Shown here: positions 1 to 50,784 of the stretch, piece by piece
Layout: each line of letters starts with the position of its first letter
How positions within the stretch are numbered: position 1 is the first letter of the stretch
Origin: Candidatus Woesearchaeota archaeon
Lineage (GTDB): Archaea; Nanobdellota; Nanobdellia; Woesearchaeales; SKGA01
DNA length: 50,784 nt
Assembly: GCA_021734105.1 (NCBI GenBank)
Contig: JAIPJP010000006.1
Coordinates: 1 to 50,784 of the forward strand
Direction: 5' to 3'
Notes under the pieces: model-generated
What the model was told of the DNA's origin: nothing
Database searches by the model: none
The model's input: only the letters and a program-made list of their open reading frames with translations
Translations under genes and position numbers: made by a program

Positions 1-114
1 AAAAAGGCAACAAAAAAAGCTACCACTAAGCCTCGCACTAACAAAAAGACCGCTAAAAAAAAAACAAAGAAAACAGCTAAAAAGAAAACTGTTAAAAGGG
101 CCACTAAAAAATAA
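1..114 (+). CDS. C-terminal tail of a truncated Lys/Ala/Thr-rich protein
   Basis: The frame is open from base 1 to a TAA at 112-114 and encodes 37 residues made almost only of Lys, Thr and Ala, with repeated KKT and AKK units. The start lies outside the window. Such basic tails occur on DNA- or RNA-binding proteins (ribosomal proteins, topoisomerases, H1-like proteins), so nucleic-acid contact is likely, but the family cannot be told from the tail alone. The next gene begins 9 nt downstream on the same strand, so the two may be co-transcribed. Purely repetitive codon content is a weak coding signal; the direct link to the downstream start supports it. Confidence 0.6.
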   Translation, partial: KKATKKATTKPRTNKKTAKKKTKKTAKKKTVKRATKK

Positions 115-123
115 TTCTTACCA

Positions 124-483
124 ATGACTAAAAATCAATCGGAATTAAATTTAGCTGCAAAAATCACTCATTACAAAACAGCTACAAAGAAAAATAGAAA
201 TTGGGCGATTAGTAATTATGCCTTAACACTTGGTTTTCTTACTTCTTTGGCATACAATGTCAACAAAATTGAACAAATACAAGCTAGCGAATTAGAAATA
301 ACAACTCAAAATAATAAGATACAATATGAAATAATTAATCGTCAAAGAAAGCTTATTCAAGTAAGTCTTGCAGGCGTCGTGCTTACCACCATTGGAGGAA
401 CAAGAAGAGCCATACACGCAGTACATACATATTACTACGTAAAAGATCTAGAAGAGAAAAACTATCTCCATTCTCAAGAATAA
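124..483 (+). CDS. Hypothetical small membrane protein
   Basis: 119 residues, family not recognised. Two hydrophobic stretches, at about residues 28-46 and 78-95, look like membrane-spanning helices. They are separated by a polar, Gln/Glu/Asn-rich helical segment (about 47-77) that could form a short coiled coil. The C-terminus is charged. It starts 9 nt after the preceding stop with no clear Shine-Dalgarno site, which suggests translation from a shared transcript. No catalytic motif is visible. The call rests on length, gene-like composition and its place in the same strand order as its neighbours. Confidence 0.6.
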   Translation: MTKNQSELNLAAKITHYKTATKKNRNWAISNYALTLGFLTSLAYNVNKIEQIQASELEITTQNNKIQYEIINRQRKLIQVSLAGVVLTTIGGTRRAIHAVHTYYYVKDLEEKNYLHSQE

Positions 484-595
484 ATAAATGCGGGTAAATC
501 TTATTAAGTCCAATACCATTTCTTTTTAAATGCAAATACTATAGGCAAAAATCATAACTACGCCAAATAAAAATAATAAACAACAAAGCAAGAAC

Positions 596-1297
596 ATGAA
601 AACGTTTACAAATGATGAAATTGATGCTTTAGAAGATTTCTTAAGTCAAGAGATTAAAGAACGATCCTACACCTATACGCTTAATAAAAGTTTCATCGAT
701 TATAAACACATTATTTTTGATGCAAAAGAATATCTTGCAACAGAATTAACTGAAATAACAGCAAGACATGCGCAAGCAAGAAAAATTTTCTCACGAAAAG
801 AAGCAAAATATCTTCATCCAGATGAGAAACTTGCTGCTGATAATACATTCATTAGTTGGTTTGAGTTAGTTCAAAAAAATGTTTGGCTCTGTTATAGAAT
901 ACTCGATGAAATCGTCGCTGTTAAGAAAGGTGAAGATAAAAATTACAAAAATAAACCTCTACATATCCTTATTCCAGATAATCGTGTTCGTAACGCTATG
1001 CTGCGAAGTATTTTTCAAACCAAACAAATATTTAATGCCTACCATGATAAAAAGATGCAATTAAAAGCAAGTATCGTAAGAAAAACGCAACAATATACTC
1101 AAGCTATTGATAATATTATTACTGATGAAGACTTAACTATTGCTCAACGTGAACGAATACATAGTAGACTAAAAATTAGTTTTCCTTTCAACACCATCAC
1201 TACGCAAGAATTCGATAAATTCAGCCAATACGAAACTGAATATTTGCACACAAAAGCCAATAGTATTTTCGGCAAAGATAATAATCAAAAAAAGTGA
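596..1297 (+). CDS. Hypothetical charged helical protein
   Basis: 233 residues, family not recognised. The sequence is rich in Glu, Lys, Asn and Gln and should be almost entirely alpha-helical, with no signal peptide, membrane span or cysteine pair. Its 3' end overlaps the 3' end of the convergent NucS gene by 13 nt, a compact arrangement that supports both stops. The A+T-rich region before it (484-595) contains no ORF. A smaller ORF in another frame at 879-1064 is a shadow. It is probably cytoplasmic; no function can be proposed. Confidence 0.65.
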   Translation: MKTFTNDEIDALEDFLSQEIKERSYTYTLNKSFIDYKHIIFDAKEYLATELTEITARHAQARKIFSRKEAKYLHPDEKLAADNTFISWFELVQKNVWLCYRILDEIVAVKKGEDKNYKNKPLHILIPDNRVRNAMLRSIFQTKQIFNAYHDKKMQLKASIVRKTQQYTQAIDNIITDEDLTIAQRERIHSRLKISFPFNTITTQEFDKFSQYETEYLHTKANSIFGKDNNQKK

Positions 1298-2031
1298 TCA
1301 ATTTTTTTCTGTCGTTTTTTTCCTCGTACGTTTCGTTTAGGGGGTTCAACGCGTGCATAACTAAAACCCCAATCTTTCATCATGTCAAAGGCATTACTTG
1401 TAATTGCAGGCGAAGCCATAATTCCAGTTACTTTATCTATTCCTTTGTCCAGTTTTACTTTCTCAACATAACGCCGAAGCTGCGTGACTGCTGCAAGTCC
1501 TGCAGTATATCTCTTACATTCAACTATCGCAAGTGTGCCGTCGCCTAGATGTCCAAATACATCAATAAATCCATATTTCGTGTGTTCTTCTCGACTAAGT
1601 GGCTGAAAATCTGGTCGTACAAGTGTTGGTTGATCACGGATCATATCGCTCATTTCCGCTTCATTGCCTGAAAGGTCTTGTTTTTGTCCATCTTCAAGTC
1701 GCTGCGAAAATAAGTCATAAACTTTAGTAATTTCTACATCTATTTCATCTTCCTTGCAACTTGCTCGAAAAAGAATATATTCATGTTCAACCCCATATTC
1801 CAAATTAAAACTCACTTGAGCTGGCGGCCGTAGATAATTAATAGGATTACCTCCTTCTGGTTGGTGAATAAGAACGGACCTATCTTGTTTTATCATGATA
1901 AGTCTATCACCAAAATCTAAATAGCTTTCAGCTCGGCCACTATACGTGACCCCGCAATGACAAAATAAGCAAATAAATTCTCCTCGAGAAAGGCTTTCAT
2001 TAACCTGCTCGATAACATCAAGAAGTTCCAT
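1285..2031 (-). CDS. nucS: Endonuclease NucS (EndoMS family)
   Basis: 248 residues, the normal length for archaeal NucS/EndoMS. This nuclease cuts mismatched or branched DNA and works with the PCNA clamp. The N-terminal half is the beta-rich DNA-binding and dimerisation domain. The C-terminal RecB-like nuclease core is visible as IDVFGHLGDGTLAIVECKR, giving the catalytic Asp, Glu and Lys of the D-ExK motif, followed by the conserved AVTQLRRYVE helix. The last residues, QKKIDHFF, fit a PCNA-interacting peptide (Q..hxxFF). It is transcribed towards the 596-1297 gene and overlaps its end. It probably acts in mismatch repair, which suits a genome where no MutS/MutL is seen in this window. Confidence 0.93.
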   Translation of the reverse strand: MELLDVIEQVNESLSRGEFICLFCHCGVTYSGRAESYLDFGDRLIMIKQDRSVLIHQPEGGNPINYLRPPAQVSFNLEYGVEHEYILFRASCKEDEIDVEITKVYDLFSQRLEDGQKQDLSGNEAEMSDMIRDQPTLVRPDFQPLSREEHTKYGFIDVFGHLGDGTLAIVECKRYTAGLAAVTQLRRYVEKVKLDKGIDKVTGIMASPAITSNAFDMMKDWGFSYARVEPPKRNVRGKKRQKKIDHFF

Positions 2032-2115
2032 ACAAAAATATAAAGCAGTACTTAGTTAAAAAGATTCTGTTAATTATTTGAATAAAAAGAGTTTAAACAT
2101 AAGTATGCAACAAGC

Positions 2116-3339
2116 TCAAGCTGGCACACCTAAATAAATGTTGTGTTTGTCTCGCACAATTTTTATCTTTGCAGTTCCTTTGTCTTGATATAATCCTCGA
2201 ACAGTAATAACTCTGTTTGCTGCAACGCAGAGTCGTTCGTTCTTCTCTCGTCCAGGTGCTACTATGCGCATCTTTACCACATCATTTTTGTGCAGTGGTT
2301 TGTCTACTGTTTTATCCTCATAAATCTTGAAAGGATTGTAGTCTTTATGTGGTGTGAGAATAAAGTCTTCTGTTTCAAAGGGCGTTAAAAGTTCATGAAA
2401 TGCTTCAAAACTGACTTCAGATACTGGATTGCGACCTCCTTTATACAAAAGAAATTTTTGAAAGCCAATAGTTGGATAATGACTGTTTATTGTTTTTGCT
2501 AAGCTGACAAGTGGCGCAATATCTTTTGTAGGATTATCATTGTGGCCAGGAACAATAAGTGGTGCAAGAAGAACTGCCAGACCAATTCGTTGTGCATAGG
2601 CAACCATCTCCAGAACTTTTTGTGTTGGGTACATTCGTCCCGAGAGTGTATTATTCGTTGTTTCATCAAGCGAATTTAAGGAGAGATTAATTCTTGTAAG
2701 TCCTGCTTGGTGTAACGTATCGATGAGTTCTGTAGTGAGAAGCGTTCCGTTAGTATTTATGGAAATAACCTCGCAGTTTGGAATGGTAGAAAGTTCTTGT
2801 AGCAAGTCTTCTAAGAAAGGATACAACAGGGGTTCGCCATGTGGCCCAATGTTAAATTCTACTGGGTGTGTTTTGTTTTGTGCTAGTTTTGTTGCTTCAG
2901 CCACTAAATACTCAGGATCAATAAGAACATCGTGTGTTTTTTTGTTCACACCTTCATCTACGCTACAATAAATACAGTTCAGATTACAACCAGTAAGTGG
3001 TTTGAGTTCTAAGACATTCGTATTTCTATCAATAATACCAAATTCACTACTTCCTACAAGAGGTATTTCACTTGCTCCATCAATAAAAATAATTTTTTTT
3101 CCATTAAGCAGATGAGTCATATTGCGTAAACCGTTTTCCAAAATTCTGTTGAGTTTATTATCAGCACTTTTTTCGCTGGTGTTTGGAAAGTCAATAGAAG
3201 ACATATTAATAACAACATTTGAATCAATACTAGTGAATTCTTCAAGCGGTGTAGTAAATCGATAACGTTTACCATACGTGGCATGTATTTGATTGCCATC
3301 TACCTGAAAGGAAAAGCGTGAAAATTCAATGAGCGCCAT
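2116..3339 (-). CDS. Radical SAM protein with C-terminal TRAM-like domain
   Basis: 407 residues. The radical SAM core begins near residue 115 with CNLNCIYC, the CxxxCxxC motif that binds the [4Fe-4S] cluster, preceded by LELKPLTG. A GPHGEPLLYP stretch matches the glycine-rich SAM-binding segment, and ISINTNGTLL and INLSLNSLDE are typical later strands of the barrel. The last 60 or so residues (VVKMRIVAPGREKNERLCVA...) resemble a TRAM-type RNA-binding beta barrel. Together these suggest an RNA- or translation-linked modification enzyme, but the substrate is unknown. A TATA-like box at about 3363-3371 places a leaderless transcript start at this ATG. Confidence 0.85.
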   Translation of the reverse strand: MALIEFSRFSFQVDGNQIHATYGKRYRFTTPLEEFTSIDSNVVINMSSIDFPNTSEKSADNKLNRILENGLRNMTHLLNGKKIIFIDGASEIPLVGSSEFGIIDRNTNVLELKPLTGCNLNCIYCSVDEGVNKKTHDVLIDPEYLVAEATKLAQNKTHPVEFNIGPHGEPLLYPFLEDLLQELSTIPNCEVISINTNGTLLTTELIDTLHQAGLTRINLSLNSLDETTNNTLSGRMYPTQKVLEMVAYAQRIGLAVLLAPLIVPGHNDNPTKDIAPLVSLAKTINSHYPTIGFQKFLLYKGGRNPVSEVSFEAFHELLTPFETEDFILTPHKDYNPFKIYEDKTVDKPLHKNDVVKMRIVAPGREKNERLCVAANRVITVRGLYQDKGTAKIKIVRDKHNIYLGVPA

Positions 3340-3463
3340 AAGAGGAAGTGAACAGTCTTGCAGTTTTAAAGCTTATGCACAACTGCCTTGTAGAATCAAT
3401 AAGTTTAGAGCAGGTTACATGTTTTGCAAAATTATCACGATAAACAATATTCACTTGCCAGAC

Positions 3464-3500
3464 AGAGTCGCAAAAAAACCTTCGCAGTTAAAAAAGGAAG
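3464..3500 (+). repeat. Upstream repeated element, copy E1
   Basis: The core GCAAAAAAACCTTCGCAGT (from 3470) is shared with copies at about 9746, 23447, 29818 and, more weakly, 33803. Here it lies 40-50 nt upstream of the TATA box of the gene at 3580 and inside a divergent intergenic region. All copies read in the same direction as the gene that follows. Confidence 0.5.
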
Positions 3501-3541
3501 ATAAAATTACAATCTTGTTGTGACAAAAAACGCGCCAGAAA

Positions 3542-3551
3542 GTTTATAAAA
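3542..3551 (+). promoter_or_regulatory. TATA box of the tandem paralogue pair
   Basis: GTTTATAAAA lies about 30 nt before the ATG at 3580, the usual spacing for an archaeal TATA box with a very short or absent leader. It probably drives both paralogues (3580-5277) as one transcript. Confidence 0.6.
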
Positions 3552-3579
3552 CATTAGACAAGAAATTTCCAGTACAGCA

Positions 3580-4422
3580 ATGAATTTAAAAGAAGCCTTC
3601 GAAGTTAAACCAGGAGACAGAGTTATATATAAAAATGGTCCAGTAGGTGAAATACAAGTTGTTCAATCTTCTTGGAATTGGCTCCAAGAAGGAATAGAAA
3701 TTGTTAGCGGTCTTGAGTATATTGTTTCTTCAGTAAAAGGATTCAGCAAAAGTGGAAAGCAAGTATTGTTTCATTATATCAAAGATAAAGGTTTGTTATT
3801 TGCTAATAAAGAAGATCCTTTAGTTAAGATTTATTTTGAATTAGAAATGTTTGATGATACTATTCCCTCAGATTTTTTTGAAAAATTTTCTGAGTATAAA
3901 GAAAGAACAAGCGTATACACTTCAGAAGATTTAAGCGATGAAAAAATTCATGAAATTATTCAACCATGGGAAGTCTTTGTTGAACTTGCCGATAAAAAAT
4001 CTAAATTTAACGCATATAATATCTTAATTAATGATTATGTATGGTATCTTCAAGAAGAAATTAAGCGAACAAAAAATAACGATATGGATTTTTTTGAAGA
4101 TATTTATGCAATGAGATTAGAGGAATTAGAAAAAAAAGAAGAGATTAATATGAGTGAAGAATACAGCTATTTCAAAAAAAGTTTAGAAATTCAAAAAAAT
4201 TATTTTGAAGGAACTAAAAAAGTGTGCGAAGTTCTTGCTAGCAAGTACAATATCGATACATATGGCAATATTATTAAACGATTTGCTAATAATGGTGTTA
4301 CATTAAAAGATATCAAACTTTTTTATGATAAGGGTTGGCTTGGAAAAAAAGAATTTCAACAAGCAATTATATGTTCATACAACCAATTAAAAATAGATCT
4401 GTTTGCTAAATACGAATGGTAA
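3580..4422 (+). CDS. Hypothetical protein, tandem paralogue A
   Basis: 280 residues, family not recognised. The first 45 or so residues (EAFEVKPGDRVIY...) look like a small beta barrel, followed by a second beta-rich part and a long helical region. The C-terminal 80 residues are strongly shared with the next gene: a NYFEGTKKVCEVL helix, a YGNIIKRF segment, then FYDKGWLGKKEFQ, YNQL and a final KYEW. This C-terminal block is the best preserved part and is probably the functional core. No signal peptide or membrane span is present, so it should be cytoplasmic. The next gene starts 6 nt after its stop, so both are one operon. Confidence 0.7.
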   Translation: MNLKEAFEVKPGDRVIYKNGPVGEIQVVQSSWNWLQEGIEIVSGLEYIVSSVKGFSKSGKQVLFHYIKDKGLLFANKEDPLVKIYFELEMFDDTIPSDFFEKFSEYKERTSVYTSEDLSDEKIHEIIQPWEVFVELADKKSKFNAYNILINDYVWYLQEEIKRTKNNDMDFFEDIYAMRLEELEKKEEINMSEEYSYFKKSLEIQKNYFEGTKKVCEVLASKYNIDTYGNIIKRFANNGVTLKDIKLFYDKGWLGKKEFQQAIICSYNQLKIDLFAKYEW

Positions 4423-4428
4423 AAAAAG

Positions 4429-5277
4429 ATGAAATTTGAAGAAGCATACGCATTGGAACCTGGAGATAAAATTATTTTTGTCCCGCCTCAGCATATTAAA
4501 TTTGGTATAGGACCTCAAGAATCTTCTTGCCATACACCAACACAAGGAGTTCTATTTGCAGGTGATGAATACATCGTTAGTTTTTTAGCAGGTTACAGCA
4601 AAGAAAATAAAATTGTATTTGAGAATACATTCAAAGAAGGCATGGAAATATTTGCACTTGATGTGCACATAGCTTCACTCGGACTATATCTTGAAAACTT
4701 TGATGAACCTGTAAATTATAAATTTTTTGAAAAACAAAGACCACTACATCTCGAGTCTTCTATATATGACATGGAAAATTTCATTGACACCATAGAAAAT
4801 AATTTAATTCCAGGTAACGATTACCTCACAGCAATAATTGATCACGATGCATTAGATAGTTTATATTATCTTAAAATAGACAAATATCTTAATTATCTTG
4901 ATATAGAAATTAATACAGCAAATAAAGTGGATTTTGATAGTTTTGAGCGAAGTATCACCGCATACAATCAAAAAGAAAATAAACCAAGTAAAGAGTCAGA
5001 TAATAATGAGCTTTACGGCTTATTTCTTAGAAGACAACAAGAAAAAAAGAATTTTTTCCAAGGAACAAAAAATATTTGCTCCATATTACAAAAAGAACAT
5101 GATATTAATTATTATGGTGAAATTATTGAGTTGTTTAGAAATAGAAGCGTCTCAATTTCTGAAATTATTAAATTTTATGAAGAAGGTTGGCTTGGAAAAA
5201 AAGAATTTCAAATAGCTGTAATGAAAGGGTATAATCAACTATATCCTGTTGCCGCATTCAAAGAGTATAAATGGTAA
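4429..5277 (+). CDS. Hypothetical protein, tandem paralogue B
   Basis: 282 residues, clearly a paralogue of the gene just upstream. Both share the N-terminal motif EPGDKIIF (KPGDRVIY in A), a FFEK segment near residue 97, and the C-terminal block FFQGTKNICSIL, YYGEIIELF, FYEEGWLGKKEFQ, YNQL and KYKW. The two have diverged strongly in the middle, so the duplication is old and both copies are probably under selection. It starts 6 nt after the previous stop. Function unknown; no catalytic motif is seen. The two could form a hetero-oligomer, which is inference only. Confidence 0.7.
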   Translation: MKFEEAYALEPGDKIIFVPPQHIKFGIGPQESSCHTPTQGVLFAGDEYIVSFLAGYSKENKIVFENTFKEGMEIFALDVHIASLGLYLENFDEPVNYKFFEKQRPLHLESSIYDMENFIDTIENNLIPGNDYLTAIIDHDALDSLYYLKIDKYLNYLDIEINTANKVDFDSFERSITAYNQKENKPSKESDNNELYGLFLRRQQEKKNFFQGTKNICSILQKEHDINYYGEIIELFRNRSVSISEIIKFYEEGWLGKKEFQIAVMKGYNQLYPVAAFKEYKW

Positions 5278-5292
5278 CGTTTCAACAAAAAA

Positions 5293-6087
5293 TTATTCGG
5301 CAATAACCTTTTGCACTTTATCTTTTTTCAGAAGTATCGCCGCTATATTTTCAGGAAGAGAAGTAATAGTTCCAGTATTATAAGGTCCGAAAACTTCTTT
5401 ATCTTTACCCAAAAATTTTGGTACAGGCGTTACAAATTTCACAAGGAGGGTTCCTTGCTTTGTTTGTGTTGTTTTTGTTTTTACAGTTGTTAAGGAGGCT
5501 TTCGTTGTTTGTTCATTTGTTTCTTCAGGTACTGTTTCTTCTGATGATATTGGCGCAGTGACACTTTCTTCAAGTTTAGTATCATCAACGTTATTCATAA
5601 TAGAGGACTCTCCAAATCCACTAGTACCTGCATAAGACTGTGTATCTGTAACCATGTTTGCTGCTAATTCTGCATGTTTTTTTGTTGCCATGATTGGTGC
5701 TTCGTGAACAAATACTTGATCTAAAACACCTTCTTTATATTTTTTCAAAATAGCTAATGATTCATCAAATAATAATCGTTCTTCATAAAGCATGTTACGC
5801 GTATCTACAAATCCTGAATTATCTGTTCGAATAACATTAAGAGCCAACTGAAGTATTTTTTGCTCGCGCCGCTCATAAATTTCTTTTAATATTCGTTTAA
5901 TATTGGAGAGTTGAATACGCATTTTCTCCTGTTCAATTGCAGAAGTTTTATCAAAGAACGCCTGTCGTTCTTTAAGATAATCTATTACATAAAGCCAAAA
6001 TTGTTTATCTAGATCTTGAAGCTCTTCAAGACTACGCTCTTTTCGAAGCAAGTCAAATAGCGTTTCGTACGTAATATGTATATCCAT
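5293..6087 (-). CDS. GINS complex subunit (Gins51-type)
   Basis: 264 residues. GINS joins the MCM helicase and GAN/RecJ to form the archaeal replicative helicase complex. The N-terminal 130 residues are helical (A domain: FDLLRKERSLEELQDLD, helices to about 125). A Ser/Thr/Glu-rich, probably disordered linker follows (about 140-205). The C-terminal small beta domain (B domain) is recognisable: LVKFVTPVPKFLG, YNTGTITSLPENIAAILLKK. This A-linker-B order is that of Gins51/Sld5-Psf1 proteins. The neighbouring Orc1/Cdc6 gene supports a replication role. A TATA-like sequence at about 6118-6126 lies upstream. The linker is long for the family. Confidence 0.85.
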   Translation of the reverse strand: MDIHITYETLFDLLRKERSLEELQDLDKQFWLYVIDYLKERQAFFDKTSAIEQEKMRIQLSNIKRILKEIYERREQKILQLALNVIRTDNSGFVDTRNMLYEERLLFDESLAILKKYKEGVLDQVFVHEAPIMATKKHAELAANMVTDTQSYAGTSGFGESSIMNNVDDTKLEESVTAPISSEETVPEETNEQTTKASLTTVKTKTTQTKQGTLLVKFVTPVPKFLGKDKEVFGPYNTGTITSLPENIAAILLKKDKVQKVIAE

Positions 6088-6185
6088 TTCCCCCTAAGCA
6101 AAAGAATTAGAACCACGCTATATAAATCTTGCTTCTCATGGTTAAAAACAAGCCAACAAAGATACTAGAAACTATATATTAAGAA

Positions 6186-7241
6186 CTAGAAATCAGTCAA
6201 TTTCTTCTCAACAATAGTTGTATTTCCCCCAGCACCCGTTTTTTTGGTAACATGAATGAATTTACCTTCTTCAAGTTTGGCTATTTTTCGTTGGAAAGTT
6301 TTATAACTTGCTTTTCCACCCATTTTTTCATATTCAGTAAACAAGTCACCAATTTTTTTCCCGCTATGTTCTTTAACAATCTTAAAAATGAATTGTTCAT
6401 CATCAGTGAGTTGTGTACTATTCTTTATCGTAAAGTCATCCAACTTTTTCATTGCTGTTTGTACATGCTCAGGCAATATTTTCTTTTGTGATTTTTCTTC
6501 AGCTAAAAGCGCGCTTTCTTTAAGTAAAAATAATCCACTTCTTATATCTTTAAGTTGGGAAGTTTTTTCTGCAACAAGTGCAAACGCACCATCTTCCCAG
6601 ACACCCTCATAAAATGCATAATCTATTCTTTCTTTTAAGATGCCTGTTGTTTCTGAACCATTATACGCGCGAAACTCTTGAAGCTCAGGCGTCAATCTAC
6701 TTCGAATACGCTCATCAAGACTAATAAGCCAAGATTTGTAATTTGTAAGTAAAAATATTGCTTTATGATACACATCCTCAACAAGCGTATAAAGAAAATC
6801 AAAGTCTTCGGCTTTATCTATCTCATCAAATACAAGCACCACAGAGTTTTTATTCAAAAGTTGTATTGCAATTTTAAAGAGTTCGGTTGTTTTTTTGTTT
6901 TGCGTGAATGCATAACCGAGTTGCTCACAAATTTCTACAACAACTTTATAACTCGTGTTAGATTGCCAACAATTGATATACAAAGGCACTACTTCATCTG
7001 TTTCATCTTCAAGTTCTCGAATAACGTGCCGAACAGCGACTGTTTTTCCAACACCAGGCGGTCCAAAAATCAAAAGATTTCTACCTGATCGTTTTGCAAA
7101 AAGTGGCTTAATACATGTTGCAAAATATTGTTGTTCTTGCTCTCGATAAGGAATAGTTTTTGGTAAAAATTCATAGTCAAGTGCCGCCTCATTTTTAATG
7201 AGTGTTTGGTTTGAAGATAACACATTATCAAAAAGTCCCAT
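6186..7241 (-). CDS. cdc6: Orc1/Cdc6 replication initiator
   Basis: 351 residues, somewhat shorter than the usual 380-420. It is an AAA+ ATPase that recognises origins and loads MCM. The Walker A motif GPPGVGKT lies near residues 60-67 and Walker B VLVFDEID near 134-141. The sensor segment LLTNYKSWLISLDERIRSRL is typical of Cdc6/Orc1. The C-terminal 90 residues form the winged-helix DNA-binding domain (LTDDEQFIFKIV, TYKTFQRKIAKLEEGKFI). The adjacent GINS gene makes a replication cluster. A TATA box at about 7264-7271 fits a leaderless start. Origins are often next to such genes, but I found no convincing origin-recognition box in the flanks. Confidence 0.93.
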   Translation of the reverse strand: MGLFDNVLSSNQTLIKNEAALDYEFLPKTIPYREQEQQYFATCIKPLFAKRSGRNLLIFGPPGVGKTVAVRHVIRELEDETDEVVPLYINCWQSNTSYKVVVEICEQLGYAFTQNKKTTELFKIAIQLLNKNSVVLVFDEIDKAEDFDFLYTLVEDVYHKAIFLLTNYKSWLISLDERIRSRLTPELQEFRAYNGSETTGILKERIDYAFYEGVWEDGAFALVAEKTSQLKDIRSGLFLLKESALLAEEKSQKKILPEHVQTAMKKLDDFTIKNSTQLTDDEQFIFKIVKEHSGKKIGDLFTEYEKMGGKASYKTFQRKIAKLEEGKFIHVTKKTGAGGNTTIVEKKLTDF

Positions 7242-7351
7242 GAAAAAACCTAATAATTACCTACTTTTAAAGATAGCGGTTCTAAAACCGAAAATCGTTC
7301 AGAAAAACTCCAAAGAAACAATTATTAAACAAACAATCCAAAAACAACCTT

Positions 7352-7960
7352 ATGAAAAAAATAATTCTTCTCGGACTCTTGAGCGTATTAATTATTCTTG
7401 CTGGCTGTACAAGCTATTCCTCACAAGATATTCCTCAAATTCCTAGTGAATGCGAGTTAGAAACTGACTTCACAAAAGGCTCGCAGTATCCTCAGCTACT
7501 CTTCGGAAAAATGTATACCTGCATTATTGAAGATAGTGGTGTCGTCATCTCACAAATGTTGATTAAGCCACTAAAAAAGAATATTTTTGAAGAAGAATTT
7601 GCCAGAAGTGTTATTGCATCTACTGAACCTCAGCAATACGATGAGTTAGAAGGATTTGAATTATTAGAAGATGAAACTATCAGCTGCAAAAACAAAATCT
7701 ATCGATATAACACTATTAAATCACCCCCTCATGAAGAGCCAGAAATACAACCTGGTTGGACATATGAAGAACCTAAGCAATTAGCGCATGTAGACAAAAA
7801 GAGCCTTACCGAACAACTTCCTCTAATGGATAGCTCATTTCAGATAATCGACAATAATTTATTTATCGTTATTCACTCAACATATCCTGCAAACGAGATC
7901 ATTCCAGAATATGAAGCAATAACTGTTGCTAAAGAAATGGGTTTACTCTGTGAAGAATAA
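7352..7960 (+). CDS. Hypothetical lipoprotein
   Basis: 202 residues. The N-terminus is a bacterial-style lipoprotein signal: MKK, a hydrophobic stretch, then the lipobox LAGC with Cys at about residue 19. The mature part contains several cysteines (in SECELE, YTCIIE, SCKNK, LLCEE) that could form disulfides, and is Glu-rich with no known domain. It should be exported and anchored to the outside of the membrane by a lipid on the Cys. The window also encodes a signal peptidase II (42328-42765), the enzyme that would cleave such a signal. Ligand and function are unknown. It is transcribed divergently from cdc6. Confidence 0.75.
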   Translation: MKKIILLGLLSVLIILAGCTSYSSQDIPQIPSECELETDFTKGSQYPQLLFGKMYTCIIEDSGVVISQMLIKPLKKNIFEEEFARSVIASTEPQQYDELEGFELLEDETISCKNKIYRYNTIKSPPHEEPEIQPGWTYEEPKQLAHVDKKSLTEQLPLMDSSFQIIDNNLFIVIHSTYPANEIIPEYEAITVAKEMGLLCEE

Positions 7961-8010
7961 AATCTACCTGAGTAATTAAAAAGAGAAGTAAGAAAAGAAA
8001 GAAATCAAAC

Positions 8011-8211
8011 TTAAAGCTCAACAATCACTCGAAATTTAGCAGTTTTTGCTTCTTCATTTTTCAGGTTTTCAACAGTAAATTCTTTGTAGCCTTGCGCTTT
8101 TGCCCAGGATTCTGCTGATTCCTTAGTTTTGAAAGTTTTTGGTCGAGGAGCTCGATTTCGTCCACGAAGCCGTGAAAACCGTCGTGTTACTCGTAATGCA
8201 TCTTTTACCAT
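8011..8211 (-). CDS. Small basic protein, possible ribosome or RNA-associated
   Basis: 66 residues from the ATG at 8211 (MVKDALRVTRRFSRLRGRNR...). The first third is strongly basic; the rest is a compact alpha/beta segment (FKTKESAESWAKAQGYKEFTVENL) ending in FRVIVEL. The open frame extends 22 codons further upstream, but a TATA box (TTTATAAAT on this strand, about 8230-8241) lies 20-30 nt before the ATG at 8211, so the short, leaderless form is preferred. Size and charge resemble a ribosomal or RNA-binding protein, but I do not recognise the family. Confidence 0.65.
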   Translation of the reverse strand: MVKDALRVTRRFSRLRGRNRAPRPKTFKTKESAESWAKAQGYKEFTVENLKNEEAKTAKFRVIVEL

Positions 8212-8390
8212 GATAGAAAGAAGGACTATCTTACCATTTATAAAGGTTATTATAGGATGAGGTGCTCTTATCAACACAGCTGCCTTGCAGAAGACCTAAA
8301 CACGAACAATTTGCTATAAGCAAAATCGTCATGAGTGTAGAGATAACTTTGCTATGAAAACAGTAAGAAACAATTTACTTATCTTGATGC

Positions 8391-8414
8391 GCTAAAAATC
8401 TTTGATTTTTTAGC
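8391..8414. repeat. Hairpin of the GCTAAAAAT family (copy H1)
   Basis: An almost perfect stem, GCTAAAAATC pairing with GATTTTTTAGC around a 3-nt loop, sits about 55 nt beyond the stop of the minus-strand aminopeptidase gene. Its A- and T-runs could serve as a terminator on either strand. Related hairpins occur at 29281-29307 and 29716-29741. Confidence 0.5.
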
Positions 8415-8469
8415 AGCTCACAAGAGTAGTATACATAAAAAAAGTAACTCAGTCTTAGTAACTCAAGTC

Positions 8470-9522
8470 TTAAAATGGTCGTAACAACCGTCCATCAACT
8501 TTGAAAAGCGGCTCTTTAAAGACTTGATCCAAATGAATAGGTGCACGCACATCTCCACCAAACCAAGCATTACTTCCTATTGCTAAGTGTGCTGTTCCCG
8601 CTGCTTTTTCATCGACAATTGTTGAGCCAATAATAGATGCTTCTGGATTAAGACCAATGCCTAATTCCCCTATTTTGCGAATACCCATTGTACTTTTTGC
8701 CATACGATGGGCTTGGGCTAAACTTTCTTGCAAGAGCCTACTTTCAGTTGTCGCATTCCAAGAAACAATCTCGCCTTTATGTATCTTGCAAATAACTGGT
8801 CGTTGTACAAGATGCGTTCTTTTTGTTGTGCGCATACTACCATCAATAACAAATGTGCCCGTGACTGATTTTGTATCTGGCGCAATATATGTTTCAGCAG
8901 GTATAGCATTTCCTCCTGTTCCTGGTTGGGTATAACGTCCCGAAGCAACAATTGCTTTATGATCTGCAATACCTAAAACAATATCAGTTCCTGCCGGAGT
9001 GAATACCTGTAGTTCACTTCCATTATCAAGTGTTTTTTTGACTTTCTCAGCTTTTCGTTCAAGTAGCCTTGTATCTGCTTGGAGTGGTCGAAGAATTCCT
9101 TGAAGTTTACTATTATCAACCATGCCCAGACTTGCTGTTGAAATAAAGCGATGACCTTTTTCTTTGCAATAGTTTCGAAAAGAACTTCCTAAAAAGGCCA
9201 TTTGACCCATTCTATTAGAAACGTTTATGACAATGGCGCTTTGGGAAGGTAGTTTTTTGAGTTGTTTAAGCATGATTAAATCTGCTGGTTCTCCTCGAGA
9301 TTTTGTTGTTTGATACACCGTGCTATGAGTAATTCCTAAATTATTTGCAGCAACACTATAGGCATGGGTAAGTGCTGGTGCAAGCATGTTTTGTGGACTA
9401 ACGCCTTTATCACCAATAATAAGCAGTTCTTCATTAGTAACCCCCAGATTATTCGTTATAACATGTTCAAATAAAGATATGGGCATTTTTGATTGAAATT
9501 TTGCCAGATTAATGGAGAACAT
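8470..9522 (-). CDS. M29-family (thermophilic aminopeptidase type) metallopeptidase
   Basis: 350 residues. M29 aminopeptidases remove N-terminal residues from peptides using two metal ions. The C-terminal half carries the family pattern: GNAIPAETYIAP, then GELGIGLNPEA (acidic metal ligand), VDEKAAGTAHLAIGSN (His ligand) and APIHLDQ (His/Asp ligands), ending in VDGRLLRPF. The N-terminal half is the Rossmann-like domain of the family, with VINVSNRMGQMAF in it. It probably works in cytoplasmic peptide turnover, which suits an organism that depends on imported or recycled amino acids (inference). A TATA box at about 9547-9556 fits a leaderless ATG at 9522. Confidence 0.88.
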   Translation of the reverse strand: MFSINLAKFQSKMPISLFEHVITNNLGVTNEELLIIGDKGVSPQNMLAPALTHAYSVAANNLGITHSTVYQTTKSRGEPADLIMLKQLKKLPSQSAIVINVSNRMGQMAFLGSSFRNYCKEKGHRFISTASLGMVDNSKLQGILRPLQADTRLLERKAEKVKKTLDNGSELQVFTPAGTDIVLGIADHKAIVASGRYTQPGTGGNAIPAETYIAPDTKSVTGTFVIDGSMRTTKRTHLVQRPVICKIHKGEIVSWNATTESRLLQESLAQAHRMAKSTMGIRKIGELGIGLNPEASIIGSTIVDEKAAGTAHLAIGSNAWFGGDVRAPIHLDQVFKEPLFKVDGRLLRPF

Positions 9523-9839
9523 ACATATATTTTTTATAATAACTCTTTTTAAACATTAGGATTAAACTAGACTAAAATAGAATTATAGCCCGAAGTCAAG
9601 GATACGTTTACCATTAAAACAGCGTCGTAATTTGCTTCCTGTCTACTACTTTCCATCTACTACTTCAGGTCTACGTCCTGTCCGCTAGTTCCTAATTAAT
9701 TATTCGCTGATTTGCTGATTCTTAGTTGCTGTTTAGGGAACCAGAGCAAAAAAACCTTTGCAGTAGATAAAAACACTTCCTTTGGAAGCATCAGCTATAC
9801 CCAGAAACATTTATAAAGAAGAACGCGTAAAAAGAAAGT
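9523..9839. other. Divergent intergenic region with promoter pair and repeated segment
   Basis: This 317-nt gap between two divergent genes has no convincing ORF. It holds the minus-strand TATA box of the aminopeptidase (about 9547-9556), the element E2 (9746-9773), a small hairpin CTTCC-TTT-GGAAG (9776-9788) and the plus-strand TATA box ATTTATAAAG (about 9809-9818). From about 9655 to 9775 it can be aligned loosely with 23360-23478 upstream of grpE, which suggests a shared regulatory or RNA element. Confidence 0.5.
9746..9773 (+). repeat. Upstream repeated element, copy E2
   Basis: GCAAAAAAACCTTTGCAGTA followed by an A-rich stretch. It matches E1 (3470) with one substitution in the core and lies about 50 nt upstream of the TATA box of the secreted-protein gene at 9840. 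Confidence 0.5.
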
Positions 9840-10724
9840 ATGAAAAGCAAGTTATTGCTAATAACAATGTGCATTATACTTTTTAGTGCAAGTTCTGCTC
9901 TCGCGCTTGTGGGCTCTTGTAACAATCAAAATAACTTTGAGACGCTCGTTTGCGGCGGAACTCCTAATAGCGTGAGTGGTTTTGGCGCAGTAGAAATCTG
10001 CGGCAATTGTTATCCTTGTGGGCAGGCCGACGGCATATGCCCTGAAGACTTCTATTCTACAGTTACACAAATGCAAGGTAATTGCAGACTTTGCCCCGAT
10101 CCTGATTGTCCAGCGACAATTAAAGGATATGTGTTTGAAAAAGGCATAGAAGTGCCAAATGCAGAAATTATTACTACATACAACGGCCAAGGAGCAATTG
10201 AAGAAGTAGATAAAATTAATAAGACGAATACAAGCGGACAGTACACAGGCAGCATTCCGGCTGGCAAGCATAAGATGTTCATCCAATTTGGTTCATTTAA
10301 AAGTCCCACACAAATTGTGGAAATTAATCGCGGGGAAAATAAAGAAATAAATTTCACCATTAATAGAGGTTCTTGTAACGCTGATTGTACCATTGGAAGC
10401 ACAGGCCTTTGTAGTGCTAATTGCAATAATCAAGAAGGATGTGTATTTCCCGAAAATACAACCATTGATAGTTCATTAACATCTGAATTCATTGCAAGCA
10501 AATGCGATAGTTTAGAAGGTGGAACAAGTATTCTTAATCTAGGTGAGTTTAATAATGAAGTTCACCGAATAACTTGTTGCACAGGACCATATCAAAAAAC
10601 AACAGTAATTAAAGCACAAGTCGGCGCATCAATTAAATCAAAAATAAAAAGTTCTTCTGGCTGGAATACACCTGTTATCCTTTCTGATGAACCACTCATT
10701 CTAAAAGTTTTATTTGGAAAATAA
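9840..10724 (+). CDS. Secreted Cys-rich protein with carboxypeptidase-regulatory-like domain
   Basis: 294 residues. A Sec signal peptide (MKSKLLLITMCIILFSASSA, cleavage near residue 23) marks export. The mature protein begins with a Cys-rich segment (CGNCYPCG, CRLCPDPDCP), followed by a beta-sandwich segment of carboxypeptidase-regulatory/CNA-B type at about 97-178 (ATIKGYVFEKGIEVPNAEI, TSGQYTGSIPAGKHKMFIQF). A second Cys-rich part (CNADCTIGSTGLCSANC, ITCCTG) follows. Paired cysteines suggest disulfide stabilisation outside the cell. No C-terminal anchor is seen. A TATA box at 9809-9818 gives a leaderless or near-leaderless start. Precise role unknown; surface adhesion or envelope structure is plausible. 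Confidence 0.75.
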   Translation: MKSKLLLITMCIILFSASSALALVGSCNNQNNFETLVCGGTPNSVSGFGAVEICGNCYPCGQADGICPEDFYSTVTQMQGNCRLCPDPDCPATIKGYVFEKGIEVPNAEIITTYNGQGAIEEVDKINKTNTSGQYTGSIPAGKHKMFIQFGSFKSPTQIVEINRGENKEINFTINRGSCNADCTIGSTGLCSANCNNQEGCVFPENTTIDSSLTSEFIASKCDSLEGGTSILNLGEFNNEVHRITCCTGPYQKTTVIKAQVGASIKSKIKSSSGWNTPVILSDEPLILKVLFGK

Positions 10725-10949
10725 AGTACATATACATTTCTCTAGGCTACAAAGCAGTATCCTCTTGCTAAGAATTACAAAGTAATTTTTTAGGACCATA
10801 TAAAGAGTTTTGCTCGAAAAAATAATTGTTCATCCTGAAGAGTTTAGCTATCTAAGGAACAGATAAAATACAATAAATAATGCTTTCTACAATAAAATAC
10901 CGCAGCATTTTTTAAATAACTATAAAAATAATCACTCTTTTCTAGAAGC

Positions 10950-11288
10950 ATGAACAAAAAAATTCCTATAAAGAAAATTATTGCAGAAAAGAATCCTACT
11001 GAATGGATTATGGATAAAAAAGGCTATTTTCTTATCGATCCACGACCAAAAGAAGGTATTATTTATGCTCACCATTATACTAAAGAAAAAAAATATGATA
11101 TTTCCATTGAAGGTAAAGACGCTGAAAGCATATATTATACTATTCTTCGAGAAGCATTAGTAAGTACACTCATGCATGCAGCTTATTTAGGCAGTGAACT
11201 CCAAAAAGCTGAACAATTTATTCTGAGCAATCAAGGAACCTACGTGCAAGATAAGCCCATTCAATTTCCCGATAACAATGAAAAGTAA
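10950..11288 (+). CDS. DUF4346-like protein
   Basis: 112 residues. The pattern DKKGYFLIDPRPKEGIIYAHHY, then IEGKDAESIYYTILRE, HAAYLGSELQKAE and a final YVQDKP resembles the small DUF4346 family, which occurs in archaea and cyanobacteria and has no settled function. The HAAYLG..L.KAE helix is the clearest match. The next gene (U32 family) overlaps its last 11 nt, so the two are translated from one transcript and may work together. A TATA box (CTATAAAAATAA, about 10920-10931) lies some 25 nt before the ATG. The family name comes from memory of the motif pattern and should be checked. Confidence 0.65.
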   Translation: MNKKIPIKKIIAEKNPTEWIMDKKGYFLIDPRPKEGIIYAHHYTKEKKYDISIEGKDAESIYYTILREALVSTLMHAAYLGSELQKAEQFILSNQGTYVQDKPIQFPDNNEK

Positions 11289-12528
11289 ACAGACGCCTGA
11301 ACTGCTCATGCCAGCGGGCGATTTAGAAAAGGCAAAGTTTGCATTTGCTTTTGGTGCAGATGCCGTTTATGCAGGCGTACCACTCTTCTCGCTACGTACT
11401 AAAGAAAATAAGTTCAATATTGATGAAATCAAAGAAATTATTGACTATGCTCACAATCTGAACAAAAAAGTATATGTGACAACTAATATTTATCCTCATA
11501 ACGAAAAATTAGAACCGTTTTTTGCAGCAATTAAAGAATTAGTAAAACTTGGTCCTGACGCATTCATTGTAAGTGACCCTGGAGTTATCCATCACTTTAG
11601 AACAACGTATCCACAGGTCTATTTACATCTCTCAGTCCAACAAAATAATGTGAATTGGGCAAGTGCGCAGTTTTGGGGCAGTCAAGGCATCAAAAGAATA
11701 ATCCTAGCAAGAGAACTAACGCTTGATGAAATAAAAACTATTGTAGAGAAAAATCCTGACATGGAATTTGAAGCGTTTGTGCATGGCGAGATGTGTATTG
11801 CATATAGCGGAAGATGTCTGCTTTCTAATTACTTAACAGGTCGTGATGCTAATCAAGGTGCGTGCGCGCAGTCTTGTCGTTGGCAATATAAAGTGCTTGA
11901 AGAAAATCTTCGTCCAGGCGAATATCATGACGCGTATGAGGATGAGAACGGCACATACATCATGAATTCTAAAGATTTGTGCGCAATAGAATATCTTAAG
12001 GAATTAGCTGATATCGACATATGTTCCTTTAAAGTTGCTGGGAGAAATAAAGGAGTTAATTATGTGGCAATTGTTGCAAAAACCTATCGCCAAGCAATTG
12101 ACAAGCTTGCTAAAGAAGAAACACCAGACTATGAATCACTCATCAAAGAGCTTGAGTCAGTGGGCAATCGTGGTTTTATTCCTGGTTTTCTAAAAGGTAG
12201 GCCAGAAGAACAAGGACAGCGATACGACAAGAACACCATGCTCCAAACCCATGTCTTTACCGGCATTCTTACAAACTATAACAAAGAAACAAAAGAAGCA
12301 ACCTTTCTTGCCAAAAACAAAACTGATGTTGGCGACACTATCCAAATCATAACACCCACGCAAACAATCACGCACACCATTACTGAGATGAAAAACAGCG
12401 AAGAACAACCAATAACATCCATCGCTCCTGGTGCAGGAAAGTTCACCATCACATTACAAGAAGACCAAAACATAGATAGCGATTTCTGCATCGCAAGAAG
12501 AGCAGGCAAGCAAAAAAGAAAAGAGTGA
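11278..12528 (+). CDS. U32 family protein (TrhP/YegQ-like, tRNA hydroxylation type)
   Basis: 416 residues. The N-terminal TIM-barrel part starts PELLMPAGDLEKAKFAFAFG, typical of the family. The U32 signature is complete: EAFVHGEMCIAYSGRCLLS followed by RDANQGACAQSCRW, giving four conserved cysteines. The C-terminal part (about 320-410) is a small beta domain. Bacterial members (TrhP, RlhA) take part in C-H hydroxylation of tRNA U34 or 23S rRNA together with prephenate; older annotations call them collagenase-like peptidases. Which RNA is the target here is unknown. The start overlaps the DUF4346-like gene by 11 nt. It is followed by a strong 12-bp hairpin at 12586-12613. Confidence 0.88.
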   Translation: MKSKQTPELLMPAGDLEKAKFAFAFGADAVYAGVPLFSLRTKENKFNIDEIKEIIDYAHNLNKKVYVTTNIYPHNEKLEPFFAAIKELVKLGPDAFIVSDPGVIHHFRTTYPQVYLHLSVQQNNVNWASAQFWGSQGIKRIILARELTLDEIKTIVEKNPDMEFEAFVHGEMCIAYSGRCLLSNYLTGRDANQGACAQSCRWQYKVLEENLRPGEYHDAYEDENGTYIMNSKDLCAIEYLKELADIDICSFKVAGRNKGVNYVAIVAKTYRQAIDKLAKEETPDYESLIKELESVGNRGFIPGFLKGRPEEQGQRYDKNTMLQTHVFTGILTNYNKETKEATFLAKNKTDVGDTIQIITPTQTITHTITEMKNSEEQPITSIAPGAGKFTITLQEDQNIDSDFCIARRAGKQKRKE

Positions 12529-12585
12529 GTAAGCGATACAAACATAGAAAAAAGTGCTGCCTTGCAGAAGAATTTAATTCAGCGC

Positions 12586-12613
12586 ATGTTATGTTTTGTT
12601 AAAAACATAACAT
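12586..12613. terminator. Perfect 12-bp hairpin after the U32 gene
   Basis: ATGTTATGTTTT pairs fully with AAAACATAACAT around the loop GTTA. It lies 58 nt after the U32 stop and 73 nt before mutY. The perfect stem suggests a terminator, an RNA-processing site or an operator. No U-run follows directly, so classical intrinsic termination is uncertain. Confidence 0.5.
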
Positions 12614-12685
12614 CTCAGTGATGAATGATAAGACGTTCGATGCCGCGCATCGGACAGCACTGCGCAGCACGACAAAAAAGAAAAA

Positions 12686-13501
12686 ATGAAATCTCCAACA
12701 CCTGCTCAAATCAAATCCTTTCAAAAAAAAATTCTCATATTCTACAAAGAAGAAGGTCGTCATGATTTGCCGTGGCGCCATACTACTGACCGCTACAAAA
12801 TAATGGTTTCAGAAATAATGCTCCAGCAAACACAAGTCTCCCGCGTCATCGAGAAATATAATAATTGGATAGAAGAATTTCCCACCCCCCAATCTTTAGC
12901 AAAGGCAACGCTCGCACAAGTTCTAAAGGCGTGGTCTGGTCTTGGCTATAATGCTCGAGGAAAGCGATTATGGGATGCTGCAAAAATCATTGTAGACCGA
13001 CACAAAGGAACGGTCCCAAAGAACTCAGAAACGCTGTTGAGCTTGCCCGGAATTGGCCCTTACACTGCTCGCTCCATTCTTATCTTCGCGGATAACGCGC
13101 CACTTGCAACTGTTGACACCAATATTAGACGTATTCTTATTCATGAATTTAATCTGCCAGAAACAACCAGTAACAAAGACTTATTCGAATTAGCCGAGCA
13201 ACTCCTTCCAGAAGGAAAATCTCGTGATTATCACAACGCCCTCATGGATTATGGCTCAATAAAATTGACAAGCAAAAAAAGCGGTATCAAACCTAAAACA
13301 ACACAAAGTAAATTTGCTGGTTCAAGAAGATTTTATCGAGGACAAATTATCAAATATCTCACAACAAACAAAACTATAACGCTTAAGCAAGCAAAAAAAT
13401 TGTTCCCTAATTGCAAACATGACTTACAAAGCATTTTCGATGAGCTTATTGCTGAAAAAATATTAGAAGTTAATACGCGCTCTTTTTTTATAAAGAACTA
13501 A
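12686..13501 (+). CDS. mutY: MutY-like adenine DNA glycosylase lacking the Fe-S cluster
   Basis: 271 residues. MutY removes adenine mispaired with 8-oxoguanine. The core is intact: LPWR near residue 29, SEIMLQQTQV with the catalytic Glu, WSGLGYNARG, the helix-hairpin-helix LPGIGPYTA, and TVDTNIRRI with the catalytic Asp. After NALMDYGS, where normal MutY has a Cys-rich [4Fe-4S] loop, the sequence is Lys/Ser-rich with no Cys (SKFAGSRRFYRGQII), so the cluster is absent. The NUDIX-like 8-oxoG domain is replaced by a short winged-helix-like tail. This resembles cluster-less MutY forms I recall from small-genome bacteria. No clear TATA box precedes it; a GC-rich patch with a 6-bp hairpin (12638-12652) does. 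Confidence 0.88.
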   Translation: MKSPTPAQIKSFQKKILIFYKEEGRHDLPWRHTTDRYKIMVSEIMLQQTQVSRVIEKYNNWIEEFPTPQSLAKATLAQVLKAWSGLGYNARGKRLWDAAKIIVDRHKGTVPKNSETLLSLPGIGPYTARSILIFADNAPLATVDTNIRRILIHEFNLPETTSNKDLFELAEQLLPEGKSRDYHNALMDYGSIKLTSKKSGIKPKTTQSKFAGSRRFYRGQIIKYLTTNKTITLKQAKKLFPNCKHDLQSIFDELIAEKILEVNTRSFFIKN

Positions 13502-13512
13502 AACATTTATAT
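13502..13512 (+). promoter_or_regulatory. TATA box of the nre gene
   Basis: ACATTTATATG, directly after the mutY stop, lies about 28 nt before the ATG at 13537. The position predicts a leaderless nre transcript independent of mutY. Confidence 0.55.
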
Positions 13513-13536
13513 GTTATTTCATCATCACAATAAATT

Positions 13537-14703
13537 ATGAAACTAGGAAAGAAAGGCGAACCTGAAAAAAGCATCCTTTTTAGCAGACCAGTTCCTAAGA
13601 AAGCATTCTCTGGAAAAACACCAAACATCCTCATTGGTAGTTATGGTTATCCTGAAGTGAATGTTGGCGCGCTTGTTGATGAAGAAAACAATACGACCAT
13701 TGATAATCCTAAATTTCTTGCTAAAACCAACCGCGATATTAATAATATTCTTACGCAACGTCAATCTCTTATTAATTCTCAGCTCAAAGTTCGCGTTAAA
13801 GATATCAAACACAAGTTTGCACAAACTTCGCAAGATATTGCAAAAAGCGCGCTTCCTGTTGACTCTGAAGTACAACTAGAAAAACCATTATCATTAAACG
13901 CATCATTTTATGATCAAGCGATGCCTCATGGTCCTAGTGCTCTTCTAAAAAAAATGGATCTCACGAGTAATCCTAAAATTCCTAAGCATATTGAAAGCGC
14001 AACGAGTGATAGTGATGTGAAAGCGCAAACAGTAATGGATGAGTTAGGTAAGAAAGGTTTTGATGAATATTATCTTACTCGTCTTCTGAGTACTGGAACC
14101 CTTGGGATCGATAGAAAAATTGTGCCGACCAAATGGGCTATTACTGCTGTTGATGATAATCTTGCAAAGGAACTACATAAACAAATTCTTGATTTTCCTG
14201 ATGCAAATTATGCGCTCCATACAGGTAATTATCTTGGTAATTATTATATTATCCTCATTATACCTGGAGATTGGAGTTTTGAACTTATTGAATACGTACA
14301 TAAAGGAACTATTTACAATCAAGGTAACGACATTATTGTTGGACAAGACCATGAGTTTGCGCAAGGAAGAAAAAAATATGCAGAGAATACGACGGGAGGG
14401 TATTATGCAGCGCGTCTCCCCATTCTACAATTTCTAAAAAAGCATCGTAAACAAGGACGAGTCATTATATTTCGCACTATTACTGAAGAATACACGGTGC
14501 CACTTGGCGTGTGGGTAGTTCGTGAAGGGGTACGAAATAGCCTTAACAAACCAGTCAATTCTGATGAGATAAGTGATAGCGAGTCACTTCTTCGCGCAGC
14601 AAAAAAAGAAGCAAAAAAACTTAATATCGCAGACCCCGACAAATTTATTAATCTTAGCATTGTCTTAAAAGAAGAACAAAAAAGTTTGAAGCGTTGGTTT
14701 TAG
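13537..14703 (+). CDS. Nre family DNA repair protein
   Basis: 388 residues. Nre proteins are archaeal, interact with PCNA and protect against DNA damage. Diagnostic segments are NILIGSYGYPEVNVGALV near residue 30, VPTKWAITAVDD near 195, and TGNYLGNYYIILIIPGDWSFE. The C-terminus, QKSLKRWF, is a canonical PCNA-interacting peptide (Q..L..WF). The N-terminal Cys zinc finger found in many NreA proteins is not present; the first residues are Lys/Gly/Glu-rich without Cys, so this is nearer to the finger-less form. It is placed after mutY, with NucS elsewhere in the window, giving three DNA-repair proteins, two of them with PIP boxes. Confidence 0.87.
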   Translation: MKLGKKGEPEKSILFSRPVPKKAFSGKTPNILIGSYGYPEVNVGALVDEENNTTIDNPKFLAKTNRDINNILTQRQSLINSQLKVRVKDIKHKFAQTSQDIAKSALPVDSEVQLEKPLSLNASFYDQAMPHGPSALLKKMDLTSNPKIPKHIESATSDSDVKAQTVMDELGKKGFDEYYLTRLLSTGTLGIDRKIVPTKWAITAVDDNLAKELHKQILDFPDANYALHTGNYLGNYYIILIIPGDWSFELIEYVHKGTIYNQGNDIIVGQDHEFAQGRKKYAENTTGGYYAARLPILQFLKKHRKQGRVIIFRTITEEYTVPLGVWVVREGVRNSLNKPVNSDEISDSESLLRAAKKEAKKLNIADPDKFINLSIVLKEEQKSLKRWF

Positions 14704-14953
14704 TAGTTAGGATAAGAGTTCAATAAAATAATTTTTATCTTAAATTCAAATCAAAGAATAATGCCAGAAAAAGATAGAAGACATCAAACTTTTTAATGCA
14801 AAAAATAGTTTTCTTACACTAAAAAAATCTTCCATGCCTCAAAAAAATGAGGGTGAACAATCTCGCGCTAGAATTAACATACAAAACAAATTCCCAATAG
14901 CATAAAAAATTTTATTCAAACAAAGAATTAAGGAGGAAACACTTTAAAAAAAA

Positions 14954-15625
14954 TTAAAACGCATCATCAAGTACTGGTGTTTGAAAAAGATTTACCAAAT
15001 TATCGCCGTCTCCATTTGAATCAGGAATTATTGACTCTACAAGCAATAAGGGTTTTTTAGTTACAAGTTCTCCTTTATGAGTATAATAATCTTGAGGAAG
15101 CGCATAACCTTGAATAGCAACATTTTTTGTTGGAAAACCATAACTAACCGCTTCTTCATACTCTTTACGATGAGAATCTAAATACAATGAATAAGAAAAT
15201 AATCCTTGAATAGACTGGCCCAACATATCTACAATCTCAAATTGCCTATGCGAATGTTTATATAAATTAACCACAACAGGTTGCGAAGGAATTTCTCGAA
15301 GAAATACATCATTAAGAAAAATGTATCGGGGATTAGTTACTTTTTCTAAATGAGCATATTTAAAACGAAAAACATCCGTAAGGGTTGCAATACAATGACT
15401 CAATGGTTGCGCTGAAAAATCTTGAGGTGTAAAACGACTATATTGAATAGCTAATAAATTAATATGATAAGGATTAGGTTCTGAAAGAAATGCATAGTTT
15501 GCTAAAATATCAGAAACATTATCAAGTAAAAAAGATTGCAACCTATGTGTTTTAAAAAGATGTGCTAGTTCAAACTCATTATCGTTAATAAGTGCAGCGA
15601 GTTGTTGCTGTGTAAATTCTTCCAT
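14954..15625 (-). CDS. Hypothetical protein
   Basis: 223 residues, family not recognised. The N-terminal half looks helical (MEEFTQQQLAALINDNEFELAHLFK...), and the second half has a mixed alpha/beta pattern with aromatic residues (YIFLNDVFLREIPSQPVVVNLYKHSHRQ; FSYSLYLDSHRKEYEE). There is no signal peptide, membrane span or clear catalytic motif. A TATA-like box (TTTTTTAAATG on this strand, about 15648-15656) supports the ATG at 15625 as a leaderless start. It probably acts in the cytoplasm; no function can be proposed. The flanking gaps (14704-14953 and 15626-15784) contain only A/T-rich DNA. Confidence 0.65.
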   Translation of the reverse strand: MEEFTQQQLAALINDNEFELAHLFKTHRLQSFLLDNVSDILANYAFLSEPNPYHINLLAIQYSRFTPQDFSAQPLSHCIATLTDVFRFKYAHLEKVTNPRYIFLNDVFLREIPSQPVVVNLYKHSHRQFEIVDMLGQSIQGLFSYSLYLDSHRKEYEEAVSYGFPTKNVAIQGYALPQDYYTHKGELVTKKPLLLVESIIPDSNGDGDNLVNLFQTPVLDDAF

Positions 15626-15784
15626 TAAAAACTTGACTCTTAACGCATTTAAAAAAATTTCTATTAAAAAAGTTTAATTATACTTAAAAACAACATAAAA
15701 AATTATTTCCAAAAGAAATCCTGGTAAAAAAACGTGTTCCAAAAGAAATAAAAAATAGTTACGCCTATAACACTTGTCAATTGT

Positions 15785-16894
15785 TTAATCTCGCCAAGTT
15801 ACATCAACATCATCTGTTCTTAAATAAGGATCGATTTTAGAATTTTCAACCTCTGTACACTGACCATTACCACCGACCCCCGAACGCAGTCCATCCGCAC
15901 CACTCCCCGAACCCTGACCCTCATCACCAACCACTGAACCCTGACCCCTTGTATGCTGCAATATCCCTTGCCAGGCTATCATTGCTGCATTATCCACATT
16001 AAATTCATTGGGCAAAACAAAGCATGTTGCTCCTCGCTCCGCACACATCAGGTGCGCCATTTCTTGGAGTCGAGTATTGCACGCAACACCGCCGCCTAAG
16101 AGCAATTCTTTTTTCTCTGTGTGCGCTAGTGCTCGTTCAGAAACTTCAAGAAGCATTGCAAACACAGTTTCTTGAATACTATAACATAAATCTTCAATAC
16201 GATGGTTTCCATCTTTAATAAGTTGCTTCAATTTTGTTTGAAGTCCTGCAAAATTTACATCCATGCCTTTCACTCCATAAGGAAGCGAAATAAAATTTTC
16301 TCCTTCGCTAGCTAACTTTTGAATTTTTGGTCCGCCAGGAAAACCTAAACCAAGTTCTCTTGCAATGGTATCTAAAAAGTTTCCAACACCAATATCTAAT
16401 GTTTCACCAAACACGCGATACTTCTTGCCCTCATATGCAATGACTTGTGTATTTGCCCCACTTGCATATAACAATACAGGGTCATCGCATCGTTGCTCAG
16501 AATCACTCTCGCCGTAAGGTTTTCCTTTCAGTCTACCAATTTCTAAGTGCGCAATGCAATGATTCACACCAATAAGTGGAATATGCAATTGCAATGCTAA
16601 GCTTCGGGCTACCGCCGCGCCAATACGAAGCGCGTGTCCGATGCCTGGACTTTGTGAAAATGAAATAAGACTCAGCTCAGAAAACGTAACGCCAGCCTTC
16701 TCAACTGCTTGTTTAATGATTTCATCGCAAATATCTGTATGATGGTCAGAAAGTTCAGCGGGAATGAGCCCGCCTTGTTCTGTAGTAAAGAGTTTTCGCT
16801 CATTAGAAAGCACTTCGCCATCAAACGTCACAACGCTCACACCGAACGTGTGAGCAGTACTTTCTATTCCTAAGCATAATTGTTTGTCAGGCAT
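15785..16894 (-). CDS. kae1: KEOPS subunit Kae1 (tRNA t6A synthesis) with a repeat insert
   Basis: 369 residues, about 35-40 longer than usual. Kae1 transfers the threonylcarbamoyl group to A37 of ANN-decoding tRNAs. The ASKHA-fold motifs are clear: LGIESTAHTFGVS at the N-terminus, HH in ELSDHHTDICDE, SQSPGIGHALRIG, the metal-site NHCIAHLEIG, LDIGVGNFLDTIARELGLGFPGGPKIQ and LLGGGVACN. Between GILQHT and KIDPYLRTDDVDVTWRD lies a Gly/Ser-rich insert of about 37 residues encoded by imperfect repeats (plus strand about 15842-15952). It is not fused to Bud32. A TATA-like box at 16916-16925 fits the ATG. Confidence 0.93.
   Translation of the reverse strand: MPDKQLCLGIESTAHTFGVSVVTFDGEVLSNERKLFTTEQGGLIPAELSDHHTDICDEIIKQAVEKAGVTFSELSLISFSQSPGIGHALRIGAAVARSLALQLHIPLIGVNHCIAHLEIGRLKGKPYGESDSEQRCDDPVLLYASGANTQVIAYEGKKYRVFGETLDIGVGNFLDTIARELGLGFPGGPKIQKLASEGENFISLPYGVKGMDVNFAGLQTKLKQLIKDGNHRIEDLCYSIQETVFAMLLEVSERALAHTEKKELLLGGGVACNTRLQEMAHLMCAERGATCFVLPNEFNVDNAAMIAWQGILQHTRGQGSVVGDEGQGSGSGADGLRSGVGGNGQCTEVENSKIDPYLRTDDVDVTWRD
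15842..15952. repeat. Imperfect GC-rich minisatellite inside kae1
   Basis: On the plus strand the words GAACCCTGACCC (15910 region and 15940 region) and CACC-ACYCC recur about every 27 nt, roughly three units. The stretch is much richer in G+C than its surroundings. It stays in frame in kae1 and encodes the Gly/Ser/Asp-rich insert. Confidence 0.6.
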
Positions 16895-16954
16895 AAAAAA
16901 AAGAGAAGAAAAGATTATTATAAATCTATTGAAATAAAAAAGTTGTTGAAATTA

Positions 16955-17347
16955 TTATTGAAAAGTGTAATTAGGAACTTTCTTCACGATTTCTTTATCA
17001 ACGCTTTGCATGAATCGATACACGCTTGCTTTGAGTTCTTCGAGTTGATCAGATAACGCCATAAAAAGAGTTTTGTCGATATATTGCAAGTCATAGGCCA
17101 ACATAAGAAGCACTTCAACTTCTCGACAGCTTCCATAACTATATTGCAAGTGATTAAAAAATACCTTATTTGACACGTTACTTGCTCCTTCAACAATATT
17201 TAAAACGATGCTTGTCCCTGCACGTTGGAGTTGAGAAAACATGTTGCGCTGTTCGGTGTCAGGTAGCAAGGACAAGACATCATAAATCTCCAAGAGAAAC
17301 GAATAAGATAAATGAAAAATTTTTAATTTCTTAAAATTTCTTCCCAT
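16955..17347 (-). CDS. Four-helix-bundle (23S rRNA IVS-type) protein
   Basis: 130 residues. It fits the family of small proteins encoded in intervening sequences of bacterial 23S rRNA and in scattered genes: FKKLKIFHLSY at the start, LPDTEQRNMFSQLQRAGTSIVLNIVEGASN, FFNHLQYSYGSCREVEVLLMLAYDLQYI. The bacterial structures form pentameric four-helix bundles with a proposed nucleic-acid role; function is unsettled. Here it lies only 0.4 kb from the 3' end of 23S and on the same strand, downstream of it, though not inside the rRNA. A TATA-like CTTTTAACC (about 17370-17379) gives it its own leaderless promoter, and a cluster of TCGAAA-type inverted repeats lies just upstream. Confidence 0.88.
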   Translation of the reverse strand: MGRNFKKLKIFHLSYSFLLEIYDVLSLLPDTEQRNMFSQLQRAGTSIVLNIVEGASNVSNKVFFNHLQYSYGSCREVEVLLMLAYDLQYIDKTLFMALSDQLEELKASVYRFMQSVDKEIVKKVPNYTFQ

Positions 17348-17394
17348 ACTCTATTCTTGAGCTAGGTGGTTAAAAGGTACTTCTATTGATTTTC

Positions 17395-17420
17395 CGAAAA
17401 GTTTTCGAGTTTCGAAAAAA
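17395..17420. promoter_or_regulatory. Overlapping inverted repeats upstream of the IVS-type gene
   Basis: CGAAAAGTTTTCG (6-bp arms) is followed without a gap by TTTTCGAGTTTCGAAAA (7-bp arms). They sit about 50-70 nt upstream of the ATG at 17347 and just beyond its TATA box, where an archaeal activator or repressor could bind. They could also end the rRNA transcript that comes from the same side. Confidence 0.4.
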
Positions 17421-17698
17421 AAAGTTCTCTTTGAGGCAAGCTAAAGCAAGCTCCAAAACTTCTCAGAGGTTTTTCGCTGTGAGGCAGTTTGTTTGTGTAA
17501 TAAAAAAAGATGAAGGAATTGTTTAGTGTAAAAAAAGAAAAGAAGGGGAAAGAAGAAAACGAACAGGACTAGAACACGTAAAAAGAAGAATAAGACGCGA
17601 GGAAGAAAATCAAAGGAAGAAGACAATAATGCTGTCGCTAATCTTATAACGGTATCAATTAATCATTTTTTTAGAAAAAGAAAAAAATGAAGAAGAGA
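17421..17698 (-). other. Gene-free spacer after 23S, pyrimidine-rich on the transcribed strand
   Basis: No convincing gene. On the minus strand, reading away from 23S, the DNA is dominated by T and C runs (about 17500-17640), as expected for archaeal termination at repeated T-tracts. A 7-bp hairpin lies at 17455-17473. The 61-codon minus ORF at 17441-17626 is only Phe/Leu/Val from the pyrimidine run and is not a gene. No 5S rRNA is seen. Confidence 0.5.
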
Positions 17699-17740
17699 CC
17701 CGTGCAAAAGAAATTAGACATTAGTAAACATTCACGCTAG
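17699..17740 (-). other. pre-23S processing stem, 3' arm
   Basis: CCCGTGCAAA here pairs with TTTGCACGGG at 20687-20696 (10 bp). Further in, AGAC, AGTAAA and TCACGCTAG pair with GTCT, TTTACT and CTAGCGTGA of the other arm, separated by small two-sided bulges. This is the layout of archaeal rRNA processing stems cut by the splicing endonuclease. Confidence 0.8.
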
Positions 17741-17757
17741 TAAATACAAAAAGTACG

Positions 17758-20635
<2,878 letters not shown>

Positions 20636-20654
20636 TTATTTGTAGTAAACATTG

Positions 20655-20696
20655 CTAGCGTGATCTTTACTAGTTGTCTTTTTTCCTTTGCACGGG
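20655..20696 (-). other. pre-23S processing stem, 5' arm
   Basis: Partner of 17699-17740: CTAGCGTGA, TTTACT, GTCT and TTTGCACGGG pair in order with the downstream arm. It lies about 20 nt before the mature 5' end. Confidence 0.8.
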
Positions 20697-21007
20697 TTTC
20701 ATCAACATAAATATGAATGTCAGTATTCTTATTTCCGCGGGGATACGCGGTTGTCTCTAATCCCTTTTGGCCAACAACGTTTCAGTCATTGGACAATTTC
20801 ATCTATGAATAAATGAATATGATGTATGATTTGTTAAGTTAATTTTTTCATCTGGTTGGCAAACAAGGTAAATCGCACAAAGCTATTTCCTAATGTTCAT
20901 CGGCATAGTAGCATTTTTGCATTTCAAAAAAATAGCAAAAAGTGGACTCATCGGTAGTCTCGTTTTACTCAGGACCAATTCATCCTGTCTGGCACAATAC
21001 TATAAAC
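20697..21007 (-). other. Spacer between tRNA-Ala and 23S
   Basis: About 310 nt of transcribed spacer without a gene. It includes a second copy of the last 12 nt of the tRNA-Ala gene (TGGACTCATCGG on the plus strand, 20943-20954), 65 nt from the true copy at 21008-21019; with flanks, 15 of 16 nt match. The rest is A/T-rich apart from a GC-rich patch near 20738-20750. No 5S or second full tRNA is seen. Confidence 0.6.
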
Positions 21008-21127
21008 TGGACTCATCGGGATTCGAACCCGAGGCCCCCGCCTATCTTGACAGAACGTTAAATTCTGATAATCAGAAAATTGTTCTGCGTGCAAGGGCGG
21101 TGCTCTACCGGACTGAGCTATGAGCCC
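21008..21127 (-). tRNA. tRNA-Ala (anticodon TGC) with a 46-nt intron
   Basis: The cloverleaf closes on all arms: acceptor GGGCTCA/TGAGTCC with G3-U70, the alanine identity pair; D-arm GCTC/GAGC; anticodon stem CCGCC/GGCGG; T-arm TCGGG/CCCGA with TTCGAAT loop; discriminator A. The anticodon TGC lies at 21091-21093. Exons are 21090-21127 and 21008-21043, intron 21044-21089. CCA is not encoded. Its place between 16S and 23S is usual for archaeal rRNA operons; an intron in this tRNA is not. Confidence 0.95.
21044..21089 (-). other. tRNA-Ala intron at 37/38 with canonical bulge-helix-bulge
   Basis: Exon bases CTTG (positions 32-35) pair with CAAG near the intron 3' end, giving the 4-bp central helix. 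On each side is a 3-nt bulge: CA|C at the 5' site and AT|A at the 3' site, both cut after the second base. The outer helix is the anticodon stem and the inner helix is GCAGAAC/GTTCTGT, capped by TTCTGA/TCAGAA. This is the exact substrate form of the archaeal tRNA-splicing endonuclease. Confidence 0.93.
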
Positions 21128-21147
21128 ATGCCAGTGATGAAAATGAA

Positions 21148-21161
21148 GGAAGGCAAACGAC
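21148..21161 (-). other. pre-16S processing stem, 3' arm
   Basis: GGAAGGCAAACGAC pairs perfectly over 14 bp with GTCGTTTGCCTTCC at 22899-22912 on the other side of 16S. After small bulges the stem continues with AAC/GTT and GTCAA/TTGAC, a bulge-helix-bulge-like site for endonuclease cutting. Confidence 0.85.
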
Positions 21162-21234
21162 AGTCAACGTCAATCTTGAGTTTTTCTTTTTCAAAGCATC
21201 TTACAACACAATCGTGTGATAAGAAAAAAAAAGA

Positions 21235-22700
<1,466 letters not shown>

Positions 22701-22898
22701 ATGTTATTGAGTACGGTCGGTTGTTAGGTTTTACTTTTACTATTTGGTTTTTGGTCGCAAAGATTAACAAGAATTGTTAATTTCAAAAATTTTCAATTTT
22801 TGTTAAATTATCTATAACAAATAAGTTAACAAATCTACAAGAAGTGTTTTCCATTCAGTTTTAGACAACTTTGCTAATTTTAAGGTTTGACGAGTTAC

Positions 22899-22912
22899 GT
22901 CGTTTGCCTTCC
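22899..22912 (-). other. pre-16S processing stem, 5' arm
   Basis: Perfect 14-nt partner of 21148-21161, about 200 nt upstream of the mature 16S 5' end. Together the arms loop out the whole 16S for endonuclease release. Confidence 0.85.
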
Positions 22913-23052
22913 AGATACGATAGACTAAGTTTATCGTACGTATGAGTTTTAACTTATGTCTTTGCCAATCAACGGTTCGTGATTGGGAGAATGGTGGTCA
23001 TGTGCATGCATTGTTTAAATGCACGTAGCGCCAAGGAAAAGTTGAAGGCTTT

Positions 23053-23067
23053 TTAAAGATTTGCCTT
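23053..23067 (-). promoter_or_regulatory. rRNA promoter-like box, copy 1
   Basis: On the minus strand AAGGCAAATCTTTAA runs into TTTAAAAAG, a BRE-like plus TATA-like arrangement. It is the copy nearest to 16S. Confidence 0.5.
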
Positions 23068-23089
23068 TCTTGCCTCGCTTGGCACGGAG

Positions 23090-23102
23090 TAAAGATTTGC
23101 TT
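23090..23102 (-). promoter_or_regulatory. rRNA promoter-like box, copy 2
   Basis: Minus strand AAGCAAATCTTTA, followed by CTCCGTGCC instead of an A-rich stretch, so it is the least TATA-like of the three copies. Confidence 0.4.
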
Positions 23103-23173
23103 AAAACGTACAATTCTCCCCCAACAGCGCATTTGTAAAAAATGCGAGTAGCAACAAGGACTTCGATTTAATT

Positions 23174-23190
23174 TATAAAGATTTGCCTTC
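23174..23190 (-). promoter_or_regulatory. rRNA promoter-like box, copy 3
   Basis: Minus strand GAAGGCAAATCTTTATA, continuing to TTTATAAAT, the best archaeal TATA box in the region. It is the likely main promoter, with transcription starting near 23145-23155. Confidence 0.55.
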
Positions 23191-23446
23191 TTTACAAAGT
23201 ATGAAACAATAAGGATATTTATTCTCGTAGTAGCTACACAAAAACTATTGCTCAACACATTCCTAAAAAACTTAATACGGATTAAGTCAAGCGCTGATTG
23301 AGTCAAGCGCTAAAGCATAAAGAAAAATAAGCAATAAATTTCGTCTAAACTAGTTACTAATAGCTCGCTGTCCGCTGCTTCCTGTGTGCTAGTTGTTGTT
23401 TAATTGTTTATTAATTGACTGACTCTTAGTCACGGTGTAGACCAAA

Positions 23447-23478
23447 GCAAAAAATAAATCTTCGCAGTATGTAAAAAA
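23447..23478 (+). repeat. Upstream repeated element, copy E3
   Basis: GCAAAAAATAAATCTTCGCAGTATG then A-run, about 50 nt before the grpE TATA box. It matches E1 and E2 in the TTCGCAGT part. The 90 nt upstream also align loosely with the region upstream of E2. Confidence 0.5.
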
Positions 23479-23512
23479 GTTCATTTCCAAACAAACCCCT
23501 TTTTCCGAAACA

Positions 23513-23521
23513 TTTATATAT
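23513..23521 (+). promoter_or_regulatory. TATA box of grpE
   Basis: ATTTATATA lies about 80 nt before the ATG at 23595. A start about 25 nt downstream (near 23540-23550) would leave a leader of about 50 nt and exclude the upstream in-frame start at 23526. Confidence 0.55.
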
Positions 23522-23594
23522 TAGTTTGCCCTACCTCCTCTTTGTTGACTTTAAATCAACAAAATACAGTATACAAAACTGTGACGGGATAATC

Positions 23595-24107
23595 ATGAGC
23601 AAAAAAGAACAACAAGAAACTAAGCAAAAAACAACCAGTAAGCAAAATGCTAAAACGCACGTTGCAAGTACAGCAACAGAAGAATTAGAAAAGAAACTTA
23701 CAGCAAGTAGCGAGAACTTTTTGCGACTGCAAGCTGAGTTTGCTAATTTTAAAAAACGAGCAGAAGAACAACAAGCAAGAATATATGCATCAGCTACCTG
23801 CAACGTACTCAAAGAATTTGTAAAGGTATTTGATGATTTCGAGCTTGCACTTAAACACACCAATAATGCTGACGAATTCAAAAAAGGCATGGAAATGATT
23901 TTTGCAAAGTTCATAACAACTGGTGAAGAAATGGGTCTTGAGCGCATTAAAACAGTTGGAGAAAAATTTGATCCGTATCAACATGAAGCTCTTCTTGCAG
24001 AACAAAGTAAAAAAGAAGAAAATTCAATTTTAGAAGAATTACAATCAGGCTACAAAGTAAAAGACGTTGTCATTCGAACAGCGAAAGTAAAAGTAGCAAA
24101 AAAATAG
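23595..24107 (+). CDS. grpE: GrpE nucleotide exchange factor
   Basis: 170 residues. GrpE releases ADP from DnaK and resets the chaperone cycle. The sequence has a low-complexity polar N-terminus, the long coiled-coil helix (ENFLRLQAEFANFKKRAEEQQ), the VLKEFVKVFDDFELAL segment, and the C-terminal beta domain FDPYQHEALL and YKVKDVVIRTAKVKV. It begins a chaperone cluster with dnaK and dnaJ. The open frame extends 23 codons upstream to 23526, but the TATA position makes 23595 (MSKKEQQETKQK) the likely start. GrpE, DnaK and DnaJ in archaea are generally taken as acquired from bacteria. Confidence 0.93.
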   Translation: MSKKEQQETKQKTTSKQNAKTHVASTATEELEKKLTASSENFLRLQAEFANFKKRAEEQQARIYASATCNVLKEFVKVFDDFELALKHTNNADEFKKGMEMIFAKFITTGEEMGLERIKTVGEKFDPYQHEALLAEQSKKEENSILEELQSGYKVKDVVIRTAKVKVAKK

Positions 24108-24247
24108 TAAACAAAAACAAACAAAAAAAAATAAACAGTTATAAACAGTTATAGGCTATCGAGCAAAGCGAGGTGCACAACACTCGCCTATGCAAGAATG
24201 GCTAAGTAAAGGTAGAAAAAAAATAATAAAAATAATAATTAAAAGAA
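24108..24247. other. Spacer with 10-nt tandem repeat and imperfect hairpin
   Basis: ATAAACAGTT occurs twice in tandem (24131-24150). Then AGCGAG and CTCGCCT form part of an imperfect hairpin in which ATAGGC (about 24151) pairs with GCCTAT (about 24184). The word CTCGCCTATGC...AATGGC here recurs near 50709-50730. Confidence 0.4.
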
Positions 24248-24568
24248 ATGAGTAAAAAAATGAATCGTGACGTTATTGATGATATTTTTGGCACAGAAGA
24301 AGAAGTGAGAAATATTATGCGAAGAAAATTACCAGACTATTTAACAACAAATATACAACAACCACGACTATATATTATTATTGAAGATAATAAAACAAAT
24401 CAGGAGTCATTATACATCCTTAAACCAAAACTAAAAAATAACAATCATCGAGGAACTGAAGCAATAAAAACATTTAGTATAAACCCCTCATATACTACAA
24501 AAACAAATAAAAATTATTTGCAGTTAGACAAATTAAAGGAAAACAAAAATTATCAAAACTGCGCATAA
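24248..24568 (+). CDS. Hypothetical small protein between grpE and dnaK
   Basis: 106 residues, family not recognised. The N-terminal third is acidic and helical (MNRDVIDDIFGTEEEVRNIMRRKLPDYL), then a short beta segment (RLYIIIEDN), then an Asn/Lys-rich part with little predicted structure. No TATA box or clear ribosome site is seen directly before it, so it is probably read from the grpE transcript. Position inside the chaperone cluster suggests a possible but unproven link with heat-shock functions. The composition of the C-terminal half is close to what random A-rich DNA would give, so coding is not certain. Confidence 0.5.
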   Translation: MSKKMNRDVIDDIFGTEEEVRNIMRRKLPDYLTTNIQQPRLYIIIEDNKTNQESLYILKPKLKNNNHRGTEAIKTFSINPSYTTKTNKNYLQLDKLKENKNYQNCA

Positions 24569-24600
24569 AAAAACAATACAATAACAATGATCTGTATTAT

Positions 24601-24640
24601 CTACGCGCCACTCCGACGGAGCCAACCCTCGGCGCGCCAC
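24601..24640. other. GC-rich island with palindromes before dnaK
   Basis: CTCC-GAC-GGAG (24611-24621) and GGCGCGCC (24631-24638) lie in a short G+C-rich patch within A/T-rich DNA, about 75-110 nt before the dnaK ATG. A similar patch precedes mutY (12636-12672). Possible operator or RNA structure. Confidence 0.35.
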
Positions 24641-24714
24641 ACAAAAAAATTGAATGTGATGGACGATAATACATCATAAAAAAAATCAAAAAAACAAAAC
24701 AAAGGTGATATATT

Positions 24715-26604
24715 ATGAGTAAAGTTATAGGAATCGATTTAGGAACAACATTCTCAGCTGTTGCTGTACTCGAAGGCGGAAAACCAGTAATAATGCCTAA
24801 TGCAGAAGGATCGCGAACAACACCAAGCGTAGTTGCAATTAAAGGTGATGAACGACTTGTAGGACAAGTTGCAAAAAACCAAGCAGTTCTAAATCCGGAC
24901 AACACTGTTCGTAGTATAAAGCGACACATGGGTGAAGACTACAAAGTAACACTTCAAGGTAAAGAGTACACACCGCAAGAAGTAAGCGCGATGGTTCTTC
25001 AGAAATTAAAAACGGATGCTGAAAATTATTTAGGACAAAAAGTTGATAAGGCCGTTATCACAGTTCCCGCATACTTTAGCGATGCGCAGCGACAAGCAAC
25101 AAAAGACGCAGGTAAAATTGCAGGTCTTGAAGTACTTCGAATTATTAATGAACCAACAGCTGCAAGTTTAGCATACGGTCTTGATAAAGGAGAAGAACAC
25201 ACTATTCTTGTCTTTGACTTCGGCGGAGGAACATTTGACGTTTCTATCTTAGAACTCGGTGACGGCGTCTTTGAAGTAAAATCAACAAATGGAGACAATC
25301 ATCTAGGTGGAGATGATATTGATCAAATCTTAATTGATCACATCGCTGATGAGTTCAAAAAAGAAAACGGTATTGATCTTCGAGAAGATAAAACAAGTTT
25401 ACAACGCCTCAAAGAAGTTGCAGAGAAAGCAAAAATAGAATTATCTAGTAAACAAACAACAGAGATTAATCTACCCTTTATTACTGCAGATGCAACAGGT
25501 CCAAAACACCTTAACATGAGCGTTAGTAGATCAAAATTTGAACAACTCATCGCAGGCATTATTGAAAAACTAAAAGGGCCAACAGAAAAAGCACTCAAAG
25601 ATTCAGGTCTAAAAACAAGCGAAATTAATAAAGTTATTTTCGTTGGTGGTTCAACAAGAATTCCCGCTGTACAAAAACTTGTAAAGGATTTGACAGGAAA
25701 AGATGGCGATAAAAGTGTTAACCCTGATGAAGCAGTTGCTCTTGGCGCCGCAATACAAGGTGGAATTCTCGCTGGCGATGTAAAAGATGTTTTATTACTT
25801 GATGTTACACCATTAAGTTTAGGTATTGAAACACTCGGCGGCGTGTTTACAAAAATCATTGATAAAAACACAACCATTCCAAGTAAAAAAAGTCAAGTCT
25901 TTAGTACTGCAGCCGATAATCAACCCGCAGTAACCATTCGTGTTGGTCAGGGTGAACGAAGTATGTTTGCAGATAATAAATTACTTGGTCAATTTGATCT
26001 TGTTGGTCTTCCTCCCGCACCACGTGGCGTTCCACAAATTGAAGTAACTTTTGATATTGACGCAAATGGTATCGTGCATGTAGGTGCAAAAGATTTAGGA
26101 ACTAATAAAGAACAATCAATTAAAATTACTGCAAGTAGTAATTTAACTGACGAAGAAATTGAAAAGATGAAAAAAGATGCAGAAGCGCATGCTGATGAAG
26201 ACAAAAAGAAACGTGAAGATGTAGAAACTATCAATCAAGCAGAAACACTTGTTTTCTCATCTGAAAAATTGTTCAAAGACTTTGAAGGCAAAGTAGATAC
26301 TAAAGCGCTTGATGAAGTTAAAAAAGACATTGACGAACTCAAAAAACTCATTGAAGCAGAGAAAAAAGACACTTCTGCAATTAAAGCTAAGCTTGATGCA
26401 GTAAATGAAAAAATGCAAAAACTTTCGACAGAAATGTATGAAAAAGCAGCAAAAGAGCAAGCAGCAGGTCAACAAGCAGACGCAAACGATAAGAATAACA
26501 AGTCAAACACCAATAAGCAAAAGTCTGAAGATGTTGTAGATGCAGAGTTTGAAGAAGTCAAAGACGAAAAAGCTACAAAGAAAGATAAAAAGGAAAAAAA
26601 CTAA
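24715..26604 (+). CDS. dnaK: Chaperone DnaK (Hsp70)
   Basis: 629 residues, full length. The ATPase domain shows [48 protein letters not shown] and [14 protein letters not shown]. The substrate domain begins after the linker [15 protein letters not shown] and includes the helical lid and a polar, Lys/Asp-rich tail. A Shine-Dalgarno AAGGTGAT lies 8-9 nt before the ATG. The gene works with grpE upstream and dnaJ downstream. A T-run (CTTTTTTTAG, about 26625) after the stop and an 8-bp hairpin at 26643-26662 may end or process the transcript. Archaeal dnaK genes are considered of bacterial origin. Confidence 0.97.
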
Positions 26605-26642
26605 ACCTTTTTATGTTTCTAATCTTTTTTTAGTACTAGCTA

Positions 26643-26662
26643 CCCAAAACATTTGTTTTGGG
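26643..26662. terminator. 8-bp perfect hairpin between dnaK and the DHH gene
   Basis: CCCAAAAC pairs with GTTTTGGG around ATTT. It follows a T-run and lies before the likely TTG start at 26689. It can act as a terminator for dnaK or as a 5' structure of the next message. Confidence 0.5.
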
Positions 26663-26688
26663 AAAGCGGTACTATTGAGGTGGAGTCA

Positions 26689-27768
26689 TTGGAATTAACA
26701 AAAAACGTACATAACTTTATTGCTTTCATACAATCATTAAGCCCAACAAGCAGAATTGCGGCAGTTCACGACACAGATCCTGATGGAATGAGTTCTGCGG
26801 TTCTACTTAAAAAAGGCTTAGAAAAACTCAACTTTAAACTAGAATTAAATATTCCTAAGCATCATGGAGAACGTAATATTCATGACGAGCTACTCAAAGA
26901 ACTAAAAGAGCACAATATTGATACAGTTATTTATCTTGATATTGCTGCTGAGACATATCCTGATATAAAACGATTAGAAAATTACAAAGTACTTGTTTTA
27001 GATCACCACCCCACAATAAAAGATATTCCAGTTAATTTTACCATTATTAAACCAGAATCATTACAAGACGAATTAGATAATCATCAGTTTTGTACTGCAG
27101 AGCTTGTTTATCGATTATTTTCTGAACTAACTTCAATGGAAGAATTACAATGGCTTGCTTGTGTGGGAATAATTGGTGATTCTTGTTACAAGCCTAGAAA
27201 AAATTTTGTTGATAAAGTATTAACAGAAAATAAAGTACACATCAAACCAAATATTTTTGATACGGAGTTTAGCGACGTGACTGAATTTTGTTCATATGCC
27301 GATTGTGTAGGCACTAAACACGCTTATAAAACAGTGTTTGAAAGTTTATATTATGCTAAAGAGTACAAACAAGCAATTGAAAGCCTTAAAGAATTTGCTC
27401 CAGTAAAAACTGAAATTCACAGAGCACTTGATAATTTCGAAAAAGAAAAAGAAGTACATGGCAATATTATTTTTTATAATTTCCAATCAGATTATTATAT
27501 TAACTCTGTTGTCTCAACCATTTTGTCACACAACAACACAAAACCAAGCACTACGCTTCTTGTTGCTCAAGAAGTGGGTTCGTTTATGAAAATTAGTGCT
27601 CGAAGACAAGATATGAAAGAAAATATGGGTAAATTACTCCAAAAAGCAACAAAACATTTGCCTGATGCAACAGGCGGAGGACACATCCCTGCAGCAGGTG
27701 CTACTGTTCGAAAAGAAGATTTTAATGATTTTAAGAAAAATATTCTTAAGGAACACAAGAAAAAGTAA
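26689..27768 (+). CDS. DHH/DHHA1 family phosphoesterase (RecJ/GAN-like)
   Basis: 359 residues from a TTG at 26689, preceded by the ribosome site GAGGTG at 26677-26682. The frame is open 12 codons further, but those begin inside a hairpin. Motifs of the DHH family are VHDTDPDGMSS, VIYLDIAAET, LDHHPT and a DHHA1-type C-terminus TGGGHIPAAGAT. These bind two metal ions for hydrolysis of phosphodiester bonds. Archaeal members include GAN/RecJ, which binds GINS in the replisome, and oligoribonucleases; the present sequence does not settle which. Its position between dnaK and dnaJ is unusual. A domain of RNA- or ssDNA-type cannot be seen beyond DHH-DHHA1. Confidence 0.85.
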   Translation: MELTKNVHNFIAFIQSLSPTSRIAAVHDTDPDGMSSAVLLKKGLEKLNFKLELNIPKHHGERNIHDELLKELKEHNIDTVIYLDIAAETYPDIKRLENYKVLVLDHHPTIKDIPVNFTIIKPESLQDELDNHQFCTAELVYRLFSELTSMEELQWLACVGIIGDSCYKPRKNFVDKVLTENKVHIKPNIFDTEFSDVTEFCSYADCVGTKHAYKTVFESLYYAKEYKQAIESLKEFAPVKTEIHRALDNFEKEKEVHGNIIFYNFQSDYYINSVVSTILSHNNTKPSTTLLVAQEVGSFMKISARRQDMKENMGKLLQKATKHLPDATGGGHIPAAGATVRKEDFNDFKKNILKEHKKK

Positions 27769-27962
27769 ATAACAAAATCATAATAATAAAATCATAAAAA
27801 TCCACATTACAAGTATCTTACTCACACCCTAAAAAACAAGGTATAAAGTGCGCATTGCATAAACTAGTGAATTTTTAAGATTCAGCCAACGAAAAAAAAA
27901 TTTTGATAAAAAAGGGCAGTAAATCCCAAACAAATTCCTTCAAAATTTTTTTAGTATGAGCG
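27769..27962. other. Spacer before dnaJ without genes
   Basis: A/T-rich DNA with no ORF of note. The repeated ATAATAAAATCATAA words near 27780 look like simple-sequence A/T-rich filler. Promoter elements of dnaJ lie at its right end. Confidence 0.4.
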
Positions 27963-27969
27963 TAGTATA

Positions 27970-27994
27970 ATAATATTTAGTATACTAATATTAT
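27970..27994. promoter_or_regulatory. Palindromic operator candidate at the dnaJ promoter
   Basis: TTAGTATACTAA (27977-27988) is a perfect 12-bp palindrome, and six more pairs extend on each side if one T is bulged (AATATT-type arms). It lies at the expected transcription start, where a repressor such as a heat-shock regulator would bind. Confidence 0.5.
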
Positions 27995-28025
27995 GAGTAA
28001 AGAAACAAAAGGAGTGATAGTTTGA
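27993..28025 (+). CDS. Ten-codon leader ORF overlapping the dnaJ start
   Basis: ATG at 27993 opens a short frame MSKETKGVIV that ends with TGA at 28023-28025, overlapping the dnaJ TTG start (28022-28024) as TTGA. The dnaJ ribosome site GGAGTG lies inside this ORF. The arrangement would couple dnaJ translation to translation of the leader. No independent proof of translation can be seen. Confidence 0.4.
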   Translation: MSKETKGVIV

Positions 28026-29155
28026 CCAAAAAAGATTACTACAAAACGCTAGGCATTAACAAAGACGCCAGTAAAGAAGAAATTAAGAAAGCGTATAAAA
28101 AGATGGCTAAACAATACCATCCTGATTTAAACGAAGGCGACACTGAAGCAGAAAAAAAATTTAAAGAAGTTAATGAAGCAGCAAGTGTTCTTGGTGATGA
28201 TAATAAGCGAGCACAATACGATCAATTCGGCAGCGAAGGTATGAAATATGGCGGTGCTGGTGGTCCAGGCGGTGGCTTTGGAGGTTTTAATTTTTCAGGT
28301 TCTGGTTTTGATTTTAATGATATTTTTGACTCTTTTTTCGGCGGCGGAGGAGGTGGCTTTAATACTGCTGGCAGACGCGGTCCCCGACAAGGAGCCGATC
28401 TTCGATATGATTTAGATGTAACCCTTGAAGAAGTTGCAACAGGTGTTGATAAAAAAGTTAAGATGAAAAAGAAAATCACCTGTAATGATTGTGATGGTCA
28501 TGGTGGTCATGGAATAACTACCTGTGCGCAATGTGGTGGTAAAGGTGTTACAACTACTGTTCGACGAACTCCTTTTGGTGCTATGCAAACGCAAACAACA
28601 TGTAATGCCTGTAACGGCATGGGTGAGGTTGTTGATGAAGTCTGTACTACTTGTCAAGGAAAAGGTTTTGTGCATGGCGAGAAAACTATTAAGATTACTA
28701 TTCCTGAAGGTATCGAAGACGGCATGCGGCTTCGAATGCAAGGCGAAGGTGAACCAGGAGAACCTGGCGCGCCAGCTGGAGATTTATACATTTTCATCCA
28801 TGAAAAAAATCATCAATTTTTTCGTCGCGATGGAACAAACCTATATATTGAAGTTCCCATTACATTTAGTCAAGCAGTTTTTGGTGATAAAATCACGGTA
28901 CCGACAATTACAGGAAAAGCAGAACTTAAAATTCCTTCAGGAACACAACCAGGTACTCTTCTTCGCATGAAAAATAAGGGTTTACCACATGTACAACATA
29001 GCGATATTGGAGATCAATACGTTAAAATTCAAGTGGAAGTGCCAACAAGTATAAGTAGAAAGCAAAAAGAAGCACTTAAAGATTTTGAGAAGGGGCAACA
29101 GGAAAAGAAACCTCACGAAAGACTTTTTGAGAAAATTAAAAGTGCGTTTGAGTAA
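28022..29155 (+). CDS. dnaJ: Chaperone DnaJ (Hsp40)
   Basis: 377 residues from a TTG with the ribosome site GGAGTG 7 nt upstream. It stimulates DnaK ATPase and delivers unfolded proteins. The J-domain with the HPD motif is at residues 2-65 (KQYHPDLNEGD). A Gly/Phe-rich linker follows (GGAGGPGGGFGGFNF). The zinc-finger domain has all four CxxCxGxG repeats: CNDCDGHG, CAQCGGKG, CNACNGMG, CTTCQGKG. The C-terminal substrate-binding domains are complete. A type I DnaJ, consistent with the DnaK and GrpE genes upstream. Regulated possibly through the palindrome and the leader ORF just upstream. Confidence 0.96.
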   Translation: MTKKDYYKTLGINKDASKEEIKKAYKKMAKQYHPDLNEGDTEAEKKFKEVNEAASVLGDDNKRAQYDQFGSEGMKYGGAGGPGGGFGGFNFSGSGFDFNDIFDSFFGGGGGGFNTAGRRGPRQGADLRYDLDVTLEEVATGVDKKVKMKKKITCNDCDGHGGHGITTCAQCGGKGVTTTVRRTPFGAMQTQTTCNACNGMGEVVDEVCTTCQGKGFVHGEKTIKITIPEGIEDGMRLRMQGEGEPGEPGAPAGDLYIFIHEKNHQFFRRDGTNLYIEVPITFSQAVFGDKITVPTITGKAELKIPSGTQPGTLLRMKNKGLPHVQHSDIGDQYVKIQVEVPTSISRKQKEALKDFEKGQQEKKPHERLFEKIKSAFE

Positions 29156-29251
29156 ATATTAACGCCACCTTGCAAATAACTTAAAGTTCATCGCATTTGC
29201 AAACAAAGTAAAGCAAATAGCTGCGATAAATGATAGACATTTCGAGCAGAA

Positions 29252-29280
29252 CCTTAAGAAAAGCAGAGATTTTCTTGAGG
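29252..29280. terminator. 11-bp hairpin after dnaJ
   Basis: CCTTAAGAAAA pairs with TTTTCTTGAGG (one G-U) around a 7-nt loop, about 100 nt after the dnaJ stop, and is followed at once by another hairpin (29281-29307) that ends in a T-run. Together they look like a termination or processing region. Confidence 0.5.
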
Positions 29281-29307
29281 CGCCAAAAATACACAGTATT
29301 TTTTTAG
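29281..29307. repeat. Hairpin of the GCTAAAAAT family (copy H3)
   Basis: CGCCAAAAATA and TATTTTTTTAGC form a stem with one or two mismatches. It is the inverted counterpart of the copy at 29716-29741. Both are followed by a CTGCGCAAAAAAA-like sequence upstream of a small gene. Confidence 0.5.
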
Positions 29308-29425
29308 CACGAGAACAATGCTGCGCAAAAAAAGAGCATTTAAATAACAAGAATAAACTACATTATAAGACAAACAAAATTTAATACAATAACAAATAAT
29401 AAAAAAAATAGAGAGGTTAAACATT

Positions 29426-29668
29426 ATGACAGAACAACAAACAAGTAAAGAAGAACAAATTGGCTTTCACAAAGGCTCCCTTGCAACATTAGCAAAAGAA
29501 CGTGAAGAACTAGCCCGAATCTTAAATATCGTTGAACAACTTATGCAAATGCATCTTGGTGGTTTAAAAGAATTAGGCGTTGATCTTCAAGCAGATGCGC
29601 AAGTAGCAGAAGCAACAAAACCAGCTCCAAAAATTGAAAAAAAGAAACCCATTGAAGACATTTTGTAA
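29426..29668 (+). CDS. Small coiled-coil protein of unknown function
   Basis: 80 residues. It has an amphipathic helical stretch (LATLAKEREELARILNIVEQLMQMHLGGLKELGV) suited to dimerisation, and a Lys/Pro tail ending in KKKPIEDIL. No cysteine, signal peptide or membrane span. The ribosome site GAGAGGTT lies about 9 nt before the ATG and the upstream TATA-like ATTTAAATAA lies at about 29338-29347, so it has its own transcript. I do not recognise the family; the helix pattern resembles small DPANN proteins with a partner-binding tail (inference). Confidence 0.65.
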   Translation: MTEQQTSKEEQIGFHKGSLATLAKEREELARILNIVEQLMQMHLGGLKELGVDLQADAQVAEATKPAPKIEKKKPIEDIL

Positions 29669-29715
29669 GCAAGCAATTTTTTGTTGCCTTAAAAGTAAAT
29701 CAAGCAAGGAGTATT

Positions 29716-29741
29716 CGCTAAAAAATTGAAGATTTTTGGCG
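29716..29741. repeat. Hairpin of the GCTAAAAAT family (copy H2)
   Basis: CGCTAAAAAA and TTTTTGGCG form a stem with a G-U pair and a 6-7-nt loop. Its reverse complement matches the copy at 29281-29307. Confidence 0.5.
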
Positions 29742-29817
29742 TGCCAAAAATGAAATAATTTATGTGCGTTGCTAAAAGCAAAATTACCGCGAGCGATATG
29801 AGCTAATTATCTGCTTT

Positions 29818-29842
29818 GCGCAAAAAAAATCTTCGCAATATG
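29818..29842 (+). repeat. Upstream repeated element, copy E4
   Basis: GCGCAAAAAAAATCTTCGCAATATG repeats the GCAAAAAAA-(A/C)CTTCGCA core. Unlike the other copies it overlaps the start of a small gene and no TATA box follows. Confidence 0.45.
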
Positions 29843-30181
29843 GAGCACACAAAAATGGAACAAATTTTCTTTTCTTTTTCTCAACTTTTCTCACTCACCA
29901 TAGCACATACTGATACAGGCAATTTTCTCATCAATTCAAACACATCAACTCCAGAAAAACAATTTCTTATGCCTGGCATAATTAAGAAAACACGAGCAGG
30001 TCTTTTCTTTATTCAAATTGAAGATAAGTCATTCACCACGCATAAAAACAGCAAATTCGAAGTAGGACAAGAAGTTGCGTGCGTCGTGGAGCCAAAAATA
30101 CAAGATAATCAAATTAAAGATTTTTTAGTTGTCGGTTTAGAAAAGATACATAACAAAGATATTCTTAAAAGTCCGGAGTAA
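29840..30181 (+). CDS. Hypothetical protein, possible beta-barrel
   Basis: 113 residues from the ATG at 29840; ATG 29855 is an alternative and the frame is open to 29816 (TTG). The N-terminus is Phe/Leu-rich (IFFSFSQLFSLTIAHTDTG). The region GIIKKTRAGLFFIQIEDKSF, KFEVGQEVACVVEPKIQDNQIKDFLVVGLE has the alternating pattern of an OB- or SH3-like small barrel. No cysteine. Family not recognised. No clear TATA box; the element E4 overlaps its 5' end. Function unknown, possibly nucleic-acid binding on fold grounds only. Confidence 0.55.
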   Translation: MEHTKMEQIFFSFSQLFSLTIAHTDTGNFLINSNTSTPEKQFLMPGIIKKTRAGLFFIQIEDKSFTTHKNSKFEVGQEVACVVEPKIQDNQIKDFLVVGLEKIHNKDILKSPE

Positions 30182-30197
30182 ATTGTTCCCAAACAAT
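30182..30197. terminator. 6-bp hairpin directly after the stop
   Basis: ATTGTT pairs with AACAAT around CCCA, starting at the base after the stop codon of the preceding gene. No T-run follows at once, so its role as a terminator is uncertain. Confidence 0.4.
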
Positions 30198-30377
30198 ACC
30201 AAGCACTCATGTTGTTTTAGTATTCCTCATTGTTAAAAAAATAACGTGAAAATTTGAAAAAGAAAGTTTACTAAAAAAATTGCAAGTCAATCATGACTTC
30301 TTCTTATAAATACAGATTTTGCTTAATAAGTGTTTCGCATAAATATTTAAAGAAAACAAACCATATAAAAAGATAGT

Positions 30378-32087
30378 ATGAGACTAGTTCACAAAATGTT
30401 AATTCTTCTATTTCTTTTATTAAGTGCACCTGCACTAGTTAATGCTCAGCAAAACAATCTTAACGTAAATAATTCTCTAACAGATGATGATTTTGTTATT
30501 ACATACTCACCAACCCAAGCTTCTATTGATTTTAACTGCACCGATAACTTTAACTCTGTTAGTGAGTGTGAGAAAAGTTGTAGTGAAAGTTGCGTTCTTA
30601 AAGAAGGGTATTGTTTTGCATGTGAAAAAACTAAGAAAAACAGTTTTTTATCCAGATTATGGAATACAATAAAAGGACTGATGCAAACAACCACAACAAG
30701 TTCACAAAAAGATGAAAAACAAAAAATAACACCCGAAACACAGTTTACAACAAATAGTGAGTTAATTGCAAATATAACACTAAAAGTAATCACCCAACAA
30801 CCTGATAAAAATACTGCTGTTGCAATACGAAGAGCAATGGAAAACGCGAGCATACAAGAATTATTTAAACTTAAAAGAGTTATTAACGAGTATTGTCGGA
30901 AAAAACAATCTACATCTTATGGTAATTACATAGATAATCCTGAATGTAAATATTTAATGAATGAGTTAAAAAAAAGGGGCGATATGCTTAAAGAAGAAAC
31001 GTTTGCAAACATTCAACAAGACGATCCTGATTTTGTTAAAAAACTTAATGAACTACAGGCGTTACTGGAAGTTTCTTTGAGCGCAACAGGCGAAGAATCT
31101 TTCTTTTCAAAAGAAAATATAGAAAAAATTAATCGAGAAACAAAAAAGAAATTTAGAAAGTGGTTTGAAGCACAACTCGTTGCAGATAATGATTCGCTAG
31201 AAGAAGCAGTACAATTATATATCCTCATTAAATCAATGGAGCGTGCAAATGACGATTACACCAATGCAGAAAGTAAGCCGGGTTTACTTGGAAATGATAT
31301 TAAAGAGCGTATTGAAAATGCAAAGTATAATGTTGCAAGGCAATTGTTACGAAAAATATTTGAAATAGATGTTTGTAATCCAGACCCTGCAAAACTTGAG
31401 GAATTAAAAAAGTTGCTTCGACCAAAAACAAAAGTTGGCAATCCTCGATTGTTTTGTTATGAAATGGCACATAAAGAGGCGTGTGATAATATTTTTTCTG
31501 GAGACTTAGTAAGTGCTTATACTTGGTTATATGACAAAGGAGATTTTAAAAATAATAATCCTGAGCAGTTACCCGCACCTCCAATAGATTGTACTAATAA
31601 AACAATACAACAAGACATTAAGAAAAGCTCTATTGATTTGCAAAACACAACATCTCTTAATAGTTCAACACTTGCCAATTCAACCAATCAAACAACACAA
31701 AAGATTCCCACTCCGCAAACTACTAGTAATCAAGAACTCCCAGAAGAAACACAAGAAGTAACACAAAAAGAAATACAGCAAATAACACAAGAAGAACAAG
31801 AAATAATACCTTTGTCATGCGAAGTGCTCATCACCAAACACGAACTCGTAGGATGGGAATATGAACTCTTGGAGTGTAGACAAAGTTTCGAAGAAAGTAT
31901 AATGTATTGGAATGAGTGTGGTTTTCCACCGCCGACAATTATGGTAGAGCCTGAAGGCTTTGAGTGCTATGAAACAATGGACAACAGCATAGATACCAAC
32001 CTAATAGTTCCTTGTCAACCCAGACCAGTCCCGCCACCAGAAGTGGTTATGTGTGTAGAACAGTTCTTAAACGAACAACCTATATAA
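30378..32087 (+). CDS. Secreted Cys-containing protein of unknown function
   Basis: 569 residues. The signal peptide (MRLVHKMLILLFLLLSAPALVNA, cleavage near residue 23) marks export. A first Cys cluster at about 53-79 (FNCTDNFNSVSECEKSCSESC, GYCFAC) resembles a small disulfide domain. A long helical part follows (about 120-380). Then comes a Thr/Ser/Gln-rich linker (about 400-475). A C-terminal Cys-containing segment closes the protein (LSCEVLITKHELVGWEYELLECRQ, YWNECGFPPP, CYETM). The linker suggests an extended stalk. No transmembrane anchor or sorting motif is seen. A TATA box TATTTAAAG at about 30344-30352 fits a leaderless ATG. Confidence 0.7.
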   Translation: MRLVHKMLILLFLLLSAPALVNAQQNNLNVNNSLTDDDFVITYSPTQASIDFNCTDNFNSVSECEKSCSESCVLKEGYCFACEKTKKNSFLSRLWNTIKGLMQTTTTSSQKDEKQKITPETQFTTNSELIANITLKVITQQPDKNTAVAIRRAMENASIQELFKLKRVINEYCRKKQSTSYGNYIDNPECKYLMNELKKRGDMLKEETFANIQQDDPDFVKKLNELQALLEVSLSATGEESFFSKENIEKINRETKKKFRKWFEAQLVADNDSLEEAVQLYILIKSMERANDDYTNAESKPGLLGNDIKERIENAKYNVARQLLRKIFEIDVCNPDPAKLEELKKLLRPKTKVGNPRLFCYEMAHKEACDNIFSGDLVSAYTWLYDKGDFKNNNPEQLPAPPIDCTNKTIQQDIKKSSIDLQNTTSLNSSTLANSTNQTTQKIPTPQTTSNQELPEETQEVTQKEIQQITQEEQEIIPLSCEVLITKHELVGWEYELLECRQSFEESIMYWNECGFPPPTIMVEPEGFECYETMDNSIDTNLIVPCQPRPVPPPEVVMCVEQFLNEQPI

Positions 32088-32344
32088 AATAAATGCAATA
32101 ACAAAACAAAAAAAGTTTTAATAATTACGCATTAAATGCGTCAAGAGGGCTTGTTAATCCTTACACTTCTTTAGGAATAAAAAAAATTCTTAACGCAGAT
32201 ATTACGCAGGTATACACAAATTTGTCTGTCTGCTTGTTCGCCTTAAGAATTCTTTAAGGCGTCTTTAAAACCACATACTCTTCTTTTTAAAGAAAAGCCA
32301 ACTAACCTATAGTTTTAAAAAATAGTAAATAATCCAATAAATAT
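32088..32344. other. Hairpin-rich spacer
   Basis: No gene is seen. It contains ACGCAT-TAA-ATGCGT (32127-32141) and the 8-bp hairpin CGCCTTAA/TTAAGGCG (32239-32261), then A/T-rich DNA with a TATA-like TTTTAAAAAA near 32313. The hairpins may end the upstream message. Confidence 0.45.
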
Positions 32345-32758
32345 ATGAAAAAATTTGTTGATATTGAAACTCCTTATTCAGGAAATACTAAACAAGAAAT
32401 AAAAAGAAATCTTCTTTATGCAAGAGCGTGTGTTAGAGATAGTTTGCTTCGTAAAGAAACACCTTTTGCTTCGCATTTATTTTATACGCAACCCGGAATA
32501 CTAGATGATACAATCCCTCAAGAAAGAGATCTGGGAATTAATGCTGGAAAAGACTTAATTGAATCTCTGCCAGATATTGTTACTGTTGTATATCAAGATT
32601 TAGGGATTTCTAGAGGCATGCAATACGGAATTAGTCGGGCTGAACAAAACAAAAGAACTATAGAATACAGAATTCTTGGAGATGGCTGGGAAAAAAAAGA
32701 GATTGATATCGCAAAGAAACACGCTCATGCTTTACTCTGGGGCTTTAATGGGCAATAA
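32345..32758 (+). CDS. DUF7768/deoxyribosyltransferase-like protein
   Basis: 137 residues. The pattern ETPYSGNTKQEIKRNLLYARACVRDSLL, PFASHLFYTQPGILDDTIPQERDLGINAGKDLIESLPDIVTVVYQDLGISRGMQYGISRAE matches the small phage-type family DUF7768 related to nucleoside 2-deoxyribosyltransferases (SPY motif at the start, GIS.GM..GI..A in the last third). These enzymes are thought to bind nucleotides or nucleosides. It may act in nucleotide salvage or in a phage or defence context; no partner gene supports either. A TATA-like sequence lies some 30 nt upstream. Confidence 0.72.
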   Translation: MKKFVDIETPYSGNTKQEIKRNLLYARACVRDSLLRKETPFASHLFYTQPGILDDTIPQERDLGINAGKDLIESLPDIVTVVYQDLGISRGMQYGISRAEQNKRTIEYRILGDGWEKKEIDIAKKHAHALLWGFNGQ

Positions 32759-32900
32759 ATCCCTTATCCTAACACAATATAAAACATCTTCTTTTAGTAA
32801 TGGCTCAAATTAACTTTAAAAGTATGTTTCATAACACTATGCTCTCACCATAAAATTTCTCGCTAAAAAATAATAAAAACTAAGAACGAATCATTATGTG

Positions 32901-32944
32901 AAAGCAGTTAATTTTTCGAAATTAGAATCAAAAAGATCTGCTTT
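32901..32944 (+). other. Candidate structured RNA segment in a spacer
   Basis: AAAGCAG (32901-32907) pairs with CTGCTTT (32938-32944), enclosing TAATTT-TTCG-AAATTA (32909-32924), a 6-bp stem with a stable TTCG tetraloop. It lies upstream of the gene at 33039 and beyond its TATA box, so it would not be in that transcript. Possible small RNA or terminator of the preceding gene. Confidence 0.35.
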
Positions 32945-33003
32945 AAAAAGATAGAATACTGCCTTAAAGAAATTATCCTTGGTGAACAAAGCCAATAGCA
33001 ACA

Positions 33004-33012
33004 TATATTTAT
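33004..33012 (+). promoter_or_regulatory. TATA box deciding the 33039 start
   Basis: A TATATTTATATAG-like box centred near 33008 lies about 30 nt before ATG 33039, which fits a leaderless transcript and excludes the upstream frame extension to 32979. Confidence 0.5.
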
Positions 33013-33038
33013 ATAGTCATAGAAAACAACAACGTTTT

Positions 33039-33656
33039 ATGCAAGAAGAAAAATATCACCACATCAATTTAGAAAAACCTAAACAATATAATTTTGTTCG
33101 AGGCAGCTCCATAGAAGAAACTACTGCTTTTCTCACTTCAAGTAAATTGTCTATGGGTTTGCCACCCTACAGCGAGCTTAATACATTATATTTTTGTGCC
33201 CATCATAATTTTCCAAAAACATTTCCATTCTCAAAAGGTTTTGCTGCAAATAAAGAAGAAAACATTATTGAAGTGATTAAGGACTTTGCTAAAATGCATG
33301 CATTTCAGGATTATTTAGCTAAATCATTTCATTTTATAGCTCAACAAGGAGTTAATTTTGATGACTTCTCAGCTCAAGAATTATTTAAAAAATATAAAAA
33401 AATATTCAATGCAAAAAATATTTCTGAAGATAGTGTACATGCAAACTATTTTGAAGCGTTTAAACGAAATGGTGTTGCAATATATTTTAATAATGATTTA
33501 CTCGCCCATACTATTGAGCCAGACCCCGAATTTGATTATTATACTGAAAATAACGCAATAAAAATTACTTCTAAAACACCCATCACGATAGATACAGTTA
33601 TTGCTATTGAACCATTAGGTAAACAAGAAAAAATACTTCTTGAAGAATGGTTATAA
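33039..33656 (+). CDS. Hypothetical protein
   Basis: 205 residues from ATG 33039 (MQEEKYHHINLEK). The frame extends 20 codons upstream, but a TATA box near 33008 makes 33039 the leaderless start. Near the N-terminus FVRGSSIEETTAFLTSSKLSMG has the look of ADP-ribosyl-transferase-type folds (an R-G motif followed by a short helix and a G-rich turn), but the other catalytic residues cannot be assigned, so this stays speculative. The C-terminus is beta-rich (IKITSKTPITIDTVIAIEPLG). No signal peptide or membrane span. The family is not recognised. Confidence 0.65.
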   Translation: MQEEKYHHINLEKPKQYNFVRGSSIEETTAFLTSSKLSMGLPPYSELNTLYFCAHHNFPKTFPFSKGFAANKEENIIEVIKDFAKMHAFQDYLAKSFHFIAQQGVNFDDFSAQELFKKYKKIFNAKNISEDSVHANYFEAFKRNGVAIYFNNDLLAHTIEPDPEFDYYTENNAIKITSKTPITIDTVIAIEPLGKQEKILLEEWL

Positions 33657-33906
33657 AAAAATAATGTTCTGCAACACAAAAATGACTAAAAATCATCGTT
33701 TAGGATTGCTTTAAAAAAGAATTGCAAGGTCTACTGTAAAAAGATAGCATGATAGCATGAGCAACAATTATATTGCGAGTTCATTTGTTGATAAATTCTT
33801 TTGAGCAGAGTAAGAATACTTCTTCGCAATAAAAAAATTAATTCATCTCTATACAAAGCCTTTTCTACCAAACATTTAAAAAGAAAACTTATTAAAAATA
33901 CGTATC
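33657..33906. other. Spacer with repeated element E5
   Basis: GATAGCATGATAGCATGAG contains a 9-nt tandem repeat (about 33745-33760). At 33803-33836 GAGCAGAG...CTTCTTCGCAATAAAAAAAT resembles the E1-E3 elements. A TATA-like ATTTAAAAAG lies at about 33869-33878, 30 nt before the next ATG. No gene is seen. Confidence 0.4.
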
Positions 33907-34641
33907 ATGAAAGCAATTATTCTTTGCGCGGGGTACGCAACAAGACTTTACCCGTTAACGAAACACACTCCAAAGCCACTGCTTCCTATTAAAGGAAAAC
34001 CAATTGTTGAATTAATTATTAAACAACTAGAAAATTTAGCAAAAAAAGGGGAACTTGATGAAATTATTATTGTTACAAACAATAAGTTTGCAGAAACATT
34101 CACGAAGTGGGCTGAAAGTTTTGACTCGCCAACAACTATTGCTATTGTAAACGATGGCACAACATCTAATGACGATAGACTTGGTGCAGTTGGTGATTTG
34201 CTTTTTGCTGTGAAAAATCAGCAAATCAATGACGACGTGTTTCTTCTTGCTGGCGATAATCTTTTTGAAACTAATCTTGAGGAAATGGCAGATATCGCAA
34301 AAAATAAACATGCAAGCGTTATTGCAACCTACGATCTTAAAGACCCTCAACTTTTAGCTAATAAATTTGGCGTTGTACAAATTGATGAAACTAATAAAAT
34401 TCTTACCTTTGAAGAAAAACCTGCCAATCCTAAATCAAGCTTAACAGCAACCGCAGTCTATCTTATCAAAAAAGACGACCTACATAAAATTAAGGATTTA
34501 GTCGCAGAAAATAAGAGATTAGACAACATGGGCGAGATGATTATTTTCTTAACTAAAGTTTCAGAAGTATATACTCGACCTATCGATAATTGGATCGATA
34601 TTGGTAGTTTGGAAGATTATAAAAAAGCGAATGAAAAATAA
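33907..34641 (+). CDS. Sugar-phosphate nucleotidyltransferase
   Basis: 244 residues. The nucleotide-binding signature is complete: AIILCAGYATRLYPLTKHTPKPLLPI at the N-terminus, with the Gly/Arg loop and the Lys of PKPLLPI, then DDVFLLAGDNLFE (metal-binding Asp), FEEKPANPKS and a final DNWIDIGSLEDYKKA. Enzymes of this family join NTP and a sugar-1-phosphate to make an activated sugar (glucose-1-phosphate thymidylyl or uridylyl type, or mannose-1-phosphate guanylyl type). The sugar cannot be told from the sequence. It lacks the C-terminal left-handed helix domain of longer forms. It supports glycan synthesis for the cell surface. Confidence 0.9.
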   Translation: MKAIILCAGYATRLYPLTKHTPKPLLPIKGKPIVELIIKQLENLAKKGELDEIIIVTNNKFAETFTKWAESFDSPTTIAIVNDGTTSNDDRLGAVGDLLFAVKNQQINDDVFLLAGDNLFETNLEEMADIAKNKHASVIATYDLKDPQLLANKFGVVQIDETNKILTFEEKPANPKSSLTATAVYLIKKDDLHKIKDLVAENKRLDNMGEMIIFLTKVSEVYTRPIDNWIDIGSLEDYKKANEK

Positions 34642-34689
34642 ACCTTTTCTTCAATTAGCTTTGGTAGCATAATAAGAAATGTGATAATT

Positions 34690-36303
34690 TCATTTTTTCT
34701 TTTTTTGATTTTCAAGCGCGTCTAAAACAAGGTAATTGCGAATGCTTTGATCGTAATAATAATCACCTTTTGTATATTCAATAGTAGAAATAATATCTTT
34801 AAAATCTTTTTTGCCGGCAGTAACCGCCATTTGATAATCTCGTACTGTTGATGCTGATGTTGAAGAATAATGATGGGCGGCACTTGCTTGTCCTGCAATA
34901 AATATTTCTTGTTCTCGCTTGGATAATGCTTCAAAATTATCATTAAAATTTTTAATTTCGCCAGCCGTATAAAGTTTATTTGCCAAGAGTTCTGCATTAT
35001 AAATAATCGTCATGACTGCTGCGCGATTATGTTCTTCTGGCGTGTCATAGTCTTCCATACTTGCTGGAATGCAAAAATTATCAGAAAAATATTGATTTAA
35101 AGATGGCGCGCCGTTTGGTTGAATAATTTGTGAAGTAAATTGGAATGGTCCGTGGCTAAGCCATGAATCTCCCAGTGCAGGTATATTATAGATAAATTCA
35201 GGTCCTGCTTCTTTAAGGAGTTTATCAAAAGATGCAAGATTAAATGCGGGGTTAATATCAGGGAATAATTCTGTTAACGTGTAAGCAACTAGAATATTTT
35301 CGTTAAGATTGTTCATATAATTATCTAAGAATCGTTTTTTTTCATCGTGAAATGCTATACTTATCATACCATCTTTGGTTGCTGCTGAATCTCCGATACC
35401 ATAATAATCATGTTTGTCAAGTGAAGAAAGCATATCATCTAACGTCTCACCTAAAGTTTTTTTAAATTCTTGCAGGTTTGATTTGGATGTTGTTTTTTGG
35501 TCGTATGCTTGGGCCCATATTGTTGCAAGGCCTGCAAATCGACCATTCATTTTTGCTACTTTTCGCGTCCACATAAAGTTCATTGCAAAATCAAAGTCTG
35601 TTTTTTCTGTAGCAAATCCAGTATACATTTTGTACATACCGTTAAGTCCTGTTGTTTTCATGAGTTCATCAAAAGAAAGATGATTAACAAGTGAAATAGT
35701 TTTATTCATTATATTTGTATCAACAGTTAATAAGGAATCATCAACATATGCTTTTTGTGCGCTGAGATTTCTCATAAATGCGTCTTTTTCATAAAAATAA
35801 GTAGTATCCTTGTCAGTAACAAGTCCAACGACTGCACCTTCAGGAAGAAAGTTTTCTGCAACTCTAGTAAAAAGTTCTTTGTCCGGCCTGCTTGTTGAGT
35901 CACTTGTTGAAAAAATTGCTCGCCCTCCGGAATAAAGAAGAAACCCTGCAAGAAGTGTTCCTGCGGCTAGTTTGCCTACTTGTCGTGCCTTGCGTAAAAT
36001 GCTCGATTGGTGCGAAGTGTGCGAAGTGTGCGAAGTGTGCGAAGCGTAGCGGGTGTGTAGATCACGTGATAACTGTTTACTAGAATGCTGGCGAATAGTT
36101 TCGCCTAAAGACGCATCGGTAAATTCTATGACTCGTTCTTGTTGTAAAGGGCGAGCAAGTGGTTTTTTGGGTGTTGTAGAGGACTGAATGTTTGTATCTA
36201 ACGTAGGTGAGAGCTCAACTATAGAACCAGGACTATAACCTTCATCTTCGTCTGCGCGATGAATTTCAAAAGGAATATCATCTAATTTCTTCTTATTTCC
36301 CAT
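34690..36303 (-). CDS. Membrane-anchored unknown protein, possible lysozyme-like domain
   Basis: 537 residues. The first 100 or so residues are polar, probably cytoplasmic, and carry the repeat SHTSHTSHTSH encoded by four 9-nt units (36011-36046). A single hydrophobic helix (LAAGTLLAGFLLYSGGRAIF, about 112-130) suggests one membrane span, with the large remainder outside. In the external part GDSWLSHGPFQFTS and PEEHNRAAVMTIIYNAELLANKL recall the GPFQ and final helix of lytic transglycosylase-like folds. The catalytic Glu cannot be assigned. The domain call is tentative. A TATA box (TATTTAAAT, about 36324) fits the leaderless ATG. Confidence 0.65.
   Translation of the reverse strand: MGNKKKLDDIPFEIHRADEDEGYSPGSIVELSPTLDTNIQSSTTPKKPLARPLQQERVIEFTDASLGETIRQHSSKQLSRDLHTRYASHTSHTSHTSHQSSILRKARQVGKLAAGTLLAGFLLYSGGRAIFSTSDSTSRPDKELFTRVAENFLPEGAVVGLVTDKDTTYFYEKDAFMRNLSAQKAYVDDSLLTVDTNIMNKTISLVNHLSFDELMKTTGLNGMYKMYTGFATEKTDFDFAMNFMWTRKVAKMNGRFAGLATIWAQAYDQKTTSKSNLQEFKKTLGETLDDMLSSLDKHDYYGIGDSAATKDGMISIAFHDEKKRFLDNYMNNLNENILVAYTLTELFPDINPAFNLASFDKLLKEAGPEFIYNIPALGDSWLSHGPFQFTSQIIQPNGAPSLNQYFSDNFCIPASMEDYDTPEEHNRAAVMTIIYNAELLANKLYTAGEIKNFNDNFEALSKREQEIFIAGQASAAHHYSSTSASTVRDYQMAVTAGKKDFKDIISTIEYTKGDYYYDQSIRNYLVLDALENQKKKK
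36011..36046. repeat. Tandem 9-nt repeat (4 copies)
   Basis: TGCGAAGTG is repeated three times, then TGCGAAGCG. It encodes Ser-His-Thr units on the minus strand. The short in-frame unit can change copy number by slippage without breaking the frame. Confidence 0.8.
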
Positions 36304-36332
36304 ATAGCATATTATGGTAAAACTACTATTTA

Positions 36333-36635
36333 AATCTTTCGTTATTTTTATTACCTGTTAGTAGTAAACTGGTAATTCCGCGTGTTAAATGGCAAATAGC
36401 AATCAATTCAAACAAAGAAATTCAAGGAATACAGAACATCTACGAGCCTAAAAGCATAAAATTCATACAATAATCTCACTCACTTCATAAAGGACAAAGC
36501 AGAACATAGCCATCATAAAAAAAGAAATGGGGAGCATAGCAAAAAGTTCAATCTAAAAAAGAGATGCTAAACTCCAAAAGAAAAATCTCTTTGAAATATA
36601 GTACACAACTCTGCGTACACCTCAGCAAAATAATT
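36333..36635. other. Gene-free spacer between convergent-free minus genes
   Basis: No gene supported by composition, only the TATA region of the 34690-36303 gene at its left edge and A/T-rich DNA. The 78-codon minus ORF 36548-36784 overlaps the PUA gene in another frame and is a shadow. Confidence 0.4.
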
Positions 36636-37085
36636 TTAGATACTTTTCTCCCAATAGGCATCGCCAATATGATGTAACAACGTAACAACTTTACCAGAAT
36701 CCATTTTGCGCATATCATCACTAGAAAATAATGCAGTTCCCACAGCAAGTGGCTTACCAAAACCTTCGTCAACAATGACAACAAGAGCGCCCAAACAAAA
36801 GGAGTCCATACGAACTATTCCTGGTCGCATAACATCTGCACCGTTCACAACAAACTTAATTGCTCCTTTATCAACAACAACGTGCGGTAATAATGTCGGA
36901 TTATCTACTAAAAGTTTTAGTGAAGGACACCAAACATCATTAAACAAAAGAAAATAGAGTTTGTTATCAACAAATAATGCAGCATCATCTTGGACAACTT
37001 GAGATTTTTTAGTAAAAAGCCCCCTTGCAAAAGTATGTGCTTCAAGAAATTGTTTAATATCGCTTTTGGAAAACTGTTTTCGCAT
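36636..37085 (-). CDS. PUA domain RNA-binding protein (MCT-1/Tma20-like)
   Basis: 149 residues. The C-terminal PUA domain is clear: LPHVVVDKGAIKFVVNGADVMRPGIV, LGALVVIVDEGFGKPLAVGTALFSSDDMR and SGKVVTLLHHIGDAYWE. The N-terminal half is the pre-PUA domain of the MCT-1/Tma20 group, which in eukaryotes helps recycle ribosomes and re-initiate translation. The archaeal role is not established but is likely ribosome- or tRNA-linked. A TATA box TTTATAAAT (about 37110-37118, minus strand) lies 25 nt before the ATG, so the message is leaderless. Confidence 0.85.
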   Translation of the reverse strand: MRKQFSKSDIKQFLEAHTFARGLFTKKSQVVQDDAALFVDNKLYFLLFNDVWCPSLKLLVDNPTLLPHVVVDKGAIKFVVNGADVMRPGIVRMDSFCLGALVVIVDEGFGKPLAVGTALFSSDDMRKMDSGKVVTLLHHIGDAYWEKSI

Positions 37086-37199
37086 AAAGAGCCACTAGCG
37101 GCGATTATTTATAAAATAATTCTTTTTGAAAATAAATTTATTTATTAATTCAGCATAAACTTTATATAAGCAGCCAAAATGTTAAAAGTAAATCCAAAT

Positions 37200-39056
37200 A
37201 TGGGTGGGGTGATTAGTACGAAAAGTCATAAAAAACATTTAAAGAATAAAATAGCTCATCCCGCAGTAGATCAAGAAGCAAAAGAATCTGCTGAAATGAA
37301 TGAAAGTCTTCCTGGACAAGAACCAAATGAAACAAGACGACATCATGATGAGCGCAGTGTAGCTAACAAAGAAACAACAACTTACAAAAGTAAACCTGCA
37401 AAAACAGGAACTGGTCCTGCGATCTGGCAAGTAACAACTATTGCATTAGCAGTACTATTAATCGCATCTATATTCACCCATGGATTTAGCGATATTTCCA
37501 TTAATATAGATAAAGAAGGAAAAACAAATAATAAATTAACCGGACAATTAACTAGTGCAGTTTCTGATAAACTTGCTGTAGAACTCTACGTAATGAGTCA
37601 ATGTCCATACGGTGTACAAGCTGAAGACACCTTATTTCCTGCAGTACAAGAATTAGGCGAAGAAAATTTTGATTTACAGGTTGATTATATTTCAACTGAC
37701 TTAGGAAATGGCGCGTTCCAAAGTTTACATGGCCAACCAGAAACCGATGGCAACATTGTTCAGCTTTGTGCCCGAGATGTCGATGCAAGCAAATATCTTG
37801 ATTTCGTTTTATGCATGAACAAAGATGCAAGCGCAATTCCAAATAATTGGGAAGCGTGTGCGCAAAGTTTAGATTATGATGTAGAAGCAGTACGTACTTG
37901 TTATCAGGGTGATAAAGGAAAAGAACTACTTTCTGAATCAGCAGCTAATAGTGTTAATGCAGGCGCATCAGGTAGTCCAACAATCATTGTTAACAATCAA
38001 CCATATACCGGCGGTCGCGAAATTAATGATTTTAAGCGAGCATTTTGCGCTGCATTTGGTAATGATAAACCCACAGCATGCGATGATCTTCCTCCTGTCA
38101 AAGAGTTTGAAATGATTGTGCTTAATGATGAAAAATGTAATTCATGCGATACTTCAGGAATTGTGGGTGCAACAACAGGTTATTTCCCTGGCGCAACAAT
38201 TAGAACTGTTGATGTTAGTAGCACAGAAGGAAAAGCACTTGTTAAAAAATACAACGTTGATATCGTACCCACCTATATATTTGCACCTGGCGTAACAGAA
38301 ACACAAGTGTGGCAAGATGTACAATTTCAAACAAGTTTTGAAGCACTAGACGATGGTAGTTATAAATTATTAGATAGTATTACTGGTGCAACATGGTTTA
38401 TCGATGAAGAAAAGCAAAAAGCTCGATTAAGCGAAATGGGAATTGTAAGCGGCGATAATAAACCACAAATTGATTTCTTTCTAATGAGTTATTGTCCGCA
38501 CGGTAATCAAGCTGAAGAAGCAATGATTGGTGCATACGAACTCCTCAAAGATGATGCAGAGTTCTTCCCACACTATATTTATTATGAAAACTATCAAGGT
38601 GGCGGACCTAATTATTGTCTTGATGAGGAGAATAAATACTGCTCCATGCACGGCGTAGTTGAAGCTAGACAAAACGTTCGAGAACAATGCGTTCAAGAAA
38701 AGTACGGTCTTGATGCGTGGTTTGAATTTGTAATCGAAATGAACAGCGCATGCACATCACAAAACGCAGATGAATGTTATGTTGCAATTGCAGAAGACCT
38801 AGGCTATGATGTTGACTACATTGCAAATTGTGAAGAAGAACGAGCAATTGAATTTGCAGCAGAAGATGCTCGATTAATGAAACTCTTTGGTGCAAGCGGT
38901 AGTCCTGGAGTATATATTGATGGGATCTCATTTAGTGGCTCTCGAAGTGCAAGTGGTTATCAAGCAGGCCTTTGCGCAGCATTTGATGATGCTCCAACAG
39001 CATGCGATAATGTAGTTGTTGTCAATGATGCACCAGCAGTAGAAGGTAGTTGTTAA
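37200..39056 (+). CDS. Membrane-anchored protein with three thioredoxin-like domains
   Basis: 618 residues from ATG 37200; the frame extends 7 codons to 37179, but a TATA box at 37161-37168 is too near for that start. A polar N-terminus precedes one hydrophobic span (TTIALAVLLIASIFTHGF). Outside the membrane are three thioredoxin-like domains: active sites CPYG (SQCPYGVQ), CNSC (EKCNSCDT) and CPHG (SYCPHGNQ). Domains one and three also show GILT/DsbA-like segments (LHGQPETDGNIVQLC; CSMHGVVEARQNVREQC; ASGSPTIIVNN; ASGSPGVYIDG). It probably makes or reshuffles disulfides in the secreted Cys-rich proteins encoded in this window. The gene is followed by strong T-runs. Confidence 0.85.
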   Translation: MGGVISTKSHKKHLKNKIAHPAVDQEAKESAEMNESLPGQEPNETRRHHDERSVANKETTTYKSKPAKTGTGPAIWQVTTIALAVLLIASIFTHGFSDISINIDKEGKTNNKLTGQLTSAVSDKLAVELYVMSQCPYGVQAEDTLFPAVQELGEENFDLQVDYISTDLGNGAFQSLHGQPETDGNIVQLCARDVDASKYLDFVLCMNKDASAIPNNWEACAQSLDYDVEAVRTCYQGDKGKELLSESAANSVNAGASGSPTIIVNNQPYTGGREINDFKRAFCAAFGNDKPTACDDLPPVKEFEMIVLNDEKCNSCDTSGIVGATTGYFPGATIRTVDVSSTEGKALVKKYNVDIVPTYIFAPGVTETQVWQDVQFQTSFEALDDGSYKLLDSITGATWFIDEEKQKARLSEMGIVSGDNKPQIDFFLMSYCPHGNQAEEAMIGAYELLKDDAEFFPHYIYYENYQGGGPNYCLDEENKYCSMHGVVEARQNVREQCVQEKYGLDAWFEFVIEMNSACTSQNADECYVAIAEDLGYDVDYIANCEEERAIEFAAEDARLMKLFGASGSPGVYIDGISFSGSRSASGYQAGLCAAFDDAPTACDNVVVVNDAPAVEGSC

Positions 39057-39064
39057 AACCATTC

Positions 39065-39140
39065 TTGTTTATTTTTTTATTTTTTATTAGTTTCTTTTTA
39101 CTTTCTATTTCTAAAGTTATTTTTAAGTATAGTAATACTT
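39065..39140 (+). terminator. Multi-T-tract terminator region after the thioredoxin-like gene
   Basis: Several T-runs (TTTATTTTTTTATTTTTTATT and further CTTTTTAC, TTATTTTTAAG) follow within 75 nt of the stop, and AAGTAT/ATACTT forms a small hairpin. Such repeated T-tracts are how archaeal RNA polymerase usually stops. Confidence 0.6.
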
Positions 39141-39204
39141 ATTTCATGTACACGCTAAACAGTAGCGCGTGTGGCTTCGTTCGTCACTAGACTGGCCTAG
39201 AAAA

Positions 39205-39214
39205 GTTTATAAAC
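39205..39214 (+). promoter_or_regulatory. TATA box of the ftsZ-secE-spt5 operon
   Basis: GTTTATAAAC, a perfect palindrome, lies 73 nt before the ftsZ ATG. This implies a leader of about 45 nt and a message with a Shine-Dalgarno site, GGAGG at 39266-39270, 7 nt before the ATG. Confidence 0.6.
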
Positions 39215-39277
39215 AGTGTCTCTCCCTAATACTATATCCAAAGAGGGTGTTGAGGGTTTATAATTGGAGGAATAGAA

Positions 39278-40396
39278 ATGGATTCATTTATTCAAGATGC
39301 TATGATTAATGCTCAAGAGCGTGAAGAACGCCCAAAAGCTTCTAAACCAGAAAATGTGCTTGATGCAGAGCTTGAAGAATTGCTCAGTAGCCAAAAAGCA
39401 AAAATTAAAGTTATCGGCGCAGGTGGTGGTGGTTGTAACACTATTAATCGTATTGCTGAAGTTGGCATTATAGGAACTGAAACTATTGCAGTAAATACTG
39501 ACGCGCAAGATTTACTTTATACAAGTGCGGATAAAAAGGTGCTTATCGGTCGAGATTTAACTAAAGGTCTTGGTGCCGGTGGCCAACCGCATGTCGGTGC
39601 TGAATCTGCTAAGGAGTCCGAATCTGATATTCGAAATGGCATTCAAGGCAGCGACATGGTCTTTATCACCTGCGGCCTTGGTGGTGGTACGGGTACCGGT
39701 TCAGCTCCAGTCATTGCCGAGATTGCAAAAAAATCTGGTTGTTTAACGGTTGCAATTGTAACGCTTCCATTCCAAATGGAAGGTGGACGACGTACAGAAA
39801 ATGCAATTTTAGGTCTTGAACTTCTTGAAAAGAATGTTGATACGCTCATTGTTATTCCCAACGATAAACTTTTAGAAATAGCACATGACTTACCATTACA
39901 CACTGCATTTAAAGTCGCAGATGAAATTCTCACTAACGCTGTAAAAGGTATTGCAGAGCTGGTAACCAAAGCAGGTCTTGTTAACCTTGATTTTGCAGAT
40001 ATTCGTGCTGTTATGGGCGATGGTGGTGTGGCGCTCATCGGTGTTGGAGAATCAGATACTGATGATAGAGCCGCTGAAGCTGTTGAAAAAGCAGTAAATA
40101 ATCCTTTACTTGACGTAGATATTAGTGGTGCAAATGGCGCGCTTATTAATGTTGCAGGCGGTAATGATCTTAAACTTGATGAAGCTAAAACGGTTGTACA
40201 AGCCATTAGTGAGCGTTTAAGTGATGATGCCCGCATCATATGGGGAGCACAAATTAGCGAAGACCTTGAAGGCACTATTCGAGTCATGCTCATTGTAACA
40301 GGCGTACAAAGCTCCCAAATTACAGGCCGTAAATCGGAAAAATTTGATGGAAAAAGCGAAAAAGAAACTGATTTAGGTATTGAATTCATCAATTAG
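39278..40396 (+). CDS. ftsZ: Cell division protein FtsZ
   Basis: 372 residues. FtsZ forms the GTP-dependent division ring. The Rossmann start KVIGAGGGGCNTINRI, the tubulin signature GGGTGTGSAPVIAEIAKKSG, and the T7 loop region DFADIRAVM are intact. The N-terminus (about 35 residues) is polar and acidic, and the C-terminal tail after the core is short (RKSEKFDGKSEKETDLGIEFIN), with a GIEFI-like end that may bind a membrane anchor. It leads an operon with secE and spt5, a gene order conserved in many archaea. Start chosen by the GGAGG at 39266-39270. Confidence 0.97.
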   Translation: MDSFIQDAMINAQEREERPKASKPENVLDAELEELLSSQKAKIKVIGAGGGGCNTINRIAEVGIIGTETIAVNTDAQDLLYTSADKKVLIGRDLTKGLGAGGQPHVGAESAKESESDIRNGIQGSDMVFITCGLGGGTGTGSAPVIAEIAKKSGCLTVAIVTLPFQMEGGRRTENAILGLELLEKNVDTLIVIPNDKLLEIAHDLPLHTAFKVADEILTNAVKGIAELVTKAGLVNLDFADIRAVMGDGGVALIGVGESDTDDRAAEAVEKAVNNPLLDVDISGANGALINVAGGNDLKLDEAKTVVQAISERLSDDARIIWGAQISEDLEGTIRVMLIVTGVQSSQITGRKSEKFDGKSEKETDLGIEFIN

Positions 40397-40422
40397 CATA
40401 ATAACGGGTCTAAGCGGTGCTA

Positions 40423-40490
40423 AAACGCATACATGCGTTTAATTAACAACAGCCTTTAAAAGGCAACCTTTAAAAGGAGAAGCGCGCTTC
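40423..40490 (+). promoter_or_regulatory. Cluster of four small hairpins between ftsZ and secE
   Basis: AAACGCAT/ATGCGTTT (40423-40440), GCCTTT-A-AAAGGC (40452-40464), a second CCTTTAAAAGG (40467-40477) and the palindrome GAAGCGCGCTTC (40479-40490) follow one another within 70 nt. They precede the secE ribosome site GAGGTAG (about 40492). They may process the message or separate ftsZ from the secE-spt5 transcript. Confidence 0.6.
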
Positions 40491-40507
40491 TGAGGTAGGA
40501 TTACACG

Positions 40508-40693
40508 ATGAAAAGAGAAAAAATTCGTTCCTTCTACAAGGAATGCGTTCGAGTATTTCGCATTACTAAAAAACCTACCAGGGAGGAATATAAAGCAATC
40601 ATGAAAGTTGCAGGATTAGGAATCCTTCTTATTGGATTGATTGGTTTCATCATTCACGCAATTGATTATTTTTTCAAAGTAAAAGGAGTTTAA
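40508..40693 (+). CDS. secE: Protein translocase subunit SecE (Sec61 gamma)
   Basis: 61 residues, the normal size of archaeal SecE. The N-terminal amphipathic helix (FYKECVRVFRITKKPTREEYKAI) is followed by one transmembrane helix (VAGLGILLIGLIGFIIHAIDYFF). SecE clamps the two halves of SecY in the membrane channel that exports the secreted proteins of this organism. A ribosome site GAGGTAG lies 9 nt before the ATG. The next gene, spt5, starts 2 nt after its stop, so both are coupled. The ftsZ-secE-spt5 order supports the assignment despite the small size. Confidence 0.93.
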   Translation: MKREKIRSFYKECVRVFRITKKPTREEYKAIMKVAGLGILLIGLIGFIIHAIDYFFKVKGV

Positions 40694-40694
40694 A

Positions 40695-41231
40695 ATGAGC
40701 AACAATACCAAGTCCCAGAATAATGATAACCAAACAACTGTTAAAGACACCGATAGTCAAACCACTGATGAAGCGCAAATTTATGCGGTGCGAACAACAG
40801 CTAATCGAGAAGATCAAGTATTAAGTTTTCTGGGTAGTAACGCAAAGCGAAAGAACTTATCAGTTTATGCAGCAATTAGACCTCACGGCATGCGCGGTTA
40901 CATCTTTGTTGAAGCAGGGAGCAGAAGCGATGCAGAGCAAGCAGCTTATGGTATTCCTTACGCTCGAGGACTTTTACCTAACGTTATTGAATATAAAGAA
41001 ATTGAACACATGCTTGAGCAAGTCGTCAAAGACATGAATATCAAGAAAAATGATATCGTTGAAATTATCAGCGGTGCTTTTAAGCGTGAAAAAGCAAAAG
41101 TTTCTCGTATTGACCGGCAAAAAGAAGAAGTTGTTGTCGAACTACTTGAAGCGGCAGTTCCTATTCCCATCACACTTCGTATGGACGCTGTAAAAGTTAT
41201 TCGTCGTGAAGGCGATGACGATGAAGAATAA
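40695..41231 (+). CDS. spt5: Transcription elongation factor Spt5 (NusG)
   Basis: 178 residues. Spt5 binds the RNA polymerase clamp and raises processivity. The NGN domain starts with IYAVRTTANREDQVLSFL and contains HGMRGYIFVEAGSRSDAEQAAYGI; the KOW domain follows with KNDIVEIISGAFKREKAKVSRIDRQKEEVVVEL. The N-terminal 25 residues are polar and the C-terminus is acidic (GDDDEE). Ribosome site AAAGGAG lies 7-8 nt before the ATG. The usual archaeal order is completed by ribosomal L11, which is not found here; T-rich DNA (41232-41250) and a separate promoter follow. Confidence 0.95.
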   Translation: MSNNTKSQNNDNQTTVKDTDSQTTDEAQIYAVRTTANREDQVLSFLGSNAKRKNLSVYAAIRPHGMRGYIFVEAGSRSDAEQAAYGIPYARGLLPNVIEYKEIEHMLEQVVKDMNIKKNDIVEIISGAFKREKAKVSRIDRQKEEVVVELLEAAVPIPITLRMDAVKVIRREGDDDEE

Positions 41232-41252
41232 CGTCTTCTTTTTTTCTTTTTA
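41232..41252 (+). terminator. T-rich terminator after spt5
   Basis: CGTCTTCTTTTTTTCTTTTTAC directly follows the stop. T-runs of this type are typical archaeal terminators, and a new promoter follows before aIF1A. Confidence 0.5.
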
Positions 41253-41359
41253 CAAAGAAAGAACAATCCAACAATAAGTAAGACATTTTTCTAAGCTCAT
41301 GTATCCAATATGAAAAATAAAACTATTTTCCTCTTTAAACATATTATAAATTTTCAATA

Positions 41360-41368
41360 AGTATATAA
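41360..41368 (+). promoter_or_regulatory. TATA box of aIF1A
   Basis: AAGTATATAAAG lies about 26 nt before ATG 41392. This position makes a leaderless start at 41392 and excludes the upstream TTG at 41377. Confidence 0.65.
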
Positions 41369-41391
41369 AGCAACCTTTGTTTCGTAGCATT

Positions 41392-41760
41392 ATGCCACCA
41401 CCTAAACGACCAGCACCAAGAAAACCTATGAGTCCTGAAGATAGAGCTCAAATGGAAGCTGAAGAAGTACGTAGAGTTCGCCTTCCTAAAGGTGAAGAAA
41501 CTATTGGCTTACTCATGGCTCGGTTAGGCGGTAGTCGTTGTCGCGTACAATGCCTTGATGGTAAAGAGCGTATTTGTCGTATCCCAGGAAAACTAAAGCG
41601 TTATTTATGGGTGCGAGAAAATGATATTGTGCTCGTACAACCATGGGAGTTTGGTGGCGATGAAAAAGGAGATATTATTTTCAAATATCGACCTGTACAG
41701 GCTAAGTGGCTTAGAAACAAAGGTTATCTTGATGAGCTTGAAAGTCAAGACGAATTCTAA
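41392..41760 (+). CDS. eif1A: Translation initiation factor aIF1A
   Basis: 122 residues. aIF1A sits in the A site of the small subunit, guides start selection and recruits aIF5B. The OB-fold is clear: EEVRRVRLPKGEETIGLLMARLGGSRCRVQCLDGKERICRIPGKLKRYLWVRENDIVLVQPWEF, followed by GDIIFKYRPVQAKWLRNKGYL. The N-terminus is Pro/Arg/Lys-rich and unstructured. The TATA box at 41360-41368 gives a leaderless start. Its functional partner aIF5B is encoded 7 kb downstream in the same direction. A minus-strand gene converges on it, 16 nt from its stop. Confidence 0.96.
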   Translation: MPPPKRPAPRKPMSPEDRAQMEAEEVRRVRLPKGEETIGLLMARLGGSRCRVQCLDGKERICRIPGKLKRYLWVRENDIVLVQPWEFGGDEKGDIIFKYRPVQAKWLRNKGYLDELESQDEF

Positions 41761-41776
41761 AAAACATATTCTCAAT

Positions 41777-42331
41777 TTATAATTCATACTGAAAAATTTC
41801 ACCATTTCTTGGATGACCAGCAAATTCAGCTGCATAGACTTCTTCATCACTCATACCTAAAAGAAATGTTTTCATAGCATGTATGGTTTGTCCATGTGAA
41901 ACAATCAGAACATTGTTTAGTTCATCTCGTTTGGCAAATAAATCTTGCAAGAATGAGCGTACACGGCTTTTAAGTTCTTGAAAACTTTCTGCATTTGGTG
42001 CTTTTTTTGTATACCAGTCAGCATCATAATATTGACGATATAATTCAAGTGGTAAATTATCAAAACCAGATATTCTTTCATCTATTCGAGAATCAATTTT
42101 TAAGGGTAATTCATGATATTGATTAATAATTGATGCTGTTTGTAGCGTACGATAGAGTTCTGAGACATAGACTTCATCAAAGTGAATATGGGCTAATTCT
42201 TCTGCTACTTGTTGTGCTTGTTCTTTTCCTTTTTTGGTTAAAAAAACGTGTGTTCCTGGCGACTCTGAACAGAGTTTAAGCACATTATAATTTGTTTCTC
42301 CATGTCGAATAATAAAAAGTTTCATTATCAA
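41777..42331 (-). CDS. Histidine phosphatase family protein
   Basis: 184 residues. The catalytic LFIIRHGETNYN motif (RHG) is at the N-terminus, the second conserved group is VSELYRTLQTASII (a nearby Arg), and the third is LIVSHGQTIHAM with the second catalytic His. Family members hydrolyse phosphate esters through a phospho-His intermediate; the substrate cannot be told (phosphoglycerate mutase, sugar phosphate or nucleotide types are possible). The gene overlaps the lspA stop by 4 nt (ATGA type), so it is the last gene of a minus-strand operon. Confidence 0.9.
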   Translation of the reverse strand: MIMKLFIIRHGETNYNVLKLCSESPGTHVFLTKKGKEQAQQVAEELAHIHFDEVYVSELYRTLQTASIINQYHELPLKIDSRIDERISGFDNLPLELYRQYYDADWYTKKAPNAESFQELKSRVRSFLQDLFAKRDELNNVLIVSHGQTIHAMKTFLLGMSDEEVYAAEFAGHPRNGEIFQYEL

Positions 42332-42765
42332 TCTCCTCGATCATCTCGCAAGACCATAATAATAGTTACAATAACACCTGTAACAATTGCAGCGTCTGCA
42401 AGATTAAAAACTGGCCAGATATGAAAATTTATCCAATCAATAACTCCTCCAACAAATATGCGATCAAATAAATTCCCTAAAATACCTCCCAATAATAATC
42501 CAATCCCTAAAAGATACTTTTTTTCTTGTTCCACATAATAAATTAAAAATCCTAAAGCAAAAAGACTAATAATAATAAAAATTATGTTAATCGCATTAAC
42601 GCTGTCAAATAAACTAAACAAGCTTCCCGTATTAATAATAAAGGTGATATCAACAATAGCGCCTGTTGTAAATAAATCGCCCAGTCGAACAACTAATTTA
42701 GTAAGTTGGTCTAAAACGAGCACGAGAAGTGCAAGGACAATATAACCTCGATATTGTTTTACCAT
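42328..42765 (-). CDS. lspA: Signal peptidase II (LspA)
   Basis: 145 residues with four membrane spans. LspA cuts lipoprotein signal peptides before the lipid-modified Cys. All five conserved blocks are visible: LDQLTKLVV, INTGSLFSLF, GGILGNLFDRIFVGGVIDWI and PVFNLADAAI. The two catalytic Asp lie in GNLFDR and FNLADA. LspA is essentially a bacterial enzyme and rare in archaea; the lipoprotein at 7352-7960, with a LAGC lipobox, is a natural substrate. The start overlaps the previous gene by 7 nt and the stop overlaps the phosphatase gene by 4 nt. Confidence 0.93.
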   Translation of the reverse strand: MVKQYRGYIVLALLVLVLDQLTKLVVRLGDLFTTGAIVDITFIINTGSLFSLFDSVNAINIIFIIISLFALGFLIYYVEQEKKYLLGIGLLLGGILGNLFDRIFVGGVIDWINFHIWPVFNLADAAIVTGVIVTIIMVLRDDRGD

Positions 42766-43316
42766 TTTTTTTGTTCGAGTTTTTCGAGTCGTTGACTAAT
42801 AGAAGAAAGTTCACTACGAATCGCGTCTAATTTAACGTCAATTACTTCTAATGAATGTGCTGTTGTTTTTCCTTGTGAAGTTGTTTGTTGTCCTCGAATC
42901 GGTTGTTCTTGTTGTTGAATATAATGCTGAGCAAGTTCTTGCCCTTTTGTTGATGAGGATGCAGCAGGAGAAGGTGTTGTTTGTTGTGACGAGAGCTGTT
43001 GTGAGGCTGTTGGTTGATGTTGCTGCTCTGGTGCATCATCTTCAAAAGGGGGAAGCCCAGTGAGATCATCTCCTGATCGTTCCATAAATGATGCAACCCC
43101 TGATGATGGCGTGCCTGATTGTTCAAATGAAGTAGAATTAGCAGGTGTCGAGGTTGCATGCGAGGAATCTGGCGATGAGGCATTTGGTAAAGCAGAAGCC
43201 CCTACATCCATTGTAGAATTCATCGCGTCTTGCATGGGTGGTAGCCCTGCTGTAAATGCTGGATCGTTAATATCAAAATCATCTTTTTTGTGAAAAATTT
43301 TACTTAAAAAACTCAT
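42759..43316 (-). CDS. Low-complexity protein with C-terminal coiled coil
   Basis: 185 residues from ATG 43316 (MSFLSKIFHKKDDFDI); a GTG at 43325 is also in frame but the ribosome site GGTGAG lies just before the ATG. The N-terminus is hydrophobic and basic, short, and could touch the membrane. The middle is Ser/Thr/Gln/Pro-rich and probably disordered. The C-terminal 35 residues form a heptad-like coiled coil (LEVIDVKLDAIRSELSSISQRLEKLEQ). It lies between a membrane protein and lspA with overlaps, so it belongs to the same operon. Function unknown; a scaffold or tether is plausible. Confidence 0.65.
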   Translation of the reverse strand: MSFLSKIFHKKDDFDINDPAFTAGLPPMQDAMNSTMDVGASALPNASSPDSSHATSTPANSTSFEQSGTPSSGVASFMERSGDDLTGLPPFEDDAPEQQHQPTASQQLSSQQTTPSPAASSSTKGQELAQHYIQQQEQPIRGQQTTSQGKTTAHSLEVIDVKLDAIRSELSSISQRLEKLEQKKW

Positions 43317-43337
43317 AGCTCTCACCTAATGTACTAG

Positions 43338-43685
43338 TTATTCTTCTTCTGTAATCGCATCAGACATGGTTATGTCTTCAATTAAAGCATCCGATACCTT
43401 ATCTAAGAGTTTCTCTCCAGTACCTTCTACAATCCGTATTGCTTGACCTGCAAGATTCATTGTTTGATTAGTTGTCATGTTTACTGCATCATTATCCGTT
43501 CCATTTGACTTATTAAGCAATCCATCAGTTGGTACACCTGCAAATTTCATCACAAGTAAAAACACAATAAGAAGTACTGCTGCAATAACTACTGCCTTTA
43601 AAACGCTCTTAAGAAGCTTAAAAAAGAGGATAAAAATAATAATAACTGCTAGCGCGACAATTCCAATGGTTAAAAGATCTGGCAT
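43338..43685 (-). CDS. Small membrane protein
   Basis: 115 residues from ATG 43685. Two hydrophobic spans near the N-terminus (LLTIGIVALAVIIIFILFFKLL; VLKAVVIAAVLLIVFLLVMKF) are joined by a short loop and followed by a polar tail of 60 residues. A TATA-like TTTTAAATAA (minus strand, centre near 43710) gives a leaderless start at 43685. It begins the minus-strand operon with the coiled-coil protein, LspA and the phosphatase; the next start is about 22 nt after its stop. No family recognised. Confidence 0.6.
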   Translation of the reverse strand: MPDLLTIGIVALAVIIIFILFFKLLKSVLKAVVIAAVLLIVFLLVMKFAGVPTDGLLNKSNGTDNDAVNMTTNQTMNLAGQAIRIVEGTGEKLLDKVSDALIEDITMSDAITEEE

Positions 43686-43727
43686 ACACCTCATAGCCTC
43701 ATTGTTATTTAAAAAGGTTTGGATAAG

Positions 43728-43736
43728 AATTATAAA
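43728..43736 (+). promoter_or_regulatory. TATA box of the ABC exporter
   Basis: AATTATAAAG lies about 27 nt before ATG 43761 and makes a leaderless start there. The divergent minus-strand promoter lies within 30 nt. Confidence 0.6.
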
Positions 43737-43760
43737 GAGGAACAGGTGTTAAGAACAAAT

Positions 43761-44726
43761 ATGAAGTTTAAAAAGAGATTGCTAAGCTTATTTAAAAAAC
43801 GATCTTCTCCGCTTGTACGTACAAACAACATACAATTCTCTTATGGCGAAAAACAAGTTCTTGCAGGTATTAATCTCACGTTAAAAACAAGCCAGATTGT
43901 TGCAGTTGTTGGAAGAAGTGGTGAAGGAAAATCTACTTTTTTACATCTTCTAGCAGGAGTCGTCACAAAAAAATTTAAAGGTAAAATCCGCTTTGCGGGA
44001 CTCAAACGAGGTCTTGCAAAAAAAGATATGGGTTTTGTCCCTCAGGAAATAGCTGTTGTTCCTGATTTATCCATTGCAGAAAATCTTGTTTTTTTTGGTA
44101 GACTTCATGGGCTGTCTAAGAAAATTGCATTGCAACGCGGTGAAGAATTACTACAGACACTGCAACTTGATGTTGCATTAGATAGATTTCCAAATGAACT
44201 TTCTGGCGGTCAAAAAGTGCGTCTTAACATTGCTGTTTCACTGCTTCATAATCCATTAGTTATGATTCTTGATGAACCATTTGTCGGTCTTGATTATCAA
44301 AACAGAAAATTATTGTGGCATTTTCTTGAGCTGCAAAAGCGTAAACGAAAAACAATAATTCTTACCACCCACATGCTTGTTGAAGCAGAACATCATACCG
44401 ATCTTATTATTCTTCTGCATAAAGGAAAAATATTTAGCAAAGGAAAACTTGCAGATATTAGGCATAAACTTAATACTCATTTTATTCTCGAACTCAAGTT
44501 TGGACCGCTCTCAAAGGAAAAACAAAAAAATATCTTAGCATATTGTGTTCAACATGATATTGCCATCATGGATAGCTTTGGCACCTATATGATGTTCTCT
44601 GTTACTAGTGCTGGTCAAAGAAATTACTTCATAAAATTTATTCAAAAACTTAATATTGATTGTTATGAATTAGGATTTAGAGAACCTAATCTTGATGAAT
44701 TATTTTTGAAGGTGAAAAGCGTATGA
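43761..44726 (+). CDS. ABC transporter ATP-binding protein
   Basis: 321 residues from ATG 43761. The ATPase core is complete: Walker A GRSGEGKST, Q-loop FVPQE, signature LSGGQ, Walker B VMILDEPF and the switch His in LTTHMLVEAEHH. The C-terminal 90 residues after the core (HFILELKFGPLSKEKQKN...) are typical of DrrA/NatA-like exporters. The permease gene overlaps its stop by 4 nt (ATGA), so both form one export system. The substrate is unknown. The upstream TTG at 43719 is rejected because the TATA box lies downstream of it. Confidence 0.92.
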   Translation: MKFKKRLLSLFKKRSSPLVRTNNIQFSYGEKQVLAGINLTLKTSQIVAVVGRSGEGKSTFLHLLAGVVTKKFKGKIRFAGLKRGLAKKDMGFVPQEIAVVPDLSIAENLVFFGRLHGLSKKIALQRGEELLQTLQLDVALDRFPNELSGGQKVRLNIAVSLLHNPLVMILDEPFVGLDYQNRKLLWHFLELQKRKRKTIILTTHMLVEAEHHTDLIILLHKGKIFSKGKLADIRHKLNTHFILELKFGPLSKEKQKNILAYCVQHDIAIMDSFGTYMMFSVTSAGQRNYFIKFIQKLNIDCYELGFREPNLDELFLKVKSV

Positions 44727-45997
44727 TAAGAATGACTAAAAGAATTCTTGCGAGAATTAGTATGATTCCTCAAAGCTTTGCAGGTTTTTTTGGTAAAGAA
44801 ATGAAGCTTCTTTTGCGAAAAAAGAAATATCTCTATCTTTCACTCGCCCTTCCTGTCATTATTGGTCTTATTTATGTATTCATGCTCAATACATCACCTG
44901 ATTCTCTTACTGTATTAGTCTGTGATTTTGATCAAACGGAGTTTACAAAAGGCGCGCTTGCCGGCATTGATAGTTTTAAAATAACAATTAACACACAAAA
45001 TAATTGTCGCGAGCTCATGCGCGATGCAATAATAAATAAAGAGTATTTATTTGGCATGATTATTCCCTTAGGATTTACTAGCAATATAGAAAATTTACAA
45101 CAAGCAAGTATTACTACTGTTTATGATAATAGCGAACCTGCAATTACAGCTCTTGCAGAATGGAAAATTGATTTAGCAATTCAGCCTCTTCGAAATAAAA
45201 TTGTTGAAAGTTTTGCAAAAGAGTTACAAACAACAACTGCGAATGCACAAGACAAAATAGAGATTGCTATCCAAACAATCGACTCAATTTCAATTTCATC
45301 TCTTGTACGTACTAAGCAAAGCATTAGTGATGCAAATGATGAACTTACTCGTGTTGCTAATAGTGATACAAAATTCTTTTCTAATCCCATTAACAATAAT
45401 AAACTAGGCGTTCACAAAGAGCGTAGCATGCTCGAGATTGGTTTTGCCCCTCTCTTTACAATTCTCAATATGTTTCTTGTGCTTATGCTTTGTTCAACAG
45501 GTGTGATGTATGATAGAAAAATGAAATTATTTTCTCGAATTCGTGCAAGCAATAGTCTGCCAGGAACATATATTTTTTCAAAACTTGCATTTTTTACTTT
45601 ACTTACCATCATACAATTTGTTGTTCTTTTTGTACTATTCAAACTCTTTGGTGCTACATTCTCCATTCACTTTTGGCTACTTATTAAAGCAATTCTATTT
45701 ATTGCTTTAATTAATACCCTTGTTGGATATCTTATTGGTCTTATTAGCGATAGTGAAGGGGTCGCGGTGCTTATCTCGCTTATATTCACACTTCCCTTAC
45801 TCTTTTTATCAGGCATGTTTTATCCATTAGAACTTATGCCAAAATTTGTTCAATTTCTTGCACACATTATGCCTTTACAAGCTCAAATGCTCATGCTCAA
45901 AAAAGCGTTGCTTTTTGGAGGAGAAATCGCAAATAAATTATTTTTAATGCCGCTTGGATTATTCATTCTAAGTGTTTTGCTAATGAAAAAAAAGTAG
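44723..45997 (+). CDS. ABC-2 type transporter permease
   Basis: 424 residues. An N-terminal membrane span (LYLSLALPVIIGLIYVFML) is followed by a large external domain (about 65-235, VLVCDFDQTEFTKGALAGI...) and a group of five C-terminal spans (FAPLFTILNMFLVLMLC; AFFTLLTIIQFVVLFVLF; LLIKAILFIALINTLVGYLIGLI; VAVLISLIFTLPLLFLSGMFYPLELMP; LFLMPLGLFILSVLLM). This is the ABC2-membrane layout with the FLSGMFYP turn. It pairs with the ATPase upstream and exports lipids, polysaccharide or small molecules; the substrate is not visible. Confidence 0.9.
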   Translation: MIRMTKRILARISMIPQSFAGFFGKEMKLLLRKKKYLYLSLALPVIIGLIYVFMLNTSPDSLTVLVCDFDQTEFTKGALAGIDSFKITINTQNNCRELMRDAIINKEYLFGMIIPLGFTSNIENLQQASITTVYDNSEPAITALAEWKIDLAIQPLRNKIVESFAKELQTTTANAQDKIEIAIQTIDSISISSLVRTKQSISDANDELTRVANSDTKFFSNPINNNKLGVHKERSMLEIGFAPLFTILNMFLVLMLCSTGVMYDRKMKLFSRIRASNSLPGTYIFSKLAFFTLLTIIQFVVLFVLFKLFGATFSIHFWLLIKAILFIALINTLVGYLIGLISDSEGVAVLISLIFTLPLLFLSGMFYPLELMPKFVQFLAHIMPLQAQMLMLKKALLFGGEIANKLFLMPLGLFILSVLLMKKK

Positions 45998-46060
45998 ATG
46001 CTAAAAAAGGAAAAGTTAGCTAGTAAAAACTTAAAAAAATAAAATAATTAATTAGAATAT

Positions 46061-46441
46061 TTATTTTACTAAAATCGCATCAACGTACGTGTTTTGTCCT
46101 GGTCGGCTCGTAATTCTTGCTTTACCTTTTGCTGTTTCTACAATGCTTCCTTTGGTTAAGATGTTACGCCGTACAAAATGTCGGTTTGCAGGATTTTCTA
46201 AAATAGTTGTTATTGCAACCACTTCATGTTTTTTAGTTGCTGGATCAAATAAATTTACCTTATCTGCAGAAAGAAGCTTGTCCTTTGTATTGCCACCGAC
46301 TGTTCGTTCTTGCTTAACTTTTAGTGGTGCAACTTTTGTTAGTGCTGGAAGTCGACCAAGTTGTCCTAAACGTTTTACTTGAACACGTTTATATCGTCCT
46401 CCAGTCGCTTTTCGTTTTGAACGTAATTGTAGTATTGCCAT
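46061..46441 (-). CDS. rps8e: Ribosomal protein eS8 (S8e)
   Basis: 126 residues from ATG 46441 (MAILQLRSKRKATGGRYK). The start motif, the basic loop KRLGQLGR.PALTK, the TVGGNTKDKLLSADKVNLFD segment and the end PANRHFVRRNILTKGSIVETAKGKARITSRPGQ are those of archaeal S8e, a small-subunit protein shared with eukaryotes. The frame is open 6 codons upstream, but a TATA box (TTTATAAA on the minus strand, about 46466-46473) puts the leaderless start at 46441. Confidence 0.96.
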   Translation of the reverse strand: MAILQLRSKRKATGGRYKRVQVKRLGQLGRLPALTKVAPLKVKQERTVGGNTKDKLLSADKVNLFDPATKKHEVVAITTILENPANRHFVRRNILTKGSIVETAKGKARITSRPGQNTYVDAILVK

Positions 46442-46631
46442 ATAAGCTGCAAGAAACAAGGTTTAATTTATAAAGCTTTCTGGCTAAAGGACTCATCACA
46501 AAAATAACCTATTACCTTCCGCGAAGCATTGTTTTTGCAAAGTTTAAAAAGAATGAATCAATAACCAAGAGCAGTGCGCTTCAAAAGAAACAAAAAAATT
46601 CATTTACCTTCACTTTTTAAGGTCATATGCG

Positions 46632-47504
46632 TTATTTTGGCAACGCGTTTTGACTGGTAAGTCTTCGCTCAGCCCGTCTTAAACGTCGGATACCGTTCTT
46701 TAGAGCCTTTCTCGTTGATTGTTCTCCTATTTTAATCATCTCCTTAACATGTTTACTTCGAATATCAAAGAAACTATAAGATTGAATAGGGGGTTCTATA
46801 AGAATAAGATTGTGTTTTTTAGTAGCTTGCTGTAAAATTCGTTTCGTTAATGCATGAGTCATTATCCGTACGCTATTTTGCAACACGTGAAATGCACTAG
46901 ATACACTAGTGATGGCCTGCCATCGCTCAGACACATCTACAACAATAATAACATCTAAACCCGGTGGCAAGAATTCTATAGGAATGGGTGAATAAAGTCC
47001 TCCGTCCGCATAGTATTGTGTACCAATTTTTTTAGGTGCGAATAGTCCTGGAACTGCAATACTTGCACCAAGTACTGGATGTAATTTTCCTCGATTAAAC
47101 GCTCGTACTTTCCCATTGTTAATATTTGTCGCAATAACTGTTAATGGTATGTTAAGATCTTTAAATGAGTTTACTTCTAAAATATTTAGAATGTGTCGTA
47201 TGAGCCTATCACCTTTCAAAAAACCTAATCCTTTTATGGTAAAATCTGCTAAAAGAAATGGATTTAAAGAAGTGAATTCTTCTTCAGCAACTAGAATTGA
47301 TTTTCCTGAAGCAACACATGTTCCAATAAGTGAACCAACTGAACAACCAGTAATGGCTACAGGAATGATGCCATATTCCTCTAAAACTTTAACAGCGCCA
47401 AGTTCTCCAAAACCGTGACCTCCGCCACCACTAAGAACTAATCCTACTCGTTTACTTTTTATCCAATCTAAATCTGCTGTTGTTAAATCGTTTTTTCTCA
47501 CCAT
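46632..47504 (-). CDS. Patatin-like phospholipase
   Basis: 290 residues. The lipase core begins VGLVLSGGGGHGFGELGAVKVLEEYGI, the oxyanion loop. The nucleophile motif GxSxG is ITGCSVGSLIG. The catalytic Asp is in the YADGGLYSPIP (DGG) motif. These enzymes release fatty acids from phospho- or glycolipids. The gene starts 12 nt after the rhomboid stop, so the pair is one operon at the membrane. Why an archaeon would need an ester-lipid hydrolase is unclear, as archaeal lipids are ether-linked; a host or acquired lipid substrate is possible (inference). Confidence 0.92.
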   Translation of the reverse strand: MVRKNDLTTADLDWIKSKRVGLVLSGGGGHGFGELGAVKVLEEYGIIPVAITGCSVGSLIGTCVASGKSILVAEEEFTSLNPFLLADFTIKGLGFLKGDRLIRHILNILEVNSFKDLNIPLTVIATNINNGKVRAFNRGKLHPVLGASIAVPGLFAPKKIGTQYYADGGLYSPIPIEFLPPGLDVIIVVDVSERWQAITSVSSAFHVLQNSVRIMTHALTKRILQQATKKHNLILIEPPIQSYSFFDIRSKHVKEMIKIGEQSTRKALKNGIRRLRRAERRLTSQNALPK

Positions 47505-47516
47505 CTCTACTCAACT

Positions 47517-48302
47517 TTAAATCTTCCCATATTTAAAATAATCGTCTAATTCATCTTTAGTAAGCTCAATAGTTTTTGAATAATCGGATGATTTTTTGTT
47601 CGTTGTTGAATTTGTTCGTGGTGGAGTATCTCCACGACCAAGATTTACCCGTACTGTTCGACGACCACTTCCAAATCCTTGTTGAGTAAATTTTTGAATA
47701 AACACCTTTTTTTTCTTTAGTAACCACCAGCCAAAAAGCAGTCCTACCGCCAACCCTCCAAGGTGAGCAACATGTGCAACACTGGATGCTGGGTTAAAAA
47801 GCCCGACAAAGTCTATTGTTGCAAATAAAATTCCTGCAGTTCTCATGCTCATTGGAATGACAAAAAAGAAGAGTACACGCAAGTTAGGCAACAACAATAT
47901 AACTAGACCAAGTATACCCATTATAGCGCCACTTGCACCAACTGCTGCAGCATCAGGCGTTCCTATCACATAACTATAACCAATGTAGGCTAGTGCTGCA
48001 ACGAGTCCAGCTAGAAAATATGCAAACCAAAATCTTTTTCTTCCAATTCTCGCTTCAATAAGCGGACCAAAAATCATAAGTGCATACATGTTAAAGAGTA
48101 AATGGCCAAAGCTGCCGTGAAGAAACATCGAAGTAAATATTCTCCATACTTCTCCTGCCACCACTTTGCTTGATATCAGCATAAGTAGTTTTTGAAAGCC
48201 AGGTATAAGTAATTGTAAAATGAAAAATACGATGTTTATCCCTAATAATACCAGCGTGGGACTTCTTGTTTTAATTACTTCTTGCTGACGTTTTACATTC
48301 AT
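47517..48302 (-). CDS. Rhomboid intramembrane serine protease
   Basis: 261 residues with six membrane spans. The catalytic Ser is in VGASGAIMG and the His in VAHVAHLGGLAVG. The first loop has WRIFTSMFLHGSFGHLLFNMYAL, the diagnostic rhomboid segment with His and Asn. A 65-residue polar tail follows the last span (KKKVFIQKFTQQGFGSGRR...), ending in an acidic helix. It cleaves membrane proteins inside the bilayer; substrates are unknown. The neighbouring patatin gene is in the same operon. A TATA-like CTTAAAAAG (minus strand, 48326-48334) fits a leaderless ATG. Confidence 0.93.
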   Translation of the reverse strand: MNVKRQQEVIKTRSPTLVLLGINIVFFILQLLIPGFQKLLMLISSKVVAGEVWRIFTSMFLHGSFGHLLFNMYALMIFGPLIEARIGRKRFWFAYFLAGLVAALAYIGYSYVIGTPDAAAVGASGAIMGILGLVILLLPNLRVLFFFVIPMSMRTAGILFATIDFVGLFNPASSVAHVAHLGGLAVGLLFGWWLLKKKKVFIQKFTQQGFGSGRRTVRVNLGRGDTPPRTNSTTNKKSSDYSKTIELTKDELDDYFKYGKI

Positions 48303-48426
48303 GGAATGTATAAGAAAGAGGTTCTTTTTAAGCTTTGTTGAGCTTTACTTCATTACTGTTCCTACTATTAAATAAAGAATATTTATAAATGATAGTGTTT
48401 TTCCCTACAACTATACCAAAGTAAAA

Positions 48427-48834
48427 ATGATAAACAACCTACTGCAACTAAAAGCGAGAATACGTTTACAGAATATACGACAAATTTCTGCAAAAAAAAC
48501 ATTTGAACGTATGACTAACGCACACACAACAAGTGATTTAATTAATGCAGCTAAAAAATATCAACAATTTCATCAAAAAAATTCTTTAAGTGAAATTATT
48601 GCAAATTGGACCTTGTTAAAAAGTGTGTACGAATCGCCTGCTAATGAGCAAGAAATCTATCGATTAAGTAAAGAAAAAATTCACCATTTAAACCAAACAG
48701 ATCTTGCATCAATTAACACATCTTATAACCAACTAACATATCAATTAAATAAATTATACATGGGTTCATTAAACAAGACGTTTGAGGATATTCTCTTAGT
48801 ACAGGATCTGCCAAAAGGCAAGCACAACTTATAA
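48427..48834 (+). CDS. Hypothetical helical protein
   Basis: 135 residues, family not recognised. The whole chain is helical and rich in Asn, Gln, Lys and Ser (LKARIRLQNIRQISAKKTFERM; NTSYNQLTYQLNKLYMGSLNKTFEDILL). No signal peptide or membrane span. It ends 48 nt before aIF5B; a TATA box ATTTATAAAT (48380-48389) lies about 40 nt upstream of the ATG, and a second TATA box for aIF5B overlaps its own stop. It may be cytoplasmic and translation-linked by position only. Confidence 0.6.
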   Translation: MINNLLQLKARIRLQNIRQISAKKTFERMTNAHTTSDLINAAKKYQQFHQKNSLSEIIANWTLLKSVYESPANEQEIYRLSKEKIHHLNQTDLASINTSYNQLTYQLNKLYMGSLNKTFEDILLVQDLPKGKHNL

Positions 48835-48837
48835 ATA
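48828..48837 (+). promoter_or_regulatory. TATA box of aIF5B
   Basis: ACTTATAAATA overlaps the stop of the preceding gene and lies about 50 nt before the aIF5B ATG at 48883. Transcription would start near 48858, leaving a leader of about 25 nt. Confidence 0.5.
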
Positions 48838-48882
48838 CTTCTTGCGGTTCACTGAACATACAAGCACGCCAGGTAAAGTCCA

Positions 48883-50652
48883 ATGAACAATATAAGAAGT
48901 CCTATCGTTTCCGTTCTAGGTCATGTCGACCATGGCAAATCATCTGTTCTAGATGCAATTAGAGATACAAACATCCTTGCTTCAGAAGCCGGGGCAATCA
49001 CGCAAGCAATCGGTGCATCTATTGTACCTTTAGAAACTATTCAAAAAAAATGTGGAACACTCCTTAAAAATATGGGTATTACTCTAACAATTCCAGGTTT
49101 ACTTTTTATTGATACGCCAGGTCACGCGGCATTCACTTCTCTTCGAAAACGCGGAGGCAACCTTGCAGACATTGCAATTGTTGTAGTTGATATTAATGAA
49201 GGTTTTAAACCACAAACTATTGAAGCAATTGAAATTCTTCGTGCTGCAAAAACCCCTTTTATTATTGCAGCAAACAAGCTTGATCTTATTCCTCGTTTCC
49301 AATCACAAGATACTAGCAAACAAGTTCTTGGTCTCATCGGAACTCAAAATCCTGCTGTACAACAAGTTATCGATACCAAAATTTATGAGCTCGTCGGGCA
49401 AATTCATGAAAAATTTGGTATGCAGGCAGAACGTTTTGATAGAGTATCAGATTTCACCCAACAAATTTCTATTATTCCACTTTCTGCAAAGAAAAGTCTC
49501 GGACTTGCTGAACTTTTAATGGTTATTAGCGCGCTTGCACAAAAATTTCTTGAAAAAAATCTCTTGCTTGATGAAACAGGTAGAGCAAAAGGAACTGTGC
49601 TAGAGGTCAAAGAAGAACAAGGCCTTGGCACAACAATGGATGTTATTATATACAACGGCCAACTCAAAGTCAACGATATAGTAGTCATCGGAACACAAGA
49701 CGGTCCCCTCGTAACACGCGTTAAAGCAATGTTTGAGCCAGAAGCACATAATGAAATGCGCGATAAAAAATCTTCCTTTCGATCAGTTAAAGAAGTCATC
49801 GCAGCAACAGGAGTAAAACTTAGTTGTCCCGAACATAAAGGTGTCATGTCAGGTATGCCACTTATGAGCGCAACATCACCTGATGAAATAAACACTGCAA
49901 AAGAATTTATTACTCAAGAAATAAATAATACTAATATCATTCTCGATAATGAAGGCATTATTATTAAAGCAGATAACATTGGCAGTCTTGAAGCATTAAG
50001 TGTCTTACTTGGAGAAAAAAATTTTAAAATTAGAAAAGCTAGTGTTGGCCCCATTAGTAAAAAAGACATCACAGATGCTGAAAGTAACTATGAAACTAAC
50101 CCCTTAACAGCAGCAATTCTTGGTTTTAACATTCCACAAGTTAATGGTGGAAAATTTGTCAAAGTAATTACTAGCCCTGTCATTTATCATCTTATTGAAC
50201 AATACGAAGAATGGTCTATTACAAAAGAAAAAGAAATTGCTGCAAAGAGTCTTGAAGGACTCATGCGTCCTTGTAAAATTCAAGTACTAGCTAATTGTAT
50301 TTTTCGTCAATCGAACCCTTGCGTTGCAGGAGTAGAAATTAAAGAAGGGATTCTAAAAACAAATATGCCACTTATAAAAAATAGTGGTGAAAAAATATCT
50401 TTTGTTAAAGAAATGCAACTTGATAAAAAGAACGTAAAAGAAGCAGAAAAAGGAAAACAAGTTGCAGTATCCATTCCTAACATAACAGGTGGTCGTCAAC
50501 TTAATGAAGAAGATGTTCTTTACAGCGATATCCCCCCTCCTGATTTTCGCAAACTTAAAAAACACAGTAAACTTTTAACTCCTGAAGAAATAGAATTGCT
50601 TAAAGAAATCGCTGAAATCAAACGTAAACAAGATCCATTCTGGGGAAAATAA
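48883..50652 (+). CDS. infB: Translation initiation factor aIF5B (infB family)
   Basis: 589 residues, normal for archaea. aIF5B is a GTPase that joins ribosomal subunits. The G motifs are G1 GHVDHGKSS, G3 DTPGH, G4 NKLD and a G5-like SAKK. The later domains II-IV are complete, ending in the helix TPEEIELLKEIAEIKRKQDPFWGK, the tail used in archaea to contact aIF1A. No intein is found. After the stop, the last 13 codons and the following A-run are repeated in frame on a 37-codon ORF (50658-50771). Confidence 0.96.
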   Translation: MNNIRSPIVSVLGHVDHGKSSVLDAIRDTNILASEAGAITQAIGASIVPLETIQKKCGTLLKNMGITLTIPGLLFIDTPGHAAFTSLRKRGGNLADIAIVVVDINEGFKPQTIEAIEILRAAKTPFIIAANKLDLIPRFQSQDTSKQVLGLIGTQNPAVQQVIDTKIYELVGQIHEKFGMQAERFDRVSDFTQQISIIPLSAKKSLGLAELLMVISALAQKFLEKNLLLDETGRAKGTVLEVKEEQGLGTTMDVIIYNGQLKVNDIVVIGTQDGPLVTRVKAMFEPEAHNEMRDKKSSFRSVKEVIAATGVKLSCPEHKGVMSGMPLMSATSPDEINTAKEFITQEINNTNIILDNEGIIIKADNIGSLEALSVLLGEKNFKIRKASVGPISKKDITDAESNYETNPLTAAILGFNIPQVNGGKFVKVITSPVIYHLIEQYEEWSITKEKEIAAKSLEGLMRPCKIQVLANCIFRQSNPCVAGVEIKEGILKTNMPLIKNSGEKISFVKEMQLDKKNVKEAEKGKQVAVSIPNITGGRQLNEEDVLYSDIPPPDFRKLKKHSKLLTPEEIELLKEIAEIKRKQDPFWGK

Positions 50653-50663
50653 AAAAAATGAAA
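50610..50663 (+). repeat. Direct repeat, copy 1 (3' end of aIF5B)
   Basis: About 54 nt from CGCTGAAATC through the aIF5B stop, the A-run and ATGAAA. It is repeated at 50729-50784 with an A-run longer by two (8 vs 10). The codons for AEIKRKQDPFWGK are identical in both copies. Confidence 0.9.
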
Positions 50664-50771
50664 AAGGGAACTGCACAGCGTATTCGACCAAGGGGAGAAT
50701 ACTCTATTGCTCGCCTATGCGTAAATGGCGCTGAAATCAAACGTAAACAAGATCCATTCTGGGGAAAATAA
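50658..50771 (+). CDS. 37-codon ORF carrying a copy of the aIF5B C-terminal tail
   Basis: ATG at 50658 lies 5 nt after the aIF5B stop. The first 24 residues (MKKGTAQRIRPRGEYSIARL...) are basic and unrelated to aIF5B; the last 13, AEIKRKQDPFWGK, are identical to the aIF5B C-terminus, with the same stop. The frame is preserved because copy 1 and copy 2 of the repeat agree in phase. A third ATGAAA (50779-50784) begins the next unit at the right edge. It could be a tail cassette, a duplication remnant or an assembly artefact at a contig end. Coding is not proven. Confidence 0.45.
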   Translation: MKKGTAQRIRPRGEYSIARLCVNGAEIKRKQDPFWGK

Positions 50772-50784
50772 AAAAAAAATGAAA
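50729..50784 (+). repeat. Direct repeat, copy 2 (runs into the window edge)
   Basis: Copy of 50610-50663, 119 nt downstream. The repeat unit from ATG to ATG is 121 nt (50658 to 50779), so a tandem array may continue beyond the window. Confidence 0.85.

Follow-up and report, generated by a model that had tools for sequence, protein, structure and literature searches.

A complete signal peptidase II gene on an archaeal contig, and a predicted Lgt-LspA lipoprotein pathway in Woesearchaeota

The lspA locus and its contig

The window, which is the whole stretch of 50,784 nucleotides that was analyzed from contig JAIPJP010000006.1 of a Candidatus Woesearchaeota genome (GCA_021734105.1, here G000), contains a gene for lipoprotein signal peptidase (lspA) within a short run of closely packed genes, complete ribosomal RNA genes, and an open reading frame for a predicted lipoprotein. 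The coordinates of these features are listed in Table 1.

Table 1. Features of the window, with positions counted from its first nucleotide
Feature	Position	Strand	Basis or remark
Predicted lipoprotein, 202 aa, orphan	7352..7960	+	N-terminus MKKIILLGLLSVLIILAGC
Lipobox LAGC	7397..7408	+	From translation; predicted lipidated Cys19 at 7406-7408
Archaeal 23S rRNA, complete	17743..20646	-	RF02540, 2554 bits, full length
Archaeal 16S rRNA, complete	21237..22699	-	RF01959, 1404 bits, full length
aIF1A, converges on lspA	41377..41760	+	PF01176, E 4.4e-19; neighbour in 4/4 family genomes
Histidine phosphatase, overlaps lspA end	41777..42331	-	PF00300, E 7.5e-34
lspA, lipoprotein signal peptidase (signal peptidase II), 145 aa	42328..42765	-	Profiles, solved structures, model
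Second catalytic Asp codon, D124 in FNLADAA	42394..42396	-	Alignment to FN.AD of solved LspA chains
First catalytic Asp codon, D101 in GNLFDR	42463..42465	-	Alignment to DR of solved LspA chains
Low-complexity protein with C-terminal coiled-coil-like (heptad-like) stretch ending KKW	42759..43325	-	Directly upstream of lspA
Small membrane protein at the head of the conserved lspA block	43338..43694	-	Same place in 4/4 family genomes

The product of lspA matched the profile PF01252 (Peptidase_A8) over its full length with 99.2 bits (E 3.2e-28), well clear of the profile cut-off of 25 bits, and its score against TIGR00077 (lspA) exceeded the NCBI equivalog cut-off (77.3 versus 73.95). The sequence matches among solved structures were LspA enzymes only (6ryo, 9emz, and 5dir). 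Both catalytic aspartates, D101 and D124, are unchanged in the 25 LspA sequences of the phylum that were aligned, and the same is true of D19, K23, N45, G97, N98, R102, D110, N121, and A123. An AlphaFold2 model built from 25 sequences (pLDDT 89.9) matched 5dir, 6ryo, and 6ryp with E values of 5e-9 to 4e-8 and TM scores of 0.75-0.80, and these three were the sole structure matches with E < 0.001. These results confirm that the open reading frame encodes a full LspA with both catalytic aspartates in place, and together with the archaeal rRNA genes on the contig they bear out the preliminary description of this DNA, which had reported a signal peptidase II with both catalytic aspartates in an archaeon. 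Like the bacterial LspA enzymes, the archaeal protein matches TIGR00077 and PF01252 along its whole length and above the curated cut-off, and the four-helix membrane fold, the pair of catalytic aspartates, and the other invariant residues are common to both. It differs from them in that its host is an archaeon and in that its identity to the solved enzymes is about 29-30% by structure alignment.

The contig that carries lspA is archaeal because the 16S and 23S rRNA genes that lie on it are complete and of the archaeal type. Other archaeal-type genes in the window encode Spt5, aIF1A, an IF-2/aIF5B-type GTPase, and Kae1/TsaD. Between the 23S and 16S genes there is a 120-base tRNA match (21008-21127), the length of which suggests that this tRNA carries an intron; ARAGORN made no call at that position. 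A small open reading frame (16955-17347, minus strand) is located downstream of the 23S gene, and its product presumably resembles a four-helix 23S intervening-sequence protein.

The neighbourhood of lspA was compared among the four genomes of the host's family. In all four, the order of the block is the small membrane protein, the low-complexity protein, and lspA, followed by aIF1A on the opposite strand. The LspA protein is 45-51% identical to those of the other family members, and since the arrangement is the same despite this degree of divergence, the gene block appears to be old. The presence of aIF1A as the neighbour in all four genomes likewise points to an old vertical linkage. The histidine phosphatase gene, which sits between lspA and aIF1A here, is missing from that place in the three relatives and is therefore considered to lie outside the conserved block. 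The reading frame of the low-complexity protein overlaps lspA by 7 bases, is a conserved partner in all four genomes, and had no match in Pfam; its product may be a partner in lipoprotein maturation.

Lgt and the lipobox proteins of the genome

Lipoprotein maturation begins with Lgt, which moves a glycerolipid from a phospholipid onto the lipobox cysteine on the outer side of the membrane; LspA then cuts the signal peptide before the lipidated cysteine by means of its pair of aspartates, and in many bacteria a third chain is added by Lnt. The preliminary description had correctly noted the absence of Lgt from the window. A search of the genome for Lgt-like proteins located the gene on another contig (C19:11-841, minus strand), and searches of the family detected it in all four genomes, each of which thus contains both lspA and lgt. 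The lgt contig also encodes TFB, beside lgt, and a TruB protein of the Cbf5 type that has DKCLD and PUA domains, and these two genes show it to be archaeal as well.

The Lgt protein matched PF01790 over its whole length with 221 bits (E 6e-66; cut-off 24.9), and it cleared the curated NCBI cut-off of TIGR00544 (191.9 versus 118.9). Its sole sequence relative among solved structures was E. coli Lgt (5azb, E 1.6e-34), and the model of the archaeal protein (pLDDT 89.2) matched the same structure with an E value of 5e-14. The residues important for Lgt in E. coli were taken from the available text of PMC4728403. Equivalents of E. coli Y26, H103, R143, N146, E151, G154, Y235, R239, and R246 are present in the Lgt of this genome, and among 35 Lgt sequences of the phylum the equivalents of R143, N146, N149, E151, G154, and R239 are unchanged, while those of H103 and Y26 are nearly so. 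The position of E. coli E243 is occupied by Asn in this genome and by Asn or Asp in all four family genomes; in the 35 phylum sequences the residue is Glu in 30, Asn in three, and Asp in two, and one of the 15 bacterial sequences also departs from Glu, with Thr. According to the same available text, the E. coli mutants in which E243 was replaced by Ala, Gln, or Arg fail to complement, and Asn is not among the E243 mutants described there (PMC4728403). The E243 site is better regarded as a residue that varies in a protein which is in all other respects a complete Lgt than as a feature that defines the profile.

In comparison with bacterial Lgt (TIGR00544, PF01790, and 5azb), the archaeal protein shows a whole-length match above the curated cut-off and the same fold, and both have the R143/N146/E151/G154 signature motif, the HGG and HPSQ motifs, and the two key arginines. 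The differences are the Asn or Asp that takes the place of E243 in this family and the nature of the cell, which appears not to make phospholipids. A cis-prenyltransferase gene (UppS-like; L003:15435-16118) is also found on the lgt contig, and its presence indicates that some polyprenyl lipid metabolism remains.

The protein encoded at 7352-7960 begins with a lysine-rich segment that is followed by a hydrophobic core and the LAGC motif, which together make a textbook lipobox signal peptide. A search of 144 further genomes of the order found no homologue of this protein. The preliminary description had presented it as the lipoprotein that matches LspA, a point that is weaker than it was put there: the lipobox has the standard form, but the protein is an orphan, and it is the YceI-like lipoprotein described below that has a conserved lipobox cysteine.

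Lipobox proteins were counted in 429 kb (about 40% of the genome), covered as stretches, using a simple signal-peptide rule in the form of a regular expression. The rule returned eight candidates with a lipobox cysteine, six of which look genuine. One candidate was rejected as a clear false positive with a Rossmann start (MGTKKSVLLIGAGFGGLATAC), and the candidate at 9840-10724 is doubtful. A seventh lipobox protein (L003:14104-14628), which has an internal start (MQFITNLFLLLIVCLFFITAC), was spotted by eye. The preliminary description had named a lack of other lipobox proteins or of a lipid transferase as evidence against a pathway; the genome proved to have Lgt, and no fewer than six additional lipobox proteins were found in the 429 kb. 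The lipobox proteins of this genome include a YceI-like protein (on contig C14) and a thioredoxin-like protein. Homologues of the YceI-like protein from three further families of the order are only 31-43% identical, yet each has kept a lipobox cysteine at its start (LVVAC, LISAC, and LLTAC), and all three genomes carry both Lgt and LspA. On another contig (C18), two predicted lipoproteins are encoded within 5 kb of each other (L097:1149-2189 and L097:4888-5634), with one weak match to a Cys-rich pacifastin-like domain.

Relatives that have neither Lgt nor LspA (G031 and G034) still have lipobox proteins. For this reason, and because the rule gave a false positive, the lipobox count was rejected as proof that Lgt is used; the census is consistent with the pathway.

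Distribution in the phylum and alternative explanations

The distribution of the two enzymes was determined in a sample of 371 genomes spread evenly over the phylum, 243 of which are of good quality. LspA was found in 243 of the 371 genomes (190 of the 243 good-quality ones), and Lgt was found in 251 (199 of the good-quality ones). Both enzymes were present in 228 genomes, LspA only in 15, Lgt only in 23, and neither in 105, which gives an odds ratio of 69 for their co-occurrence in a test that ignores the relatedness of genomes sharing ancestry and whose p-value is accordingly not to be relied on. Within the host's order, 170 of 199 genomes have both enzymes and three have neither, and in the part of the sample outside this order the corresponding numbers are 58 and 102 of 172. 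Both lspA and lgt were also found in four genomes that are each assembled into one contig (0.74-1.3 Mb; G004, G043, G073, and G076). The occurrence of both enzymes in most genomes of the order, together with the conserved synteny of lspA, argues for long retention under selection.

In the Lgt tree, the four sequences of the family form one clade (support 100/99) that adjoins a sequence of another Woesearchaeota genome (L065; 99/91). The bacterial Lgt sequences in this tree are plasmid-borne genes and genes of alphaproteobacteria, without Patescibacteria and most phyla, and the sampled proteobacterial sequences are nested within the archaeal ones; a single archaeal clade was rejected (p 0.02). 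It is possible, judging from this tree, that more than one transfer of Lgt has taken place. Plasmids were also searched for LspA, with no match.

The genome is a metagenome bin of 42 contigs and lgt lies at the end of its contig, as might be expected if the two genes had entered the bin as bacterial contamination or through chimeric assembly. However, full archaeal rRNA genes, Spt5, and aIF1A lie on the same contig as lspA, and the lgt contig has TFB and the Cbf5-type TruB. In addition, both genes recur in every genome of the family, with lspA among the same neighbours. Contamination is no explanation for genes that four single-contig genomes of the phylum also hold, and it was rejected as vanishingly improbable on the basis of the rRNA genes on the contig, the synteny, and the single-contig genomes. 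Recent and scattered horizontal gene transfer from bacteria, in which the acquired genes have no established role, would agree with the fact that the Lgt and LspA families are bacterial as far as known and with the position of the proteobacterial Lgt sequences inside the archaeal ones, where one archaeal clade is rejected. Such a transfer is nevertheless very unlikely, given that the four Lgt sequences of the family form a well-supported clade beside the other Woesearchaeota sequence, that both enzymes occur together in 170 of the order's 199 genomes, and that the lspA synteny is conserved.

A further explanation is offered by the archaeal Ali system. Archaeal lipoproteins have been reported to be widespread, and in Haloferax they are lipidated by AliA and AliB (PMC12186497, PMC13251419). 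If an Ali pathway lipidates the lipoproteins of this archaeon as well, then Lgt and LspA would have been recruited to another task, and the lipobox proteins of relatives without Lgt and the altered E243 site in the host's family would both fit such an arrangement. The other catalytic and lipid-binding residues of Lgt and LspA that were tested are, however, kept across the phylum, and the two enzymes travel together, as is expected of enzymes that carry out consecutive steps. Recruitment to another task is therefore unlikely, if less so than a scattered transfer. The lipobox cysteine of archaeal lipoproteins is the predicted target of lipidation here, as it is the target of AliA/AliB in Haloferax volcanii, but AliA and AliB reportedly share no homology with their bacterial counterparts (PMC13251419), while this phylum has homologues of the bacterial ones.

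The predicted pathway and its donor lipid

Having both enzymes, this archaeon very probably runs a two-step maturation of lipoproteins, Lgt and then LspA, without Lnt. In the first step, Lgt (C19:11-841) would put a glycerolipid on the lipobox cysteine of secreted precursors, and in the second step LspA (42328-42765) would use its two aspartates to cut off the signal peptide before the lipidated cysteine. The mature protein would then be anchored by its lipid on the outer side of the membrane and would not be N-acylated by Lnt. The N-terminal domain of Lnt (LNT_N) had no match in the genome and was present in 7 of 14 control genomes; because Lnt was not detected, the amino group of the cysteine is expected to stay free in the mature lipoprotein. 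The sequences show the two enzymes with their catalytic residues, a number of lipobox proteins, and vertical inheritance over a long time, and from these we infer that Lgt and LspA act on the lipobox proteins described here. The suggestion in the preliminary description that this DPANN lineage has a working bacterial-type lipoprotein pathway gains support from Lgt and the lipobox proteins, with activity predicted from sequence. Two observations weigh against it: Lgt has Asn at the E243 position, where changes are not tolerated in E. coli, and relatives that have neither enzyme also have lipobox proteins. Compared with the Lgt-LspA-Lnt pathway of diderm bacteria, the first two enzymes are common to both, but no N-terminal domain of Lnt was found in the archaeal genome.

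GGGP synthase catalyzes a first committed step towards archaeal lipids. It had no match in this genome, and neither did the CDP-alcohol phosphotransferases (PF01066), which were found in all 14 control genomes and occur in about half the genomes of the phylum. Since the genome is without both, its donor lipid is probably scavenged from another cell. One subgroup of Woesearchaeota has been reported to be without archaeal lipid synthases (PMC8421398). A genome of the same genus (G006) has one PF01066 match and G000 has none, so that the genes for phospholipid head groups differ within the genus. A link between GGGP synthase and Lgt was considered and rejected: the four genomes that match GGGP synthase best are without Lgt, but they lie outside the host's order, where most genomes lack Lgt.

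We suggest tentatively, as a serious possibility, that the glycerolipid transferred by the bacterial-type Lgt of the phylum is an archaeal ether lipid, derived for instance from archaetidylglycerol of an archaeal host, and that archaeol-modified lipoproteins are thereby formed in cells that do not make phospholipids. Alternatively, Lgt may use bacterial phosphatidylglycerol, which would reveal the presence of bacterial lipids in these archaea. Lgt would cross the lipid divide if its donor is an archaeal ether lipid, but not if the donor is a bacterial ester lipid. Since Lgt must accept whatever lipid is there, that lipid could be recognized from the specificity of Lgt or from the mass of the N-terminus of a native lipoprotein. 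The pathway may thus provide a handle on the membrane lipids of a host-dependent and largely uncultured archaeal phylum.

Recent papers state that Lgt does not exist in archaea. Among the papers listed by searches of the open PMC literature, DPANN genome papers included, none was seen to report Lgt in DPANN, and public records probably already label such genes through annotation pipelines. The enzymes described here belong to known families, and it is their broad presence in archaea that contradicts the published statements. In the phylum, Lgt and LspA are found in two thirds of the genomes that were sampled, in most cases together, which alters the view of where lipid anchoring occurs in the tree of life. 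The window also contains a gene for a patatin-like phospholipase that adjoins a rhomboid protease gene (46632-48302, minus strand), an arrangement that is of interest given the apparent uptake of lipids from elsewhere.
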